Below, one piece after another: positions 1 to 64,000 of a DNA stretch of 64,000 bases. Each line of letters opens with the position of its first letter. Positions within the stretch are counted from its first letter, which is position 1. The notes beneath the pieces are model-generated. The model saw only the letters and a program-made list of their open reading frames with translations, was not told the DNA's origin and searched no databases. Origin of the DNA: Sphingomonas sp. Ag1 (GTDB lineage Bacteria; Pseudomonadota; Alphaproteobacteria; Sphingomonadales; Sphingomonadaceae); the NCBI RefSeq assembly GCF_000980895.1, contig NZ_LAZX01000094.1, positions 1,116,001 through 1,180,000 of the forward strand, written 5' to 3'. Both the position numbers and the translations under genes were made by a program.

Positions 1-81
1 ACGTCGGCGGAGATCTTCACCGCCGCGAAGATGGAGCGGACGCGTGCCTTTGTCGGTGCCGTCATCCGGCACGCGGCCTGA
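1..81 (+). CDS. Amino-acid ABC transporter ATP-binding protein, C-terminal end (partial)
   Basis: Frame 1 is open from the first base to a TGA at 79-81 and reads TSAEIFTAAKMERTRAFVGA before the last residues. The EIFTxxxxERTRAF ending is typical of the polar amino-acid ABC transporter ATPases (GlnQ/HisP type); this is known of the family. Only the last 26 residues are here, so Walker motifs cannot be checked. It converges with the FAD dehydrogenase and overlaps its end by 20 bp. An amino-acid importer at this place fits the amino-acid catabolic genes that follow. Confidence 0.6.
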   Translation, partial: TSAEIFTAAKMERTRAFVGAVIRHAA

Positions 82-1204
82 AGGCGTCTAAGGGCGCCGC
101 CATCGGGGGCGCCTTGCCCTGCACCATGCTGGCGATCGCGCGCGCCGCCGCCGGGCCGCCGGTGAAGCCCATCCACGGCACATAGTTCAGGAACACGCCG
201 GGCGCGCCGGGCAGCTCGCCCAGGATCGGCAGCCAGTCATCGGTGCCGTTGACGAAGGCCGCCCAGCTGCGCACCAGTTTCAGCCCGCCGATCGCCGGCA
301 CCGCAGCGCGGGCGAGCGACAGGTTCTGCGCCAGGTTTTCGATATCGACCACCGGCCGCCCCTCCGCGTCGAGCCGCGCCGACCAGCCGCCGCCGATCAA
401 GATGCTGCCCGCGCGCGTCTGCTTCATGGTGAGCTTTTCGCCAGCACTGTAAACGAGATGCTTGATCAGCGGCGCGGCCGGCTCGGTCACGCTCACCTGG
501 ATCGGGAAGGCCTGAACGCCCAGCGTCACGCCCAGCGACTGCGTCAGCGCGCCGCTGGCCGAGCCGGCGGCGATCACGATCCGATCGGCGGTGTAGCGGC
601 CAGTGTCGGTGGTGACGGTATAGGCCCCCGCCTCGCGCCGGAGCGCCGCTGGGCCGCTGTAGCTGGCGATCTGCGCGCCCGCCGCCTGCGCGGCGCGGGC
701 GAAGGCGGGGGCGACCAACATCGGATTGGCCTTCCCCTCGATCGGGCAAAGCGCGCCGCCGATCAGCGATTCGGAAAGATAGGGTGCGTGTTCGCGCAGC
801 GAACGGCTGTCGAGCAGTTCCATCGGCAGCCCGGCAACCCGCTCAACCTGCGCCTTGGCCGCGATCTCCGCCATCTCCGCCTCGGTCGCGCCGACCAGCA
901 GGCCGCCGCCGAAGCCGATTTCGAGATCGGTGCCAAGCTCCGCCTCCAGCGTGCGCCAGATGTCGAGCGACGCCATGTAGAAGGGGATCGCTTGCGCATA
1001 GTTCTGCGCCCATTCCGGGCCGAGATTGCGGAAGGGATCGTGCGGGATCTGGGCGTGAAGGCTCCCGGCATTGGCGCTGCTCGCCAGGCCGCTGAGCCCC
1101 GCCTGTTCGACCAGCGTCACGGCAACGCCATCACGCGCCAGATAATAGGCCGTCGCACATCCGGCGATTCCGCCGCCGACCACGATCACCTCGTCCACGC
1201 GCAT
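62..1204 (-). CDS. FAD-dependent amino-acid dehydrogenase (DadA/HcnC-like, DAO fold)
   Basis: A 380-residue flavoprotein of the D-amino-acid oxidase superfamily. It opens with a Rossmann dinucleotide-binding motif VIVVGGGIAG at residues 5-14, followed by YYLARDG and VTLVEQ, the usual ADP-binding beta-alpha-beta unit. The C-terminal WAAFVNGTDDWLPILGELPG matches the conserved FAD-contacting end of DadA/HcnC-type dehydrogenases. The frame is open to 1252, but the start at 1204 places the Rossmann motif at the normal distance from the N terminus. It is divergent from the DapA-family gene with a shared promoter gap. Members oxidise D-amino acids, D-hydroxyproline or related imino acids to imines and pass electrons to the respiratory chain; the exact substrate cannot be read from sequence. 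Confidence 0.85.
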   Translation of the reverse strand: MRVDEVIVVGGGIAGCATAYYLARDGVAVTLVEQAGLSGLASSANAGSLHAQIPHDPFRNLGPEWAQNYAQAIPFYMASLDIWRTLEAELGTDLEIGFGGGLLVGATEAEMAEIAAKAQVERVAGLPMELLDSRSLREHAPYLSESLIGGALCPIEGKANPMLVAPAFARAAQAAGAQIASYSGPAALRREAGAYTVTTDTGRYTADRIVIAAGSASGALTQSLGVTLGVQAFPIQVSVTEPAAPLIKHLVYSAGEKLTMKQTRAGSILIGGGWSARLDAEGRPVVDIENLAQNLSLARAAVPAIGGLKLVRSWAAFVNGTDDWLPILGELPGAPGVFLNYVPWMGFTGGPAAARAIASMVQGKAPPMAAPLDAFRPRAG

Positions 1205-1270
1205 GCTCCCGTTATTAACCAACACCGTAACGTTCCCATCTTGCCACTGCAAAGTTGGGCGCTATGGTTA

Positions 1271-1290
1271 CAAGTGTTCGCTTATCGCAT
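1271..1290. promoter_or_regulatory. Candidate IclR-type operator in the divergent gap
   Basis: The gap between the FAD dehydrogenase and the DapA-family gene holds CAAGTGTTCGCTTATCGCAT. Positions 1276-1289 match GTTCGYNNNNCGCA, which recurs upstream of other genes of this cluster (5242-5255, 14846-14859, 14865-14878). Binding by the IclR protein encoded at 17390-18163 is inferred. Confidence 0.4.
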
Positions 1291-1340
1291 CGCATGACGA
1301 AAGCATATCCGTCATGCGTCCCCAGACAGAAAGCAGGTTC

Positions 1341-2300
1341 ATGAAGAAATTCCGCGGTAGCTACACCGTCGCGGTCACGCCGTTCTCGACCGATGGCGCC
1401 ACCGTCGATGTGGGCGCGCTTCGCTCCTTCCTCGACTGGCAGATCGACTGCGGCGTGCCCGGCATCATCATGCTGGGCACCACGGGCGAGTTCCTGACCA
1501 TCAGCCGCGAGGAACGCCGCACGATCGTCGAGGAGACGGTGAAGCATGTCGATGGCCGCATGGACGTGCTGGTCGGCACGATGGATGCCTATACGCCCAA
1601 CGCCGTCGCGCACAGCGCAGAGGCGCAGGCGCTGGGCGCCGATGGCCTGATGATCATCCCGCCTTATTATTACACGCCGACCGACGACGAGATCTTCGCC
1701 TATTATCGCGCCATCTGCGACGCGGTCACCGTGCCGATCATGGTGTACAACAATCCGGTGACGTCGAACCGCGACATGAGCGCGGCGCTGATCGCCAGGC
1801 TGACGACCGCGTTCGAGCAGGTCCGCTACATCAAGGAGGCGAGCATGGACGTCGCCCGGGTGTACGACATCGTCGAGGAAACCGGCGGGGTGATGAACGT
1901 GTTCGCCGGCGAGCGTCCGGTGGAAAGCTTCCTGCTAGGCGCGGTCGGCTATGTGAACCCTTACGGCAATTACCTGCCCTATTCGACGACGCGGATGTGG
2001 GAGCTGCTGGAGGAAGGGCGCGTGCGCGATGCCGCCGCGATCCAGCATCTGGTGCACCGCGCCGATCGCATCATCGCGGAGGGCCACCCGACCTATGGCC
2101 ATCAATGCTATTCCAAGGCGCTGGCCGCTGCGGTCGGCCATCCAGTCGGCGATGTGCGCCAGCCGCTGACGACCTTCGCCAGCCTGGGGGATGAGGGCAA
2201 GCAGAAGCTGGCCGCGATCCTCGCGATCTTCGAGGAGATCGACGCGCTGATGAAGGACATTGACGCGCGCAAGACCGACACCGTCGGGACCGCCGCGTGA
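1341..2300 (+). CDS. DapA-family (dihydrodipicolinate synthase/N-acetylneuraminate lyase) aldolase or deaminase
   Basis: A 319-residue class I aldolase of the DHDPS/NAL family, a TIM barrel that forms a Schiff base with 2-oxo acids. Visible hallmarks are GTTGEF near residue 47, PPYYYTP at 107-113, the catalytic tyrosine in MVYNNP (Tyr136) and the Schiff-base lysine in YIKEAS (Lys165). The frame is open further upstream, but ATG 1341 gives the family N terminus (MKKFRGSYTVAVTPF) and length. In hydroxyproline degradation a member of this family deaminates 1-pyrroline-4-hydroxy-2-carboxylate after a DadA-like dehydrogenase; the divergent FAD dehydrogenase makes that role plausible but unproven. 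True lysine biosynthetic DapA is less likely in this setting. The stop overlaps the next gene's start. Confidence 0.85.
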   Translation: MKKFRGSYTVAVTPFSTDGATVDVGALRSFLDWQIDCGVPGIIMLGTTGEFLTISREERRTIVEETVKHVDGRMDVLVGTMDAYTPNAVAHSAEAQALGADGLMIIPPYYYTPTDDEIFAYYRAICDAVTVPIMVYNNPVTSNRDMSAALIARLTTAFEQVRYIKEASMDVARVYDIVEETGGVMNVFAGERPVESFLLGAVGYVNPYGNYLPYSTTRMWELLEEGRVRDAAAIQHLVHRADRIIAEGHPTYGHQCYSKALAAAVGHPVGDVRQPLTTFASLGDEGKQKLAAILAIFEEIDALMKDIDARKTDTVGTAA

Positions 2301-3406
2301 GCGAGACGCCCGTCCTCTTCACGCCCTTTGCGTGCCGGGGCGTGGCGTTCCGCAACCGCATCATCCTGTCGCCGATGTGCCAATATGTCGCGCAGGACGG
2401 GCACGTCACCGACTGGCACCGTGCCCACCATGCGCGGCTCGCGCTGGGGGGCGTGGGCGGCGCGCTGGTCGAGGCGACGGGCGTCACGGCGGACGGGCGC
2501 ATCACGCCCGGGTGCCTTGGCATCTGGTCCGACGATCATGTCGCCGGGCTGTCGACGATCACCAGGCTGTACCACGATCATGGTGCCGCCGTCGGCATCC
2601 AGCTGGCCCATGCCGGCCGCAAAGCGAGCGCAGAGGTGCCGTGGGACGGGGCGCAGCCGATCGACCCGGCGGACCCGCGCGCGTGGCAGAGGGTAGCGCC
2701 GAGCGCGCTGCCGTTCCTCGATGGCTGGCCGACGCCGCATGCGCTAAGCGAGGATGAGATTGCCGGCGTCATCGATGCGTTCGCTGCCGCTGCGCAGCGC
2801 GCGGTCGCTGCTGGCTTCGATTTCGTCGAGGTGCATGGCGCGCACGGCTATCTGATCCACAGCTTCGTCTCGCCGCTGAGCAACCAGCGGAGCGACAGCT
2901 GGGGCGGCGACGAGGCCGGGCGGTTCCGGCTGCCGCTGGAGATCGTGCGGCGGCTGCGCGCCGAGCTGCCCGAGGGCATGCCGATCTTCTATCGCCTGTC
3001 GCTGTTCGACGGCGTCGACGGCGGGCTGACGGTCGATGACATGGTGCGGCTGGCAGCGGCGCTGCGCGCGGCGGGGGTCGACGTGGTCGACTGTTCGTCG
3101 GGCGGCGTACGCGGCAGCTCGGGCGTGGCCGATGCCCCTCCCTCCCCCGGCTATCTCGTGCCCCATGCAGGGCGCATCCGTGCCGAAGGCGGCGTCGCGA
3201 GCATGGCGGTGGGGCTGATCGTCACGCCCGAAATTGCCGAGCAGGCGATCGCGTCGGGCAGTGCCGATCTGGTCGCGATCGGGCGCGAATTGCTGGCCGA
3301 CAGCAACTTTGCCTATCGCGCCGCGGCCGAGCTGGGGATGGAGCGGCCCAATGCGGTGTTCCCGCGTAACTACGCCTTCTTCCTGGAGCGTCGGCGGTAT
3401 CGCTGA
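2297..3406 (+). CDS. NADH:flavin oxidoreductase, old yellow enzyme family (YqjM/NamA class)
   Basis: A 369-residue FMN enzyme with a TIM-barrel OYE fold. The N-terminal NRIILSPMCQY carries the cysteine that marks the YqjM/NamA class, HAGRKAS contacts flavin, and VHGAHGYLIHSFVSP plus SDSWGG are family signatures. The start is a GTG whose last two bases are the first two of the preceding TGA, so it is translationally coupled to the DapA-family gene. Such enzymes reduce activated C=C or C=N bonds with NAD(P)H. Its coupling to an amino-acid lyase suggests it reduces an unsaturated or imine intermediate of that pathway, which is inference. A terminator hairpin follows. Confidence 0.88.
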   Translation: MSETPVLFTPFACRGVAFRNRIILSPMCQYVAQDGHVTDWHRAHHARLALGGVGGALVEATGVTADGRITPGCLGIWSDDHVAGLSTITRLYHDHGAAVGIQLAHAGRKASAEVPWDGAQPIDPADPRAWQRVAPSALPFLDGWPTPHALSEDEIAGVIDAFAAAAQRAVAAGFDFVEVHGAHGYLIHSFVSPLSNQRSDSWGGDEAGRFRLPLEIVRRLRAELPEGMPIFYRLSLFDGVDGGLTVDDMVRLAAALRAAGVDVVDCSSGGVRGSSGVADAPPSPGYLVPHAGRIRAEGGVASMAVGLIVTPEIAEQAIASGSADLVAIGRELLADSNFAYRAAAELGMERPNAVFPRNYAFFLERRRYR

Positions 3407-3427
3407 GATCGCTTAACCGACAAGGAA

Positions 3428-3458
3428 ACGCCCGCGTCGCCCCTGGCAGCGCGGGCGT
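3428..3458 (+). terminator. Rho-independent-type terminator after the OYE gene
   Basis: ACGCCCGCG (3428-3436) pairs with CGCGGGCGT (3450-3458) around a 13-nt loop and is followed by a T-rich stretch (TCTTCGTTT). It lies 22 bp after the stop codon. Confidence 0.7.
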
Positions 3459-3472
3459 CTTCGTTTCGTCCC

Positions 3473-3501
3473 GAGCCCCGCCGGTATTACCGACGGGGCT
3501 C
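3473..3501 (-). terminator. Hairpin ending the convergent DUF885 transcript
   Basis: GAGCCCCG (3473-3480) pairs with CGGGGCTC (3494-3501). It sits just past the minus-strand stop codon at 3508 and next to the plus-strand terminator, so the short gap ends both convergent transcripts. The T-run on the minus strand is weak. Confidence 0.5.
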
Positions 3502-3507
3502 CGGCGA

Positions 3508-5190
3508 TCAGCGCATCGTGCGAACCTGATCGTCCTTGCCGGTCATTTCCCAGCGGATCAGCGCGATCGGGATGATACCCGACTGGATGAAGCGATCATG
3601 GAATTTGGTCAGATCGAAATCGTCGCCCTTGGCCAGCCGCTCCTCGGCCAGCAATTGTTCGAGCTGAACCTTCCCGAAATAATAGTTCATGCCAAGTCCC
3701 GGCTGACGCAGGTAGAGCGCCATGTCGTAGATCGCGGTGTCGTCGGTCTTTTCCATCCAGCGCGGGGTGCGACCGGAGAGTGACTCGAGCGCCTGGTCGA
3801 ACGTCCATTCATTCGCCTGCGCCAGCAGCTCCGCCTTTAGCCGTGCGCCGCGATTGGCCTGCAGCACATAATGGATCTCACGCGCCTTGGGCCGATCGTC
3901 GAGCCAGCCGGACTGGAGCAGCATTTCCTCCAGATAGAAGGCCCAGCCCTCCAGCCGTCCGCTGTCGATGAACCCAAGTCGCTCGTCGCCGCGGATCGGC
4001 CGGGTGTCGCGCTTGCGATAGGCGCTGTCGAAGATGTGCCCCGGCAGGTTGTGCGCGCGCAGGCTGCGCGGATCGCGATCCTCCGCCTCGCGGAAGAAGT
4101 TGCGGTCGATCGGCGCGTCGAACGGCCCCGGCACCGCGGGGTCCTGGTTGGCGGGCATGACATAGGGGCCCTCGGGCGGCGGCACCGTCAGCCAGTCGGG
4201 CACGGTCATGATCCGTCGTTCCTTCAGGAAGCGCAGCAGATCCTCATCCGCCTCACGCCGAAGCGCCTCGAACCCCTCGAGCGACGTCACCGGCGCCGGC
4301 ATCGGCGTCGCCTTATGCTCATGTTCCTCAAGCGCGAGGAAGGCCATGCTGCGTTCCCATTCGCGTTCGCCCAGCGCCTTCAGCTCGGCGAAGGTCCACG
4401 GCATCAGCATGACATTCTTGATGTACCAATCGAAGTCCGCAACGCCGATGCCGGCATGCTGCTTCACCCGCGGCTTTTCGGCGCGCAGCCATGCCGCGAA
4501 GTCGCTCGAGGCCTTTTCTGCGGCACGCGCCGGGCCGACCAACTCTGGGTGATGCTTCGCCAGATCGCGCGCCATCCGGCCATAGACGCGCGTCTCAATA
4601 TCATGGTGCATGATGCCGAGGTCGATCAGGTCGCCGCGCGCATCGGTCAGCGTCAGGCGCGCATTGGCCAGGATCGTCGGCGTTGCCCGCAACTGCGCCG
4701 CAAATGTCGCCTTTGCGGCCGCGTCGGTGATCGGCAGCTTGGGCGGGGAAAAAGCGGTCTTCACCTTCGGTCCCCAGCCAAGGTCGAGCGTCGACCACCA
4801 GCTTGGGTCGCGCGCCCACGGGCGCAGGACGCGGTGTTCGAAATCGACCCCGCGCATTTCGGCAAGCGCCAGCATCAGGTCGGCGCGCTGCGGGATCGGC
4901 CACGCCTTGTCATCAATCGCGCCGATCTGAGCGACCGCACGCTGCGCCGCCTGCTGCCGCGCGGCCATCGCCGCTTCGGACACGTCGGGCACATGGTTGC
5001 GGACGGTGAAGTCCACGTTCTTGCGCGCCTGCTGATAGAGCGCGACCAGACCGTCATGCGTGCGCACGCTGCCTGTCGGCGTCGTCATGGATGGCGCGGC
5101 CTGAAGCGCCGCGGGAGCCGCGATAGCTGGGGCGAGCGGCACCATCAGCGCCAGCGACGCGCTCATCATTCCCCGGAACATTCTATTCAT
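3508..5190 (-). CDS. Exported DUF885 family protein (paralogue 1, degenerate metal motif)
   Basis: A 560-residue protein starting at ATG 5190 with a good upstream GGGAGGGG and an N-terminal signal peptide (MNRMFRGMMSASLALM then a run of Ala/Pro to about residue 25). The frame is open to 5256 but the extra residues lack a ribosome site. DUF885 proteins are putative metallopeptidases, and intact members carry HEAxPGH followed by EGW. Here the first motif reads AHNLPGH (codons 4036-4056), so the Glu is lost and the first His is shifted, while RLEGWAFYLEE and the C-terminal LIRWEMTG are kept. It is divergent from the deacetylase across a perfect palindrome. Exported peptide processing or binding is inferred. 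Confidence 0.85.
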   Translation of the reverse strand: MNRMFRGMMSASLALMVPLAPAIAAPAALQAAPSMTTPTGSVRTHDGLVALYQQARKNVDFTVRNHVPDVSEAAMAARQQAAQRAVAQIGAIDDKAWPIPQRADLMLALAEMRGVDFEHRVLRPWARDPSWWSTLDLGWGPKVKTAFSPPKLPITDAAAKATFAAQLRATPTILANARLTLTDARGDLIDLGIMHHDIETRVYGRMARDLAKHHPELVGPARAAEKASSDFAAWLRAEKPRVKQHAGIGVADFDWYIKNVMLMPWTFAELKALGEREWERSMAFLALEEHEHKATPMPAPVTSLEGFEALRREADEDLLRFLKERRIMTVPDWLTVPPPEGPYVMPANQDPAVPGPFDAPIDRNFFREAEDRDPRSLRAHNLPGHIFDSAYRKRDTRPIRGDERLGFIDSGRLEGWAFYLEEMLLQSGWLDDRPKAREIHYVLQANRGARLKAELLAQANEWTFDQALESLSGRTPRWMEKTDDTAIYDMALYLRQPGLGMNYYFGKVQLEQLLAEERLAKGDDFDLTKFHDRFIQSGIIPIALIRWEMTGKDDQVRTMR

Positions 5191-5230
5191 CAAACCCCTC
5201 CCTTGTCCGCCAACCGAAACACGATCACAG

Positions 5231-5255
5231 TGCGAACGCAAGTTCGCATGGCGCA
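5231..5255. promoter_or_regulatory. Perfect palindromic operator with overlapping GTTCGC-GGCGCA element
   Basis: TGCGAAC GCAA GTTCGCA at 5231-5248 is a perfect 7-bp inverted repeat with a 4-bp spacer, centred 49 bp from the DUF885 start and 37 bp from the deacetylase start. Positions 5242-5255 read GTTCGCATGGCGCA, nearly identical to GTTCGCAAGGCGCA at 14846-14859 upstream of the receptor operon. It is the best candidate for the site of the IclR regulator encoded in the cluster. Confidence 0.6.
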
Positions 5256-5276
5256 TTTAAGTGAGAAGGATCGGCG

Positions 5277-6185
5277 ATGCAGGATGCCAAGCCGTGGATG
5301 ATCCCGCAGGACGAGTTACGTTCGCTGATCAACCGCGTACGCGCGGGACGAACGTTGCAGCCCGCATCATGGCCGGACGGGGCGCGCTTCGCCGTCGCGC
5401 TGTCGTTCGACTGCGATCATGAATCGTTCGAGATCGGCGCCGGCGGGCGTGCGATCGGGCGCCTCGCCTGGGGCGAGTTCGGGCGAAGGGTGGGCCTGCC
5501 GCGCGTGCTGGACGTGCTGCGTCGTCATGACGTGCCGGCAAGCTTCTTCATGCCTGCGCTGTGCGCCATCCTTGATCCGGACGAGACGCGTGGGCTGATC
5601 GGCGCGGGTCACGAGGTCGGCATGCATGGCTGGGTGCATGAGAATAACAGCCTGCTCGACGCGGCGACCGAGCGCGAGTTGATGCTGCGCGCGCATGACG
5701 TGCTCACCCCGCTGATCGGGTCGCCGCCGGTCGGCTTCCGCTCCGCCAACTGGGACCTGTCACCCAACACGATCGCGATCGTCGCGGAAATGGGGCTGCT
5801 GTACGACAGTTCGCTGATGGCGGACGAGGTCCCGTACGAGCTGCTGCTCGACGGGCGGGCCACGGGGGTCGTCGAGATACCGGTCGAATGGCTGCGCGAC
5901 GATGCCGTCTACATGATGTTCAACCGGACGCCCGCCACCCGCCCGTGGATGACCCCTGACGACGTCTATTCAATCTTCAAACGCGAGCTGGAAGCCGCGG
6001 CGGTCGAGGGCAGCGTGTTCCAGCTGGTCATGCACCCCTTCGTCATTGGCTACCGATCGCGCATCTGGATATTGGAGGCGCTGATCGAGGCGGCGAAGGA
6101 TCTGGGCGGCGCGTGGTTCGCCACCCATGCCGACATCGCGCGCTGGGTGCGCGACGCCGGCGGGCTGGGCGGCCGGGGCGAATAG
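5277..6185 (+). CDS. Polysaccharide deacetylase family protein (NodB/PuuE-like)
   Basis: A 302-residue cytoplasmic protein without a signal peptide, of the NodB-homology metal-dependent deacetylase family. ALSFDCDHE near residues 40-48 is the first metal-binding motif (usual TFDDG replaced by FDCDHE), and GHEVGMHGWVHENN holds the HxxxH-type metal ligands. The FRSANWDLSPNTI motif and a late MHPF complete the fold. The FDCDHE form is common in the PuuE/imidase-like branch, which opens cyclic amides rather than sugars; either reading is possible. AGAAGGA precedes the ATG. It is divergent from DUF885 paralogue 1 and converges with paralogue 2. Its place among amino-acid genes favours an amide or imide substrate. 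Confidence 0.8.
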   Translation: MQDAKPWMIPQDELRSLINRVRAGRTLQPASWPDGARFAVALSFDCDHESFEIGAGGRAIGRLAWGEFGRRVGLPRVLDVLRRHDVPASFFMPALCAILDPDETRGLIGAGHEVGMHGWVHENNSLLDAATERELMLRAHDVLTPLIGSPPVGFRSANWDLSPNTIAIVAEMGLLYDSSLMADEVPYELLLDGRATGVVEIPVEWLRDDAVYMMFNRTPATRPWMTPDDVYSIFKRELEAAAVEGSVFQLVMHPFVIGYRSRIWILEALIEAAKDLGGAWFATHADIARWVRDAGGLGGRGE

Positions 6186-6206
6186 CCACCGGCTGCCCTT
6201 CATCGG

Positions 6207-7844
6207 TTACGGCTTGATCCCCAGCTTTTCGAGTTCGTCGGTCTTGCCCAGCATTTCCCAGCGGATCAGCGACAGCGGGATCATCCCGTGGCGGTTCAGG
6301 CCGTCGAAGAATTCGCGCGGACGGAATTGCTGGCCGCGATCCTCCGCCATTTCGGTCAGCAGCCGCTCGACCATCGCCTTGCCGGTGATGTAGCTGGGGC
6401 CGTAGCCCGGCAGCCGCAGGTACATCTGCTGTTCAAAGCCGAGCAGCGGCAGCGTCGGCGACATATAGCCGTTGGGCGTGCGCGCGACCTGCATGTCCAT
6501 CGCCGCCTTCAGGTCGATCATGTTGGCCTGCGCATACAGCGAGGCGAGGCCACGCGCGGCGCGCTGCGCCTGCATGATCCACACGAATTCGCGCGACCGA
6601 GGCTCATCGTCGAACAGCCCGGCGTGGAGCATCAGTTCCTCGACCGCAGTCGCCATGCCTTCCGAGCGGTTGAGCCACACATTGTACAGCAGGGGCCCGC
6701 GGCGCACCTCGCTCGGGTGCGGATCGGCCTGCATCATGCGCAGGTCCCACCAGTGATAATAATGCGTCCACAGCGTCATCGGCGCGCGGTGCATCACGAT
6801 GTGGAAGAAGTTCTGCTTTTCCGGCGGGACATAGCTGCCCACCCGCTTCATCAGCTCCGGTTCCATATAGTCCCGGATGGTCAGGATGTCCTTGTCCTTC
6901 AGGAACTGCATGTACTTGCGCACCGATGCGGCGGCGAGCGCGTCATATTCCTGCGGGGTGGAGGCGCCGACCAGCTGCGGCAGGTTGCGATTGCGCTGTT
7001 CCTCCATGCGCAAGGCGGCGTGCGAGCGATCCAGCTCGCGCTGCATGATCGCGACCTCGTCGGCCCAGGTGAGCGTCGACAGCTGAACGTTCTTCAGGAA
7101 CCAGTTGTAATTCTCGATGCCAACGCCCGACGGGCCGGTCTTGCGCGGCGCCTCGGCCTTCACCCAGGCGATGAAGCTGCGCGTGGCGGTCGCGGCATCG
7201 CTGACGGCGCGCACCAGCTTCGGATCGCCGCCGGCAACCTTGCGCTGAAGGTCGTCGAGCGCCTCCTGCTGGCCGCCCAGCGTGACGAGGCTCGCGGTCC
7301 ACAGGTCGCGGGCGTTGCCGGTCAGGTTGACGCGCGCCTGGCGCAGCAGCTCGGGGATATGCGCCAGCTCGCCCGCCAACTTCTTCGACGCGGCGGCATC
7401 GAGCGGGAAGCTGTAGGTCCATAGTTCGACCGGCATCGGGTGGACCGGGCCTTCGTGCGCGGGCGTATCGCTCTGCGCCGCCCAGACGGAAAGGTACCAG
7501 GCGGGGTCACGTTCCCACGGCTTCGCGACGCGCAGGTCGAAATCGAGGCCGTTCATCTCCGCGCGGATGATCTCGCGATCGACCTTCTGCGACACGGTCC
7601 AGCCGGTGGTGGGCAGCGCGTCGAGCCGGGCACGAAGCTGCTTCAGCCCCGCCGCCTGCCGCGCCAGCGCGGGGGCGCTGTAATCCGTCGCGCCGTTCTT
7701 CACCTCGCCAAGCTGCAGCGTGCGCCAGTCGCGGAACACGCTCTCCAGCGTGTCGTGCCGTACCTGCGCCGCCAGCGGGGTCGGCACGGCGAGCGCCGCC
7801 ATCGTCCCCATCATCGCCGCCGCCAGCAACAAACCATGTTTCAT
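6207..7844 (-). CDS. Exported DUF885 family protein (paralogue 2, metal motif absent)
   Basis: A 545-residue protein with a clear signal peptide (MKHGLLLAAAMMGTMAALAV to AAQ near residue 26) and GGAAGGGG before the ATG. It aligns with the other DUF885 proteins here through KPWERDPAWYL, the NYNWFLKNVQL block, the LPGYGPSYITGK block and the C-terminal LSLIRWEMLG. The HEAxPGH region is replaced by an unrelated stretch (MHRAPMTLWTHYYHWWD) and the usual EGW reads EGM. It therefore lacks the expected metal site and may be a binding or structural homologue, or use other ligands. It is divergent from paralogue 3 across a gap with two operator-like elements. Confidence 0.82.
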   Translation of the reverse strand: MKHGLLLAAAMMGTMAALAVPTPLAAQVRHDTLESVFRDWRTLQLGEVKNGATDYSAPALARQAAGLKQLRARLDALPTTGWTVSQKVDREIIRAEMNGLDFDLRVAKPWERDPAWYLSVWAAQSDTPAHEGPVHPMPVELWTYSFPLDAAASKKLAGELAHIPELLRQARVNLTGNARDLWTASLVTLGGQQEALDDLQRKVAGGDPKLVRAVSDAATATRSFIAWVKAEAPRKTGPSGVGIENYNWFLKNVQLSTLTWADEVAIMQRELDRSHAALRMEEQRNRNLPQLVGASTPQEYDALAAASVRKYMQFLKDKDILTIRDYMEPELMKRVGSYVPPEKQNFFHIVMHRAPMTLWTHYYHWWDLRMMQADPHPSEVRRGPLLYNVWLNRSEGMATAVEELMLHAGLFDDEPRSREFVWIMQAQRAARGLASLYAQANMIDLKAAMDMQVARTPNGYMSPTLPLLGFEQQMYLRLPGYGPSYITGKAMVERLLTEMAEDRGQQFRPREFFDGLNRHGMIPLSLIRWEMLGKTDELEKLGIKP

Positions 7845-7955
7845 CTACCATCCCCTTCCCGCGCGGTACCGGGCACCCGCCGGTCATCCATCAGGCGCAC
7901 CGGCATCTTGCCTTTGCCGGCCATGACACAGCAGCAGTGGTCACACCAGACACTA

Positions 7956-8058
7956 TGTGCGCACAGCGGCTATGTGTTCGCCTGATGATATCTTTCTTGA
8001 CAGTTCGGATGCCCCCACACGATAGTACGCACAGAGAGCAGGATGTTCGCTGAGCGAC
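7956..8058. promoter_or_regulatory. Two operator-like elements in the DUF885 divergent promoter gap
   Basis: The 290-bp gap between two divergent DUF885 genes holds two related elements. The first has TGTGCGCACA (7956-7965, a perfect palindrome), 9 bp, then TGTTCGC (7975-7981). The second has TACGCACA (8026-8033), 10 bp, then TGTTCGC (8044-8050). The second continues as GTTCGCTGAGCGAC, close to the GTTCGYNNNNCGCA element elsewhere. Two sites in one gap suggest control of both genes. Confidence 0.45.
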
Positions 8059-8134
8059 CACGGTTGGATCGGCGCCCGGACCTGCCGACGTGCACACTGC
8101 GCGAAGCAACAAGATGCTAAAAGGAGTCGATGCC

Positions 8135-9823
8135 ATGTCCTTGAAACGCCGGCCAATGACGCTGGTGATCGCTGCCGCACTGGTGACGACCGCGGTGCCG
8201 GGCATTGCCGTTGCTCAGGGCGGAACGACGCTCGCCGCGGCATCCACCACCGCACGCCCGCCCTCGGGCCAAGGCAGCTACCAGGACCTGCTGCGGACCT
8301 GGGGTGAGTTCCTGGAATGGCGCACCGCGCAGGCCAAGAGCAGGGATTTCACCCCCGTCGCGACCAAGGCAAGGCGTGCGCAAGTGGGGGGCTACCTCAG
8401 CGCGATGGAGAATATGAACGTCGCCGGCTGGGAGCGGGCGCAGCAGGTCGACTGGCTCGCCGCGCGCGCCAAGATGAACGAGGAGGATTTCCTCCTGCGC
8501 GTCTCGAAGCCGTGGGAGCGTGATCCCGGTTTCTACGTCGACCAGATGCTGCGCGTGTCGTTCACCGAACTGCCCGCCAAGGGCGCCGCGCTGATCACGC
8601 TGCGCGGCCAGCTGCGGGAGATGCCGGCGATCGTAGCGCGCGCCAAGGCAACGCTGCGCAACGTGCCCGGCGACTATGCCGACCTGGCGCTGCACAACCT
8701 GACCAACGCCGATGGCGTCGGCCATGGCCATCCGTATCGCGAGGTGCCGCCCGCCGGCATCATCGGCTGGTTCGACGATCTGGAAGCGCGTGCGAAAACC
8801 ACGCAGCCGGCGATCCTCCCCGACATTCGCGCCGCGCGCGCCGCCGCGGCGGACCTTCGCACGTGGCTGGAAGCGGAGCGGCCGAAGATGACCGCGCCGG
8901 CCGGCGTCGGCGAGGCGAATTTCAACTGGTATGTAAAGAACGTGAAGCTGCTGCCGTACAATACGGACCAGCTGCGCACGATCGGCAACCGCGAGACCGA
9001 GCGACTGTGGGGCATGCATGCGCTGGAGAAGCATCGGAACCGCAACCTGCCCGAGCTGCCGCTGCCGGCGAGCGAGGCGGACTATGAAAAGCGCAAGGCC
9101 GACACGCTGCGCGACATCCACGCCTTCCTGAAGGACGAGGAGATCATCACCGTCCCGGCGGACATCGGCTATCTCTATGTCAACGTTCCGTGGATCGTGC
9201 GGCCGAACGGGCCGAATTTCTGGGAGCAGATCCAGTATCGCGATCCCAGCCCCGACCTGTTCCACGCCACCATCCCCGGCCACGCCTTTGACGGGCAGAT
9301 GGACAAGCGCGACACCCACCCGATCCGCAGCAAGATCGACGATGGCGTGCGGACCGAAGGCTGGGGCACGTATCTGGAGGAAGCGGCCCAGCGGCTCGGC
9401 TTCTTCGACAAGGATCGCGCGCGCACGCGTGAGCTGATCGACCTGTTCGGCATCTTCCGCGCGGTACGCGTCGCCGGCGACCTCGACCTGCAGCTCAACC
9501 GCGCCAATGTCTCGCAGGTCGTGGCCGAGTGGCAGAAATATACGCCTTGGCTCGATGCGGACGTGGCGCGTGTCGACGCCGAAATCTACCTGCGGCGGCC
9601 GCCCGGCTACGGCCTGGGCTATACGATCGGCATGGTCGAGATGCAGAAATTGCTGGGTGACGTTCGCCGGCACCAGGGCGACAAGTTCGTCCTCCGCGAT
9701 TTCCACGATCGCATGATGACGATCGGCCGCATACCCTTGTCGCTGATCCGATTCGAGATGACCGGCAACGACGACGAAGTGTCCACTTTCTGGCGACGCG
9801 ACCCTCTCCCCGGAGGGGCGTAG
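8135..9823 (+). CDS. Exported DUF885 family protein (paralogue 3, Glu missing from HExxPGH)
   Basis: A 562-residue protein. The frame is open from 8090, but AAAGGAG at 8119-8125 and the signal peptide MSLKRRPMTLVIAAALV to AVAQ favour ATG 8135. It shares KPWERDPGFYV, the NFNWYVKNVKL block, TEGWGTYLEE, RPPGYGLGYTIG and LSLIRFEMTGN with the other paralogues. At 9263-9283 the metal motif reads HATIPGH where intact DUF885 proteins have HEAxPGH, so both His are kept and the catalytic Glu is Ala. It is closest to paralogue 1, with which it shares KRDTxPIR after the motif. A perfect 12-bp stem terminator follows the stop. Confidence 0.85.
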   Translation: MSLKRRPMTLVIAAALVTTAVPGIAVAQGGTTLAAASTTARPPSGQGSYQDLLRTWGEFLEWRTAQAKSRDFTPVATKARRAQVGGYLSAMENMNVAGWERAQQVDWLAARAKMNEEDFLLRVSKPWERDPGFYVDQMLRVSFTELPAKGAALITLRGQLREMPAIVARAKATLRNVPGDYADLALHNLTNADGVGHGHPYREVPPAGIIGWFDDLEARAKTTQPAILPDIRAARAAAADLRTWLEAERPKMTAPAGVGEANFNWYVKNVKLLPYNTDQLRTIGNRETERLWGMHALEKHRNRNLPELPLPASEADYEKRKADTLRDIHAFLKDEEIITVPADIGYLYVNVPWIVRPNGPNFWEQIQYRDPSPDLFHATIPGHAFDGQMDKRDTHPIRSKIDDGVRTEGWGTYLEEAAQRLGFFDKDRARTRELIDLFGIFRAVRVAGDLDLQLNRANVSQVVAEWQKYTPWLDADVARVDAEIYLRRPPGYGLGYTIGMVEMQKLLGDVRRHQGDKFVLRDFHDRMMTIGRIPLSLIRFEMTGNDDEVSTFWRRDPLPGGA

Positions 9824-9832
9824 TCGGAAACG

Positions 9833-9860
9833 GCCGCCATCGCTCCCCAGCGATGGCGGC
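9833..9860 (+). terminator. Terminator with perfect 12-bp stem
   Basis: GCCGCCATCGCT (9833-9844) and AGCGATGGCGGC (9849-9860) form a perfect stem around CCCC, 10 bp after the stop of DUF885 paralogue 3, followed by ACCTTTCC. Confidence 0.7.
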
Positions 9861-9915
9861 ACCTTTCCCCGGTGTCATCATGCATGTTCCCGCGCCGGGG
9901 GAACCCAGAAACTCA

Positions 9916-9951
9916 GGGGTGCTGACCGGCCATGGTCGGCCCCCTTTTTTT
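9916..9951 (+). terminator. Second terminator with T7 run
   Basis: GGGG...GACC (9916-9927) pairs with GGTC...CCCC (9934-9944) and is followed by seven T residues. It acts as a backup to the hairpin at 9833-9860; the rest of the 9824-10089 gap holds no gene. Confidence 0.6.
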
Positions 9952-10033
9952 CGTCCCGGCCGCGGGCCGGACGTGATGTGTCATTTGTGACTTGTTAAAT
10001 CGGCGGGTCAAGCACTTAACTGGCGACAAGCAC

Positions 10034-10070
10034 AAAAAAGGCGCGGAGCATCAGCCCCCGCGCCCTTTTC
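10034..10070 (-). terminator. Terminator of the receptor-peptidase operon
   Basis: On the minus strand CCGCGCC-type arms (10058-10064 with 10040-10046) form a 7-bp GC stem followed by six T (AAAAAA at 10034-10039 on the plus strand). It lies about 20 bp after the stop of the Tat-exported DUF885 gene. Confidence 0.75.
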
Positions 10071-10089
10071 CGTTGCCTGATGTGGTTGT

Positions 10090-11940
10090 TCAGATCGCTT
10101 GCGTGCCGATCCATTCCTCGATCCGCTGTTCCAGCACGCCGAGCGGCATGATGCCCGACAACAGCCCCGCATCATGGAAGGCGCGGATGTCGAAGCGCGC
10201 GCCGAGCCGGCGACGTGCGTCCTCCCGCAGGCGGATCCATTCGCGCTGGCCGATCTTGTAGCTCGGCGCCTGCCCCGGGATCAGGCAATAGCGATCGACC
10301 TCCGACGTAACGGAATCGCGGCTGCTGCCCGTGGCCGCGACCATATAATCGACCGCTTTCTCACGGCTCCAGCGATGGTGGTTGAGCCCGCTGTCGACCA
10401 CCAGGCGCGCCGCGCGGAACAATTCGCTCTGCAAATAGCCGAGGCGACCAAGCGGATCTTTCTCGAACACGCCCATCTCGTCGGCGACGGTCTGCGCGTA
10501 GAGTGCCCAGCCCTCGACATAGGCGCTGCATTCCATCGTCCGGCGCCACATCGGGATGCTTTCATTCTCCTGCGAGAGCGAAATCTGCATGTGGTGGCCC
10601 GGAACGGCCTCGTGATGGGTGAGCGTGGCCAGTCCGACGATGGAGCGATCCTCCATCTCGCGCATGTTGATGAAATAGGAGCCCGGCACGCTGCCGTCGA
10701 TGCTGCCGCGGCTGTAATAGCCGCCTGCCTTGCCGGCCTCGATCGCCTGCGGGATCCGCTTGGCGACAACCGATGCGCGTGGCCGGGTGCGGAAATAGCG
10801 CGGCAGCAGCGCGCTGATCTCCTCGATTTGGCGCGTGGCATCGACCAGCATCTTCTCCCGGCCGGCGTCCGAATTCTCGTACACGCCGTTCATGTCGATC
10901 GCCATCGCGTGGATGCGCTGGCCCAGGGTGCCTCGGGTATAGCCGCCCGGTTTCAGGATCGCCTCGATATCGGCGGTGTTCTGCGCCACCATCTCCAGGC
11001 CAAGGCGGTGGATCTCGTCACCGCTGAAGGCCTTGGTGTTGAAGAGGCGGATGCCCCAATCGTAATAGGCCTCGCCATCCGGCAGGCGCCACGCGCCGGC
11101 ATCGTGATTGGCGGTCTGTCGCTGGCGTTGCAGCTCAGCAATCTGGCGGTCGAGCGCGGGATAGACGCGCTTCTCGACCAGCTCGGTCGATCGCTTCGCC
11201 CAGTCCCCCGTTACGCCGCGCGCAGTCGCCCGCCGCGCCACCGACGTGGCGAGCATCGATTGCGCCGCGGGCACGCCGCGCAGCAGCGAAATCTGCCTGA
11301 TGCACGTATCGAGGATGAAATCGGGGGCCGACGCACCATTGGAGGCGTCGCGCCGCGAGCGTTCGGTGTCCTGATCCAGCACCGTCGCGAAGGCATCCAG
11401 GCGGCTGAGATAAGCCTCGGCGTCCTCCGCCGTCTCGACCCGGTGAGCGGTGTCGAGGAAGTCGGGGATGTTGTTGTACGTGCCATCGAGCTGGTTGACG
11501 GCATAGGCGCGCGGGTAACCCGGCTCGCCATATTTGAACCGGTCATACCCCTCGAGGGTGATGTCGGCGTAGAATTTCATCGATCGATGATTGACCAGGT
11601 CGATCCCGGCCAGCTTCGTCGTGTCGATCTGCGCCAGCTCCGTGCGGGCACGCCGCAGCGTGTCCATCGAGCGGGCGAACGCGCCCTCCGACCGGTCGTT
11701 CAGCAGGCGCCGTGCCGCGGCATGTTCCGCGCCGCGGTCCAGCCCGAGCGAGGTCAGCCGCTGCGGCGACGACGCGATCTCTTCGCGCCACACACGGGCA
11801 TAAAGAGCATCGAGCCGCGCCGCCGTGGCAGGATCGGATCGGGGAGCCCCCTTCCCGGCGCGGGCCATGGCCCCGCCGGGAAGTGCGGCGACTGCGGCAC
11901 ACGCAACGCCGGATTTCAGAAGGCTCCGCCGATCCATCAT
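10090..11940 (-). CDS. Tat-exported DUF885 peptidase-like protein (paralogue 4, intact motif)
   Basis: A 616-residue protein with a twin-arginine signal (MMDRRSLLKSGVACAAVAAL...) that points to export in folded, possibly metal-loaded form. Unlike its three relatives it keeps HHEAVPGHH (HEAVPGH encoded at 10594-10614), the proposed zinc-binding motif of DUF885, followed by CSAYVEGWALYAQ with the second-ligand EGW. The end LIPGQAPSYKIGQREW is also typical. It lies 17 bp downstream of the TonB-dependent receptor gene, so the two form an operon: the receptor would import a peptide or conjugate and this protein would cleave it in the periplasm. DUF885 function is weakly characterised, so peptidase activity is inferred from the motif. 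Confidence 0.88.
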   Translation of the reverse strand: MMDRRSLLKSGVACAAVAALPGGAMARAGKGAPRSDPATAARLDALYARVWREEIASSPQRLTSLGLDRGAEHAAARRLLNDRSEGAFARSMDTLRRARTELAQIDTTKLAGIDLVNHRSMKFYADITLEGYDRFKYGEPGYPRAYAVNQLDGTYNNIPDFLDTAHRVETAEDAEAYLSRLDAFATVLDQDTERSRRDASNGASAPDFILDTCIRQISLLRGVPAAQSMLATSVARRATARGVTGDWAKRSTELVEKRVYPALDRQIAELQRQRQTANHDAGAWRLPDGEAYYDWGIRLFNTKAFSGDEIHRLGLEMVAQNTADIEAILKPGGYTRGTLGQRIHAMAIDMNGVYENSDAGREKMLVDATRQIEEISALLPRYFRTRPRASVVAKRIPQAIEAGKAGGYYSRGSIDGSVPGSYFINMREMEDRSIVGLATLTHHEAVPGHHMQISLSQENESIPMWRRTMECSAYVEGWALYAQTVADEMGVFEKDPLGRLGYLQSELFRAARLVVDSGLNHHRWSREKAVDYMVAATGSSRDSVTSEVDRYCLIPGQAPSYKIGQREWIRLREDARRRLGARFDIRAFHDAGLLSGIMPLGVLEQRIEEWIGTQAI

Positions 11941-11957
11941 CTTACTGCTTCCTTGCC

Positions 11958-14822
11958 TCAGAACTTCGCGACAGCGCCGATCCGGAACATGCGGCCCAGG
12001 CCGTCATAGGTGCCCGGATAGGTATTCGCGGTGGCGCCGAGGCCGCCCACGTCGTTGCCGAACACCTGCGGCTGGCGATCGAACAGGTTCGAGATGCCTG
12101 CCGTGAGCGTGAAGGCTTCCGACACGTTGAGCGAGGTATCGAGGTCGAAGTAGTTCGCCGCACGCAGGCTGGTGACCGGCGACGGACGCGTATCGGTGCC
12201 GAGCGCGAAGCGATCGAGCTCCACCTTGCCGATGTGGCGCCAGCGCAGCGACACGATCGTGCCGCCATTTTCGTACGCGAGACGGCTGGTCGACTTGAAC
12301 TGCGGAATCAGGCCGTTGCAGATCGCGCCGAACCGGCCCGAGCATTCATAGGCCGGCAGCCCTTCGCCGCCCTGACGGATGAAGCTGTCGACATAAGTCG
12401 CGTTGCCGCCGAAGCGGACCTGGCCCGAGCCGATCGGCACCGAATAGTTGACGGCAAAGTCGAAGCCCTTGGTCTCGATCCGGCCGGTGTTGACGAGCGT
12501 GGCGTAAACGCCGGTCTCATTGCCACCGAACAGCGAACCGTTGATCGGATCGCGCAGGATCGACTGACAGAACACCGAATTGATGTTCTGCGTGTTGAAA
12601 TAGCAGGCGTTGAGCGCGTTCTGTGCGCCGCCCGCCAGCGATTCAATCGCATCGACGATCTTCAGGCTGTAATAATCGACTGAGACGACGAGCCGCGGGA
12701 TGAACGACGGCTGGAAGATCGCGCCGATCGTATAGGTGTCCGACTTCTCGACGTTCAGGTTCGGGTTACCGCCCGTGAAGCCCTGGAACTGGCCGGCCGG
12801 GGGCAGCGGCACGGCGCCATAGCGGCCGCCGGGGACGCCGGTCGCCTCGCACAAAGACTGGCTGGCAGTCGGGCTGATGCCCGCGCACGGATCGATGCCG
12901 GTGACGGCTGTTTCGACGCGCGGCTGGAACAACTCGTTGATGTTCGGGGCACGAACCGCGCGCTGGTACAGGCCGCGGAAGCGAATGTCGCGGACCGGGG
13001 CCCAGTCACCGCCTGCCTTGAAGGTGTGGACCGTGCCGGCGGCCGTCGAATAGTCCGAGATGCGATAGCCGCCTTCGAACGACAGCGCCTCAAAGAAGGG
13101 GCGCGATTCGATCAGCGGGATGCGGATTTCGCCAAAGGCTTCCTTCACGTTGAAGTTACCGATGACGGTCGCCGCGGTGCCGAAGCCGGCCGACCGGCCT
13201 GCCTCGTAATTGGCGTCGGGGCGATAGCTCGACCCTTCCTCGCGATATTCGACACCGAAGGCGAGGCCGATCGGATTGTCGGCGAACGGCGAGCGGATGT
13301 TGCCGAGGTCACCCGACAGCGTACCGCCGGCGACCGTCTGACGGGTCATCGCCTGGACCTGAAGGTCGAGCGAGATGAAGTCGAGCGCGGCCTGGCTCAC
13401 CGACGAGGGATCGTTGGTGAAGATGTTGAGCGGGACGCAGCCGCCGGTCGGATCGATGCACTGCGGCGTGCCGTTGACGTCACGCACCAGCAGCGCCTGC
13501 TGAATGAGGCCAAGGTTGGCGTCGCCGGTCAGCTGGGTGTTGAGGTCAGTGCGCGAATGCTGGGCGAATACTTCCCAGTTCCAGCCGCCCACCTTGCCGC
13601 GCAGGCCGCCCTGCACCTGGAAGGCGTTGCGGGTGAATTCGGAGAAGCGCGGCGCGGCGAAGCGATAGCCGATCTGCGTGCGCAGATTGCCGTTGGCGTC
13701 GACACCGCCGGCACCCGCCTCGACCCGCAGCGCCGCGACGGTCGCCGGCGCAAGGAACGGATTGTCCGGATTGAGGCCGAAGGAGGCGAAGAAGGTGCCG
13801 CTCGGCGCAAGCTGCGTGGAGACGCGGTTGTGCGCAAAGGTGAAGCGGCCGAACGCCTCAATATCGTCGGTCACGTCATAGCGGACGTTCGCACCGCCCA
13901 GCCAGCGCTCCTGCGGGACCTGCAAATAGTTGACCGGATTGGTGTTGTAGAAGCTCGCCTCGCCGTTGAGCGTGCCGCCGGGACCGAACGAGACGGTGCC
14001 GTCGCCATCGGCGTCGATGCCGCGGTTACCCGGGGCCGACAGCACGATGTTCGCGGGGAAGGAAGTGGTGGAGCCGGCGCGGATCAGGCTGGTGCGGTCG
14101 CGGCTCGGCTGCAGTGCGTAGCGCGAGAATTCGCGCTGGCCCTGGAAGATCGGCTCACGCTTCGTATAGCCGCCCCACATGGTCATGTGGCCGCGACCGT
14201 CGGCGAATTCGCCGCCGACCGTCAGGTTTGCGTCGAACAGATGCCCGTCGCCACGCTCGGTGATCTGCGAGGTCAGGCCAAGCTGCGCCCCCTCGAAGCG
14301 GTCGTTGAAGATGAAGTTGACGACGCCAGCCAGCGCGTCCGAGCCGTACACGGCCGATGCGCCGCCGGTGACGACTTCGACCCGCTTCAGCAGGGCGACC
14401 GGGATGGTGTTAAGATCGACCACGCCGGTGTTGCCCGACGGCATCCAGCGCTTGCCATCGACGAGGACGAGCGTGCGGATATCGCCAACGCCGCGCAGGT
14501 TGACGGTCGTCGTACCGTTGCTGCCGTTGTTGTTGGTGCTGCTGGTGCCAGGCGTCGCCTGCGGAATTTCGACCAGCGAATCCTCAACGTTGACAGTGCC
14601 CTGAAGCGCGAGTTCCTGCGAATCCGTGGTGTTGATCGGGCTGTTCGACAGGAGGTTCGGCACGGCGATGCGCGAGCCGGTCACCACGATATCGCCGCCG
14701 CCATTGTCCGCGGCGGGCTGGCCCGCCAGTTCACCGCCCACGTCCTGCGCGGCCGCCGGAATCGACACAAACAGCGCAGCAGTGGTCAACAGGATACGCC
14801 TGGCTGCGGAAGCCCTAGTCAT
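11958..14822 (-). CDS. TonB-dependent outer-membrane receptor
   Basis: A 954-residue protein with a signal peptide (MTRASAARRILLTTAALFV to AAAQ), an N-terminal plug with NLRGVGDIRTLVLVDGKR and VEVVTGGASAVYGSDALAGVVNFI, and a beta-barrel ending in aromatic FRIGAVAKF, the recognition end for barrel assembly. ATG 14822 is chosen over the longer frame because the signal peptide starts there. The N terminus has no FecA-like signalling domain. The serine/asparagine-rich linker in the plug (STNNNGSNGTT) is common in sphingomonad receptors. It heads an operon with the Tat-exported DUF885 gene and is divergent from the S9 peptidase gene across the tandem 20-bp repeat. The ligand is probably a peptide or amino-acid conjugate, not proven. 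Confidence 0.92.
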   Translation of the reverse strand: MTRASAARRILLTTAALFVSIPAAAQDVGGELAGQPAADNGGGDIVVTGSRIAVPNLLSNSPINTTDSQELALQGTVNVEDSLVEIPQATPGTSSTNNNGSNGTTTVNLRGVGDIRTLVLVDGKRWMPSGNTGVVDLNTIPVALLKRVEVVTGGASAVYGSDALAGVVNFIFNDRFEGAQLGLTSQITERGDGHLFDANLTVGGEFADGRGHMTMWGGYTKREPIFQGQREFSRYALQPSRDRTSLIRAGSTTSFPANIVLSAPGNRGIDADGDGTVSFGPGGTLNGEASFYNTNPVNYLQVPQERWLGGANVRYDVTDDIEAFGRFTFAHNRVSTQLAPSGTFFASFGLNPDNPFLAPATVAALRVEAGAGGVDANGNLRTQIGYRFAAPRFSEFTRNAFQVQGGLRGKVGGWNWEVFAQHSRTDLNTQLTGDANLGLIQQALLVRDVNGTPQCIDPTGGCVPLNIFTNDPSSVSQAALDFISLDLQVQAMTRQTVAGGTLSGDLGNIRSPFADNPIGLAFGVEYREEGSSYRPDANYEAGRSAGFGTAATVIGNFNVKEAFGEIRIPLIESRPFFEALSFEGGYRISDYSTAAGTVHTFKAGGDWAPVRDIRFRGLYQRAVRAPNINELFQPRVETAVTGIDPCAGISPTASQSLCEATGVPGGRYGAVPLPPAGQFQGFTGGNPNLNVEKSDTYTIGAIFQPSFIPRLVVSVDYYSLKIVDAIESLAGGAQNALNACYFNTQNINSVFCQSILRDPINGSLFGGNETGVYATLVNTGRIETKGFDFAVNYSVPIGSGQVRFGGNATYVDSFIRQGGEGLPAYECSGRFGAICNGLIPQFKSTSRLAYENGGTIVSLRWRHIGKVELDRFALGTDTRPSPVTSLRAANYFDLDTSLNVSEAFTLTAGISNLFDRQPQVFGNDVGGLGATANTYPGTYDGLGRMFRIGAVAKF

Positions 14823-14840
14823 CAACAAACCCCTTTGCTC

Positions 14841-14880
14841 TTTTCGTTCGCAAGGCGCAGTTTTGTTCGTAGAGCGCACT
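14841..14880. promoter_or_regulatory. Tandem 20-bp direct repeat, candidate double operator
   Basis: Two adjacent 20-mers, 14841-14860 (TTTTCGTTCGCAAGGCGCAG) and 14861-14880 (TTTTGTTCGTAGAGCGCACT), share TTTT, GTTCG, A and GCGCA. They lie 19 bp upstream of the receptor start and 92 bp upstream of the S9 peptidase start. The 20-bp period would place two sites on nearly the same face of the helix. The cores 14846-14859 and 14865-14878 match GTTCGYNNNNCGCA. Confidence 0.5.
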
Positions 14881-14971
14881 TGTCGTCAAGCATTTTCCTG
14901 CGTAGTTCGAACGCGGGGCACAACAAATTTGCGATTTCCTCGCACTTCGTGGAACTTTTTGGAGGGATCTG

Positions 14972-17299
14972 ATGCGCTTAGTTCGGGCTGCAACAGCCGG
15001 CGTTTTTTTGTTGGCATGCAGCGGGACGGCTGCCGCCCAGCCTAACGAAGCCGCCTACAAGGACGCGCTGAGCCTGCGTGAGCGCACGATGTACCTGACC
15101 GATGGGGTGGCGGATGCGGCCGTCTGGTCAAACGACGGCAGCCACTTCCACTATCGTCGGACCGAAAAGGACGGTTTTCGCTTCATCAGTGTTCGCTTGG
15201 CGGACAGGGAGAAGCGCGACGCGTTCGATCATGCGCGTCTTGGCGGTGCGATCGGCAAGATCACTGGCGACACCTATCGCGCCGATCGCCTGCCGTTCAG
15301 CGAGTTCGCGCTCTCACCCGACGATCGCGCGATCCTGATCGCGGTTGGTGACCGGCGGCTCACCTGCGCGCTCGACACCTATGTCTGTCGCCCCACCTCG
15401 ACCGCGCCGGGTCGTCCCAAGGCGATCGGCGTGCTGCGTGACCTCAGCGTGCCGGCCGACAACACGCCGCGCGTGTCACCGGATGGCCGCTACGTCGCGA
15501 TGGTTGAGGGCGACAATCTGGTGGTGCGCGCAACGGCCGACGGACGCGAGCTGGTCCGCAGCGGCGACGGCTCACCGGGCAATTTCTACGATCCGGAAAC
15601 GATCACCTGGTCGCCGGATTCCGCGCGCCTCGTCATCAACCGCGTGCGCCCGGGGCATCGCCGCGAGATCTATCGCGTGGCGAGCTCGCCCACCGACCAG
15701 CTCGAACCCAAGCTGATCACCCAGCTGTACCCGAAGCCCGGCGACGTGATCGATATCGATCGCCCCATCCTGTTCGATGTCGCTGCCGCCAAGCAGATCG
15801 ACGTCGACCCGGCATTGTTCGACAATCCCTATCAGCTGGGCAAGGTGACGTGGCGCAAGGATTCCGCCAGCTTCGCCTTCACCTACAATCAGCGCGGTCA
15901 TGCGGTGTACCGGCTGATCGAGGTGGATGCGCGTACCGGCAAGCCGCGCGAGGTGATGGCGGAGAAGTCCGACACCTTCGTCTATGCGCCCCGCATGGAC
16001 CATCGCGATGTCGATGGCACCGGGCGCGAGATCATCTGGATGTCGGAGCGCGACGGCTGGAACCACCTCTACCTGGTCGACGGGCGCGGGGGCAGGATCC
16101 GCAACCAGATCACCAAGGGTGACTGGGTGGTGCGCCGCATCGTCAGCGTCGACCCCGCGACCCGCACGATCATCTTCACCGCCAATGGCCGCGAGGGCGG
16201 CGATCCATATCTCCAGCATTTCTACCGCATCGGCTTCGACGGCCGCGGCCTGACGCGGCTGACGCAGGCGGACGCGTTCCACGATGTCGTCTTCTCGCCG
16301 GACGGGCAGCATTATGTCGACATCTATTCGCGCACCGACATGCCGCCGGTCGCCGAGCTGCGCCGCACCGCCGACGCCTCGCTGGTGGACACGATCGAGA
16401 AAGCCGACATCTCGCGCCTGCTCGCCGCTGGCTGGAAGGCGCCGGAGACGTTCGTCGCCAAGGGCCGTGACGGGAAGACCGACATCTGGGGCGTGATCGT
16501 CCGCCCGGCCGATTTCGACCCGACCAAGAAATATCCGGTGATCGAGAACATTTACGGCGCCGGCTTCGACGCCTTCGTGCCGAAGAAATGGTGGCCGTTC
16601 GGCTTCCACGCCGGCGGCGACGAAGTGGTCGGCATGCAGGCCCAGGCGAACCTCGGCTTCATCGTCGTCCAGATCGACGGCATGGGCACGCTGCACCGGT
16701 CAAAGGCGTTCCATGACGTGACGTGGAAGAATGTCGGCGAAGGCGGCGCGCCCGATCGCATCCTGTGGCACCGCGCCGCCGCGGCCAAGTACAGCTATTA
16801 TGATGCCGATCGCGTGGGCCTGTACGGCGGCTCGCTGGGCGGGCAGAACGCGCTGGGCGGCCTGCTGTTCTTCCCCGATTTCTACAAGGCGGCGGTGGCG
16901 TACAACGGCTGCCACGACAACCGCATGGACAAGGTCAGCTGGAACGAACAGTGGATGGGCTGGCCGATCGACGAAAGCTATTCGCGGTCGTCCAACGTCG
17001 ACAATGCCTGGCGCCTGAAGGGCGACCTGCTGCTGATCTCCGGCGAGCTCGACATGAATGTCGATCCGGCGGTGACGATGCAGGTGGCCGATCGCCTGAT
17101 CAAGGCGGGCAAGGATTTCGACCTGCTGGTGGTACCGGGCGCCGATCACGGCGTGGGCCGGTCGGAGGAGCCGATGGAGTACGTGCTGCGTCGCCAGTAC
17201 AGCTTCTTCGTGCGCACGCTGCGCGGGGAAAGCACGCCCAAATTCAACCGGAGCGATGCCACGCCGCCGGCACGCGCCGCGCTGACAAGCGCGAACTGA
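14972..17299 (+). CDS. Exported S9 family serine peptidase (dipeptidyl-peptidase IV-like)
   Basis: A 775-residue exported peptidase with a good GGAGGG ribosome site. The N terminus is a signal peptide (MRLVRAATAGVFLLACSGTA...); LLAC at residues 13-16 could also be a lipobox, so it may be membrane-anchored. Residues about 40-500 form the DPP-IV-type beta-propeller, and the C-terminal alpha/beta-hydrolase domain has the nucleophile elbow YGGSLGGQ (Ser621), SGELDMNVDP (Asp694) and GADHGVG (His726). Members cut after proline near the N terminus of peptides. It is divergent from the receptor operon, so receptor, DUF885 and this protease probably act together on imported peptides. Confidence 0.9.
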   Translation: MRLVRAATAGVFLLACSGTAAAQPNEAAYKDALSLRERTMYLTDGVADAAVWSNDGSHFHYRRTEKDGFRFISVRLADREKRDAFDHARLGGAIGKITGDTYRADRLPFSEFALSPDDRAILIAVGDRRLTCALDTYVCRPTSTAPGRPKAIGVLRDLSVPADNTPRVSPDGRYVAMVEGDNLVVRATADGRELVRSGDGSPGNFYDPETITWSPDSARLVINRVRPGHRREIYRVASSPTDQLEPKLITQLYPKPGDVIDIDRPILFDVAAAKQIDVDPALFDNPYQLGKVTWRKDSASFAFTYNQRGHAVYRLIEVDARTGKPREVMAEKSDTFVYAPRMDHRDVDGTGREIIWMSERDGWNHLYLVDGRGGRIRNQITKGDWVVRRIVSVDPATRTIIFTANGREGGDPYLQHFYRIGFDGRGLTRLTQADAFHDVVFSPDGQHYVDIYSRTDMPPVAELRRTADASLVDTIEKADISRLLAAGWKAPETFVAKGRDGKTDIWGVIVRPADFDPTKKYPVIENIYGAGFDAFVPKKWWPFGFHAGGDEVVGMQAQANLGFIVVQIDGMGTLHRSKAFHDVTWKNVGEGGAPDRILWHRAAAAKYSYYDADRVGLYGGSLGGQNALGGLLFFPDFYKAAVAYNGCHDNRMDKVSWNEQWMGWPIDESYSRSSNVDNAWRLKGDLLLISGELDMNVDPAVTMQVADRLIKAGKDFDLLVVPGADHGVGRSEEPMEYVLRRQYSFFVRTLRGESTPKFNRSDATPPARAALTSAN

Positions 17300-17310
17300 T
17301 CGATCGGGAG

Positions 17311-17343
17311 GCGAGCGGACCGGCGTACTTCGCCGGCCGCTCG
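17311..17343. terminator. GC-rich hairpin between convergent genes
   Basis: GAGCGG...CGGCG and CGCCGG...CGCTC at 17311-17343 fold into a long GC stem in the 90-bp gap between the S9 peptidase and the convergent iclR-type gene. There is no clear T-run on either strand, so termination strength is uncertain. Confidence 0.4.
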
Positions 17344-17389
17344 TCCTCCTGCCCCCCGCCCCGCATGACGCCGGCGGGAGGCGATTTCC

Positions 17390-18163
17390 TTACATGCCGC
17401 GCGTCACCGTCTGCGACGCCGCGATCAGTTCCGGCAGGATGTTCTTGCGCATGTCCTCCGACGTAACGCGCGCCGTCGGGCAGCAGACGTTGAGGGCGGC
17501 GAGCACCCGGCCCTCTCGGTTGCGCACCGGGACGGACAGCGAGCCAAGCCCGATCTCCAGTTCCTGGTCGACGAAGCTATAGCCTTCCAGCCGGACCTTT
17601 TCGATCTCGGCACGCAGCTTGACCTTGGACGTGACCGTGTGCGGCGTGATCGGCTCCAGCTTCACGCGATCGATATAGCGTTCCAGCGCATCGTTCGGCT
17701 CGGCCGCCAGCAGAACGCGCCCCGTCGACACCGCATGGGCGGGAGTCGTGCTGCCGATCGTGATGCTTACGTTCACCAGCCGTTCGGATGTCGCCCGCGC
17801 GATATAGGTCACGTAGTCACCCGTCAGGACCGCGGCGAAGACCGATTCCTGAAGCTCTCGCGAAAGGTCATTCATGACGGGCTGGATGACGTCGAGAATA
17901 CCCATCGACGACAGCGCCGAATAGCCAAGCTCAAGCACCTTGGGCTTCAGGCTGAAAAGCTTGTCGTCCTTTTCGGCATATCCTTCGCGCACCAGCGTCA
18001 GCAAGAACCGCCGCACCGTGGCGCGCGTCATACCAGTCGCCCGGGAGATTTCACTCAAGGTCATCTTCGGCCGTGTACGCGTGAAGGACGATATCACTTC
18101 GAGCCCGCGGGCCAGCGAATTGACATAATCGCGATCACTGACGTCCTGTTCGGCTGAAACCAT
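17390..18163 (-). CDS. IclR-family transcriptional regulator
   Basis: A 257-residue regulator. The N-terminal winged helix-turn-helix spans about residues 10-75 (VNSLARGLEVISSF, LSEISRATGMTRATVRRFL) and the C-terminal effector domain follows, with YTAR-like and SVPVRNREGRVLAALNV motifs of the PcaR/PobR branch. AAAGGAG sits 5 bp before ATG 18163; a GTG at 18169 is less well placed. It is divergent from the class III aminotransferase across a gap with GCGCACATGTGTTCGC, so autoregulation is likely. It is the only transcription factor in the 1-24 kb cluster and probably controls it. IclR proteins of this branch can activate or repress; the effector here is unknown. Confidence 0.9.
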   Translation of the reverse strand: MVSAEQDVSDRDYVNSLARGLEVISSFTRTRPKMTLSEISRATGMTRATVRRFLLTLVREGYAEKDDKLFSLKPKVLELGYSALSSMGILDVIQPVMNDLSRELQESVFAAVLTGDYVTYIARATSERLVNVSITIGSTTPAHAVSTGRVLLAAEPNDALERYIDRVKLEPITPHTVTSKVKLRAEIEKVRLEGYSFVDQELEIGLGSLSVPVRNREGRVLAALNVCCPTARVTSEDMRKNILPELIAASQTVTRGM

Positions 18164-18310
18164 ATTCACTCCTTTGCCGTGCCCGACCGTCGATCGAGGC
18201 GGCGTTGTTTGAACCCGGCCTACAATGCTTCAGCCATTGCGTCGATTCCGCGCAGCGCAGAATGCGCCATCCCCTTGCGCGATCGCGCCCCGCGGCATTA
18301 TTACCACATA

Positions 18311-18326
18311 GCGCACATGTGTTCGC
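18311..18326. promoter_or_regulatory. Near-palindromic operator between iclR-type gene and aminotransferase
   Basis: GCGCACATGTGTTCGC (18311-18326) is almost self-complementary, one pair off. It combines GCGCACA and TGTGTTCGC, both of which recur at 7956-7981 with a 9-bp insert. It is 25 bp upstream of the aminotransferase start and about 150 bp upstream of the regulator start, a usual place for an autoregulated divergent promoter. Confidence 0.5.
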
Positions 18327-18350
18327 GTGACGAGCGAGGGGTTTTACGTA

Positions 18351-19754
18351 ATGGCAGTGAGCAGTTCCGGTCTCAGCACGGCGGAGATCGACCGCAAGTT
18401 CGTGTTCCACCCCTTCACCATGCTGGCCGACCATGAGCGCAGCGGCCCACCCGTGGTGATCACGCACGGCAAGGGCGCCGTCCTGACCGATGAGCGCGGT
18501 ATCGACTATGTCGATGCGATGGCCGGCCTGTGGTGCGTCAACGTCGGCTATGGTCGCAGCGAGATTGCCGACGCGCTGCGCGATCAGGCCAATCAGCTTT
18601 CCTATTGCCACGCCTTTTCCTCGATGAGCAGCGACAAGCCCGCCCTGCTCGCCCAGCGGCTGATCGACATGGCACCCGCCGGCATGTCGAAGGTGTTCTT
18701 CGGCAATTCGGGCTCGGACGCCAACGACACCCAGGTGAAATTGGTGTGGTATTACAACAATGCGCTGGGCCGCCCGCAGAAGAAGAAGATCATCGCCCGC
18801 CAGCGCGGCTACCATGGCGTGACGATCATGACCGCCGGCCTGACCGGCCTGCCGGGCCTCCACGCCGGGTTCGACCTACCGCTGCCGATGGTGCGCCACA
18901 CCACTGCCCCGCGCCGCCTGTGGGAAGGCCATGGCCTGACCGACGCGGAATTCACCGCCAAGCTGGTCGCGGACCTCGAGGAACTGATCGCGCGCGAGGG
19001 CGCGGACACGATCGGCGCGATGATCATGGAGCCGGTGATGGGCGCCGGCGGCGTGATCGCTCCCCCGGAGGGCTATTATGCCGCGATGCGCGACGTGCTT
19101 CGCCGCCACGACATCCTGCTGATCGCCGACGAAGTGATCTGCGGCTTCGGGCGCCTGGGCGCGATGTTCGGGTCCGAGCTGCTCGACATGCAGCCAGACA
19201 TGATCACCGTCGCGAAGGGCCTGACCTCCGCTTACTTCCCGCTCTCCGCCTGTATCGTCGGGCAGCGGGTGTGGGACGTGCTGAGCGGCGCGGGCAGCCA
19301 GTTCGGCGCCTTCGGCCATGGCTACACCTATTCCAGCCACCCGCTGGGCGCGGCCGCCGCGCTCGCCAACCTCGACCTGATCGACAAGGAGAACATGCTC
19401 GCCCGCGTCGCCGACGAGGGTGCGCATATGCAGGCGGCGCTGCGCACTGCCTTTGCGGATCATCCCCTGGTCGGCGAAGTGCGCGGCCAAGCGTTGATCG
19501 GCGCGGTCGAGTTCGTGAAGGAAATCCGCGACACCGGGCCGGTTGCCTTCGATCCGGCGCTGAAGGTCGCCGCGCGCATCGTGAAGGGCGCGCTGGACCG
19601 CGGCGTTATCGGCCGCGCGCTGCCGTCGGCCGACACCGTCGCCTTCTCGCCCCCGTTCGTCATCCAGCGCGAAGAGATCGATCGCTCGGTTGCTGCGTTC
19701 CGCGATGCCGCGGATCAGGTTCTGGCCGAGCTGCGCGGCAGTGGCGACGCCTGA
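18351..19754 (+). CDS. Class III PLP-dependent aminotransferase (omega-amino acid:pyruvate type)
   Basis: A 467-residue fold-type I enzyme. It begins like the omega-transaminase branch (FHPFTMLADHE, MAGLWCVNVGYGR) and carries FFGNSGSDANDTQVKLVWYY, the pyridine-nitrogen aspartate in LIADEVICGFGRLG and the Schiff-base lysine in TVAKGLTSAYFPLSA (Lys289). Start ATG 18351 follows GAGGGG; the frame is open slightly further up. Members move amino groups from beta-, gamma- or omega-amino acids or amines to pyruvate. It lies between the IclR gene and the GcvP-type pair, so it probably deaminates an intermediate of the same pathway. The end converges with gcvPB and is followed by two hairpins. Confidence 0.9.
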   Translation: MAVSSSGLSTAEIDRKFVFHPFTMLADHERSGPPVVITHGKGAVLTDERGIDYVDAMAGLWCVNVGYGRSEIADALRDQANQLSYCHAFSSMSSDKPALLAQRLIDMAPAGMSKVFFGNSGSDANDTQVKLVWYYNNALGRPQKKKIIARQRGYHGVTIMTAGLTGLPGLHAGFDLPLPMVRHTTAPRRLWEGHGLTDAEFTAKLVADLEELIAREGADTIGAMIMEPVMGAGGVIAPPEGYYAAMRDVLRRHDILLIADEVICGFGRLGAMFGSELLDMQPDMITVAKGLTSAYFPLSACIVGQRVWDVLSGAGSQFGAFGHGYTYSSHPLGAAAALANLDLIDKENMLARVADEGAHMQAALRTAFADHPLVGEVRGQALIGAVEFVKEIRDTGPVAFDPALKVAARIVKGALDRGVIGRALPSADTVAFSPPFVIQREEIDRSVAAFRDAADQVLAELRGSGDA

Positions 19755-19765
19755 TCTGAAACTCG

Positions 19766-19795
19766 GTGCCGCCGCACCCCAAAAAGCGGCGGCAC
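19766..19795 (+). terminator. Terminator after the aminotransferase
   Basis: GTGCCGCCGC (19766-19775) and GCGGCGGCAC (19786-19795) form a perfect 10-bp stem just after the stop codon; no T-run follows, so it may act with the next hairpin. Confidence 0.55.
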
Positions 19796-19805
19796 AGACA
19801 AGCGA

Positions 19806-19840
19806 AAAGGGGCGCGCACCATATCGGTCCGCGCCCCTTT
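19806..19840 (-). terminator. Bidirectional terminator for the convergent pair
   Basis: AAAGGGGCGCG (19806-19816) pairs with CGCGCCCCTTT (19830-19840). On the minus strand the 3' arm ends in CCCCTTTTCG, a usual terminator tail for the GcvP-type operon; on the plus strand it ends in CCCCTTTCC. Confidence 0.7.
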
Positions 19841-19863
19841 CCATCTGCGGTCACGACTGCCGT

Positions 19864-21378
19864 TCAGGCGCGGGCGTTCTTCCGTTGATGCGCGGCCCAA
19901 GTGGTCGAACCGATCGCCGGATCATCCAGGTTGCGGGGGGCCAGCGGCTTCACGACCTGATTGTGAGGGCCGGTCTTCACCATCTCCGGATCGCGATAGG
20001 CCTCGTCCACGACATGGGCGAGCACGTCGATCCAGTAATCCACGTCCTCGCGCGACCACATCTCGCCCGCCTCCGGCGTGAACGGCTGTGGGACGAGCCA
20101 CGGCTCATGGCTCAGCCAGAAGGCGTCGATGCCGAAATCGCCCATGCGGTTCTGCACGTCGAGCGCGCTGACGCCGGTTTCCTCGAACAGCTTCTCCATG
20201 CTGAAGCGCGTCATTTCCAGACGCCAGCCCGGCATGTCCGGGTGTGAGCGGGTGACACCGCGCACCTCAAGCAGGCGCTTCTCCATGTAATTGTTCAGCA
20301 GCACCGACATGTCGGACGCTTCGGACAGCCCCTCGACGCCCATCGCCCGGACCCAGGCATATGCCTTGAACACCTGATGCAGGTTGCCGAGATATTCGCG
20401 CACCTTGGGCGCATCAACCGATCCGTCCTCAAGCGTGAAGCGATCCTCGGCACGCACCACGCGCGGCCCCGGCAGGAACGGCAGCAGTTCCGCCGAACAG
20501 CCGTAGGCGCCAACCGCCGGACCGCCGCCGCCCTTCGACACGCCGAACGTCTTGTGCAGCATGAACATGCACGCATCGAAGCCCAGGTCACGCGCCCGGA
20601 TTTTCGTCATCACGCCGTTGAAATTGGCGTGATCGTAGAAAGCGAGGCCACCGGCGGCCTTCACGATGCGCACCCACTCATCGATCTCGGGGTTATAAAC
20701 GCCCATGTCGTCGGGGTTGTTGATCATCAGCGCTGCCGTTTTTGACGACACCGCGGCGCGCAGCGCGTCCAGTTCGGGATAACCGTTCGGCCCCAGCGGA
20801 AGCGTGATGACATCGAAACCGGCGGTCGCGGCGGTCGCCGGGTTGCACGGGTGCGACTGGATACTGGTGATGATCTCGGTGCGCTGCCCCGCCTCGCCAC
20901 GGGACGCGTGCCACGCGCGCGTGATGCACGCCTGCGTATAGGCGGCGTCCGCCCCGCCCGCCGGCTGGAAAGTGAAACCGTCCATGCCCGACAGCGCGCG
21001 CAGCGCCTCTTCCATCCCATGAACCGCGGCCAGCAGGCCCTGAATCGTATCGGGATGCTGCGCCGGATGGACGCCCGCGATCTCGCGCCGCATCGCCGAT
21101 TGCTCGCCGCGGCGCGGATTGTATTTCATCGTGCAGGTGCCGAACAGGCTGATGCCGATCATGCCCATCGTCTCCTGCGACAGGCGCAGGTAATGGCGCA
21201 GCACGTCCGGCTCGGAATTTTCCGGCAGCGCTGGCGGGTTCGCACGGCGCAGCGCGGCGGGCACGCGGGAGGCGCCGCCCTCCACGCGCGGGAAATGCTG
21301 TCCACGCCGGCCCGGCGCGCCCATTTCCATGATGATCGGCTCGTCCCAGACGGGTGCGTGATAGCGACGGAGCGTCAT
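19864..21378 (-). CDS. gcvPB: Glycine dehydrogenase (decarboxylating) subunit 2-like, GcvPB
   Basis: A 504-residue PLP enzyme subunit. LFGTCTMKYNPRRGE near residue 80, HPCNPATAATAG and the Schiff-base motif FMLHKTFGVSKGGGGPA (Lys276) identify the C-terminal half of the glycine-cleavage P protein, which occurs as a separate chain in two-subunit systems. Its ATG overlaps the TGA of the subunit 1 gene, so the two chains are made together. No gcvT, gcvH or lpd is in the window, so either these act from elsewhere or the pair decarboxylates another amino acid. The substrate is therefore open; glycine is the default. Confidence 0.88.
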   Translation of the reverse strand: MTLRRYHAPVWDEPIIMEMGAPGRRGQHFPRVEGGASRVPAALRRANPPALPENSEPDVLRHYLRLSQETMGMIGISLFGTCTMKYNPRRGEQSAMRREIAGVHPAQHPDTIQGLLAAVHGMEEALRALSGMDGFTFQPAGGADAAYTQACITRAWHASRGEAGQRTEIITSIQSHPCNPATAATAGFDVITLPLGPNGYPELDALRAAVSSKTAALMINNPDDMGVYNPEIDEWVRIVKAAGGLAFYDHANFNGVMTKIRARDLGFDACMFMLHKTFGVSKGGGGPAVGAYGCSAELLPFLPGPRVVRAEDRFTLEDGSVDAPKVREYLGNLHQVFKAYAWVRAMGVEGLSEASDMSVLLNNYMEKRLLEVRGVTRSHPDMPGWRLEMTRFSMEKLFEETGVSALDVQNRMGDFGIDAFWLSHEPWLVPQPFTPEAGEMWSREDVDYWIDVLAHVVDEAYRDPEMVKTGPHNQVVKPLAPRNLDDPAIGSTTWAAHQRKNARA

Positions 21379-22769
21379 GCCAGGATCTCCTGCAGCGCGA
21401 CGCCCAGCGCATCCACACTGGCGTCGTCATGAATTTCGGTGAAGGCGTAAAGCGCGGCCGACGGCAGCTCGGGGCACAGCTTGCCCACGTCGATCCCGCC
21501 CAGGATGTTGCGCGCGCGCAGCGCCGCGTCGACGCTCGCGACATCGGCGCGATCATAGGAAAGCGGGAACTCCTTGAAGAACCCTTCGGTCTCCGGAACC
21601 GAGACCCCGGCTATCCCGGCCAGCCGCTCGGCGGCGCGGTGCGATCGATCGAGGATCAGTTCACCCACTTCGCGAAAGCCGGCCGGGCCGAGCAGCGCCA
21701 TGTACACGCTGGCGCCAACCGCCCAGAGGTAGGTCGAATTGCCGGTCCAGTCCTTCCCCTCCTCACGCGAACCGTAGGAGGATTGGTGGAACCGCATCAT
21801 GCCGAACGCCATCTTGCCATCGACCGTCTCGGTGATGCTGTTCAGCAGCGTCGGATATTCGGCGGTGTAGCGTTCCTCGTCGCGCGACGCGATGAAGCCG
21901 CCCAGACCGCCGCCAGCATGCATGTGGATGCCCAGCGTCTGGATCGTGCCAACTGCGATGTCCGCGCCATAGGCGCCCGGTGCAGCAATGACGCCCAGGC
22001 TGATCGGGTCGACACCAACCACCGCCTCGGCACCCACGGCGTGCGCGATATCGACGATATCGGCCACGCGATGCTCCAGCCCGCCGAGGAATGCAGGATT
22101 CTCGAAATAGACCGCCGCGATCCCGTCATCCGCCAGCGTACGCAGCGCATCGACATCGGCGCGGCCCAGCAGGTCGCACGGATATGTCTCGACCACGATC
22201 CCGCGGTCGGCACCGGCGGAGGCGCAATAGGAATGGAGCACCGCGCGCCGCTCCGGGCACATCCGCGCCGGGACCAGCACGCGGCGTCGGCCGTTCAGCC
22301 GCGCCGCCATGCGCAGCGCGTGCCCGGCGGCACAGCCCCAGCTGTACACCGGCAGGCCGACCATCTCGAGCTCGAGCAGCGCGCCGAGCTGGCTGGTGAA
22401 TTCGAACCAGGCCTGGTTGCGCCCGAAGTCGGACGAGGGCGTGCCCCACACCGGCGTCAGGAATTCGGCGCGGTTGACGATCTCGTCCACCACGGCGGGG
22501 ACGTGATGCTGCCAACAGCCCCCGCCAAGAAAGCTCGTCATCGACGCCGCCGGCCGGTTCTGCGCCAACAGCCCGTCAAGATGCCGCGCCAGCTCCACCT
22601 CGGAGCTGAGCGTCGGCGCCATTTCGATCGGCGTGCGCAGGCGGTGATAATCTGGGATTTGCCCAAACAGGGCCTCGGTCGTGTCGGCGCCAATCGCCCG
22701 CAGCAGGTCTGCGCGTTGCTCGGCCGTCGAATTGGGCATGTAAGGATGCGCGCGATCCGGTGCTGGCAT
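21375..22769 (-). CDS. gcvPA: Glycine dehydrogenase (decarboxylating) subunit 1-like, GcvPA
   Basis: A 464-residue partner of GcvPB. The start MPNSTAEQRADLLRAIG, SFLGGGCWQHHVPAVV and FLTPVWGTPSSDFGRNQAWFEF follow the subunit 1 pattern, and later SLGVIAAPGAYGADIAVG and HMHAGGGLGGFIA are conserved. The frame opens at 22781, but a weak GAGAG and the usual N terminus favour ATG 22769. It is divergent from the ATP-NAD kinase-family gene across a gap holding GCGCACA and TGTGCGAAC. With GcvPB it would form the decarboxylating P enzyme that transfers an aminomethyl group to lipoyl-H protein. Confidence 0.86.
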   Translation of the reverse strand: MPAPDRAHPYMPNSTAEQRADLLRAIGADTTEALFGQIPDYHRLRTPIEMAPTLSSEVELARHLDGLLAQNRPAASMTSFLGGGCWQHHVPAVVDEIVNRAEFLTPVWGTPSSDFGRNQAWFEFTSQLGALLELEMVGLPVYSWGCAAGHALRMAARLNGRRRVLVPARMCPERRAVLHSYCASAGADRGIVVETYPCDLLGRADVDALRTLADDGIAAVYFENPAFLGGLEHRVADIVDIAHAVGAEAVVGVDPISLGVIAAPGAYGADIAVGTIQTLGIHMHAGGGLGGFIASRDEERYTAEYPTLLNSITETVDGKMAFGMMRFHQSSYGSREEGKDWTGNSTYLWAVGASVYMALLGPAGFREVGELILDRSHRAAERLAGIAGVSVPETEGFFKEFPLSYDRADVASVDAALRARNILGGIDVGKLCPELPSAALYAFTEIHDDASVDALGVALQEILA

Positions 22770-22796
22770 GGAGTCTCTCATGGATTTGTGCTAACA

Positions 22797-22822
22797 GCGC
22801 ACATTATGATTGCTGTGCGAAC
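22797..22822. promoter_or_regulatory. Operator-like element upstream of the GcvP-type operon
   Basis: GCGCACA (22797-22803), ten bases, then TGTGCGAAC (22814-22822). The same GCGCACA half with a GTTCGC/GCGAAC half occurs at 7956-7981 and 18311-18326. It lies in the divergent gap between gcvPA and the NAD-kinase family gene. Confidence 0.45.
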
Positions 22823-22831
22823 AGGACTTGC

Positions 22832-23914
22832 GTGCGCCTCGGCCTGATTGTCAACCCGGTCGCCGGGATTGGCGGGCCGCTCGCGCTGAAGGGATCCGAT
22901 GGCGTGAGCGGCTCCGCGCTGGCGACGACGGCTCCGTCGCTGACAACGGCGCGTGCCGCGGCGGCGCTGGCCGCGCTTGCCGGCGAACCGTGCACGATCG
23001 TGACCAGCGCAGGCGCGATGGGCGAGGATGCCGCCCGGTCCGCCTCCCTACCGTGCGACCTGGCCCACGCGGCAGCTGCCGAGCGGACCACCTCAGCCGA
23101 CACGATTGCGGCAGCGCGAGCGATCCTGTCCGCCGGCGTCGACCTGCTGGTCTTTGCAGGGGGGGACGGCACGGCACGTGACCTTCTTGCCGCTGACCTG
23201 GGGTGCTTGCCCGTCATCGGCATACCCGCCGGGGTGAAGATGCACAGTGCGGTCTTTGCGACGAGTCCCGCGACGGCTGGCACCATCCTGAAAAGCTGCC
23301 TCACCGGCTACGGTCGCCCGCCCGTTGCGGCGGACGTGATGGATCGCGATGACCGGGGTGCTATCACGCTATATGGCGTACTGCATGTGCCGCGGGCGCG
23401 CGGGATGCAGGCGGCCAAGGCAACATCGGCCAGTACCTCGGCCGCTGATCTGGAGCGTGCCGCCGCCGCGCTGGCGCGCGAATTGCGCGGCGAACCGCTG
23501 GCGATCATCGGTCCTGGCGCCACGATGATGATGGTGAAGCATGCGCTGGCGGGATGCGGCACCTTGCTGGGCGTCGATGCCTTTGCGCATGGCGAGCCGG
23601 TGGCGATCGACGCCCGTGCCGCGACGCTGCGCAGGCTGACCGCCGATACGCCGCCGCGCCTCGTGCTGGGCGTGATCGGCGGGCAGGGCTTCGTCCTTGG
23701 CCGCGGCAACCAGCAGATCGACGCCGCGGTGATCGCCCGCGCTGCGCCGCAGGGCCTGATCGTCCTGGCGGACGCCGGGAAGCTGGCGGCGCTCAGCGAT
23801 GCGACATTGCTGGTCGACAGCGGCGACGCTGCGCTGGACCGCGCCATGGAGGGCTATGTCCGCGTGCGGACCGCGCCCGGCCGTTCGATGATGATGAAGC
23901 TGCGCGCCGCTTGA
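22832..23914 (+). CDS. ATP-NAD kinase / AcoX-like family protein
   Basis: A 360-residue protein with a probable GTG start at 22832 that gives the family N terminus VRLGLIVNPVAGIGG. LLVFAGGDGTARDLL holds the GGDGT motif that binds ATP in NAD and diacylglycerol kinases, followed by VIGIPAGVKMHSAVFA. The C-terminal half (LVLGVIGGQGFVLGRGNQQ) matches AcoX-type members, larger than housekeeping NadK, and functions are poorly defined. It is divergent from gcvPA with an operator-like element between, so it belongs to the IclR cluster. An NAD(P)-adjusting or sugar/amino-alcohol phosphorylating role is possible. It converges with the MBL-fold gene 16 bp away. Confidence 0.82.
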   Translation: MRLGLIVNPVAGIGGPLALKGSDGVSGSALATTAPSLTTARAAAALAALAGEPCTIVTSAGAMGEDAARSASLPCDLAHAAAAERTTSADTIAAARAILSAGVDLLVFAGGDGTARDLLAADLGCLPVIGIPAGVKMHSAVFATSPATAGTILKSCLTGYGRPPVAADVMDRDDRGAITLYGVLHVPRARGMQAAKATSASTSAADLERAAAALARELRGEPLAIIGPGATMMMVKHALAGCGTLLGVDAFAHGEPVAIDARAATLRRLTADTPPRLVLGVIGGQGFVLGRGNQQIDAAVIARAAPQGLIVLADAGKLAALSDATLLVDSGDAALDRAMEGYVRVRTAPGRSMMMKLRAA

Positions 23915-23930
23915 GCCAGGCGACTTCTGC

Positions 23931-24962
23931 TCACGCCCCGCGCGGTGATGAGCGCCTGATGTCATATGCATCGCCGGGCTCTCCAGCGACAAACCGGTCC
24001 GGCGCAAAGCCCATCGCACGCGCGGCGGCGGCGAGCAGCCGCGGTGGCTCCTCACGCGGTTCGTCGGTGAGCTGGAACGTGCCCCAGTGGATGCCGATTG
24101 CCTGTGCCGCGCCGACCTGCTCGCAGATGCGCACGGCTTCGGCCGGGTCAACATGCTGGGGCGCCATGAACCAGCGCGGGGCATAGGCGCCGATCGGGAT
24201 CAGCGCGGCGTCCGGGCTGCCGAGCCGCTCGGGCAATTGTTCAAAGATCGCGCCGTCGCCATAGCCAGTGTCGCCGGCGAACCAGATCGTCCCCGCCGGC
24301 GTCGTCAGATAATGGCCGCTCCACAAGGACATGCGCACGTCCGTCGGCCAGCGGTTCGCCCAATGATAGGCGGGGGTCAGCGTCGTCGCCACGCCCTCGC
24401 CCAGCCGCAGCGTGTCCCACCAATCCCCCGCGAGACAGCGTGCGCCGGGCACGCCGGCGCGGACGATCGCGTCATTGCCCAGCGGCATCGCCATCAGCGG
24501 ATCATGCGCCGCCTGCAGCCGGCGCAACGTCGCGATATCCAGATGATCGTAATGCGCATGGCTGATCAGCACGACGTGGATCGGCGGCAGATCCTCGAAC
24601 CGGATGCCGGGCGCCGTCACACGTCGGGGCCCGAGCCGGCTGAACGGACTGGCGCGCGGCGACCACACAGGATCGGTCAGGATGTTCCAACCCGCCGCCT
24701 GGATCAGCGTGGAGGCATGGCCGACCATGGTAATGCGGATCCCTGGCACGTGCGCGTCGGGGACCGCGGGCGATACCGGCACCGTTTCGGGCCAGCGTGC
24801 TGCGCCCCCCGCCAGTTTCCACCGCAAGATGGCGCGCAGCCCGCCCTCCGGCCCCGATTGCCCGGGGTTGAAGAAGCGGGTGCCGTCGAAATGGTCGGTC
24901 GGGGGCCCGTGGTAACAACGGTTGCGCGCCACGCCGTCAGCGACGCTCGACCGATCCAGCAA
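23931..24962 (-). CDS. MBL-fold metal-dependent hydrolase (NAPE-PLD/UlaG-like)
   Basis: A 343-residue metallo-beta-lactamase-fold protein. ITMVGHASTLIQ, NILTDPVWSPRASP and the dinuclear metal motif LISHAHYDHLD are in the usual order, with IWFAGDTGYGDG and IPIGAYAPRWFM further on. The start region (HFDGTRFFNPGQSG) is typical of the NAPE-PLD-like branch, which hydrolyses phosphodiesters of lipids; no signal peptide is seen. Its relation to neighbouring genes is unclear and it lies outside the operator-bearing cluster. Confidence 0.88.
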   Translation of the reverse strand: MLDRSSVADGVARNRCYHGPPTDHFDGTRFFNPGQSGPEGGLRAILRWKLAGGAARWPETVPVSPAVPDAHVPGIRITMVGHASTLIQAAGWNILTDPVWSPRASPFSRLGPRRVTAPGIRFEDLPPIHVVLISHAHYDHLDIATLRRLQAAHDPLMAMPLGNDAIVRAGVPGARCLAGDWWDTLRLGEGVATTLTPAYHWANRWPTDVRMSLWSGHYLTTPAGTIWFAGDTGYGDGAIFEQLPERLGSPDAALIPIGAYAPRWFMAPQHVDPAEAVRICEQVGAAQAIGIHWGTFQLTDEPREEPPRLLAAAARAMGFAPDRFVAGEPGDAYDIRRSSPRGA

Positions 24963-24986
24963 AGGTGACGCCCGCGCGCATCGCGC

Positions 24987-25523
24987 TCACGCCGCCGCCG
25001 CGCCGCGATCGGGATTGCGCTGCCACACCTGTTCGGCGAGCAGGGTGGCAAAGCCGAGCCAGGCGACGAACGGCACGCCGAGCAGCCCGGCCGGTCGGTC
25101 TACCCGGCTCGCCGCGACGACATAGCCTGCGCCGGTGCCCATCATCATCGCCGATGCCGCGGTGCTCGCGCCAAGCGCGCGCTTGCGGAAGAACAATTCG
25201 GTCCAGCCGCCGATCATCCCGGTGTTGAGCAGCCACAGGCCAACGCCCAGATTACGGCTCGTGCTCGCGGGTGCGCGGAGCAGGCGATAGCCGCCGACCG
25301 CGAGGCTCGCTTCGAGTGCCGGCCAGACCGCACCGAAGGCGGCGTCGGGCGGGGTGAACGACGGCTTGTCCAGCCGGCGATACCACCCGCGGATGCCGGG
25401 GTGGCTCTTGTCAGGGGCGTTGCGTCGACCGACCAGCGCGCTCACGCCCATGACACCAGCAACGATCGTCGCTGCGGCGACGCGCGAAAGCCCAGTCGCG
25501 GGCTGCGTGCGGGCGGCGATCAT
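24987..25523 (-). CDS. TspO/MBR family membrane protein
   Basis: A 178-residue membrane protein with five hydrophobic segments. WYRRLDKPSFTPPDAAFGAVWPALEASLAVGGYRLL and WLLNTGMIGGWTELFFRKR-like stretches match TspO, here with several of the usual tryptophans. TspO binds tetrapyrroles and sterols in the outer or cytoplasmic membrane and modulates stress or pigment responses. The N terminus is longer than in E. coli-type short forms. Its ATG overlaps the TGA of the glutaredoxin gene, so both come from one transcript. Confidence 0.88.
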   Translation of the reverse strand: MIAARTQPATGLSRVAAATIVAGVMGVSALVGRRNAPDKSHPGIRGWYRRLDKPSFTPPDAAFGAVWPALEASLAVGGYRLLRAPASTSRNLGVGLWLLNTGMIGGWTELFFRKRALGASTAASAMMMGTGAGYVVAASRVDRPAGLLGVPFVAWLGFATLLAEQVWQRNPDRGAAAA

Positions 25524-25780
25524 GCGCCGAGATACCGCTGCAGATCGTCGCTGCCGCCGATCCGTTCACCATCGATGAAGACCTGCGGCGTGGTCTCCAC
25601 ACCCTGGTCCGCCTTGAACGCATCCACCTCTTCGCGCGTCGAGAGAATGCGATCGTCAACGGCATATCCCGCCGTTTCCAGCATCTCCTTCGCACGCACC
25701 CCGAACGGGCAAACATGGTCGGGCAGCACCATCCGGTACAAAATCGCAGACTTTTGATCCGCCACCAGCGTCTCCATCAC
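25520..25780 (-). CDS. Glutaredoxin, CPFG (monothiol-like) type
   Basis: An 86-residue thioredoxin-fold protein. The active site reads HVCPFGVRA near residues 23-31, with a single cysteine where classical glutaredoxins have CPYC, so it should work by a monothiol mechanism or in iron-sulfur handling. The cis-proline motif TTPQVFIDGERIGGSDDL that binds glutathione is intact. It is translationally coupled to the TspO gene. Confidence 0.9.
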   Translation of the reverse strand: MMETLVADQKSAILYRMVLPDHVCPFGVRAKEMLETAGYAVDDRILSTREEVDAFKADQGVETTPQVFIDGERIGGSDDLQRYLGA

Positions 25781-25975
25781 ATCAATGATCCTTGTCCCGG
25801 AACACAGCGCAGGATGGCGTCGTCAGTTCCCATGGCCGCCCCGCCCCGGTCAGCCACCGACCATGAGCGGCGATTCGATGTTCCACCTTCGTTCCGGATC
25901 GGCTATAGCCGCTGCCATGCCGAGCCGGCCGATCACCCGCCGTCCCCACCGCGCGCTCCTGGCGGATCACCGCTG

Positions 25976-27238
25976 ATGGCGCGGCGCGGGGGCAGTGCCG
26001 ATCTGCCGCTGCATGGCGGCCGCGTGCCTGCGTGGCTGGGGCAGCGGATGGCGCGACTGGGCGCGGTTATCGCGGAGGCGATCGTAATCGAATACGGGCG
26101 CGACGAATTCCTCCGCCGGCTGGCCCACCCCTTCTGGTTTCAATCCTTTGGCGCGGTGATGGGGATGGACTGGCATTCCTCCGGCATCACCACCAGCGTG
26201 CTCGGCGCGCTGAAGCGGGGGCCGGCGCCGCGCGCGGGCGACCTTGGCCTCCACGTCTGCGGCGGGCGCGGCCGCCATAGCCGCGCCACGCCGGCGGAAC
26301 TCGCCGCGGTGGGTGCGCGCGTCGGTATCGACGGCGACGCGCTTGCCCGCGCCAGCCGGCTGGTCGCCAAGGTGGACAGCGCGGCGGTGCAGGACGGGTT
26401 CGATCTCTATCTTCACGGCTTCATCGTCGGCGACGACGGGCGCTGGGTGGTCATCCAGCAGGGGATGAATGGCGATCGCCGTCAGGCCCGGCGTTACCAC
26501 TGGCTGTCGGAAGGGATGGAAAGCTTCCTCGATGCGCCCCATGCCGCAATCGAGGGGAACAGCCGCGGGCGAATCGTGAACCTGGCAGACACCCGCGCCG
26601 CCGCCTCCCGCGACCGGCAACTGTCGCTGCTGCGTGATGAGGGCCCGGACGGCGTTGTCGGGCTGCTCCGCGACATCGATCCGGAAGCGGGCGGCCACCG
26701 ACCCGCGCCGCCCGATCCGCAGGCGATGCTGCCGCATCTCGCGATGCCGGCCCATCACGATGTCAGGTCGGAGAACGTCGTCACCCGCCGCCTCCATGGT
26801 GCGCTTGCCGCTGCGGCTGAGCGCGGGCCGGCGGACTTCCCGGAGCTGCTGCTGATCCCCGGCATCGGTGCGCGTACCGTCCGCGCGCTCGCGATGGTGG
26901 CGGAGGTCGTGCACGGCGCACCCTGTCGGTTCAGCGATCCGGCACGCTTCAGTCTGGCGCATGGCGGCAAGGACGGCCACCCCTTCCCGGTGCCGACGCA
27001 CGTTTATGATCAGACGATCGGCGTGATGAAGGCGGCCGTCACGGCCGCACGGCTCGGGCAGGATGAGAAAAGCGCCGCGCTCCGCCGCCTCGATCGACAG
27101 GCACGCCGGCTCGAGGCGCGTGCGCGCGGCCCGTCAGTCGAGGCATTCATCGCCGAGGAACGCCGCCAGTCGCACGCCTACGGCGGCCGCAGCGTGTTCG
27201 GCCATGAAGTCGCGCCGCGCGACGCCGGGGCACAATGA
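25976..27238 (+). CDS. DUF763 family protein with helix-hairpin-helix
   Basis: A 420-residue protein of a widespread family without an agreed function. MARRGGSADLPLHGGRVPAWL, IEYGRDEFLRRLAHPFWFQSFG and GMDWHSSGITTS are the conserved start, followed by LHVCGGRGRHSRAT. Around residues 285-310 LLLIPGIGARTVRALAMVAEVV is a classic helix-hairpin-helix DNA-binding unit. ATG 25976 fits the family N terminus although the frame is open to 25715. The stop overlaps the AlkB start, so the two are co-translated. The helix-hairpin-helix and the AlkB partner suggest a nucleic-acid role. Confidence 0.85.
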   Translation: MARRGGSADLPLHGGRVPAWLGQRMARLGAVIAEAIVIEYGRDEFLRRLAHPFWFQSFGAVMGMDWHSSGITTSVLGALKRGPAPRAGDLGLHVCGGRGRHSRATPAELAAVGARVGIDGDALARASRLVAKVDSAAVQDGFDLYLHGFIVGDDGRWVVIQQGMNGDRRQARRYHWLSEGMESFLDAPHAAIEGNSRGRIVNLADTRAAASRDRQLSLLRDEGPDGVVGLLRDIDPEAGGHRPAPPDPQAMLPHLAMPAHHDVRSENVVTRRLHGALAAAAERGPADFPELLLIPGIGARTVRALAMVAEVVHGAPCRFSDPARFSLAHGGKDGHPFPVPTHVYDQTIGVMKAAVTAARLGQDEKSAALRRLDRQARRLEARARGPSVEAFIAEERRQSHAYGGRSVFGHEVAPRDAGAQ

Positions 27239-27834
27239 TGGCCATGGACATGCTGTTCGACCTGCCTGCCATGCCTGCGCAGCCTGCCCTTCCCGGCCTG
27301 TCCACCACCAGCGATCTGGTCACGGCAGCGGAGGAGCAGCAACTGATCGCCGCGATCGATGCGACGGCGCTCGCGCCATTCCGCTTCCAAGGCTGGACCG
27401 GCAAGCGGCTGACCAGCTCCTTTGGCTGGCATTATGATTTCGATCGCGGTCGGCTGGAGCCGGGGGTGCCCTTTCCCGACTGGCTGATTCCGATCCGCGA
27501 CCGGGCCGCCGCCTTTGCCGGCATTGCCGCCACTGATCTCGTCCAGGCGCTCCTCATCCGCTACGATCCCGGCGCTGGCATCGGCTGGCATCGCGACCGG
27601 CCTGCCTTCGGCCATGTGCTCGGCATCTCGCTCGGCGCGCCGGCCGCGATGCGCTTTCGTCGCCGGGCAGGCGCGAAATTCTCCCGCGTGACCGTGCCGC
27701 TGGCGCCGCGCGGCGCCTATCACCTCAGCGGCATGGCACGCGACGACTGGGAACATAGCATCGCCGCGATGGAGGAAACCCGCTGGTCAATCACCTTGCG
27801 CAGCCTGCGCACTGCGGCCGGAGACGCGCGCTGA
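27235..27834 (+). CDS. AlkB-like Fe(II)/2-oxoglutarate-dependent dioxygenase
   Basis: A 199-residue double-stranded beta-helix enzyme. YDPGAGIGWHRDRPAFG provides the HxD iron ligands (His and Asp around residue 119), WEHSI the distal His, and RWSITLRSLR the 2-oxoglutarate-binding arginines. This is the AlkB branch that demethylates alkylated bases or, in some members, other targets. The ATG overlaps the stop of DUF763; a second ATG follows at once. No Ada-type regulator is nearby. Confidence 0.88.
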   Translation: MMAMDMLFDLPAMPAQPALPGLSTTSDLVTAAEEQQLIAAIDATALAPFRFQGWTGKRLTSSFGWHYDFDRGRLEPGVPFPDWLIPIRDRAAAFAGIAATDLVQALLIRYDPGAGIGWHRDRPAFGHVLGISLGAPAAMRFRRRAGAKFSRVTVPLAPRGAYHLSGMARDDWEHSIAAMEETRWSITLRSLRTAAGDAR

Positions 27835-27938
27835 CGGTCGCCCCTCCGTAAGATTGCTGAGCGCACCCGCGCGCACGGCCTGTCATTCCCTGTGATCCGC
27901 ACAGCGGACAAAAAGCCAACGGGAGCGGAGGACAGGAG

Positions 27939-29276
27939 ATGGCGCATCGCGCGCGGATCGTGCTCGCGTTTGTCGCCGTACCGCTGTTGCTGAGCATCCT
28001 GTGGGCCTTCAGCATGATGCGCACCCCAGGCTCCGGCGGCTTCTGGGGGGTTCGCCATACGCTGATCAATTACACCGGGCTGGTGGCGATCGGGCTCATG
28101 TCCGTCGGGTTGATCCTGGCCGCGCGCCCCGTCCAGATCGAAGGCTTCCTGGGTGGGCTGGATAAATACTACCGCCTGCACAAATGGTTCGGGATCGCGG
28201 CGACGATCGTCGCGATCATCCATTGGTTGATCGAGATCCTGCCGCGCAATTTTGTGCGTTGGGGTTGGCTGGAAGCACCCGTGCGCCGCCCACGAAGCGG
28301 CGCCGCAGTACCGGCCGGCTTCGACCCGTTCCGCGACTGGCATGGCGCCGCGGTCAGCGTGGCGGAGCCTGCGCTGTACCTGATGATCGCGCTGGTGCTG
28401 ATCGCCTTGTGGAAACGCTTTCCCTATCGGCTGTTCTTCACCACCCACCGGCTGCTCTCGGTCGTCTTTCTCGTGCTGGTGTTCCACGCCACGATCCTCA
28501 TGGGGCGCACCTATTGGGCGGCGCCGATCGGGCCTTTCCTGAGCGTGCTGATGGCCGCCGCATCGGTCGCGGCCATGGCATCGCTGTTCCACCGCATCGG
28601 CAAATCGCGCCGTGCGACGGGTACGATCGAGGCGGTCGAGCATTATCGTGACAGCAACGTGACCGAGGTGGTCGTCCGCCTCACGACTGCCTGGCCCGGG
28701 CATCTTGCCGGCCAGTTCGCCTTTGTCGACTTTGGCGACCGGGAGGGCGCGCACCCCTTTTCGATCGCCTCTGCCTGGCGCCATGACGGCCGTCTCCGCT
28801 TCGGCATCAAGGGGCTGGGCGATTATACCAAGGCGCTGCCCGACCGCCTGTTTCCCGGACAGACCGTCACGATCGAGGGGCCCTATGGCCGGTTCGATTT
28901 CGATTCCGGCCGCCGCCAGTTGTGGATCGCCGGCGGGATCGGCATCGCCCCCTTCGTCGCCGGGCTCGAATGGCTGGCGGATGAGGATCGGCCAGCCAGC
29001 GTCGACCTGATCTATTCCACCAGGATGCGCGACGATGCACTGCTGCATCGTCTGTCCGAGCTGGTCGATCGCACCGGCGTGCGGCTGCACCTGCTCGTCA
29101 CCCCGCCCGACCCGCAGCTGACGGTTCCACGCCTTGAGGAAATGGTGCCCGACTGGCGATGTGCCGATGTCTGGTTCTGCGGCCCCGCCGCCTTCGGGGA
29201 TGCGATGCGCGGCGGCATGATCGCCAACGGCTTTCCGGCGTCCCGCTTCCATCAGGAATTCTTTGAGCTGCGCTAG
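27939..29276 (+). CDS. Ferric-reductase-like flavocytochrome (FRE/NOX-type)
   Basis: A 445-residue membrane protein with a strong GGAGGACAGGAG ribosome site. The first half has about six membrane helices with His residues spaced for two hemes (HKWFGIAATIVAIIHW, TTHRLLSVVFLVLVFH). The second half is a ferredoxin-reductase-like FAD/NAD domain: HPFSIAS for FAD, IKGLGDYTKALP, GPYGRFDF, WIAGGIGIAPF for NAD(P) and a C-terminal FHQEFFELR. It should pass electrons from NAD(P)H across the membrane to ferric iron or oxygen. It stands alone between AlkB and the HdeA-like gene. Confidence 0.88.
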   Translation: MAHRARIVLAFVAVPLLLSILWAFSMMRTPGSGGFWGVRHTLINYTGLVAIGLMSVGLILAARPVQIEGFLGGLDKYYRLHKWFGIAATIVAIIHWLIEILPRNFVRWGWLEAPVRRPRSGAAVPAGFDPFRDWHGAAVSVAEPALYLMIALVLIALWKRFPYRLFFTTHRLLSVVFLVLVFHATILMGRTYWAAPIGPFLSVLMAAASVAAMASLFHRIGKSRRATGTIEAVEHYRDSNVTEVVVRLTTAWPGHLAGQFAFVDFGDREGAHPFSIASAWRHDGRLRFGIKGLGDYTKALPDRLFPGQTVTIEGPYGRFDFDSGRRQLWIAGGIGIAPFVAGLEWLADEDRPASVDLIYSTRMRDDALLHRLSELVDRTGVRLHLLVTPPDPQLTVPRLEEMVPDWRCADVWFCGPAAFGDAMRGGMIANGFPASRFHQEFFELR

Positions 29277-29441
29277 CCGCCTGCCCAGCCGCGTGGCGGC
29301 AGCACCTGTCGTCGTGCCCTGTAATGGCCACGGCCACCCGAGCCATCCGTGCATCCCCTCACTAGACCTCGGCGCTGATCCGCTGAACTCTGGTTTCGGG
29401 ACAGCGTTCAACCCGTGCTGCCCTACTCGAAGGAGTTTCCG

Positions 29442-29834
29442 ATGACGCGAAGCTTTGTAATCGCGGGGGCAATCCTGGCCGCCTGCGCAGCTACCACCGG
29501 TTCGGCCCAGACGACGCCCCAGATCGAACGGCAGGCCCAGGTGCCGCAGAAGGACGGCATGACCTACATCGACGTGTTCAAGGTGAACAAGAAGATGGAG
29601 ACGATCACCTGCCGCGACTTCAACCTCGTGGACGTCAATTATCGCCCGCAGGCCGTCGTCTTTGCCGCGAATTATGGCCCGAAGGGAAAGATGTCCGATC
29701 CGTCGGTCACCGTCGACGGCGTCGCCAGCGTCGTGCCAGTCGTGGTGGACGCTTGTCGTGCAACCCCGGGCAACAATTTCGTCGCCGCCGTCCGCCGTGC
29801 CATGGCGCAGCAGCGTGCCGGCATGAAACGTTAA
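29442..29834 (+). CDS. HdeA-like periplasmic acid-stress chaperone
   Basis: A 130-residue exported protein with a signal peptide (MTRSFVIAGAILAACAATTG) and AAGGAG before the ATG. The mature part follows the HdeA pattern: TCRDFNLVDVNYRPQAV with the first cysteine, then VDGVASVVPVVVDACRATPG with the second cysteine of the disulfide and NNFVAAVRRAM at the end. HdeA is an intrinsically switchable chaperone that protects periplasmic proteins at low pH. It is a single gene followed by a terminator. Confidence 0.75.
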   Translation: MTRSFVIAGAILAACAATTGSAQTTPQIERQAQVPQKDGMTYIDVFKVNKKMETITCRDFNLVDVNYRPQAVVFAANYGPKGKMSDPSVTVDGVASVVPVVVDACRATPGNNFVAAVRRAMAQQRAGMKR

Positions 29835-29846
29835 CTCCCCGCCTCG

Positions 29847-29876
29847 GTGCCGGCGCTGACCGCGTCGGCACACTTT
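29847..29876 (+). terminator. Terminator after the HdeA-like gene
   Basis: GTGCCG (29847-29852) pairs with CGGCAC (29866-29871), followed by ACTTTTT. The remaining 215 bp to the tRNA show no gene or clear motif. Confidence 0.7.
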
Positions 29877-30092
29877 TTGGCGCGGTTGCGTGAACCCGAT
29901 CGATAATGGCCGGCACGGATCGCGCACGACGGTACCGTCTTGGCGGACTGACGCTCGCACGAACTTGGGATCGTGATCGTTCCGATGGGATGGCGACGGT
30001 TTAGCCGCCGCGGCACGCTGCAGCCGTGTGGCTCGCAAGTGCGCCTCACCGCGCGATCACGCGCTGGTGGATGGATCGTAATGTGGTGGAAA

Positions 30093-30168
30093 TGGTGGAG
30101 CCGAGGGGGATCGAACCCCTGACCTTCGCAATGCCATTGCGACGCTCTCCCAGCTGAGCTACGGCCCC
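30093..30168 (-). tRNA. tRNA-Ala (GGC anticodon)
   Basis: On the minus strand the sequence starts GGGGCCG and ends CGGCTCCACCA with encoded CCA, giving a 76-nt cloverleaf. The anticodon stem TCGCA/TGCGA encloses loop ATGGCAT, so the anticodon is GGC (alanine). The GTTCGATC T-loop is intact. Confidence 0.95.
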
Positions 30169-30264
30169 ATTCCGTTGGGAAGGCGCCCACTAACGGGGCG
30201 CTTCAGACTTGGCAAGCGGCCTTTTTGAAGAAAGCCGCCTGCCAGCCTATTTTTCTTCAGACGA

Positions 30265-30585
30265 TCAGTTGTTGTCGTCGTCGTCGGTCGGCGCTTCCAC
30301 GCCCAGATCGTCGTCACCGCCCAGATCGACTTCGTCGTCAGCGTTGGGCTCCTCGTCCTCGTTCTCGACCAGATCCGTATCGTCATCGCCAGCGAGATCG
30401 CTGTCGGCTGCCTTCTCGGACTTCGCCGCCTCGAACGGCATCGGCTGCTTGGACTTGAGGATCGGCTCCGGCTCCCATGCGTAGCCGCATTCGATGCACG
30501 TGACCGGCTCGTCCTTCTGCAGGTCGTAAAAACGCGTCGCGCATTTCGGACACGTCCGCTTCGTGCCCCATTCCGGCTTGATCAT
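30265..30585 (-). CDS. FYDLN-type zinc-ribbon acidic protein (TIGR02300-like)
   Basis: A 106-residue protein. MIKPEWGTKRTCPKCATRFYDL plus VTCIECGY forms a zinc ribbon with two CxxC pairs, and the rest is an acidic low-complexity tail (DDDTDLVENEDEE, DDDDNN). ATG 30585 gives the conserved family start; the longer frame is not supported. The FYDLN signature is typical of alphaproteobacteria; function is unknown, perhaps nucleic-acid or transcription related. It is divergent from aroA. Confidence 0.85.
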   Translation of the reverse strand: MIKPEWGTKRTCPKCATRFYDLQKDEPVTCIECGYAWEPEPILKSKQPMPFEAAKSEKAADSDLAGDDDTDLVENEDEEPNADDEVDLGGDDDLGVEAPTDDDDNN

Positions 30586-30686
30586 GCCGTCTCTTGCCTT
30601 TCGGAAAATTGGTTCAGCAGGTATTGACCTGTGAAGTGGCGCGCGCCTTGCCATAGCGCAACCCCGCTGGCAAGGCGCGGCGCGCA

Positions 30687-32027
30687 ATGGCGCACCCTGA
30701 TCCCCGTCCCGTCTCCGTTCATTCGGCCCCTCGCCTCGCCGGCCGCATTCGCGTCCCAGGCGACAAGTCGATCAGCCACCGTGCGCTGATGCTCTCCGCG
30801 CTGGCGGTTGGCGAAAGCCAGGTTGAGGGACTGCTGGAAGGGGAGGACGTGCTCGCCACTGCCGCCGCGATGCGCGCGATGGGCGCCACCATCGTACGCG
30901 GCGATGACGCAATCTGGCGGATCAACGGCGTCGGCGTCGGTGGGCTGCTCCAGCCACAGGCCGCGCTCGAGATGGGCAATTCGGGCACCTCGACGCGCCT
31001 CCTGATGGGGCTGGTCGCCAGCCATCCGATCACCGCCACCTTCACCGGCGACGCGTCGCTGTCAACGCGGCCCATGAACCGCGTCATCGATCCGCTCTCG
31101 ACGATGGGCGCGGAGTTCACCGCCTCGCCGGGCGGCCGGCTGCCGCTGATGGTGCGCGGCCTGTGCCCTGCGGTGCCGATCACCTATCGCCTGCCGGTCG
31201 CCTCGGCGCAGGTGAAGTCCGCCTTGCTGCTGGCCGGCCTCAACACGCCCGGCATCACGCGCGTCATCGAACCGGTGCCGACGCGCGATCATAGCGAGCG
31301 GATGCTGGCCGGATTTGGCGCGGAGATCAGCGTCGAGGAGAGCGATGAAGGGCGCATCATCTCGCTCACGGGCGAGGCGGAGCTTCGCCCACAGTCGATC
31401 GTCGTGCCGGGCGACCCCTCCTCCGCCGCCTTCTGGATGGTCGCCGCGTCGATCGTCCCGGGCAGCGACGTGGTGATCGAGAACGTCGGCTTGAACCCGA
31501 CCCGCGCCGGCCTTGTCACCGTGCTTCGCCTGATGGGCGCGGACATCGTCGAACAGGATCCGCGCGTCGTCGGCGGCGAGCCGGTCGCCGACCTGCGGGT
31601 GCGCCACGCCGCGCTGTCGGGGATCGAGGTGCCGCATGATGTCGCGCCGTCGATGATCGACGAATATCCCGTGCTGTTCGTCGCCGCCGCCTTTGCCAGC
31701 GGCCGGACGATCGCGCGTGGCGCGGACGAGCTGCGCGTCAAGGAATCGGATCGCATCGCGGTGATGAAGGCCGCACTGGAGGCCAATGGCGTCCCCTGCG
31801 AGGAGCATGAGGACGGGTTGACGATCGAGGGGACGGGCGGCGACCCGATCCCCGGCGGCGGCACGGTTGCCTCGCGGCTCGACCATCGCATCGCGATGAG
31901 CATGGCGGTGGCCGGCCTCCACGCCGCGCAGCCGGTCGCGATCGACGACGCGAGCCCCGTCGCCACCAGCTTCCCCAGCTTCTTCGATCTGCTGACCCAG
32001 CTTGGCGGCCGCGTCACATGGGCCTGA
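30687..32027 (+). CDS. aroA: 3-phosphoshikimate 1-carboxyvinyltransferase (EPSP synthase)
   Basis: A 446-residue shikimate-pathway enzyme that joins shikimate-3-phosphate and phosphoenolpyruvate. RIRVPGDKSISHRALML near residues 20-36, EMGNSGTSTRLLMG, LPVASAQVKSALLLAGLN, EPVPTRDHSERML and the late RLDHRIAMS follow the class II pattern. The PEP-site motif is NSGTSTR, with Gly kept where the tolerant CP4 enzyme has Ala. The end overlaps the S33 peptidase by 10 bp and cmk follows, an operon order common in related bacteria. Confidence 0.95.
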   Translation: MAHPDPRPVSVHSAPRLAGRIRVPGDKSISHRALMLSALAVGESQVEGLLEGEDVLATAAAMRAMGATIVRGDDAIWRINGVGVGGLLQPQAALEMGNSGTSTRLLMGLVASHPITATFTGDASLSTRPMNRVIDPLSTMGAEFTASPGGRLPLMVRGLCPAVPITYRLPVASAQVKSALLLAGLNTPGITRVIEPVPTRDHSERMLAGFGAEISVEESDEGRIISLTGEAELRPQSIVVPGDPSSAAFWMVAASIVPGSDVVIENVGLNPTRAGLVTVLRLMGADIVEQDPRVVGGEPVADLRVRHAALSGIEVPHDVAPSMIDEYPVLFVAAAFASGRTIARGADELRVKESDRIAVMKAALEANGVPCEEHEDGLTIEGTGGDPIPGGGTVASRLDHRIAMSMAVAGLHAAQPVAIDDASPVATSFPSFFDLLTQLGGRVTWA

Positions 32028-33061
32028 GCACGGGCCTGCACAGGGGGCCAAACAGGAGGCCGACCGGCGCCTCATTGATCGACCGCCGCGCGCTGATCGC
32101 TGGCGGTGCCAGCCTGGCGGGCGTCGCGCTGGCCGGTGCCGGCCCCGCGCGGGCGCGAGATCTCGCGCGGCCGACGCGCGAGCTGATGGTCCCGGTCGAG
32201 GGCGGGCGCGTCTATGTCCGCGTCGATGGCGACCTCGCCGGCGCGCGCGCGCCGATCATCATGGCCCATGGCGGCCCCGGGGGAACGCACGCGAGCTTCC
32301 TCGAAGCGCTCGCGCTCGCTGGCGAGCGGGCGGTGATCCTCTACGACCAGCTCGATTCCGGCCGCTCCGATCACCCCAACAATCCTGCCAACTGGCGCGT
32401 CTCGCGCTTCGTAGATGAGCTGGAGGCGATCCGCGCCGCGCTGGGTGTCGCTCGCTGGCACATGCTCGGCGCAAGCTGGGGCGGAACGATCGCGCTCGAA
32501 TATGGCGCCCGCCGGCCGGCGGCGCTCGCCGGGCTGGTGCTCGCCAGCCCGCTGATCTCGACCCGCAGCTGGCTGGCCGATGCGCGCGCGCTGATCGGCG
32601 AACTGCCCGCCCCCATCCAGGAGGAGCTGCGTCGCTGCGGCGCGCTCACCCTGCCCGCCCCGCCGCCCAGCTGCGACGAGCCGACCCGTGCATTCTATGC
32701 GGCGTTCAACCGGCGCGAGCCGCCGGCACCTGATATCAAGGCCTACACGGGGCAGGGTCGCGGCTTCAACGCGGAGCTGTATCGCGCGATGTGGGGCGCC
32801 AGCGAGTTCGTTTCGACGGGGACGCTCAAGGATTATGATGGCGAGCCGTTGCTCGCCAAGCTCGAGGGGAAGCGTACCTTGTTCCTTTGCGGTCAGTATG
32901 ACGAGGCACGCCCCGTCACCGTCGGCGCCTTCGCCGCGCGGGTGCCCGGCGCCGGCTTCGGCGTCGTCCCGGGGGCCGCCCACGGCCTGTTCAACGATCG
33001 CCCGGCGGAGACGATCGGCATGCTGCGTGCCTGGCTCGCCCGGCAGGACGTGCTGGCATGA
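32018..33061 (+). CDS. Proline iminopeptidase-like alpha/beta hydrolase (S33), Tat-exported
   Basis: A 347-residue protein with a twin-arginine-like signal (IDRRALIAGGASLAGVALAG) after a short N-terminal extension; the real start may be inside 32018-32080. HGGPGGTH supplies the oxyanion hole, LGASWGGTIALEYG the nucleophile serine, and GAAHGLFND the catalytic histidine, as in prolyl aminopeptidases. It should release N-terminal proline or related residues from peptides outside the cytoplasm. It overlaps both aroA upstream and cmk downstream, so it sits inside a housekeeping operon. Confidence 0.85.
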   Translation: MGLSTGLHRGPNRRPTGASLIDRRALIAGGASLAGVALAGAGPARARDLARPTRELMVPVEGGRVYVRVDGDLAGARAPIIMAHGGPGGTHASFLEALALAGERAVILYDQLDSGRSDHPNNPANWRVSRFVDELEAIRAALGVARWHMLGASWGGTIALEYGARRPAALAGLVLASPLISTRSWLADARALIGELPAPIQEELRRCGALTLPAPPPSCDEPTRAFYAAFNRREPPAPDIKAYTGQGRGFNAELYRAMWGASEFVSTGTLKDYDGEPLLAKLEGKRTLFLCGQYDEARPVTVGAFAARVPGAGFGVVPGAAHGLFNDRPAETIGMLRAWLARQDVLA

Positions 33062-33687
33062 TCATCGCCGTTGATGGCCCCGCCGCGTCGGGCAAGGGCA
33101 CGATCGCCAAGGCACTGGCGCGCCACTATAATCTCCCGCATCTCGACACCGGGCTGCTGTACCGCGCGGTGGCCGCGACGGTGCGCCGGCTGGAACTCGA
33201 TCCGACGCGCGAGGCCGATGCCGTCGCCGCGTGCGACTTCGACGAACTGACGCTCGCAGACCCGGTGCTGCGCGAGGAGGAGATCGGCAAGCTCGCCTCC
33301 GTCGTCTCCGCGCATCCGCTGGTCCGCGCCGCGCTGCTCCAGCGGCAGAAAAGGTTCGCACATCAGGAGGGCGGCGCCGTCCTCGACGGGCGTGACATCG
33401 GCACCGTCATCGCGCCTGATGCCGATGCCAAGCTGTTCATCCGCGCGACGCCTACGATCCGCGCCCGCCGCCGCCACAATGAACTGATTTCCCACGGCGC
33501 ATCGGTCAGCTTCGACCAGGTGCTCGCCGACATCCGGGCGCGCGACACGCGCGACAGCTCCCGCTCGACCGCGCCCCTGGTGCCCGCGAATGACGCGGCG
33601 CTGCTCGACACCAGCTTCCTGTCGATCGAGGCGTCGATCGAAAAGGCGATCGCCCTGGTCGAGGCACGGCGCCGCAAGGAGGGCTGA
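33058..33687 (+). CDS. cmk: Cytidylate kinase
   Basis: A 209-residue nucleoside monophosphate kinase. P-loop GPAASGKGTIAKALA at residues 7-21, the CMP-binding HLDTGLLYRAVA, LDGRDIGTVIAPDA and DTRDSSRSTAPLVPA-type lid arginines are all in place. It phosphorylates CMP and dCMP. The ATG overlaps the previous TGA, and rpsA and ihfB follow, the order seen in many proteobacteria. Confidence 0.96.
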   Translation: MIIAVDGPAASGKGTIAKALARHYNLPHLDTGLLYRAVAATVRRLELDPTREADAVAACDFDELTLADPVLREEEIGKLASVVSAHPLVRAALLQRQKRFAHQEGGAVLDGRDIGTVIAPDADAKLFIRATPTIRARRRHNELISHGASVSFDQVLADIRARDTRDSSRSTAPLVPANDAALLDTSFLSIEASIEKAIALVEARRRKEG

Positions 33688-34017
33688 CGACTCGGGGCCA
33701 GGGGTTGGTCGGTGGCGCGGTGAGCGCCCCGCAATATCGCCCCGCTTGTCCGCCCCACCTTGCTCCCACGCCGGTGCTACGCCAACCTTGCTCCCGCCCC
33801 TCCTTTGCAGTATGGCGCACCGTCCGGCGAACCTGGGTTCGTGGAGGCATGGCGCGGAGGAGCACTCCAGCGCCCTTTTCGCATTTCGTGCGTCTTGGCC
33901 CTTCCCACCCCGGTTGCACGGATGCTGCGACGGCATGCGGCTGCCGCGGCAACGATGGCCAAGACCAGCGGAACCAACCGCTTGGCCGGAAACGAACTGA
34001 CTAGGACGAACGATTTT
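33688..34017 (+). other. 330-bp rpsA leader region without a gene
   Basis: The stretch between cmk and rpsA has no convincing coding potential on either strand. It holds GGCGC-GGTGA-GCGCC (33713-33728), a bulged hairpin at 33851-33874 and the ribosome site upstream of ATG 34018. The length suits a regulated leader for ribosomal protein S1. Confidence 0.5.
33851..33880 (+). terminator. Hairpin with T4 in the rpsA leader, possible attenuator
   Basis: GGCGCGGAG (33851-33859) pairs with CTCC-A-GCGCC (33865-33874), one bulged A, then CTTTTC. It lies about 140 bp before rpsA, so it could end the cmk transcript or attenuate rpsA. Confidence 0.4.
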
Positions 34018-35730
34018 ATGGCCTCAACGGCAGCTCCCACGCGGGACGATTTCGCGGCGATGCTCGATGACATGTTCGGCGGCGCCGACAGCTTCGAGGG
34101 CCGCGTGGTGCTCGGCACCGTCACTGGCATCGAGAATGACCTCGCCGTCATCGACGTCGGTCTGAAGAGCGAAGGCCGCGTGCCGCTGCGCGAATTCGCG
34201 CCGGCGCCGGGCCAGAAGGCCGAGCTGAAGGTCGGCGACGAAGTCGAAGTGTACGTCGACCGCGTCGAGAACATGCATGGCGAAGCGATGCTGTCGCGCG
34301 ACCGCGCACGCCGCGAAGCTGCATGGGACAAGCTGGAGACCGAATTCGCCAAGACCGCGCGCGTCGAGGGCGTGATCTTCGGCCGCGTGAAGGGTGGCTT
34401 CACCGTCGACCTGAACGGCGCCGTGGCCTTCCTGCCGGGCTCGCAGGTCGATATCCGTCCGGTGCGTGACGTCACGCCGCTGATGGACATCCCGCAGCCG
34501 TTCCAGATCCTGAAGATGGACCGCAAGCGCGGCAACATCGTCGTGTCGCGTCGCGCCGTTCTGGAAGAGACCCGCGCCGAGCAGCGTTCGGGCCTGATCC
34601 AGAGCCTGGCCGAGGGTCAGATCATCGAAGGCGTGGTGAAGAACATCACCGATTACGGCGCCTTCGTGGACCTGGGCGGCATCGACGGTCTGCTGCACGT
34701 CACCGACCTCTCCTACAAGCGCGTCCAGCACCCGTCGGAGATGATCAACATCGGCGACACGGTGAAGGTGCAGATCATCCGCATCAACAAGGACACGCAG
34801 CGCATCTCGCTGGGCATGAAGCAGCTCGAGAGCGATCCGTGGGATGGCGCATCGGTCAAGTATCCGGTCGGCGCGAAGCTGTCGGGCCGCGTCACGAACA
34901 TCACCGAATATGGTGCGTTCGTCGAGCTGGAGCCGGGCATCGAAGGCCTGGTGCACGTCAGCGAAATGTCGTGGACCAAGAAGAACGTCCACCCGGGCAA
35001 GATCGTGTCGACCTCGCAGGAAGTCGACGTGGTGGTGCTCGAGGTCGATGCCGACAAGCGTCGCATCTCGCTGGGCCTGAAGCAGGCGCAGCAGAACCCG
35101 TGGGAGCGTTTCGCCGCCGAGCATCCGGTCGGTTCGACCGTCGAGGGCGAAGTCAAGAACTCGACCGAGTTCGGCCTGTTCATCGGCCTCGACAACGACG
35201 TCGACGGCATGGTCCACATGTCCGACATCGCCTGGGGCGTGTCGGGTGAGGACGCGCTCAACCTGCACCGCAAGGGTGAGACCGTTCAGGCGATCGTGCT
35301 CGACGTCGATCCGGAGAAGGAGCGCATCAGCCTCGGCATGAAGCAGCTGGAGCGTGGCGCACCGGTCGTGGGCGGTGCCACCGCTGGCGATCGCCTGTCG
35401 AAGAACCAGGTTGTCACCGTCACCGTTCTCGAAGTCCGCGACGCGGGCCTCGAGGTTCAGGCGGGCGACGATGGCGCGACCGGCTTCATCAAGCGCACCG
35501 ATCTCGGCCGCGACCGCGACGAGCAGCGTCCGGAGCGTTTCCAGGTCGGCCAGAAGTTCGACGCGATGGTCACCGGCTTCGATCGTTCGAAGAAGCCGAC
35601 CTTCTCGGTCAAGGCGATGCAGATCTCCGAGGAGAAGCAGGCTGTGGCGCAGTACGGCTCGTCCGACTCGGGTGCCTCGCTCGGCGACATCCTGGGCGAA
35701 GCGCTCAAGGCTCGTCAGAACAAGCAGTAA
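34018..35730 (+). CDS. rpsA: 30S ribosomal protein S1
   Basis: A 570-residue RNA-binding protein with six S1 domains. Repeated signatures are visible: GTVTGIENDLAVIDVGLKSEG, GVIFGRVKGGFTVDLNG, GVVKNITDYGAFVDLGGIDGLLH, GRVTNITEYGAFVELEPGIEGLVH, GEVKNSTEFGLFIGLDNDVDGMVH and VTVLEVRDAGLEVQ. S1 helps the ribosome bind structured mRNA leaders. The frame is open to 33760, but MASTAAPTRDDF at 34018 is the conserved start. A strong terminator follows before ihfB. Confidence 0.97.
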   Translation: MASTAAPTRDDFAAMLDDMFGGADSFEGRVVLGTVTGIENDLAVIDVGLKSEGRVPLREFAPAPGQKAELKVGDEVEVYVDRVENMHGEAMLSRDRARREAAWDKLETEFAKTARVEGVIFGRVKGGFTVDLNGAVAFLPGSQVDIRPVRDVTPLMDIPQPFQILKMDRKRGNIVVSRRAVLEETRAEQRSGLIQSLAEGQIIEGVVKNITDYGAFVDLGGIDGLLHVTDLSYKRVQHPSEMINIGDTVKVQIIRINKDTQRISLGMKQLESDPWDGASVKYPVGAKLSGRVTNITEYGAFVELEPGIEGLVHVSEMSWTKKNVHPGKIVSTSQEVDVVVLEVDADKRRISLGLKQAQQNPWERFAAEHPVGSTVEGEVKNSTEFGLFIGLDNDVDGMVHMSDIAWGVSGEDALNLHRKGETVQAIVLDVDPEKERISLGMKQLERGAPVVGGATAGDRLSKNQVVTVTVLEVRDAGLEVQAGDDGATGFIKRTDLGRDRDEQRPERFQVGQKFDAMVTGFDRSKKPTFSVKAMQISEEKQAVAQYGSSDSGASLGDILGEALKARQNKQ

Positions 35731-35756
35731 TCCTGCATCCCAGGATTACCGAAAGG

Positions 35757-35786
35757 GGGGTCGGGTGGCACATGCCGCCCGGCCCC
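35757..35786 (+). terminator. Terminator after rpsA
   Basis: GGGGTCGGGTGGC (35757-35769) pairs with GCCGCCCGGCCCC (35774-35786) around ACAT, then TTGTCGTTT. A smaller AATCCT/AGGATT hairpin precedes it. An AT-rich stretch around 35805-35860 probably holds the ihfB promoter. Confidence 0.75.
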
Positions 35787-35905
35787 TTGTCGTTTCACGG
35801 GCGTAATAATTAAACTTTCGTTTCGGCCCTATTCTGATAAAGCTTTATCTGTATTAAGGTGAATCGAAGCCGGCGACGGCCACGGGCAGATCAAGGACGG
35901 GACAG

Positions 35906-36184
35906 ATGATCCGATCGGAACTGGTGCAGCATCTGGCAGAGGCCAACCCGAGCCTCTCCCTGCGCGAGGTCGAGGCGATCGTCTCCACGTTCTTTGACGA
36001 GATCGTGCGCCGCCTGGCGGAGAACGGCCGGGTCGAGCTGCGCGGCTTCGGCGCCTTCTCGACGCGGGCCCGCGACGCGCGTACCGGGCGCAACCCGCGC
36101 ACTGGCGAGGTGGTCGAAGTGACCGCCAAGCGCGTCCCATATTTCAAGCCTGGCAAGGAAATGCGCGTTCGCTTGAACGTGTAA
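35906..36184 (+). CDS. ihfB: Integration host factor subunit beta
   Basis: A 92-residue HU/IHF DNA-bending protein. [23 protein letters not shown] and [32 protein letters not shown] with FKPGKEMR are the beta-subunit signatures; the arginine-proline arm RNPRTG intercalates DNA. Position after rpsA is conserved. The partner alpha subunit is not in the window. Confidence 0.95.
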
Positions 36185-36230
36185 CGCTTGACGGCGGCGC
36201 TTCCCTGCCGCTTTTCGTCGGGCGTGATGC

Positions 36231-36317
36231 GCGGACGTGGCGGAACCGGTAGACGCCGGAGACTTAAAATCTTCTGCCCTCAGGGGCGTGCGGGTTCGAG
36301 TCCCGCCGTCCGCACCA
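36231..36317 (+). tRNA. tRNA-Leu (TAA anticodon)
   Basis: An 87-nt class II tRNA. GCGGACG (36231-36237) pairs with CGTCCGC (36307-36313), discriminator A and encoded CCA follow. The anticodon loop CTTAAAA gives TAA (leucine), a long variable arm TGCCCTCAGGGGCG is present and GGTTCGAGTCC forms the T arm. Confidence 0.96.
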
Positions 36318-37756
36318 TCGCTCTCTCCCTGCTCCTGGCCACTACGGCCTGTGAGCGTCGGCCCGATGTCGGCGCGGTGATCGTCAGCGCTGCCGGCACC
36401 GCGCCGCGCCTGAGCCCGGTGATCCCGGCACCGGACGACCTCGCCGGGCTTCTGCTGGCCGATGCCGCAGCGCAGGGGCTGGTCCGGTTCGACGCCGCCG
36501 GGCAGATCGAACCCGGCATTGCCGAACGCTGGATCGTCACGGACGAGGGGCGCACCTACATCTTCCGCCTGCGCGAGATGACATGGACCAACGGGCGCCC
36601 GGTCCGCGCGGCAGAGATCGTCACCATCCTGCGCAGCCGGCTGCAGCAGCGCGCGCGCAACCCGCTCGCCGACTATCTCACCGCGGTCGATTCGGTGGTG
36701 GAGATGACGCCGCAGGTCATCCAGGTCGAATTGTCCCGCCCCCGCCCCGATCTGCTGAAGCTGTTCGCCCAGCCAGAGATGACCTTGGTCGACCCCGCCC
36801 GCGCGATCGGCAGCGGCCCGATGCGGATCGTGCGCCAGGCCGGCAATGTCACGCGCCTCACCCCGCGTCCGGACCCGAACCGCGCCGCCGACGAACAGCA
36901 CGAGCCAGTGCCCGAGGACGACGTTCTGCTGGTGGCCGAGCGTCCTGCTGCGGGCATCGCCCGCTTCGCGGAGCGCAAATCCGATCTGTTCGCCGGCGGG
37001 CGACTGTCCGAATGGCCGCTGGTCGCCGCGGCCGGCGTGGCGCAGGTCAACATCCGCGTCGATCCGGCGGCCGGCGTCTTCGGGCTGGCCGTCAGCCGGC
37101 GGGAGGGTTTCCTGGCGCTGCCTGAGAATCGCGCCGCCATCGCCATGGCGATTGACCGCACCGCGCTTACCCGCAGCTTCAGCCAGGATTGGCGCCCGGC
37201 GGAGGACCTGCTGCCGGCCGCGCTCGATTCAGCCGCGCCGCCTGCCCACGGGGCCTGGCAGGCGGTTCGCCCGGCCGACCGGGTGGCCACCGCGCAGGCC
37301 CGCGTCAGCGCATGGCGCGAGGCGGGAAATCCCGTCCCGACGCTGCGCCTGGCCCTACCCGGCGGCTCGGGTGGCACGCTGCTGTGGGCGCGGCTGGCGG
37401 CGGATCTGTTCGCGATCGGGGTGCGCCCGGTCCGCGTGAGCGCCACTGACGACGCGGACCTGCGGCTGGTCGATCTGGTCGCCCCCTATGACAGCGCCCG
37501 CTGGTACGTGGACCAGGCCTGCCGGCCGTGTGACGAACGCGCCGCCGTCGCGATCGAGGCCGCGCGAGTCGCGCCAACGCTGGCGATCCGCGCGCGCGAG
37601 CTTGCCGCCGCGGACGAGGCGCTCGCCGCGGATGTCGCCTTCATCCCGCTCGCCCGGCCGTTCCGCTGGGCGCTGGTGGCGCAGCGGCTGCGCGCGTGGC
37701 AGCCCAACGACCGCGCGTGGCACCCGTTGAACCTGCTGCGCCGCGCCCCCAATTGA
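36317..37756 (+). CDS. Extracellular solute-binding protein, family 5-like lipoprotein (start uncertain)
   Basis: About 480 residues. The frame is open from 36188 straight through tRNA-Leu. Just after the tRNA it reads IALSLLLATTACERR, a signal peptide end with lipobox TTAC (Cys codon 36350-36352), yet no ATG, GTG or TTG lies in frame between the tRNA CCA and that cysteine. The next in-frame GTG is 36377 and an ATG lies at 36227 just before the tRNA. The body resembles the oligopeptide-binding SBP_bac_5 group (LLLADAAAQGLVRFD, IAERWIVTDEGRTYIFRLR, MTWTNGRPVRAAEIV). No permease genes are next to it, so it may act with a distant transporter or have another role. Confidence 0.7.
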   Translation: MALSLLLATTACERRPDVGAVIVSAAGTAPRLSPVIPAPDDLAGLLLADAAAQGLVRFDAAGQIEPGIAERWIVTDEGRTYIFRLREMTWTNGRPVRAAEIVTILRSRLQQRARNPLADYLTAVDSVVEMTPQVIQVELSRPRPDLLKLFAQPEMTLVDPARAIGSGPMRIVRQAGNVTRLTPRPDPNRAADEQHEPVPEDDVLLVAERPAAGIARFAERKSDLFAGGRLSEWPLVAAAGVAQVNIRVDPAAGVFGLAVSRREGFLALPENRAAIAMAIDRTALTRSFSQDWRPAEDLLPAALDSAAPPAHGAWQAVRPADRVATAQARVSAWREAGNPVPTLRLALPGGSGGTLLWARLAADLFAIGVRPVRVSATDDADLRLVDLVAPYDSARWYVDQACRPCDERAAVAIEAARVAPTLAIRARELAAADEALAADVAFIPLARPFRWALVAQRLRAWQPNDRAWHPLNLLRRAPN

Positions 37757-37763
37757 TATCATC

Positions 37764-38186
37764 ATGATCAAAGCCGATCCCAATTCGCCCATGGCGTTCG
37801 CCGCGACGCTGCCGCTCGGGCGCGATCCCGAGTCCGTCAGGCGCCGGATCGAGGCGATGGAGCGCCTGCTGGAGGGCGTGGTCGACGTCCCCGGCATGAA
37901 CCGCAAGGTGGGGCTGGACTTCTTCCTCGGCCTCATCCCCGTGGTCGGCGATGCGGTGGCTGCGGCGCTCGGCGCGTGGATCGTATGGGAAGCGCGCAAC
38001 CTCGGGATGAGCCGGCTTCAACTCGCGCGGATGGGCGCGCGCGTCGGCTTTGACACGTTGCTGGGCATCGTCCCGTTCGTCGGCGACGCCGCGGATTTCT
38101 TCTATCGTTCCAACACCCGCAATCTGAAGACGATCAGGCGCCACCTCGACCGCCATCACCCCTCGACGGTGACGGTCGAGCGCTGA
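37764..38186 (+). CDS. DUF4112 domain small membrane protein
   Basis: A 140-residue protein. KVGLDFFLGLIPVVGDAVAAALGAWIVWEA and GARVGFDTLLGIVPFVGDAADFFY are the two related hydrophobic hairpins that mark DUF4112, with SNTRNLKTIRRHL after them. Function is unknown. It starts 8 bp after the solute-binding protein gene, so they may be cotranscribed. Confidence 0.85.
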   Translation: MIKADPNSPMAFAATLPLGRDPESVRRRIEAMERLLEGVVDVPGMNRKVGLDFFLGLIPVVGDAVAAALGAWIVWEARNLGMSRLQLARMGARVGFDTLLGIVPFVGDAADFFYRSNTRNLKTIRRHLDRHHPSTVTVER

Positions 38187-38216
38187 TCGAATTGGCGGGG
38201 CTTGCCGTCCCGCCGC

Positions 38217-39323
38217 TCAGCCGGCGCTCGCGCTCGCCGGGTCGTGCTGCACCCCACCGGTCATGGGCGCTGGCACGCCGGTTGTTCCGGGGAAGGAGAT
38301 CGGCAGGTCGCGCAGCGTACGCACCGCCATATAGGCGAAGCCTTCCGCCTCCATCGCGTCGCCGTTCCACCCCAAGGCATCGACCGGCTCCGGCACCAGG
38401 CCGGTCCGCTCCGCGATCATCCGCAGCATCACCGGATTGTGCCGCCCGCCGCCCGCCACCAGCAGGCGAAGCGGCCGCTCGGGCAGGTGCGACAGCGCTT
38501 CCGTCACCGTCGCTGCGGTGAACGCCGTCAACGTGGCCGCACCATCGGCCGCCCCCAGCCCGCGCACCGGCTGCACGGTGAAATCGTTGCGATCGAGCGA
38601 CTTGGGCGCCGGTTGCCCGAAGAACGGATGGTCCAGCATCGCGTTAAGGATCGCCTCGTCGACGCGCCCGCTCGCCGCCAGCGCGCCATCGGCGTCGAAC
38701 CGCGCCCCCGTCTCCTGCTCGACCCAACTGTCGATCAGCCCGTTCGCGGGGCCGGTGTCGAATGCCACCAGCTCGCCGTCCGCGCCGATCCAGGTGATGT
38801 TGGCGACCCCGCCCAGGTTCAGCACCGCCAGCGGCCGCGGCAGTCCGGCAGTCAGCGCGGCGTGATAGATCGGCAGCAGCGGCGCGCCCTGCCCGCCCGC
38901 TGCCACGTCCGCGCTCCTTAGATCGGCGATCGTGACGATCCCGGTGGCATCCGCCAGTGCCTGTCCGTCGCCGATCTGCCACGTCCAGCCACGATCGGGG
39001 CGATGCGCCACGGTCTGCCCGTGAAAACCGATCACGTCGACATCGGCGGCGCTCAGCCCTGCGTCGCGCAGCAGCTTCTGCACCGCCAGCACGTGCGTCC
39101 GCGTGATCAGCTCCGCCGCCGCCACCATGTCGGGGTTGGCGCGTGGCCGGTCGAACGTCAGCGCCAACGCGGTCGCCGCGGCAAGCTGCGCGCGCGCCGT
39201 GTCCGAATAAGGCTCACCACGGAATGCGACCGCCCTCACCATCGCCTCGCCGTCCGTTTCGATCAGCGCCGCATCGATCCCGTCGAGCGACGTGCCGGAC
39301 ATCAGCCCGATCGCCAGCATCAT
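38217..39323 (-). CDS. anmK: Anhydro-N-acetylmuramic acid kinase
   Basis: A 368-residue ASKHA-fold kinase for recycled peptidoglycan sugar. AIGLMSGTSLDGIDAALIETDG at the start (phosphate 1), VIGFHGQTVAHRPD, LNLGGVANITWIG, FDTGPANGLIDSWVEQ and LLVAGGGRHNPVML are family motifs. A second Met follows the first; either could be the start. It is divergent from rimO across about 110 bp. Confidence 0.95.
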   Translation of the reverse strand: MMLAIGLMSGTSLDGIDAALIETDGEAMVRAVAFRGEPYSDTARAQLAAATALALTFDRPRANPDMVAAAELITRTHVLAVQKLLRDAGLSAADVDVIGFHGQTVAHRPDRGWTWQIGDGQALADATGIVTIADLRSADVAAGGQGAPLLPIYHAALTAGLPRPLAVLNLGGVANITWIGADGELVAFDTGPANGLIDSWVEQETGARFDADGALAASGRVDEAILNAMLDHPFFGQPAPKSLDRNDFTVQPVRGLGAADGAATLTAFTAATVTEALSHLPERPLRLLVAGGGRHNPVMLRMIAERTGLVPEPVDALGWNGDAMEAEGFAYMAVRTLRDLPISFPGTTGVPAPMTGGVQHDPASASAG

Positions 39324-39432
39324 CTTGTCCCCATCTTGCCTGCGCTGTCCCGCGATAAGGCCAGCCTTTCAACGCGCATAGCGGCGCAGATATGGCAAAA
39401 TGGTGCATTGCACATTATGTGCGCCACCACTC

Positions 39433-40767
39433 ATGGCAACGCGTCTTCCCTCACCGCCCCGCGTGGGCATGGTGTCGCTCGGCTGTCCCAAGAACCTGGT
39501 CGACAGCGAACGTATTCTCACCCAGCTGCGCGCAGACGGCTATCAGATGTCGCCCGACTATGCCGGCGCTGACGTCGTGCTCGTCAACACCTGCGGCTTT
39601 CTCGATTCGGCGAAGGAGGAGAGCCTGGAGGCGATCGGCGAAGCGATCGCGGAGAACGGCCGCGTCATCGTCACCGGTTGCATGGGCAAGGAAGCCGATG
39701 TCATCCGTGCCCGCTTCCCCAACGTCCTCGCGATCACCGGCGCGCATGAATATGAGCAGGTGGTGGAGGCGGTGCATGAGGCGGCGCCCGCGAACCTGTC
39801 GCCCTATATCGATCTCATCCCCGATGCCGGGCTGAAGCTGACCCCGCGTCACTACAGCTATCTTAAGATTTCGGAGGGCTGCAACCACCGCTGCTCCTTC
39901 TGCATCATCCCGTCATTGCGCGGCGACCTGGTCAGCCGGCGCCCCGACGCGATCCTGCGTGAGGCGGAGAAGCTGGTCGCGGCCGGCACGCGCGAGCTGC
40001 TGGTGATCAGCCAGGATACGTCGGCCTATGGCCTTGACCTGCGTCATGCCAGCTACCCGCTCAAGGGCGGGGGAGACGTGCGTGCGCACATGACCGATCT
40101 GGCGCGCGAACTGGGCCGCATCGCGCCCTGGGTCCGCCTGCACTATGTCTACCCCTACCCGCACGTGGATCAGGTCATCCCGCTGATGGCCGAGGGGCTG
40201 GTGCTCCCGTATCTCGACATTCCGTTCCAGCATGCCGCGCCCAACGTGCTGCGTGCGATGAAGCGCCCGGCGAACGATGCCAAGGTGCTCGCCCGGCTGC
40301 GCGGCTGGCGCGAGATCTGCCCCGATATCGCGATCCGCTCGACCTTCGTCGTCGGCTTCCCGGGCGAGACCGAGGCGGACTTCGAATATCTTCTCGAATG
40401 GCTCGACGAGGCGCAGCTCGACCGCGTCGGCGCCTTCCGCTTCGAACCCGTCGAGGGCGCCAGCGCCAACGCGCTGCCCAACCCGGTGCCAGAGGAGGTG
40501 AAGGAAGAACGCTACGCCCGCATCATGGCCAAGACGGCGGCGATCAGCGCGGCCAAGCTCCAGGCCAAGATCGGTCGCAGCTTCGACGTCATCATTGACG
40601 CCGTGGGCGATGAGGGCGCCACCGGCCGCTCCTATGCCGACGCGCCGGAAATCGACGGCGAAGTCCACCTGCGCGACGCCGGCCACCTCAACGAAGGCGA
40701 CATCGTCCGCGTCACGATCGAGGACGCCGACGAACACGACCTGTTCGGCGTACCCGTCACCAACTGA
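39433..40767 (+). CDS. rimO: Ribosomal protein S12 methylthiotransferase RimO
   Basis: A 444-residue radical-SAM enzyme. [27 protein letters not shown] and GCMGKEAD supply the three cysteines of the auxiliary cluster, [18 protein letters not shown] carries the CxxxCxxC radical-SAM site, and the C-terminal TRAM domain ([15 protein letters not shown]) ends the protein. It adds a methylthio group to an aspartate of S12. ATG 39433 gives the usual start. A GC hairpin at 40774-40805 follows the stop. Confidence 0.96.
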
Positions 40768-41067
40768 CAATCAGCCGGGCGGCCGCAGCAATGCGCCGCC
40801 CCGGCTCCCTCATGTTCGACGGCAAGCAACGCACGCGCACCGCTCTGCGCGGTGCCAACCTTCCTGTGTCCCCGCTCGAATGTTTTTGAACCTGATGGCG
40901 GAGCCGTGTGGCGAGCGGCTCGAACTTCCACTGTACGCTTACTTCTTAGGCGAGGGTGGCGGCGGGGGTGGCGGCGGCGGCGGCGGCGGTGCGGGCCGTG
41001 CCCAATCATTCTTCTTACGCGATTGATCGTCTGGTGGTCGTGCCATGACACAACGTATGAAGATGTC
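40768..41067. other. 300-bp gap with GC hairpin and glycine-type repeat
   Basis: The gap after rimO holds a bulged GC stem (GCCGGGCGGC 40774-40783 with GCCGCCCCGGC 40795-40805) that may terminate rimO, and the GGC/GGT repeat at 40954-40994. Base composition falls from about 41000 onward. I see no convincing gene before 41068. Confidence 0.5.
40954..40994. repeat. GGC/GGT simple-sequence tract
   Basis: About 40 bases of GGY triplets (with single variants) in a non-coding gap. It would read polyglycine on the plus strand and polyproline on the minus strand. Such a tract is prone to slippage. Confidence 0.8.
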
Positions 41068-41610
41068 ATGGATCAGTTCAAGAGCCTCGACGGGCTTAGA
41101 GAGTTCGACGACGACATCCTTAAGGAGGTTGTCAGGGAGGGCGAGCTGATGATGGCCGCACAGCTCAGCGTAGCCACAGCCTCGGATCAACGTGCACTCA
41201 CTTGGGCCGGCTTTGTTCTTACGATCGCAATTGCGTCGATTGGCGGAAGCGCAAGTCTTGCGATCGACGGAAAACAACTACCGCTTGCAGCAATTTCCGG
41301 GGCGGGCGCCATTCTCATGGCCATCTCAGGATACTACGCCGTGCGGGCGGTTCGTCCACGCAAATACGGCATGCCTGGTAACCTTCCCCAGAACTGGCTA
41401 CCCGAGCATTGGGAAAGCGGAAGAACACGAGACTTTAGGCAGGCACGAATAGAGCAGGCGCGCACTATAAACGGTCAAATCGTCAAGAACGCAGCTTTGG
41501 CCGAACGCAACGCCACCGATCTTAACCATTCAATTCATACCGCTGGGTGCGCGGTACTACTCGCTGGAGTTTATGTGATAGCCTATTTGACATATACTAT
41601 CTTGAGATAA
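41068..41610 (+). CDS. Hypothetical three-helix membrane protein in a low-GC patch
   Basis: A 180-residue protein that I do not recognise. After a soluble start (MDQFKSLDGLREFDDDILKEVV) it has hydrophobic segments at about residues 52-72 (LTWAGFVLTIAIASIGG), 76-98 (AAISGAGAILMAISGYY) and 158-178 (AVLLAGVYVIAYLTYTIL), with a charged loop between the second and third. Codon use is clearly more A/T-rich than in the neighbours. The layout loosely resembles small membrane proteins of accessory and defence loci (SLATT-like), but the match is not strong. Its stop is one base from the stop of the opposing fragment at 41612. Confidence 0.6.
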   Translation: MDQFKSLDGLREFDDDILKEVVREGELMMAAQLSVATASDQRALTWAGFVLTIAIASIGGSASLAIDGKQLPLAAISGAGAILMAISGYYAVRAVRPRKYGMPGNLPQNWLPEHWESGRTRDFRQARIEQARTINGQIVKNAALAERNATDLNHSIHTAGCAVLLAGVYVIAYLTYTILR

Positions 41611-41611
41611 T

Positions 41612-41818
41612 TCATATGAACGAATTATCATCAGATCGTTCCCACCTAAACTGATAGTAGGCTTGCATTCCGTCTGCAATTGAGCCCGCGCCATAGAGCT
41701 TAGTGAGATCCCAGTCTCGACTGGGGAAGTATTCGCAGCCACGCCTTGAACTTGTCTCGAATGAAGCTAGGCAATCCACTAGCGAGCGAAGCAGATCACC
41801 AACCTCATATACGTCGCG
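41612..41818 (-). pseudogene. Start-less ORF remnant abutting tRNA-Met
   Basis: Reading minus from the tRNA 3' end, one frame stays open to TGA at 41612-41614 and gives protein-like sequence, for example YEVGDLLRSLVDCLASFET, then ECYF-type residues, RDWDLTKLYGAGSIADGMQ and AYYQFRWERSDD. There is no ATG upstream in frame; the only candidate is GTG at 41779, which would give about 55 residues. Base use is A/T-rich like the adjacent membrane protein. It looks like the C-terminal end of a gene cut off at the tRNA, though a short real gene cannot be excluded. Confidence 0.45.
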
Positions 41819-41820
41819 AG

Positions 41821-41897
41821 TGGTAGCGGAGGAGGGACTTGAACCCCCGACCCCAGGATTATGATTCCCGTGCTCTAACCAGCTGAGCTACTCCGCC
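41821..41897 (-). tRNA. tRNA-Met (CAT anticodon)
   Basis: A 77-nt cloverleaf on the minus strand. GGCGGAG pairs with CTCCGCT (one G-T pair), CCA is encoded, and the anticodon stem CGGGA/TCCTG holds loop ATCATAA with anticodon CAT. An elongator Met tRNA is most likely; a lysidine-modified Ile tRNA cannot be fully excluded from sequence. Confidence 0.9.
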
Positions 41898-41961
41898 GCG
41901 CCTTCGTGAAGGGGCAAGTACCGCTCGCGAGGCGCGGGCTATAGCAGGGGTTCGCGGGGCG

Positions 41962-42504
41962 TCAAGCGCTGAACATGTGCCGCGACAACAACTCCCACGG
42001 GCCGCCCCGATACCAATAGGCCGCCAGTCCCGTGATCTGTACCGCGCGCGGCCGGAACCCGCCCTGCAATTGCGCCAGCAGCGCGCGCGCAACCGCCGGC
42101 TCCACCTTGTTCTGCACCGTCACGTGGGGGCGCCATCCGGCCTGGTCCTGCGGCGTCAGGACGCCGGCAAAGCCATCCGCGAGCCGCGCACGGATTGCCC
42201 ACAGCTCGTCGCTGGCGATCCGGTAGGCGACGCCGCGCCCGAGCGAGAATGGCGCTTCCACGCGTGCGGCCGGCGCGGGCACACCCCGTGTCTCCGCGAT
42301 GAGCCGCTGCTTCACCTCTGCCGCCATGCTGGGCGGCAGATGGTGGAACATCGTCAGGTGCGCGGCGAGAACGTTACGCTCCGGCGGGAAGTGCGCCGCG
42401 CGCTGTTGATCGAACCATGCCTGGTCCGCTTTGCCGAACACGGCAGCGATGATGATCGGCGCCGCAAGCGGGCCCGGCGGCTGGATGGGCGCGGGCTCGC
42501 TCAA
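41962..42504 (-). CDS. 2'-5' RNA ligase family protein (LigT/ThpR-like)
   Basis: A 180-residue 2H phosphoesterase-fold protein. The two active-site motifs are HLTMFHHLP (around residue 50) and HVTVQNKV (around 130), each HxT. These enzymes open 2',3'-cyclic phosphates of RNA. The likely start is TTG at 42504, whose last two bases overlap the kup stop (TTGA), giving the conserved PIIIAAVFG early in the protein. It is therefore probably co-translated with kup. Confidence 0.82.
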
Positions 42505-44411
42505 ATCTCGATCTGGCTGCCCAGCTCGACCACGCGGTTGGTCGGCAGGCGGAAGAATTCCATCGCGCTTTCGGCGTTGCGCAGCATCCAGGCGAACAGC
42601 TTCTCCCGCCAGATCGCCATGCCCGGCCGGGCGGAGGGCAGCAGCGTCTGGCGCGACAGGAAGAAGCTGGTCTCCATCATGCGGAACTCGCCACCGCATT
42701 CGTCAAACGATTTGAGCGCCGCAGGGATGTCCGGCGATTCCATGAAGCCGTAGCGTAGGATCACGCGGTGGAACCCCTCGCCCAGCGCCTTGTGCTCGAA
42801 CCGCCACTCTTCGGCGACATAGGGCATGTCGCTGACCTTCACCGTCAGCAGGATCACGCGCTCGTGCAGCACGCGATTGTGCTTGAGGTTGTGGAGCAAT
42901 GCGTGCGGCACGCCCTCGGGGGTGGAGGTCATGAACACCGCCGTCCCCGGCACCCGCGTCGCGCTGCCCGCGGCGGAGCCGATGAACACCTTGATCGGCA
43001 TCGCCCCCTCGCGCATCCGTTCCAGCATCAGCTTGCGGCCCGTGGCCCAGGTGGTCAGCAGCACGAAGACGATGATCGCCACCAGCAGCGGGAACCAGCC
43101 GCCGTCGGGCACCTTCGTGAGGTTGGATGAGAAATACAGCCCGTCGATGCACAGGAACACCGCGACGAACGGCACCACCGCCCACAAGGGCCAATGCCAG
43201 ACGCGCTGGATCAGCACCGCGACCATGCAGGTGGAAATGAACATCGTCCCCGTCACCGCGATGCCATAGGCCGCCGCAAGGTTGGACGATTCGCGAAAGC
43301 CCAGGATCAGCAGCAGCACCATTGTCAGCAGCGCCCAGTTGATCGACGGGATGTAGATCTGCCCCGCGGCCGACGCGCTGGTATGTTCGATCCGGATGCG
43401 CGGCATCAGGCCCAATTGCACCGCCTGCTGCACCACCGAATAGGCGCCGGTGATCACCGCCTGGCTGGCGATGACGGTCGCCATGGTGGCCAGGATCACC
43501 AGCGGCAGGCGCCATTGCTCGGGCGCCATCAGGAAGAACGGGTTTTTCGCCGCCGTTGGGTCGCTCAGCATCAGCGCGCCCTGCCCCAGGTAATTGAGCA
43601 TCAGCGCCGGGAACACGAACCACAGCCAGGCATAAGCGATCGGCTTGCGCCCGAAATGCCCCATATCGGCGTAGAGCGCCTCGGCGCCGGTCACCGCCAG
43701 CACGACCGAGCCGAGCGCCAGGAACGCCAGCATCCCGTCGGCCGCGGCGAAACGGAACGCCCAGCGCGGATCAAGCGCCAGCAGGATCTCCGGCTGCGCC
43801 ACCACATGGTACAGGCCAAGTGCGCTAAGCGTGACGAAGTAGATCGTCATGATCGGCCCGAACAGCCGCCCCACCCGCGCGGTGCCGACCGATTGCAGGT
43901 AGAACAGCCCGATCAGGATCGTGACCGAAATCGGGATGACGAAGCTGTCGAACCGCTGCTCGACCGTCGCCAGTCCCTCCACCGCCGATAGCACCGAGAT
44001 CGCCGGCGTGATCATGCAGTCGCCAAAGAACAGTGCGGTGGCGAGCACGCCCAGCACGACCAGCCCCGGCTCCCACCGTTTGCCCGCCCCGCTGCGCCGC
44101 TGGATCAGCGCCAGCAGCGCCAGGCTTCCGCCCTCGCCATTGTTGTCCGCGCGCAGGATGGTCATCACATATTTGCACGTGACGATCAGCACCAGCGACC
44201 AGAAGACGAGGCTCACCACGCCAAAGATATGCAGTTGGTCGACGGCGAGCGGATGGTGCCCGACGAACACCTCCTTCATCGCATACAGCGGGCTCGTCCC
44301 GATATCGCCATAGACGACACCGATCGCGCCCAGCGCCAGCTTGCGCAGCGAATCGCTGTGATGATGGCCATGCGCTTGGGGCACAGCTGCGCCGGCGGCC
44401 GGGCTCATCAA
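42501..44411 (-). CDS. kup: Potassium transporter Kup
   Basis: A 636-residue membrane protein of the KUP/HAK/KT family with about twelve helices. [20 protein letters not shown] near residues 26-45 is the signature, with [34 protein letters not shown] and the ETSFFLSR-type C-terminal cytoplasmic domain. It takes up K+ with protons. The 5' gap to the DUF3072 gene holds inverted repeats. Confidence 0.95.
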
Positions 44412-44485
44412 AGCGCCGCTGACGCCAGGTTCAAGGGGAAGAAAGCCACCGTCATCCTGTCAAAGCCTCGGCGCGCCTAGCACTT

Positions 44486-44509
44486 GTTCCCATCCGCGCA
44501 AGCGGGAAC
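44486..44509. repeat. Inverted repeat in the kup/DUF3072 gap
   Basis: GTTCCC (44486-44491) and GGGAAC (44504-44509) flank CCGC/GCGG inner arms. AGGAG/CTCCT at 44523-44538 is a second small inverted repeat before the DUF3072 ribosome site. They could be an operator or an mRNA leader fold. Confidence 0.4.
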
Positions 44510-44553
44510 GTTACAAGAACATAGGAGTTGCTGCTCCTGAAAGGAAGAGTTTC

Positions 44554-44769
44554 ATGAGCGACTCGAACCCAAAGAGCGAACCCTTTTCAAACGCGGAAAA
44601 GGATCCCGACGACTGGACGACCGGCGACGAGCCGATGACCGGCGCGCAGGCAAGTTACTTGAAGACGTTGAGCGAGGAAGCCGGCGAACCGTTCGAGGAA
44701 CAACTTAGCAAGGCCGACGCCTCAAAGCGGATCGACGCGCTTCAGGAGAAAACAGGCCGCGGACGCTGA
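44554..44769 (+). CDS. DUF3072 small protein
   Basis: A 71-residue hydrophilic protein with AAGGAAGAG before the ATG. DWTTGDEPMTGAQASYLKTL and SEEAGEPFEEQLSKADASKRID match DUF3072, a short family found beside stress genes; function is unknown. It stands alone between kup and the cytochrome c maturation operon. Confidence 0.88.
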   Translation: MSDSNPKSEPFSNAEKDPDDWTTGDEPMTGAQASYLKTLSEEAGEPFEEQLSKADASKRIDALQEKTGRGR

Positions 44770-44796
44770 GGCGATTCGTCGCCGCGGGCTTGCGGA

Positions 44797-45435
44797 TCAG
44801 CGGCCCGCCTGCTCCGTCGCGGCGATGAACTGGTCCAGCACCTTGAGCTGGTTGGCGATGGTGGTGCGGTAATCCATGCCTTCGGGCGACAGGCTCACCG
44901 CGCGCGCCAGCATCCGCCGCGCCGCCGGCAGGTCGCCGGCGCGGACATAAGCGATCCCGGCATAATAAGGCGGCGCCGGATGCTCGGGCGCCAGTTGAAA
45001 CGCCCGCCCGAACGCCAGCTTCGCCGCCGGCGAGATCTGGTCGCCATCCAGGATCACGAGGGTGCTGCCCAGCTGGGTCCACAGGATGAAGCTGCGCGGC
45101 AACGCCCGCACCCCGCCCAGCACGACCTGCGCGGCGGCGCGCTTGTCGCCCGCGCGCAGCATCGCGTCCGACGCGACGATATAGGCGGTATCGGCGGTGT
45201 AGCGGCCCATCAGCCGCTCGCGCAGCATGATCGCCTCCGGCTCGATCGCCACCGCGTCGACTCGCGGCTTGGCCGGGGCCGCCGCCTGCCCCGGCCGTCC
45301 TTGCCAGGCATAGCCCGCCGCGCCCAGGAACAGCGCCGCTCCCGCGAACGACCACAGCAGCCGCGGCAGCCGAAGCACGACCAGCGCGGCAAAGACCAGC
45401 GCGCCGACCAGCGCCAGGCCGATGAAGCCGCTCAC
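44797..45435 (-). CDS. TPR-domain cytochrome c biogenesis protein (CcmI-like)
   Basis: A 212-residue protein with two N-terminal membrane helices (about residues 1-20 and 28-45) and a periplasmic region with tetratricopeptide-like helices (FGRAFQLAPEHPAPPYYAGIAYVRAGDLPAARRML). This is the CcmI pattern, which holds apocytochrome c for heme ligation. Its ATG overlaps the TGA of ccmE. It is shorter than full CcmI proteins. Confidence 0.75.
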   Translation of the reverse strand: MSGFIGLALVGALVFAALVVLRLPRLLWSFAGAALFLGAAGYAWQGRPGQAAAPAKPRVDAVAIEPEAIMLRERLMGRYTADTAYIVASDAMLRAGDKRAAAQVVLGGVRALPRSFILWTQLGSTLVILDGDQISPAAKLAFGRAFQLAPEHPAPPYYAGIAYVRAGDLPAARRMLARAVSLSPEGMDYRTTIANQLKVLDQFIAATEQAGR

Positions 45436-45866
45436 GGCTCCAGGCTCTTCGTCTCGTGCATCTTCCCGGCCAGTTCGGGCGGCATGTACTTTTCGTCATG
45501 CTTGGCGAGCAGGTTGGATGCGATAAACGATCCATCCGGGCGGAAACGCCCCTCCGCCACCACGCCCGATCCCTCGCGGAACAGGTTCGGCACGATCCCC
45601 GCGAACTGCACCGGTGTCGTCGCGCGGCCATCGCTGACCGTGAACAGGATCGTCACGCCGTCGGCCGCGCGCGCCACCGATCCCGCCGCCACCATGCCAC
45701 CCAGCCGCACCGCGCGGTCGGAGGCGAGCACCTCCTGCGTCACGTCGGACGGCGCATAAAAAAACGCCGCCTGGTCACGCAGCCCCGACAGCGCGAGCAG
45801 CGCCGCCAGCGTGATCGCCAGCAGCGCGGCGCCCGCCAGCCATAGTCGCTGATGCTTCGCCTTCAC
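45432..45866 (-). CDS. ccmE: Cytochrome c maturation protein CcmE (heme chaperone)
   Basis: A 144-residue periplasmic heme chaperone with an N-terminal anchor (RLWLAGAALLAITLAALLAL). LAKHDEKYMPPE near residue 122 carries the histidine that binds heme covalently and the following tyrosine. The start overlaps the ccmD stop and the stop overlaps the ccmI-like start. Confidence 0.94.
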   Translation of the reverse strand: MKAKHQRLWLAGAALLAITLAALLALSGLRDQAAFFYAPSDVTQEVLASDRAVRLGGMVAAGSVARAADGVTILFTVSDGRATTPVQFAGIVPNLFREGSGVVAEGRFRPDGSFIASNLLAKHDEKYMPPELAGKMHETKSLEP

Positions 45867-45976
45867 TTGCCGCCCTTCTCCGCCTGGCGCATCGCGCGCC
45901 AGCTGACGAGCACGATCACCGCCGTCGCGGACAGCGCGACCGCATAAGCGGCAATGACATAGGGCCAGGCGATCAT
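45863..45976 (-). CDS. ccmD: Heme exporter protein CcmD
   Basis: A 37-residue single-helix protein (MIAWPYVIAAYAVALSATAV then VLVSWRAMRQAEK), the usual size and layout of CcmD, which links CcmC to CcmE. The start overlaps the ccmC stop (ATGA), and it is too short to stand out as a gene without this context. Confidence 0.85.
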   Translation of the reverse strand: MIAWPYVIAAYAVALSATAVIVLVSWRAMRQAEKGGK

Positions 45977-46698
45977 GCGCGTGCCTTCCGGCGCATCCGC
46001 GCCTCTGCCTTTGCCACCGCCAGCAACGTGCGCATCCGCATCAGCACCACCGCGCCGAACAGGAACGAAAACCCGAACAGCATGATCGGCAGCGGCCACA
46101 GGATCGACAGGTCGATCGTCGAATGGGTGAGGCCGATGCTCGGCCCCTGGTGCAGCGTGTTCCACCACACCACCGAATAACGGATGATCGGCAGCAGGAC
46201 GGTCCCCGCCACGCCGAACAGCGCCGCGATCCGCCCGTCGCCGCCGCGCTCGCGGTCGGCCCGCGCCAGCGCGATATAGCCGAGATAGACGAAGAACAGC
46301 AGCAGCATCGACGTCAGCCGCCCGTCCCACTGCCAGTACGTGCCCCAGGTCGGCCGGCCCCAGATCGCGCCGGTCAGCAGGCAGATGGCGGCAAAGGCAG
46401 CACCCGGCAGGGCGATCGCGCGCGCCGCCACGTCAGCCAGCGGGTGGCGCCAGACGAGATAGGCGATGCTGGAAATCGCGATGCCGCTCCATCCGCCCAT
46501 GCCCAGCCAGGCCGACGGCACATGGACGTACATGATGCGGACGGTCTCGCCCTGCAGGTAATCGGGCGGCGTCTGCGTCAGCCCCGCCCAACTGCCGACC
46601 GCGATCAGCACGAGACCCAGCCACCCCAGGACGGGGGTCAGCGGGCGGGCGATCTTCAGAAAGCGCGCAGGATTGGCGAGGGCGTGAAGGGCAGGCAC
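45973..46698 (-). CDS. ccmC: Heme exporter/handling protein CcmC
   Basis: A 241-residue six-helix membrane protein. WGTYWQWDGRLTSMLLLFF contains the tryptophan-rich heme-handling motif, flanked by histidines in YVHVPSAW and STLHQ-type stretches (NTLHQGPSI). GTG 46698 with GGGAA upstream gives the usual length; the frame is open further. No ccmA or ccmB precedes it. Confidence 0.88.
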   Translation of the reverse strand: MPALHALANPARFLKIARPLTPVLGWLGLVLIAVGSWAGLTQTPPDYLQGETVRIMYVHVPSAWLGMGGWSGIAISSIAYLVWRHPLADVAARAIALPGAAFAAICLLTGAIWGRPTWGTYWQWDGRLTSMLLLFFVYLGYIALARADRERGGDGRIAALFGVAGTVLLPIIRYSVVWWNTLHQGPSIGLTHSTIDLSILWPLPIMLFGFSFLFGAVVLMRMRTLLAVAKAEARMRRKARA

Positions 46699-46855
46699 GA
46701 TGGGCTTCCCATATGGGGAAATTGGCGGCGCGTCATCTGCTTGAACGCATCGGCCCGGCGCGCTGATCGCCCCGGGGCCGGCCTGGCGGGCGTCGCGATA
46801 CACGCCGGCGCCCGGAAAGCGGCGGAGGCAGCCAGGGCCGCCTCCACCCGTTACC

Positions 46856-47905
46856 TCAGGCGCGGCCGATCAGGCGGCGCGCAATACGGTCGGCGACGTC
46901 GGCGGCGGGATCGCCGCTGCTGTCGCTCTCGTCCCACACCTCAACCAGGCGATCCGGGATGCGGGCGATGCGCGCCTTCACCTCGGCCTCGTCACCCTGC
47001 CCCAGATATTCCAGGCCGACGTTGATGATGCCGCCAGCGTTGATGACGTAATCGGGCGCAAACAGCACGCCGCGCTCATGAAGGCGGCGGCCGTCCTCAC
47101 GGGTGGCAAGCTGGTTGTTCGCACCACCGGCAACCACCTTCACCTTCAGCGCCGCGATCGATTCCTCAGTCAGCACCGCGCCCAGCGCATTGGGGCTGAC
47201 GAGGTCGACGTCCGACGCCAGGATCGATTCGGCCGATACGGCCGTCGCGCCAAGCTCAGCCGCCAGCGCCGCAGCGCGATCGGCGTTCACATCGGCCAGC
47301 GTCAGCACCGCGCCATCGGCCGCCAGCAGGCGAGCGAGGCCGCCACCGACCGATCCGACACCTTGGATCGCGACGCGCACGCCCTTCATGTCGGTTGCGC
47401 CCAGCCCGCGCTTCGCTGCGGCCTTCACGCCCAGATATACGCCAAGCGCGGTGTACGGCCCGGGGTCGCCGCCCGCCGCACCGCTCGCCACTGGCAGGCC
47501 GGACACGTAGCGCGTTTCCTCGGAGATCACCTTCATCCGGGCTTCGGACATGCCGACGTCCTCGGCGGTCACATAGCGGCCACCCAGCGATTCGGTCGCG
47601 CGGCCGAACGCGCGCAGCTGCTCCTCGGTGATCGTCGCACCCGGCTTGTCGGCCAGCACCACGCCCTTGCCGCCACCCAGCGCAAGGCCGGCCATGGCGT
47701 TCTTGAAGCTCATGCCGCGCGACAGGCGCAGCGCGTCGGTGATCGCGGCAGCGTCGGTCGCATAATGCCAGAAGCGCACGCCGCCCGCGGCCGGGCCAAG
47801 CGCCGTCGAATGCACGGCAATGACCGCGCGCAGACCCGATGCCGGGTCAGTGAACAGATGGACGCCCTCATGGTCGTCGAAATCGGGGAAGCCCCACGCG
47901 GTCAT
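46856..47905 (-). CDS. Leucine/phenylalanine dehydrogenase family amino-acid dehydrogenase
   Basis: A 349-residue Glu/Leu/Phe/Val dehydrogenase family enzyme. HSTALGPAAGGVRFWHY, MSFKNAMAGLALGGGKGVVL (substrate lysine and catalytic lysine) and VAIQGVGSVGGGLARLLA (NAD-binding Rossmann fold) are clear, with GGANNQLA further on. It interconverts an L-amino acid and its 2-oxo acid with NAD. GGAGGG precedes ATG 47905; the longer frame runs into tRNA-His and is not supported. Confidence 0.92.
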   Translation of the reverse strand: MTAWGFPDFDDHEGVHLFTDPASGLRAVIAVHSTALGPAAGGVRFWHYATDAAAITDALRLSRGMSFKNAMAGLALGGGKGVVLADKPGATITEEQLRAFGRATESLGGRYVTAEDVGMSEARMKVISEETRYVSGLPVASGAAGGDPGPYTALGVYLGVKAAAKRGLGATDMKGVRVAIQGVGSVGGGLARLLAADGAVLTLADVNADRAAALAAELGATAVSAESILASDVDLVSPNALGAVLTEESIAALKVKVVAGGANNQLATREDGRRLHERGVLFAPDYVINAGGIINVGLEYLGQGDEAEVKARIARIPDRLVEVWDESDSSGDPAADVADRIARRLIGRA

Positions 47906-47997
47906 TTCAACCCTCCGGTGGTCGTACGAATATTGTCGACCGGCGCAATAATGTTGCCACCGCCAAAAGGCGAGGATGAAATTGCAAGGAGGGGAAA

Positions 47998-48075
47998 TGG
48001 GGCGATCGACGGGACTTGAACCCGCGACCCTCGGTACCACAAACCGATGCTCTAACCAACTGAGCTACGATCGCC
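47998..48075 (-). tRNA. tRNA-His (GTG anticodon)
   Basis: On the minus strand the sequence starts GGCGATCG, with the extra G at -1 expected for histidine, and ends CGATCGC-C-CCA. Anticodon stem TCGGT/ACCGA holds loop TTGTGGT with anticodon GTG. GGTTCAAGTCC forms the T arm. Confidence 0.95.
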
Positions 48076-48174
48076 GTCAGAATGCGCGCCCCTACGGCCG
48101 GGCGCTGGCGGCGTCAAGGGACTTGGCTCGCCCCAACCTCAAAACTCCCACTCGGCGGCGTCAGCGTGGTTCGT

Positions 48175-48900
48175 TCAGAACCTGCCCTCGATCGCCAGTT
48201 CCATGCCCGTGTCGGTCTGGACGAAGCCGGCCGCCTGCAACCGCAGCGCCGCCGCCGGATCGCTCGGTTGCAGCGTCAGTTCGGCACGGTACCGCCCGTC
48301 CGGCCACAGCCTGATGGTGCTTCCTTCATTCCCGGCCGCGCTGACCAGCGGCAGCATCAACGCCCCGCCGTCACAGCGCGCATTGCCCGTCAGCGTCGCC
48401 GGCACCGGCAATTCGCCGATGTTGCCGGCAAGGGTGGCGCGAACCCGTCCCTCGGCCGATTCGCACTGGTCGCCGCTGAACCGCACACTGACCTGCTCCA
48501 GATCCAGCACCGTCACCGGAACCGGGCGAAATGCCGTTCCCACCGGCAGCGTTGCCGTGATGTCGTCCAGGGCAAAGCTGTGCCGGCTGACCGCGATCGA
48601 CCCGCTGAGCCGCGGCGCCGGCGGCACGGCGACACCATCCAGCACGACCTGCGCACGCCCCAGCAGCAACGGCAGCGGCGACACCCCGGCCGACAGGTCA
48701 CCCAGCGCGATCTGCCCGAACCGTGCCTCGCGCAAATGGCCGGACCAGATGCTGCCGCTCACCGACCGCGCGGTCAGCCCCTGCTCCGCCAGCCCGAACC
48801 AGCCAAGCGCCAGCCGCAGCGGCAGGAACACGATCAACGCCACCACGAACATGGCGAGGAACAGCGCGTTGGGTCCTGTCTTCAGCCGGATACGCCTCAT
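48175..48900 (-). CDS. gspN: Type II secretion system protein N
   Basis: A 241-residue protein with one N-terminal membrane helix (FLAMFVVALIVFLPLRLAL) and a periplasmic beta-rich region (SVSGSIWSGHLREARFG, GRAQVVLDGV). This is the GspN pattern. It is the last gene of the operon; its ATG overlaps the stop of gspM. GspN is often dispensable. Confidence 0.85.
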   Translation of the reverse strand: MRRIRLKTGPNALFLAMFVVALIVFLPLRLALGWFGLAEQGLTARSVSGSIWSGHLREARFGQIALGDLSAGVSPLPLLLGRAQVVLDGVAVPPAPRLSGSIAVSRHSFALDDITATLPVGTAFRPVPVTVLDLEQVSVRFSGDQCESAEGRVRATLAGNIGELPVPATLTGNARCDGGALMLPLVSAAGNEGSTIRLWPDGRYRAELTLQPSDPAAALRLQAAGFVQTDTGMELAIEGRF

Positions 48901-49370
48901 GCCTCGCGCCCCCTCAGCGTCATCGTCGCCGATACCGTGCCGTCGCCATTGCCGGTGATCGTGGTCGCATCGACCAGCAGCCCGTCCGCTTCCAGCGTGG
49001 CGATCCAGCCTAGCAGCGCGCCGGGCTTCGCGGTGGCGATGGCGATGCGAACGGCATTGCCGTCCGGCTCCAGCGTGGTCAGCGTAAAGCCTGCCTCGTC
49101 GGCGCGCGTGCGGATCGCATCGGGCAGCGGGCCTTCGATCGGGCTGGGCCGCGCGCGCTGAATCGCCTTCACCTGCGCCACCTCGCGCTGAACCTCGCCC
49201 AGCCGAACGACGGCAGTCGCATATCGCTCGCGGCTGGATGCCAGGCCGTCGCGCACCGGGCGGATCACGCCGGCCCACAGGATCGTCACCACCAGCAGCG
49301 CCAGCATGACCAGGATCAACCGCCGCTCGCGCAGCGACCGCCCCTGATACCAGCTCATCAGATTGCTCAT
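48897..49370 (-). CDS. gspM: Type II secretion system protein M
   Basis: A 157-residue inner-membrane protein: short cytoplasmic start, one helix (LILVMLALLVVTILWAGVI), then a periplasmic ferredoxin-like domain (FTLTTLEPDGNAVRIAIATA). It dimerises and binds GspL in the inner-membrane platform. Confidence 0.88.
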   Translation of the reverse strand: MSNLMSWYQGRSLRERRLILVMLALLVVTILWAGVIRPVRDGLASSRERYATAVVRLGEVQREVAQVKAIQRARPSPIEGPLPDAIRTRADEAGFTLTTLEPDGNAVRIAIATAKPGALLGWIATLEADGLLVDATTITGNGDGTVSATMTLRGREA

Positions 49371-49380
49371 CGCAGGGCCC

Positions 49381-50484
49381 TCATGGCAGCGCCACCGTCA
49401 CATCGCCGCGCAGGCGCTGGCCGTTCGACTCGAACGTGCTCGCGGTCACGACGAACCCGGCCTCGCGCAGCCGGGCAACGATCTGGTTGGCCTGCGCCTC
49501 CCCTTCCGCCGCGACGGTCGCGCGCAAGGTACCGTTGGGCTCGAAGGTTAGCGCCACCAATTCGGTGCCCGCGACGCCGCGCACCGCGCTCGACAGCGCC
49601 GCCGCGGTCGCGGTGAAGCCGGCGCCGGGTCCGCGCAGCCGCGCCAGCCGTTCCGCCAGCAATCGATCCGCATCGCCCTGATCCGCGCCGCGCGGCAATC
49701 CGTCACGCGCGATCGCCTCGGCCCGCGCGTCGGCGGCGTCGGCAGCGGCGGAATATTTGGCGATCCGAACCACGTCGATCGCCAGCGTGGCCAGCAGGAT
49801 CAACCCGCCCAGCACCGCCAGCCGACGCACCAGCCGCCAGTCGATCGCCCGCCGCCGACGCTTCGCAAACGGCCCCTGCCGCAGGTCCAGCTCGGGCCGG
49901 CTGACCGCCGACACGATGGCGGCATCCAGTGCATCGCGTCCCAACGATTCGGGCGAATCGTCGCCAGTGATCAGCGCGGTCAGCCGCGCTTCATCGGCAA
50001 AGCCGCTCGACGGGCCACGCACCACAGATTGGGGGCCGAATTGTGCCCGAACATATCCGCTATCGGGCCGCGGCAGCAGCATCGGTGCCGGAATAACGGC
50101 CGACGGATCGATGCCGATTCCGGCCAGCGCGTCGAGCCACGCGCGCATCCGCTCGGCCGCCACCACGCCGATCGGGCGCTCGCGCGGGTCGGTCTCGCCG
50201 CCCCCCGCTTCGGCCGCCCCCACCGCCACATGAAGCCGCTCGATCGGCGACGCACTCGCATCGCTGACCAGAATGCGCGCCGCGGCGGCGGCCTGCGCGG
50301 CGGAGCGCGCCGGGATATCCGCCCAGTGAAGCGTCACCGCATCGGCCGGCGCCACCGCGATCACCGTCCCCGCGTCTCCCTCGGGCAGCCCCTCACCGCG
50401 ATCGACGATCGCATCCCGGTCGATCCGAAGCCACTGCCACGGATCATCGGCGCCGGGCGGCAGGAAAAGCAGCGTGGCCGTCAT
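49381..50484 (-). CDS. gspL: Type II secretion system protein L
   Basis: A 367-residue protein. The cytoplasmic part (about residues 1-225) has an actin-like fold that contacts GspE, a helix near 235-255 (LAVLGGLILLATLAIDVV) crosses the membrane and the periplasmic end is ferredoxin-like. ATG 50484 overlaps the gspK stop. It links the ATPase to the pseudopilus base. Confidence 0.88.
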   Translation of the reverse strand: MTATLLFLPPGADDPWQWLRIDRDAIVDRGEGLPEGDAGTVIAVAPADAVTLHWADIPARSAAQAAAAARILVSDASASPIERLHVAVGAAEAGGGETDPRERPIGVVAAERMRAWLDALAGIGIDPSAVIPAPMLLPRPDSGYVRAQFGPQSVVRGPSSGFADEARLTALITGDDSPESLGRDALDAAIVSAVSRPELDLRQGPFAKRRRRAIDWRLVRRLAVLGGLILLATLAIDVVRIAKYSAAADAADARAEAIARDGLPRGADQGDADRLLAERLARLRGPGAGFTATAAALSSAVRGVAGTELVALTFEPNGTLRATVAAEGEAQANQIVARLREAGFVVTASTFESNGQRLRGDVTVALP

Positions 50485-51458
50485 GACAATTCCCCCCATT
50501 GCCGCGAAACAAGCCGTGCCGGCAGCCGCGTCGCGTCGATCAACGCCCGCTCCTGCAATTCGCTGTTCGCGACCGTCACGTCGACCCGCAGGTCGAACCA
50601 TTTCGTCTTCACATCGGCCTGCTGCTGCGCCGCCGGATCGGGCGTAATCCCCTGTTCGGACAAGGGCTTCCAGAAATCGGCTATCTCGCCATAGCCAGCC
50701 GCCGGACGGCGCAGCAGCAACGCGCGCGCCTGATCGACGCCCAGCGTGTCCGGCAACAGCATGGCGATCAAGGGCGCCTGCTCCGGCGTCAGCGTGTTCA
50801 CGTTCAGCCGCGATCGTTCGGCGGTGGGCAGCGTGCACAGCCACGGGCGCAGCTTGGCATAGGCCTCCGCCGTCACGCCGGCCACCGCACGCAACTCGCT
50901 GGGGTCGACCATCAGCGTGCCGCCGGTCCGGTACGGCGTCGCCAGCCCACCATAAGCGCTATCCTCCGCCCCCGCGCCAAGCGGCTGGTCATCGCTGTCG
51001 ATCCAGTCCGCTGCGGCGGCGGCAATTCCGTCGCCGCCCGGCACGTTGAGCAGCCGGGCAAGCCGCGCGAACTGAGTCACCGCGGTCGGATCGGCGACAT
51101 AAACGCCATCAAGATCGGTCACCAGGCTGTTGAGGTTGAAGCAGTTTCCCCCGTCGGTCACGCGCGCGGTGGCAACCCCGCCCGGCAGCGGGATCGTATA
51201 GGGTCGGTCGCTCCAGCCGCCTGCCAACGTGATCCGGCCGGGCTCGCGTTGCAGCATGTCGGTGATCCGCCCCGTGGCCAGCGCCTCTGCGGCAAAGGCC
51301 AGCGCGCGCGCCTGATCCAGTGCGACCGCGTTGGCGGTCAGCCGTGTCGACAGCCGCAATCGCTCCAGCGCGGTCGCCGCCATCACCGCGATGATCGCCA
51401 CCAGCAGCAGGACGGTAAGCAGCGCGGCACCGCGCTCCCCCTCACGTTTGCGGCGCAT
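50481..51458 (-). CDS. gspK: Type II secretion system minor pseudopilin K
   Basis: A 325-residue large minor pseudopilin. A short leader with GERGAALLTVLLLVAIIAVM replaces the usual GFTLxE form, as expected for GspK, which lacks the Glu5. The DGGNCFNLNSL and WIDSDDQPLGAGAEDSAY blocks are family signatures, and NVNTLTPEQAPLIAMLLP is the SAM-like insert. A GTG at 51470 is an alternative start. It tips the pseudopilus with I and J. Confidence 0.9.
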   Translation of the reverse strand: MRRKREGERGAALLTVLLLVAIIAVMAATALERLRLSTRLTANAVALDQARALAFAAEALATGRITDMLQREPGRITLAGGWSDRPYTIPLPGGVATARVTDGGNCFNLNSLVTDLDGVYVADPTAVTQFARLARLLNVPGGDGIAAAAADWIDSDDQPLGAGAEDSAYGGLATPYRTGGTLMVDPSELRAVAGVTAEAYAKLRPWLCTLPTAERSRLNVNTLTPEQAPLIAMLLPDTLGVDQARALLLRRPAAGYGEIADFWKPLSEQGITPDPAAQQQADVKTKWFDLRVDVTVANSELQERALIDATRLPARLVSRQWGELS

Positions 51459-52074
51459 CGGGTTGCTCACGCGGCCGCGGCGGCGCACCGCTCCCAACCA
51501 GGAACATCTGGCGAAACACCGTGCCGTCATCACGCTGGATCGCCAGCTCGAACGCCTGGGGCAGCGGCGCACCCGGCACGCCATCCCAGCGGTCGTTCCA
51601 GGCGCCAGCGACCCGATAACGCATCCGCACGCCCCGGACGCCGGTGATCGTCGTCGCTGCCGGCAGCGCCGGCGCGCCGTCCACCATCGGCCATGCGATC
51701 CGCTCCAGCGCGTCGCCTGCCAGCCGATAGCTGACCTTCTGCAGCGTCGATCGTGGTTGCGCGTCGATATTGCTCCAGCCGGCACGCACCAGGGTCACGC
51801 TATTCTCGTTGCCAACAAAGGCGGGAAAGCGCGTGCCCCGCTCGTCACGTGCCGGCCGGTCGATCGCCTGCGCCAGATCGGCCCCCATCAATGACGACAG
51901 GCGCGCCAGCGCCCCGACATCGTCCAGCCGCTCGACCGTCGCACCCTGCGCACGCACGCTGAACGCCAGCAGCCCGACCCCGGCGGAGGCGATCATGCCA
52001 AAGATCATCAGCGCCACCATCACCTCGACCAGGGTGAAGCCGTTGGCGCGGCGCCGGGCGGGCCGGGCGGTCAC
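51442..52074 (-). CDS. gspJ: Type II secretion system minor pseudopilin J
   Basis: A 210-residue minor pseudopilin. NGFTLVEVMVALMIFGMIAS is the prepilin-peptidase site and helix, with cleavage after Gly. GTG 52074 overlaps the gspI stop (GTGA). The C terminus overlaps the beginning of gspK by 17 bp. Confidence 0.9.
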   Translation of the reverse strand: MTARPARRRANGFTLVEVMVALMIFGMIASAGVGLLAFSVRAQGATVERLDDVGALARLSSLMGADLAQAIDRPARDERGTRFPAFVGNENSVTLVRAGWSNIDAQPRSTLQKVSYRLAGDALERIAWPMVDGAPALPAATTITGVRGVRMRYRVAGAWNDRWDGVPGAPLPQAFELAIQRDDGTVFRQMFLVGSGAPPRPREQPDAPQT

Positions 52075-52469
52075 GATATCTGAACCTCGAGCTGCGGCGG
52101 CCGGATCATGGTCAATCGACCCAGCGGCCGCCCCTGCGCATCCGCCACCGCGACGTCGATCCTCAGGATACGCGCGTCGCCGGTCGGGCGAACATCGCGC
52201 ACCCAGCGCCATGCCCGCCCGCCATTTTGCTCCACCCCCGCCGCCCGGCCGAGCGCCGGCGCGCGCGCCGACGTCACCGCATCGATTGCGACATTACGCG
52301 CCACCATCTGGGCGACCACCGTATCGCCGAGCAGTGCGGTGGAGCGGATCGTCGCGCCTTCCAGCCGGATCAGCGCCAGCGCAGCCAGGCTGAACACCGC
52401 CAGCGCGACCATCACCTCGATCAGCGTGAATCCGGCGCTGCCGCCGCCTCGCGGAGCAGGTTCAGCCAT
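52071..52469 (-). CDS. gspI: Type II secretion system minor pseudopilin I
   Basis: A 132-residue minor pseudopilin with a short leader and SAGFTLIEVMVALAVFSLAA, the cleavage site and helix. The globular part (VAQMVARNVAIDAV) is the usual GspI fold. It starts inside the end of gspH. Confidence 0.92.
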   Translation of the reverse strand: MAEPAPRGGGSAGFTLIEVMVALAVFSLAALALIRLEGATIRSTALLGDTVVAQMVARNVAIDAVTSARAPALGRAAGVEQNGGRAWRWVRDVRPTGDARILRIDVAVADAQGRPLGRLTMIRPPQLEVQIS

Positions 52470-52962
52470 CGACCCGCGCGCCTCCGTCCGACCCCAGCGT
52501 CACCGTCACGCGGGTCCGCTCACGCCGCAACGGCACCACCAGTGCGCGGTCGGCCATGCCGGTCGGATCAAATGTCACCCGCGTCCGCTCGGCCACCAGC
52601 GCCTCGGTCCCCTCCCCCCATTGCGATACGCGCAGCGGCTTGTCCGCCAATGCCATCCATTGGCCACCGCGCCGCTCGTCAAAGCCGTAGCCGCTGCGAT
52701 CCACCCAGACGCTGACCGGCCGCCCGCCAATGACGGCGGCATCATGCGCGGCACGCACGCGCGTCGCAAAGCGCGCGCCCTCATCGATCAGGCGGCCGCG
52801 CGGGTCGGGCATCGCCAGCACGGCAATGGCGGAGGCAAGGCCGATGATGGTGATGACGATCATCAGTTCGACCAGCGTGAACCCGCGCGACCCCGCATCG
52901 CGCCGCCACGCCGGACCGGGGCGCTCGCGGGTCCAGTATCGGGACCGGGCTGATCGCATCAT
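52462..52962 (-). CDS. gspH: Type II secretion system minor pseudopilin H
   Basis: A 166-residue minor pseudopilin. A fairly long leader precedes SRGFTLVELMIVITIIGLAS, the prepilin motif, then GARFATRVRAAHDAAVIGGRP and the beta-rich domain. Two adjacent ATGs are possible starts. It joins the pseudopilus shaft to its tip. Confidence 0.9.
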   Translation of the reverse strand: MMRSARSRYWTRERPGPAWRRDAGSRGFTLVELMIVITIIGLASAIAVLAMPDPRGRLIDEGARFATRVRAAHDAAVIGGRPVSVWVDRSGYGFDERRGGQWMALADKPLRVSQWGEGTEALVAERTRVTFDPTGMADRALVVPLRRERTRVTVTLGSDGGARVDG

Positions 52963-52998
52963 CGGGCCTCGCCGCTCTGGCCAGCCTCTATCGGCCGC

Positions 52999-53451
52999 TT
53001 ACTGCCAGGATCCGATATCGGCATTGATCCCCTCGCCGCCTTCCTTCCCGTCGGCGCCGTTGGTCCAGACGTCGAACGCGCCATGCTTGCCCGGCGAGGC
53101 GTAGAGATAGGCATTGCCCCACGGGTCATCCGGCAGCTTCTTGATATAGCCGCCCGCCTGATAGGCCGCCGGATTGGCAAGCCCGGCGGGCGCGGACGTC
53201 AGCGCCGCCAGCCCCTGCGCCGTGGTCGGGTAATTGCTCTGCTGCAGCCGGTACATTTCCAGCGCCTGCTCGATCGTGGCGATATCGGCCTTCGCCTTCT
53301 GCACCCGCGCCGTATCGCCCGAAGGGATCACGTTCAGCGCGACGATCGTCGCCAGCAGGCCGATGATGACGATCACCACCATCAGCTCGACGAGGGTAAA
53401 GCCGTTCTTCTTCCGACGCTTGTTGGTCTGTGTTCGCATAATGTCTCTCAT
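52999..53451 (-). CDS. gspG: Type II secretion system major pseudopilin G
   Basis: A 150-residue major pseudopilin. KNGFTLVELMVVIVIIGLLA is the cleavage site and helix, ALEMYRLQQSNYPTTAQGL and DPWGNAYLYASPGKHG with the aspartates for calcium are characteristic. The start overlaps the gspF stop; ATG 53439 is an alternative. Confidence 0.95.
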   Translation of the reverse strand: MRDIMRTQTNKRRKKNGFTLVELMVVIVIIGLLATIVALNVIPSGDTARVQKAKADIATIEQALEMYRLQQSNYPTTAQGLAALTSAPAGLANPAAYQAGGYIKKLPDDPWGNAYLYASPGKHGAFDVWTNGADGKEGGEGINADIGSWQ

Positions 53452-54671
53452 TGCCCGGCCAGCGTGTTGAGCTGGAGGATGGGAAGCAGGATCGCTAGCA
53501 CGATCGTCGCCACCACGCCGCCCATGACGACGATGATGGCCGGTTCCAGCAGCGACATCGCCGTCGCGGTGAAGCGATCGAACTCGCGCTCCAGATAGTC
53601 GGCGGCGCGCTCCAGCATTTCGTCGAGCTGCCCCGCCGCCTCGCCCGACGCCGCAAGATAGGTGAGCAGCGGGGGGAATACGCCGGCGCGCCGCATCGCC
53701 GCGGACAGGCTGCCGCCGCCACGGATCGCGTCGGTGATCTCATCCGACGCCAGCTTCAGCCGCCGGTTGTGGATCGTGCCGGCGGTGAGCGTGAGCCCCT
53801 CGAGCAGCGGCAGACGGCTCGCCACCATCGTCGCCAGAGTACGCGCCATGCGCGCGGCATGAAGATCGCGCAGCAGCCGTCCCAGCAAGGGGATCCGCAG
53901 CAACCAGCTGTCGAACGCCAGCCGGATCGGTGGCTGACGCAGCGCGACGACAAACCCGGCGACCGCGGCGCCAAGCACCAGCAGCATCAGCCACCACCAG
54001 CGGACCAGCAAGTCCGAGATGCCGATCACGATGCGGGTCAGCAGCGGCAGTTGCTGCCCCACCGTGTCGAACTGCTCCACCACCTGCGGGACGACGAAGA
54101 TCATCAGCGCAGCCACCACGCCAGTCGCGACAAGCGCGAGAATGACGGGATAGGCGAGCGCGGTCAGCAACTTGCCGCGTATTTCTGTCTGCCGCTCGAG
54201 CAGCGTCGACAGCCGTTCCAATATCGCCGGCAACGTGCCGGAGCTTTCGCCCGCCGCGATCATCGCGCGGTACAATGGCGGAAAGCTTCGTGGCTCGCGC
54301 GCCATCGCATCGGCCAGCCGCCGCCCCTCGACGACGCCGGCATGGACATTCTCCACGACGGCGCGAACCTTGTCCTGTTCGGTCTGGCGCGTGATCGTCC
54401 GCAGCGATTCTTCCAGCGGCGAGACTCGCGACAGCGTCGCCAGCTGCCGCGTGAACAGCGTCAGCTGCTTGGCCGACATCTTCGGCGCGCCAAGTTGCAG
54501 GCCGAACAGCGGGCGACCGCGCGCTGCCGGCGCACTGCCCGGCGCGATCCTCACCACGTACAGCCGCCGGCGATCCAGCGTCGCGCGCGCCGCCTCCATG
54601 CTCGCTGCGGCAATATGCCCGCGCATTTCCTGGCCGCGCGTGTCGATCGCCAGATAGTCGAAATCAGCCAT
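53448..54671 (-). CDS. gspF: Type II secretion system inner-membrane protein F
   Basis: A 407-residue platform protein with two homologous cytoplasmic helical domains and three membrane helices (LLTALAYPVILALVATGVVA, WWWLMLLVLGAAVAGFVVAL, IIVVMGGVVATIVLAILLP). FTRQLATLSRVSPLEESLR is the conserved first-domain motif. It anchors the assembly ATPase. Confidence 0.95.
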   Translation of the reverse strand: MADFDYLAIDTRGQEMRGHIAAASMEAARATLDRRRLYVVRIAPGSAPAARGRPLFGLQLGAPKMSAKQLTLFTRQLATLSRVSPLEESLRTITRQTEQDKVRAVVENVHAGVVEGRRLADAMAREPRSFPPLYRAMIAAGESSGTLPAILERLSTLLERQTEIRGKLLTALAYPVILALVATGVVAALMIFVVPQVVEQFDTVGQQLPLLTRIVIGISDLLVRWWWLMLLVLGAAVAGFVVALRQPPIRLAFDSWLLRIPLLGRLLRDLHAARMARTLATMVASRLPLLEGLTLTAGTIHNRRLKLASDEITDAIRGGGSLSAAMRRAGVFPPLLTYLAASGEAAGQLDEMLERAADYLEREFDRFTATAMSLLEPAIIVVMGGVVATIVLAILLPILQLNTLAGQ

Positions 54672-54709
54672 CCGAACGCGCCATGGATCGGACGCCGGCC
54701 AGGGGTCGC

Positions 54710-56308
54710 TCAGCCATCGGTATCACGGCGTGACACGCGCACGGCCTCCTCGGCCGTGGTCACGCCCTGTTCCACCATCCGGCGGGCCGCACTGGTCAGC
54801 GTGTCGCTGCGCGCAAAGGCATGGGCGGCGATGGCGCTTTCATCAGCCCCGTCGTTGATCATCCGGCGTATGGTATCGTCGATGCGGATGGCCTCGAACA
54901 CGCCGACCCGGCCCTTGTATCCGGTGCCGTTGCACTCGGCACAGCCCTGCGCAGCATAAACGGTCGCGTCGCGCGCGATGCCCAGCAGCGGTGCCACCGT
55001 GTCATGCGCTGGCACCGCGCGCCGGCACGCCGGGCACAGCCGCCGGACCAGCCGCTGCGCGATCACCGCGCGCAACGTGGAGGCGAGCAGGAACGGCTCC
55101 ACCTTCATGTCGCGCATGCGCGTGATCGCGCCTATCGCGTCATTGGTGTGCACCGTGGAGAGCACCAGATGGCCGGTCAGCGAGGCCTGCACAGCGATCT
55201 CGGCCGTCTCGCGGTCGCGGATTTCGCCGACCATCACCACGTCCGGGTCCTGACGCAGGATCGCACGCAGTCCCGCGGCGAAGGTCAGCCCGACCTTGGC
55301 ATTGACCTGCGTCTGGCCGACCCCCTCGACGGCATATTCAACCGGGTCCTCAACCGTCAGGATGTTGCGGCTGCCGTCGTTCAGCAGACGAAGCGCGGCG
55401 TAGAGTGTGGTCGTCTTGCCGCTGCCGGTCGGGCCGGTCACCAGCACGATGCCATTTGGTTCGTTGATCGCCCCTTCCAGCAGATCGTGCATCGCGCGCG
55501 ACATGCCCAAAGCGTCGAGATCGATCCCGGCATTGTCCTTGTCGAGGATACGCAGCACCACCCGCTCGCCCGCCCGGCTCGGCAGCGTGGACACGCGCAC
55601 GTCGAGCAGCTTGCCGCCCAGCGTCAGCCCCATCCGCCCGTCCTGCGGCACACGGCGCTCGGCAATGTCGAGCCGCGCCATCACCTTGATCCGGCTCACC
55701 ACCACCGGGGCAACATGCGGCGGCATGCGCAGCGTCTCGCGCAGCACGCCGTCGATCCGCATCCGCACGACCAGCCCGGTCTCGTACGGCTCGATATGGA
55801 TGTCCGACACGCCGTTGCGCGCCGCATCGGCGATCACGCCGTTGATCAGGCGGATCGCCGGCGCATCGTCCGCCGTGTCGAGCAGATCCTCGGCAGTGGG
55901 GATGCCGTCGGCCAGCAGGTCGAGCTCATCCCCCATGCCCACGGCGGCAAGCGCGGTCGCCTGACCGTCCATCGCATAATTGTCGCCCAGCAGCCGGTCG
56001 AAGGCCGCCGGTTCCAGCACGACCACGTCGAACGGACGCCCCAGCACACGCCGCACCTCGATCAGCGCCTTGGGATCTCCGCCCTCGCGCAACGCCACCG
56101 CCTCGCCCGACAGCGTCACGCCGAACTTGCGCGCAAAGGCATAGGGCAGCGCGACAAAGTCCAGCTCGAGCACCGGGGTGACAGCAGACCCGGTCACAGG
56201 GTCCGGCGCATCCGCCCCGATATCGGGCACGACCATGGCGTCAGGGATGGTGCCGGCGACACCAGCCCCCTCCGCGTCGACAGACAGGTCGTGCCCGGTG
56301 CGGATCAT
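54710..56308 (-). CDS. gspE: Type II secretion system ATPase E
   Basis: A 532-residue AAA-type ATPase. VTGPTGSGKTTTLYAAL is Walker A, VGEIRDRETAEIAVQASLTGH contains Walker B and the Asp/His boxes, and the zinc-binding tetracysteine CPAC...CAEC lies near residues 425-460. The N-terminal domain binds GspL. It powers pseudopilus assembly. The stop-start overlap with gspD is 4 bp. Confidence 0.96.
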   Translation of the reverse strand: MIRTGHDLSVDAEGAGVAGTIPDAMVVPDIGADAPDPVTGSAVTPVLELDFVALPYAFARKFGVTLSGEAVALREGGDPKALIEVRRVLGRPFDVVVLEPAAFDRLLGDNYAMDGQATALAAVGMGDELDLLADGIPTAEDLLDTADDAPAIRLINGVIADAARNGVSDIHIEPYETGLVVRMRIDGVLRETLRMPPHVAPVVVSRIKVMARLDIAERRVPQDGRMGLTLGGKLLDVRVSTLPSRAGERVVLRILDKDNAGIDLDALGMSRAMHDLLEGAINEPNGIVLVTGPTGSGKTTTLYAALRLLNDGSRNILTVEDPVEYAVEGVGQTQVNAKVGLTFAAGLRAILRQDPDVVMVGEIRDRETAEIAVQASLTGHLVLSTVHTNDAIGAITRMRDMKVEPFLLASTLRAVIAQRLVRRLCPACRRAVPAHDTVAPLLGIARDATVYAAQGCAECNGTGYKGRVGVFEAIRIDDTIRRMINDGADESAIAAHAFARSDTLTSAARRMVEQGVTTAEEAVRVSRRDTDG

Positions 56309-58512
56309 CTGTCGCGCCGCTTGATGGTGACGGCGGAATTGCGCTGCACGGGCACCTGGATCCTCGGATCCTCGATATTGCCCGGCACCGGCGCGGAGGG
56401 GATCGGCGCCGCCGCCCCCATGTAATCGCGCACCAGTTCGTCGATCGACGGCTCGCGCGCGGGATCATGCAGCCCCTGCTGCAACCGCAGATAGCCGTAG
56501 CGCTGCTCGGTCACCCGGCGGTTGTCCTCCGGTGTGCGCAGGATAGTGGGGCGAATGAAGACCATCAGGTTCGTCTTCGTGCGCTGCTTGCCCTTTGATC
56601 GGAACAGATTTCCCAGCACCGGAATGTCACCCAGCAGCGGCAGCTTTTCCAATGTGCGCCGCTCGTCGTCGCTCAGCAAGCCGCCGATGATCGCGATCTG
56701 TCCGTCGTCGACGGTCAGCGTGGTCTCCACCTCGCGCTTGTTGAGGATCAGGTCCGAATTGTCGTTGCTGACCGGGCCGGCGATCGAACTGACCTGCTGG
56801 TGCAGGAACAGCTTGATCGACCCGCTGGAGTTCACCTGCGGCCGTACCTCCAGCTGGATGCCGACATTCTCGCGCTGCACCGTGCGGAAGGCGTTGTCGA
56901 AATTCTGGCTCAGCGCCTCGCCGGTGGTGATCGGGATTTCCTGGCCGACCAGGATACGCGCTTCCTGATTGTCGAGCGTGATGAGGCTCGGCGCCTGCAG
57001 CAGGTTCGATGTCGTGTCGGATTTCACCGCATTGATGATCGCGCCGAACACCGTGTCGCCGCCCAGCGTACCGCCATAACCGCCAAAGGCGCCGCTCGCC
57101 CCCAGCACTGAATTCAGCGCCTGTTGCGCCAGCGCGTCGGCGGCGGGATTGGGCGTGCTCGTCGTGGTGCGCGACCCATCGGCACCGACGACGGTGGTGG
57201 TGGTCCCGCCGATCTCGCGCGCAGCGACCGCGCCAGCGATGGTCAACAGGCTGGGCGCGGTGTTGGAGAAGCTCGTCGCCCCGAACGCCCCGCCCGACAG
57301 GCTGCCCAGCAGGAACTGGAAGCCGAGCCGGCTGGCCGTCTGATCGGACACTTCCGCCACGATCGCCTCCACCAGCACCTGTTCGCGGCGCGTATCCAGT
57401 TGGCGGACCACCTCGCTCAACTGGCGCTGGATATCGGCCGGCGCCGCGATGACGATCGCATTGGCGCCGACGAAGCGTGTCACCACCGCCGGCGCGCGGC
57501 CGCCCTGCGCCTGCACCGCCGGCGTGCCGCTGGCCCCGCCCCCCGGCGCCGCCTGGCTCTGCGTTTGCCCGCCGGTGTTCACCGTGGGTTGACCGCCGGC
57601 GTTTCCGCCATTGGTAGAGGCGCCGAAATTCGACTGGCTCAGCTGATTCTGCGGGATCGTATCGGGCGTTTGCCCGACAAGTTGCTGCAGGACGGGCAGC
57701 AATTGCCCGGCATCGGCATGTTCGAGGAACACGACCCGGATCTCGGTCCCGCTCTTTGCCTTCTGGTCGAGATCCGCGGCGACCTGCGCCAGCCGGGCGA
57801 CGGTGGTCGGGTCACCGCGCAGCGCGACCGAGTTGGCGCCTTCAACCGCGACCACGCTGGCCGTCGCCGTCTGCCCCTGCGCGGGCGTCCCGATCAGGCC
57901 CTGCAGCGCCGTCGCGATATCGCGCGCGCCGGCATTGCGCAGCGCGATCACCCGCGTCGAATTGTTGTCGGTATCGATCCGCCGCAGCACTTCACGCACG
58001 CGGCGCACATTGTCGGCGAAATCGGCAATGACGATCGAACTGCCGGCGCGATTGGCGCTGACCGATCCCTGCGCCGACACCAGTGGCCGCACCGTATCCA
58101 CCGCCGATTGCGCATCGACCGAACGAAGCCGCACGATCTCCGTCACGAACTGGTTGCGCGCCGCGCCCGCGCTGCCGATCCGCCCCGGATTGGCGGCGGC
58201 ATTCTCGATCGGCTGGACGCGCAGCGCGCCATTGGCGGTCGGCACCGTCACCAGCCCGTTGGCGCGCAGCGTGGACAGGAACACCTCGAAATATTCCGAT
58301 CGGCTGAGCGGTCGGTCAGTGACGACGGTCACCTTGCCCTGCACCCGGCTGTCAATGATGAAGGTACGCCCCGTGACCTTGGCGGCATCGGCGATGAACG
58401 CGCGAATGTCGGCGTCGCGCACGTTGAGCGTGGTCTGCGCCTGCACCGGCGCGGCAAGCACGGCTGCGGCGAGCACCGGCGCGAGCGCCGATGCCAGGAT
58501 CCAGTGCTTCAT
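56305..58512 (-). CDS. gspD: Type II secretion system secretin D
   Basis: A 735-residue outer-membrane secretin with a signal peptide (ILASALAPVLAAAVLAAP). N0 to N3 domains occupy about 30-400 (LNVRDADIRAFIADAAKVTG, RVIALRNAGARDIATAL), followed by a Gly/Gln/Asn-rich linker and the secretin domain (VEAIVAEVSDQTASRLGFQ, VGQEIPITTGEA, VEVRPQVNSSG-type). It forms the exit channel. Confidence 0.96.
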   Translation of the reverse strand: MKHWILASALAPVLAAAVLAAPVQAQTTLNVRDADIRAFIADAAKVTGRTFIIDSRVQGKVTVVTDRPLSRSEYFEVFLSTLRANGLVTVPTANGALRVQPIENAAANPGRIGSAGAARNQFVTEIVRLRSVDAQSAVDTVRPLVSAQGSVSANRAGSSIVIADFADNVRRVREVLRRIDTDNNSTRVIALRNAGARDIATALQGLIGTPAQGQTATASVVAVEGANSVALRGDPTTVARLAQVAADLDQKAKSGTEIRVVFLEHADAGQLLPVLQQLVGQTPDTIPQNQLSQSNFGASTNGGNAGGQPTVNTGGQTQSQAAPGGGASGTPAVQAQGGRAPAVVTRFVGANAIVIAAPADIQRQLSEVVRQLDTRREQVLVEAIVAEVSDQTASRLGFQFLLGSLSGGAFGATSFSNTAPSLLTIAGAVAAREIGGTTTTVVGADGSRTTTSTPNPAADALAQQALNSVLGASGAFGGYGGTLGGDTVFGAIINAVKSDTTSNLLQAPSLITLDNQEARILVGQEIPITTGEALSQNFDNAFRTVQRENVGIQLEVRPQVNSSGSIKLFLHQQVSSIAGPVSNDNSDLILNKREVETTLTVDDGQIAIIGGLLSDDERRTLEKLPLLGDIPVLGNLFRSKGKQRTKTNLMVFIRPTILRTPEDNRRVTEQRYGYLRLQQGLHDPAREPSIDELVRDYMGAAAPIPSAPVPGNIEDPRIQVPVQRNSAVTIKRRDR

Positions 58513-59342
58513 TGTCCGGTCACCTGAACGCTCAACGCCACCGTCTGCCCCCCTCGTTCCACCGTCAGGCCGATCGTGCCCCCACCGGCAAATTGCGCGG
58601 ACAGCCGCTCGATGTCACCCGGTCCCTGCACCGCCCGCCCGCCAATCTCGGTCACGATATCGCCGTCGCGCAGGCCGGCCGCCCGAAAGGCCGCGCCCGA
58701 TCCCGCCGGCCGGACTACCAGTCCGTTCATCCGGCCGCCTTCGACGCGTGGCACGAAGCCGATCTCGTTCTGGAACTGCTGGACCGTGATCCCTGCCGTC
58801 GTAGGTGCGGCGGCCGGCTGCGGCACGCCGGGCGCCGGAGCCGGGACAGCGGCAGCCGCTGCGCCGTCAGACTGATCGAGGAACAGGTCCTCGCGCGCCC
58901 CGCCGCGCTCCAGCGTGACATGGTCGAATGCCACCGCGCGCAGCACCACGCCGGGGATGATCTCCTCGCCGACCGCGACGCTTTGCTGCACCCCGTCGGG
59001 GCCCGCCAGTATGGCCGAGCCGCGTCCGGTCGCTTCGTCGATGCGGGTGCCGAACAGCTTCAGCTGCAACGATGTCACCACGGCAGGACCGCTGCTCGCC
59101 GCCCCGCTGATGCGGTAGAACGGATCGAAACCGCGCAGCACCTCGCCGGGCGCGATCGGCAATGTCGGCCCCGCCGGCCGCCATTCACCCAGCGGGGTCA
59201 CCGGCGTCACCACCGTCCACACCAGCCGCGCGCCCTGCACCGCCAGCGCCGCCAGCAGCGCCAGTTCCGCCAGCGAATACACATTCACCACGGGGATCCG
59301 CCGCAGAAGCGCTCGCGCACGAGCGTCGAAACTCAATCGCAT
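58509..59342 (-). CDS. gspC: Type II secretion system protein C
   Basis: A 277-residue inner-membrane connector. One helix near residues 20-38 (VYSLAELALLAALAVQGARL), the HR domain (FGTRIDEATGRGSAILAGPDG, AVGEEIIPGVVLRAV) and a C-terminal PDZ domain (RAAGLRDGDIVTEIGGRAVQG). It is the first gene of the operon. No gspO prepilin peptidase is in the window. Confidence 0.93.
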   Translation of the reverse strand: MRLSFDARARALLRRIPVVNVYSLAELALLAALAVQGARLVWTVVTPVTPLGEWRPAGPTLPIAPGEVLRGFDPFYRISGAASSGPAVVTSLQLKLFGTRIDEATGRGSAILAGPDGVQQSVAVGEEIIPGVVLRAVAFDHVTLERGGAREDLFLDQSDGAAAAAVPAPAPGVPQPAAAPTTAGITVQQFQNEIGFVPRVEGGRMNGLVVRPAGSGAAFRAAGLRDGDIVTEIGGRAVQGPGDIERLSAQFAGGGTIGLTVERGGQTVALSVQVTGQ

Positions 59343-59471
59343 GTGCTTGCCAATCCCCGCCCCGGCCGCCGCCCGGCCGCCGCTATGTCCGTGATGTTAC
59401 AGCGCGATTGCAGCCAAGTGTAATAATTCCGCACTGGCCCCTCTCGCGATCGGCTGGCACACCCTGCGGCG

Positions 59472-60134
59472 ATGCGGAATATTGCTCCCGACCCCCGGCT
59501 CGTCGGCGACCATGATGGCACCGTCGCCGCACGGCTCACCGCTGTCCCGGGGGTGCAGCGTGTACCTACCCCGCGCGCCAGCCTGTTCCTGCTACGCGAC
59601 TTTCTGGATGCCGAGACCTGCGCGGCGCTGATCGCGCTGATCGAGGCCGATCGCCGCCCCTCCACCGTCTCCGACGCCAATGGCGATTCGGCATATCGCA
59701 CCAGCGAGACCTGCGATCTTGCCGCGGCCCATCCGGTGGTTCACCGCGTGGAGCAGGCGATTGCCGAACTGACCGGGATCGACCCCGCCTATGGCGAACC
59801 GCTGCAGGGCCAGCGCTATGCGATCGGGCAGGAGTTCAAGGCGCACACGGACTATTTCGAGCCCGGCGGGATCGACTTTCATCGTTACTGCGCGGTCGCC
59901 GGAAACCGCACCTGGACGGTGATGGCCTATCTGAACGCGCCCGAGGCCGGCGGCGCGACCCGCTTCAAGGCGCTCGACAAGACGATCCAGCCCGAACCGG
60001 GCAAGCTCGTCGCCTGGAACAACCGCCGCGACGACGGCACGCCCAATCCCGCCACCATTCACCACGGGATGAAGGTGCGCGCCGGCGTCAAATACGTCAT
60101 CACCAAATGGTTTCGCGAGCGCCCGTGGGGCTGA
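59472..60134 (+). CDS. Prolyl 4-hydroxylase-type 2-oxoglutarate Fe(II) dioxygenase
   Basis: A 220-residue P4Hc-domain enzyme. FKAHTDYFEPGG supplies HxD, NPATIHHGMKV the distal histidine, and GVKYVITKWFRERPW the lysine that binds 2-oxoglutarate; YLNAPEAGGATRF is also typical. It hydroxylates prolines of proteins or small substrates. It is divergent from gspC and converges with the receptor gene. Confidence 0.9.
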   Translation: MRNIAPDPRLVGDHDGTVAARLTAVPGVQRVPTPRASLFLLRDFLDAETCAALIALIEADRRPSTVSDANGDSAYRTSETCDLAAAHPVVHRVEQAIAELTGIDPAYGEPLQGQRYAIGQEFKAHTDYFEPGGIDFHRYCAVAGNRTWTVMAYLNAPEAGGATRFKALDKTIQPEPGKLVAWNNRRDDGTPNPATIHHGMKVRAGVKYVITKWFRERPWG

Positions 60135-60179
60135 CCCTGCGCGCCGCACCGGGCGCGCAGAGCCGTATCATCCGGCCGA

Positions 60180-62993
60180 TCAGAAGGTGACGCTGGCGCC
60201 CAGCGTGAACAGCCGGCCCTGCTCGAACCGGTTGATATACACCCGGCGCCCGCCCTCGAACGTCTGATATTCCTGATATTTCGTACCGGACAGGTTGCGC
60301 GCCTCGCCCTTGATCTCGACACGCGTGCCAAGGAAGTCGACCGTCTGGCGCGCCACGAAATCGACCCGGATGCCGGGCCGCTCGATGATGTCGGGCTGGA
60401 ACCCGACACCGCCCAGCAGCGACGGCCCGCGGTTGGTCACGCGGTCGCTGGCGTAGTTGAACAGCAGCGTCAGCTGCGTTTCATTGTCCTTGTCCTCATA
60501 GCCCAGCTGCAGGTTGACGAGATGGTCGGACTGCCCCGTCAGCGGCGCGCCGTCACGGAACTGGAGGTTCGCCGGCGCGAAGCCACCCGGGCATCCGCCA
60601 AGCGACACACCCAGCACGCTCGGCACGCATTCGGAATTCGCCGTGATCTTGGACTGGGTGTAGGTGTAGTTGGCAATGAGGACCGCGCGCTTGCCGCCCA
60701 GGCTCTCCGAGATGAAATCGAGCGGGAAATACTTCTGCGCCTCGATCTCGCCGCCCCACAATGTCGCCTTGGGCAGATAGGTGAAGCCGGTCTGCAACCG
60801 TGCATCCGGCGTCGGATAGAAGCCGACCTGCTCGATCGGATTGTCGATCCTCTTGTAGAAGCCCGCTGCGGTCAGACGCTGGTCACGGTCGAAGAACCAT
60901 TCGTAGCGCGCTTCCAGATTGTAGAGCTCCGAGTCGCGCAGCAACGGGTTGCCGAAGAACAGGCGATCCGATTCGAAGTCGCGGAACGCCTGCGGCGCCA
61001 GCTCGCGGAACTGCGGACGCGCGATCGTCTTTGCCGCCGCAAGCCGCAGCTGCATGTCGGCCGCGAAATTCCACGTCAGCGTCGCCGCCGGCAGGAAATA
61101 ATCGTTGTTGAGCCGCGTGGACGGCGCCGCCAGCGGTGTCACCGTCTGCTTGGCGGTTTCGTAACGCACGCCGATGATCGCGCGCACCCCGTCGATCGCC
61201 TCCGCCTCGGCCTGCACATAGCCGGCATGGATCAGCAGGCTCGCATCATAGCGGGTCGATCCGTTCAGGCCCGCATCGAACCGCAGCTGCACCGCATTGC
61301 TCGCCGGTGTTCCCGTGGTCGCCACCGGGCAGCCGTTCAGCACCTCTGGCGACAGCAGGTAATCGGGGCGATACAGGTTGCACGGGAACGGGATCGCCCC
61401 GCCTGCGACCGTCTGGTAGGTGTAGGGCAGGCGCGTCGAGGTCCGCTCGTTCTGCGAGTAATAATAGCCCGCCGACAGCGTGAACGGCCGGTCGCCCGGC
61501 AGCTTGTAGGCGACGTCCGCCTGCCCCGAATACAGATCCTCGTTCAGCTCGCTGAACACCACCGTGGCAAAGCGGCCGAACGAGTTGCTCGCCTCCCACA
61601 CGCCGGGGCATTGCAGCTCCGACCCGCCGACCGAATTGGCGCCCGTCACATTGTAGCTGGTGTTGCAGTTATAGACGAACTGCCGCTCGTACGGCGAATT
61701 GCGCTTGGAATTGGCATAAGCGCCGCGGACGTCCAGCGACAGATCCTCGACCGGCTTGAACTCGCCGACCAGCTGAGTCTCGATCAGCTGCCGCTCGAAC
61801 CAGTTGGTGTTCTGCTGGAACAGCGGGTTGCCCGACGAATTGTTGTACACCGTCGCCGCCGAGGCACGCCCCTGCTTCAGCGTGTCGTGGATATAGACAT
61901 TGGTCCAGCGGATGCGGTTCTCGTCAAACTCATAGCCGAGGCCGAGCATCCCGTTCACCACCGCGCGCATGTCGGTGATGACGGTGTTGAAATCGTTGCG
62001 CAGCGTGCCGTCTTCGCTGATCGTATCCTGCTGCAACGTGGCGCGGGTGCGCCAGGTGTTGGAGACGCTGCCGGTCGCGATCATGCCGACGCGCCCCGCT
62101 CCCAGATCGCCCGTCAGGCCGACGTTGATGTCGGCCGACCAGTTCGCCGGGATGTCGCCGTTGCGCTGGAGCAGCGTGGTGCGCGCATTGGACAGCTGCG
62201 CCACCTGCTCGGTCGGGATGATGCCGCTGCCCTGCGCCCCGTTGCGGATGAAATCCGGCACCTTGCGCTCGCCATTGTCATAACCGAGCCAGTCGGTCTT
62301 GGACCCGTAATAGGTATAGCCCAGCTTGCCGGTGGTCTGGGTATCAATCCCGCCCGACGCGCCGATCGTGACGAAATTCTCGTCCGGGATCGCCTTGGTC
62401 GTCAGGTTGATGACGCCGCCGCCGAACTCACCCGGATAATTCACCGAATAGGTCTTCTGGACCAGCGCCGACCCGACGATGGTCGTCGGGAAGATGTCCA
62501 GCGGCACGGTGCGGCGCAGCGGCTCGGGGCTGGGCAGCGGCGATCCGTTGAGCAGCGCCGAGGAATAGCGATCGCCGAGGCCACGTACGAAGACATAGCC
62601 ATTGCCGACCACCGACAGGCCGGTGACTCGCGTCAGCGCGCCCGCGATGTCGCCCTCACCCGTCCGCGCGATGTCGGCGCTCGACAGTACGCTGATGACT
62701 TGCGCCGTCGAGCGCACCGTATTGGGGATGTTGCGCCCCACCACCACGATGTCACCGCCGGACGAGGCGTCGATCCCCGGCGCGGAGACCTCCGGGACGC
62801 CCTGTTCGGCGTCGGGCTGAGCGGCGGTTTCTACCTGCGGCCGGGCGGGATCGACGCCGGTCGACATGGTGCTGGTGGCCGGCGGCCCGGCAGGCGTGCT
62901 CGTGGAGGGCGCGACCTGGGCCAGGGCGGCCGGCGCGACCAGCGTGGTCGTGAGAAGAAGCAGGGTGGAATAAGCGGTGCGCTGGCGCAGCAT
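60180..62993 (-). CDS. TonB-dependent receptor (beta-helix partner type)
   Basis: A 937-residue outer-membrane receptor with a signal peptide (AYSTLLLLTTTLVAPAAL). After a Pro/Thr-rich linker comes GGDIVVVGRNIP, then the plug with FVRGLGDRYSSALLNGSPLP and PGEFGGGVINLTTK, and a barrel ending FEQGRLFTLGASVTF. This branch is common in sphingomonads and is next to the exported beta-helix gene, which lies upstream on the same strand, so they probably form one unit. Ligand unknown. Confidence 0.92.
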   Translation of the reverse strand: MLRQRTAYSTLLLLTTTLVAPAALAQVAPSTSTPAGPPATSTMSTGVDPARPQVETAAQPDAEQGVPEVSAPGIDASSGGDIVVVGRNIPNTVRSTAQVISVLSSADIARTGEGDIAGALTRVTGLSVVGNGYVFVRGLGDRYSSALLNGSPLPSPEPLRRTVPLDIFPTTIVGSALVQKTYSVNYPGEFGGGVINLTTKAIPDENFVTIGASGGIDTQTTGKLGYTYYGSKTDWLGYDNGERKVPDFIRNGAQGSGIIPTEQVAQLSNARTTLLQRNGDIPANWSADINVGLTGDLGAGRVGMIATGSVSNTWRTRATLQQDTISEDGTLRNDFNTVITDMRAVVNGMLGLGYEFDENRIRWTNVYIHDTLKQGRASAATVYNNSSGNPLFQQNTNWFERQLIETQLVGEFKPVEDLSLDVRGAYANSKRNSPYERQFVYNCNTSYNVTGANSVGGSELQCPGVWEASNSFGRFATVVFSELNEDLYSGQADVAYKLPGDRPFTLSAGYYYSQNERTSTRLPYTYQTVAGGAIPFPCNLYRPDYLLSPEVLNGCPVATTGTPASNAVQLRFDAGLNGSTRYDASLLIHAGYVQAEAEAIDGVRAIIGVRYETAKQTVTPLAAPSTRLNNDYFLPAATLTWNFAADMQLRLAAAKTIARPQFRELAPQAFRDFESDRLFFGNPLLRDSELYNLEARYEWFFDRDQRLTAAGFYKRIDNPIEQVGFYPTPDARLQTGFTYLPKATLWGGEIEAQKYFPLDFISESLGGKRAVLIANYTYTQSKITANSECVPSVLGVSLGGCPGGFAPANLQFRDGAPLTGQSDHLVNLQLGYEDKDNETQLTLLFNYASDRVTNRGPSLLGGVGFQPDIIERPGIRVDFVARQTVDFLGTRVEIKGEARNLSGTKYQEYQTFEGGRRVYINRFEQGRLFTLGASVTF

Positions 62994-63087
62994 GGTCGGG
63001 CCTTCCGGTCAGATGGCAATGGGCGGGCCCGCGGCCGCGTCGAAACGCTCGCCGGGGCCCGCCTTGGTCATGGATGCCGAAGGGGGC

Positions 63088-64000
63088 TCAGCGGCCCTGG
63101 CACTGGAAATAGACCGAGTTGAAGGTCGGCGGGCCGACATCCTGCAGGTCGGCATTCGCCGGCCGGATCGTCGTGCGGTTCGCGCCCTCGCCCGCACCGG
63201 CGACGATGTTGATGCACGCCTGCCCGGCGGCGGATTTCACCACGCCGTTGATGAAGGCGAAGTCCGCACCGCCACGCAGGCGGATCGCGGCCGGCGCCGA
63301 CGGCGTGGTCTGGATGAAGGTGAAGTTGGCGTAGCGGCCGTAGGTGCGCGGCAGCAGGTCTTCCGAACCGTTCGAATCGATTTCGGTCGCGAAGGAATCG
63401 GCGGTCGTGCCCGACGGCTTCTGCGCGGCGATGATGAACTGCATGAATCCGCGCCAGCCGTTGTCGACGTCGAACGCGTCGTCGTCCGACCCGGTCACCG
63501 CAAAATATTTGAGGTTGGTCGTGCCGCCGAAGATCTCGATCCCGTCATCGGCCGAATTGTGGCTCTGCACGTGGTCGATCGTCGTGCCGCTGCCCGTGCC
63601 GCCCAGCGTCAGCCCCTGCAGCTCGTTGCCCTCGCTGATCGCGATGCCGGTATAGCGGATCTGGACATAGCGCAGCGTGCCCGAATTGCTCGCCTGGTTC
63701 GGCCCGCCATAGAAGCGGCCGGTCACGCCCTCGATGGGGTTCTGGCAGCTGGTGCTGGTGCCACCTGCATTGTTCGGGCCGGTGCCCGTGGCGCACACCG
63801 CGGTCGGCGCCTGGCCCAGGATGACGAGGCCGCCCCAGAAGCCCTGCGAGGCTTCCGACACCCCGTTATTGGTCAAATTCTGCTGCGCGGTGAAGATGAT
63901 CGGCGCTTCGGCGGTGCCGACCGCGTTGATCTGCGCGCCGCGGTTGACGAGGATCAGGTCGTTGGAGCTCTCGCTCGAATCCGCCGCCAGCACCACGCCC
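63088..64000 (-). CDS. Exported right-handed beta-helix-like protein (partial, N terminus outside)
   Basis: The frame is open to the window edge, so only the C-terminal part of about 304 residues is here. It has repeated beta-helix-like rungs (GLVILGQAPTAV, GRFYGGPNQASNSGTLRYVQ, GLTLGGTGSGTTIDHVQSHN, FGGTTNLKYFAVTGSDDDAFD) and a C-terminal cysteine pair (ACINI and YFQC). It resembles proteins that occur directly upstream of TonB-dependent receptors in sphingomonads; function is unknown. It ends 95 bp before the receptor start. Confidence 0.7.
   Translation of the reverse strand, partial: GVVLAADSSESSNDLILVNRGAQINAVGTAEAPIIFTAQQNLTNNGVSEASQGFWGGLVILGQAPTAVCATGTGPNNAGGTSTSCQNPIEGVTGRFYGGPNQASNSGTLRYVQIRYTGIAISEGNELQGLTLGGTGSGTTIDHVQSHNSADDGIEIFGGTTNLKYFAVTGSDDDAFDVDNGWRGFMQFIIAAQKPSGTTADSFATEIDSNGSEDLLPRTYGRYANFTFIQTTPSAPAAIRLRGGADFAFINGVVKSAAGQACINIVAGAGEGANRTTIRPANADLQDVGPPTFNSVYFQCQGR

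Follow-up and report, generated by a model that had tools for sequence, protein, structure and literature searches.

The locus described here lies in a stretch of 64,000 nucleotides, hereafter the window, from the 3.93-Mb genome of Sphingomonas sp. Ag1. Between rimO and a tRNA-Met gene it carries two divergent open reading frames. The larger, at 41068-41610 on the plus strand, encodes a membrane protein of 180 amino acids with three hydrophobic helices and long cytoplasmic helices, and it belongs to a family of 19 loci. Its start at 41068 was set by alignment with homologues; the open frame extends upstream to 40852. The smaller, at 40939-41046 on the minus strand, specifies 35 amino acids that begin MARPPDDQSR, contain a run of 12 prolines and end in SPKK. 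Its position is conserved between loci and its changes show a synonymous bias. A G-rich tract on the plus strand (40949-40999) corresponds to the polyproline codons of this small ORF.

The two start codons are separated by a gap of 21 nt (41047-41067), a candidate bidirectional leaderless promoter proposed from hexamer statistics at ten loci. Within it, a −10-like hexamer TATGAA occupies 41056-41061 on the plus strand and a second one, TACGTT, occupies 41057-41052 on the minus strand, one base off the −7 register. Beyond the membrane-protein gene, a low-GC 3′ flank (41611-41820) holds an open frame on the minus strand (41612-41821), which we do not count as a gene. The tRNA-Met (CAT) at 41821-41897, also on the minus strand, is an intact neighbour outside the module.

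The membrane-protein family and its divergent partner

The membrane protein has three helices, as had been claimed: its hydrophobic 19-residue peaks start at residues 48, 71 and 161, and an AlphaFold2 model (pLDDT 88.9, pTM 0.77) places helices at residues 15-67, 71-93 and 123-179. A fold search gave no match in the PDB or BFVD at E ≤ 0.001, and a profile of the first seven members found no match among PDB sequences. In the 19-member alignment E26, R42, G104 and N141 are invariant, while E20, R23, Q32, A38, D40, Q41, P97 and W110 are nearly so.

Family members were recovered by whole-genome searches and by alignments. A single-sequence search with the membrane protein against GTDB contigs, plasmids, phages and IMG/VR yielded no confirmed homologue. 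Similarly, tblastn with the L058 and L044 members against phages and with the L042 member against plasmids gave no match. Within the genus, 13 of 295 genomes matched at E ≤ 1e-3. The own genome and six others were kept; six weak partial hits with an internal stop were dropped (G001, G026, G328, G329, G351 and G352; E 2e-4 to 1e-3), and G172, from another whole-genome search, was also left out. The alignment scan returned six IMG/VR contigs and eight genome contigs, five of the latter repeating genomes already found. With a larger alignment, at least two of 396 genomes of the order match, and at least five of 385 in the class. Both figures count the own genome and are lower bounds, since only eight to nine candidates per genome were scored. 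One partial member with a missing start was discarded (L077), another was retained despite an uncertain gene start (L071), and L063, L066-L070 and L078-L085 repeat other loci. Among the 19, L043, L060 and L062 are close kin (85-99% DNA identity over the membrane gene). The members closest to the window protein, 43-46% identical, come from G055, Novosphingobium endophyticum and Sphingobium xenophagum; these three, the window and G376 form one group (support 99/98).

The divergent small ORF does not figure in the earlier note on this DNA. The G-rich tract has matching counterparts at the corresponding position upstream of other members, and its opposite strand is the small ORF running away from the membrane gene. 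An ATG-started divergent ORF of 28-75 amino acids, with its start between −30 and +2, accompanies the membrane gene at 17 of the 19 loci. Among 174 control genes taken from these loci, 31 have such an ORF, one of those 31 being a family member (L058). The two strict misses are L050, where a GTG start would give an ORF, and L057, where the start overlaps and the contig ends. By a composition rule set after the family had been seen (disordered-type composition with K or R in the last four residues), 16 of 19 loci qualify against 10 of 174 controls, L058 included. Across loci the divergent ORFs have 35-60 codons and mostly basic products, and they start 9-27 nt from the membrane-gene start or overlap it. 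The partner ends in 12-16 consecutive prolines in the window, L042, L045 and L050. Comparison of the loci shows that this predicted pair, its divergent order and its very tight start spacing recur across Alphaproteobacteria and their phages.

Substitutions in the small ORF are mainly synonymous. In all 12 pairs compared pS exceeds pN, in alignments made on protein, which favours low pN. Examples of pS/pN are 0.53/0.07 for L043-L062, 0.84/0.32 for L044-L059 (taking the shorter start of L044) and 0.68/0.26 for the window and L042 (proline run included). The small ORF evolves more rapidly than the membrane gene, above all in its tail. Translation of the small ORF is strongly suggested. It is quite improbable that the ORF is untranslated and that the conserved upstream stretch serves the membrane gene as an RNA or regulatory element. 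Such an element could account for an ORF that is short, of low complexity and variable in its tail; divergent ORFs are not uncommon in DNA of such high GC content, as the control count attests, and the protein-first alignment lowers pN. However, the start MAK.PEKQTR is kept in L042, L064 and L065 while third positions change, the L044 partner matches a phrog_5079 protein, and no Rfam family is found there at gathering score. Ten of the small ORFs gave nothing meaningful against Pfam and NCBIfam, and the small protein of the window has no family match, the phrog_5079 profile included. A search of the mostly open-access literature found nothing on the pair, on the small protein or on its motif beside defence genes.

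The gap between the start codons

The arrangement of the starts varies. In five loci (L043, L058, L060, L062 and L074) the start codons overlap in CATG; Shine-Dalgarno-like words are present for both genes in four of them and for the small ORF only in L074. In most other loci the gap measures 17-27 nt and such words are often missing. Ten of 17 loci entered a test for −10-like hexamers, the five CATG loci, L075 (gap of 9 nt) and L071 being excluded; the 17-nt gap of L044 uses the longer of its two starts. At −7, a register chosen after looking, the mean hexamer score is −0.33, whereas the means for the 15 other positions lie between −3.57 and −6.45. The best-of-five mean is 1.79; shuffled gaps average −0.64 (sd 0.64), and none of 5000 shuffles reached the observed value. 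Exactly at −7, a score of 1.5 or more occurs on 9 of 20 sides and in 0.9% of random hexamers from the window. Plus sides are stronger than minus sides (means 0.58 vs −1.24).

For members with gaps of 17-27 nt these hexamers strongly suggest, and we infer, that both mRNAs would be leaderless and that one RNA-polymerase site would be used in either direction. Two observations weigh against this part of our reading: the signal is absent in L059 and L045, and a general sigma-70 scan returned nothing in the gap of the window, its one site lying at the 3′ end of the gene (mean 0.6 expected). If the RNAs begin at the ATG, the two start sites would be 18 bp apart in L061, and also in L044 provided that the longer of its possible starts is used, 23 bp in L042 and L064, and 22 bp in the window and L076. 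Among the bidirectional promoters published by Warman, Grainger and colleagues a distance of 18 bp is preferred, and 10 and 23 bp are also common (PMC12825309). The same source describes competition between opposing polymerases when one direction is strongly activated. With a single polymerase site for both directions, the two genes of the module could thus compete for transcription. Our literature search found no account of leaderless starts in Sphingomonas.

Chromosomal and phage settings

The earlier note had reported a sharp change in base composition near 41000 and read the interval as an element that entered at the tRNA and decayed. The composition shift is real: no other 820-bp stretch of the window is as poor in GC as 41001-41820, at 0.524 (mean 0.672, sd 0.030). 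In the window rimO and tRNA-Met are about 1.05 kb apart. Of 120 genomes, 119 have a rimO-type match, which in some reaches no more than paralogue level, and the rimO loci of 29 relatives were read for comparison of the interval. In six of them a 100%-identical tRNA-Met follows rimO in the orientation of the window, at distances of 173 bp (G001), 771 bp (G021), 710 bp (G035), 507 bp (G013), 564 bp (G036) and 506 bp (G014). None of the six has the membrane gene at this place, and the interval DNA of the window is unmatched in all of them. Even the closest relative, G001, with a rimO 97% identical to that of the window, has only 8 nt beside the tRNA in common with it (41813-41820). The comparison of relatives that the note had proposed therefore establishes, on present genomes, that the interval is variable and that its content in the window is lineage-specific.

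Other arrangements were also encountered. In eight relatives (L014, L018-L020, L030-L032 and L041) a tRNA-Met 93.5% identical lies in the opposite orientation right after rimO; the contrast set with the 100%-identical tRNA-Met in the orientation of the window comprises L013, L015, L021, L026, L034 and L038. In 15 of the 29 neither arrangement occurs within the stretch read beyond rimO. The 771-bp interval of G021 (L015) holds other sequence with other small open frames. The cargo that the rimO-tRNA-Met interval receives thus seems to differ from one lineage to another.

The note had described the minus-strand frame as start-less, convergent with the membrane gene within one base and open into the tRNA. 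The convergence stands, the stop codons being one base apart (41608-41610 and 41612-41614), and the frame is open through 41821 into the tRNA as far as a TAG at 41888. It is not strictly start-less, with possible starts at a GTG (41777, giving a 55-aa ORF) and an ATG (41666). Markov shuffling of these 210 bp yields an open stretch of that length in 1043 of 5000 cases. Profile searches gave it no family match, and it is matched in none of 72,556 plasmid or 50,697 phage records. Against 120 genomes its matches are very weak; the best outside itself has E 0.06 over 27 residues of the own genome, and the same place scores E 6e-4 against a small local database. With its chance length and no convincing homologue, we do not regard the frame as meaningful and reject it as a gene remnant. 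The lack of a homologue is an outcome that the note itself had taken to contradict its view.

Signs of entry at the tRNA are equally lacking. The best matches of the tRNA 3′ end in 40765-41820 stay within shuffle range at all five lengths tried (7-8 nt at best in local alignment), and among the ORFs listed from rimO to the tRNA none was recognised as integrase-like. Nor is decay apparent: the membrane gene is full length and keeps the invariant residues of its family, and the divergent partner is open. Although low GC, lineage-specific content and a place directly beside the tRNA would suit an integrative element that had come in at the 3′ end of tRNA-Met and then decayed, the lack of a tRNA repeat above shuffle level and of a recognised integrase-like ORF in the interval, the intact genes, the chance-level frame and the mere 8 nt shared with G001 largely contradict this reading, which is very improbable. 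The module is foreign to this genome, yet intact.

The gene family is carried by phages. Eight relatives occur in phage-like contexts (L043, L056/L050, L057, L058, L059, L060, L061 and L062). Matches to solved structures back the terminase neighbour of L058, the major capsid neighbour of L059 and the portal neighbours of L043, L060, L061 and L062; the tail-gene context of L056 and L057 was judged by eye. One neighbour protein each of L056 and L057 and the terminase-like protein of L043 have no PDB match. In these eight the membrane gene is an extra gene among late genes, with which it is always co-oriented, while its position varies: it may adjoin the terminase, lie in the terminase-portal interval, follow the capsid gene or stand among tail genes. 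The window gene is instead flanked by rimO and a tRNA. In two related phages, L043 and L060, a second small conserved protein (MAKDKGPPSYRDAGTGHFVTP...) lies just beyond the divergent partner, at 7879-8187 (+) in L043 and, in L060, on the opposite strand some 230-360 nt upstream of 7962.

The five-member group of the window was classed as non-phage: no copy lies in a contig recognised as a phage structural region, G376 being read only to 1.5 kb around the gene. The Sphingobium xenophagum copy lies between an sspB-like gene and fumC (assigned by eye), and the Novosphingobium copy between proteins with RelA_SpoT and Mrr_cat domains. The G055 copy is near transposase-like and phage-like genes, again judged by eye.

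Possible function and known systems

The earlier suggestion of a defence-type membrane gene is plausible. PADLOC has PycTM models that match the window protein (2.6e-5) and, through a different model, the L075 member (1e-5). Among the members scanned, 4 of 17 (two of seven and two of ten) match PycTM models at E ≤ 0.1. The Pfam PycTM score of the window protein, 14.8 bits, is below the cut-off of 27.2. Pycsar is defined as a cyclase with a TM or TIR receptor (PMC11224242). The own genome has no PF00211 cyclase, and control rings were found in 5 of 14 genomes. The module is therefore not Pycsar as defined.

A second link to defence comes from the partners of relatives. The L044 partner matches phrog_5079 (1.7e-14), and the L059 partner is 57% identical to it. 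A search with the latter returned eight plasmid and nine phage records, the phage ones weak (E 0.01-0.06); a Staphylococcus phage protein among the matches fits phrog_5079 at 1.6e-17. An alignment of this small-protein family matches 12 of 216 genomes of the order. We read 23 neighbourhoods, from ten of the 17 record hits and 13 genome stretches. At seven of these loci, picked for neighbours that looked like defence genes, ten neighbour proteins were run against PADLOC, and all ten matched, covering each of the seven. They comprise a CBASS phospholipase and cyclase (L095), an HmaA-type helicase with WYL (L117), RmrT (L112), RmrA (L088), the retron RT_VI (L089), LmuA and LmuC of Lamassu (L087) and a PDC-S66/ThsB TIR-like protein (L090). 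At five of the seven loci the phrog_5079-type gene is divergent from the defence genes, L089 and L090 being the exceptions. In L091, L093, L119, L120 and L122 the small-protein motif occurs as two tandem copies in one open frame.

We propose that the membrane gene and its small partner form a defence or exclusion effector module inserted between rimO and tRNA-Met, a reading to which we give a probability of about one half. The three-helix protein with its long cytoplasmic helices would be the effector, serving phage defence or superinfection exclusion by damaging or gating the membrane. Its small partner, presumably disordered in its 35-residue Pro/Lys-rich form, would restrain or trigger this effector. 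This proposal draws on the 17 divergent ORFs in 19 loci, the excess of pS over pN, the −7 hexamers, the eight phage contexts, the PycTM matches, the phrog_5079 neighbours at seven loci and the Novosphingobium copy between RelA_SpoT and Mrr_cat proteins. Against it weigh the small share of PycTM matches, the Pfam score below cut-off, the empty fold search, a window partner that matches no family and the fact that no defence gene adjoins the window module. The earlier observation is thus partly confirmed and its interpretation partly supported.

A more specific scheme is doubtful, and we offer it as speculation. Long proline runs need fully working, EF-P-assisted translation for their synthesis. 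In members with such a partner, an infection that upsets translation or tips the promoter could starve the partner and free the effector. The module would then be a minimal immunity unit in which a membrane-damaging effector is kept off by a micro-protein from the same leaderless promoter fired in the opposite direction, and, more widely, small basic proteins of the phrog_5079 kind might be general companions, so far unrecognised, by which many defence operons are tuned.

Two other functions have to be weighed. A plain toxin-antitoxin or addiction pair, with a membrane toxin and a small antitoxin maintained selfishly and without a role against phage, is rather unlikely. It would agree with a compact two-gene unit, a mobile distribution, a conserved pairing and a small partner whose sequence, especially in its tail, is less constrained over time than that of the membrane gene. 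Type II toxin-antitoxin pairs, however, usually form an operon, not a tight divergent order on a shared promoter. It is unlikely, too, that the protein is a phage lysis or late accessory, holin-like or acting in late timing, left behind in chromosomes. Three helices, the late-gene orientation of all eight phage-context copies, several just upstream of the terminase, and a weak match of one member to an endolysin-labelled PHROG (0.02) speak for such a role. Yet the phage positions vary, the group of the window has no copy in a recognised phage structural region, and the long conserved cytoplasmic helices of the AlphaFold2 model are unlike a small holin.

What looked like a scrap beside a tRNA becomes a compact, testable unit that occurs in bacteria as well as in their phages. 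Its expression design is unusual, in that a single promoter would serve two genes that both appear to be leaderless. The phrog_5079-type family, here known only by its PHROG number, adjoins several kinds of phage-defence gene. Should this adjacency hold in a systematic survey, it would raise the general question of how defence systems stay quiet or get set off.

The module resembles known systems in part. Like the Pycsar effector PycTM and other 2TM effectors of nucleotide-signalling defence, it includes a small helical membrane protein with sub-threshold to moderate profile matches, some to 2TM Effector; unlike them, it has no cyclase but a divergent small protein, and most members are unmatched. 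Like prophage morons and superinfection-exclusion proteins, its relatives sit as an extra membrane gene, apparently with its own promoter, among late genes. However, no homology to a named exclusion protein was found, and the gene also stands alone in chromosomes, as in the window. The phrog_5079 proteins are of the same type as the L044 and L059 partners, which are likewise divergent from the membrane gene, whereas the Pro-rich window partner matches no profile and is linked to them by position only; where such proteins adjoin other defence genes, the intervening gap is wider, at some 70-250 nt. Finally, the bidirectional promoters described in PMC12825309 would share with the module divergent starts around shared or overlapping −10 elements at similar distances; compared with the promoters presented there, the RNAs of the module would differ in being leaderless at both ends.
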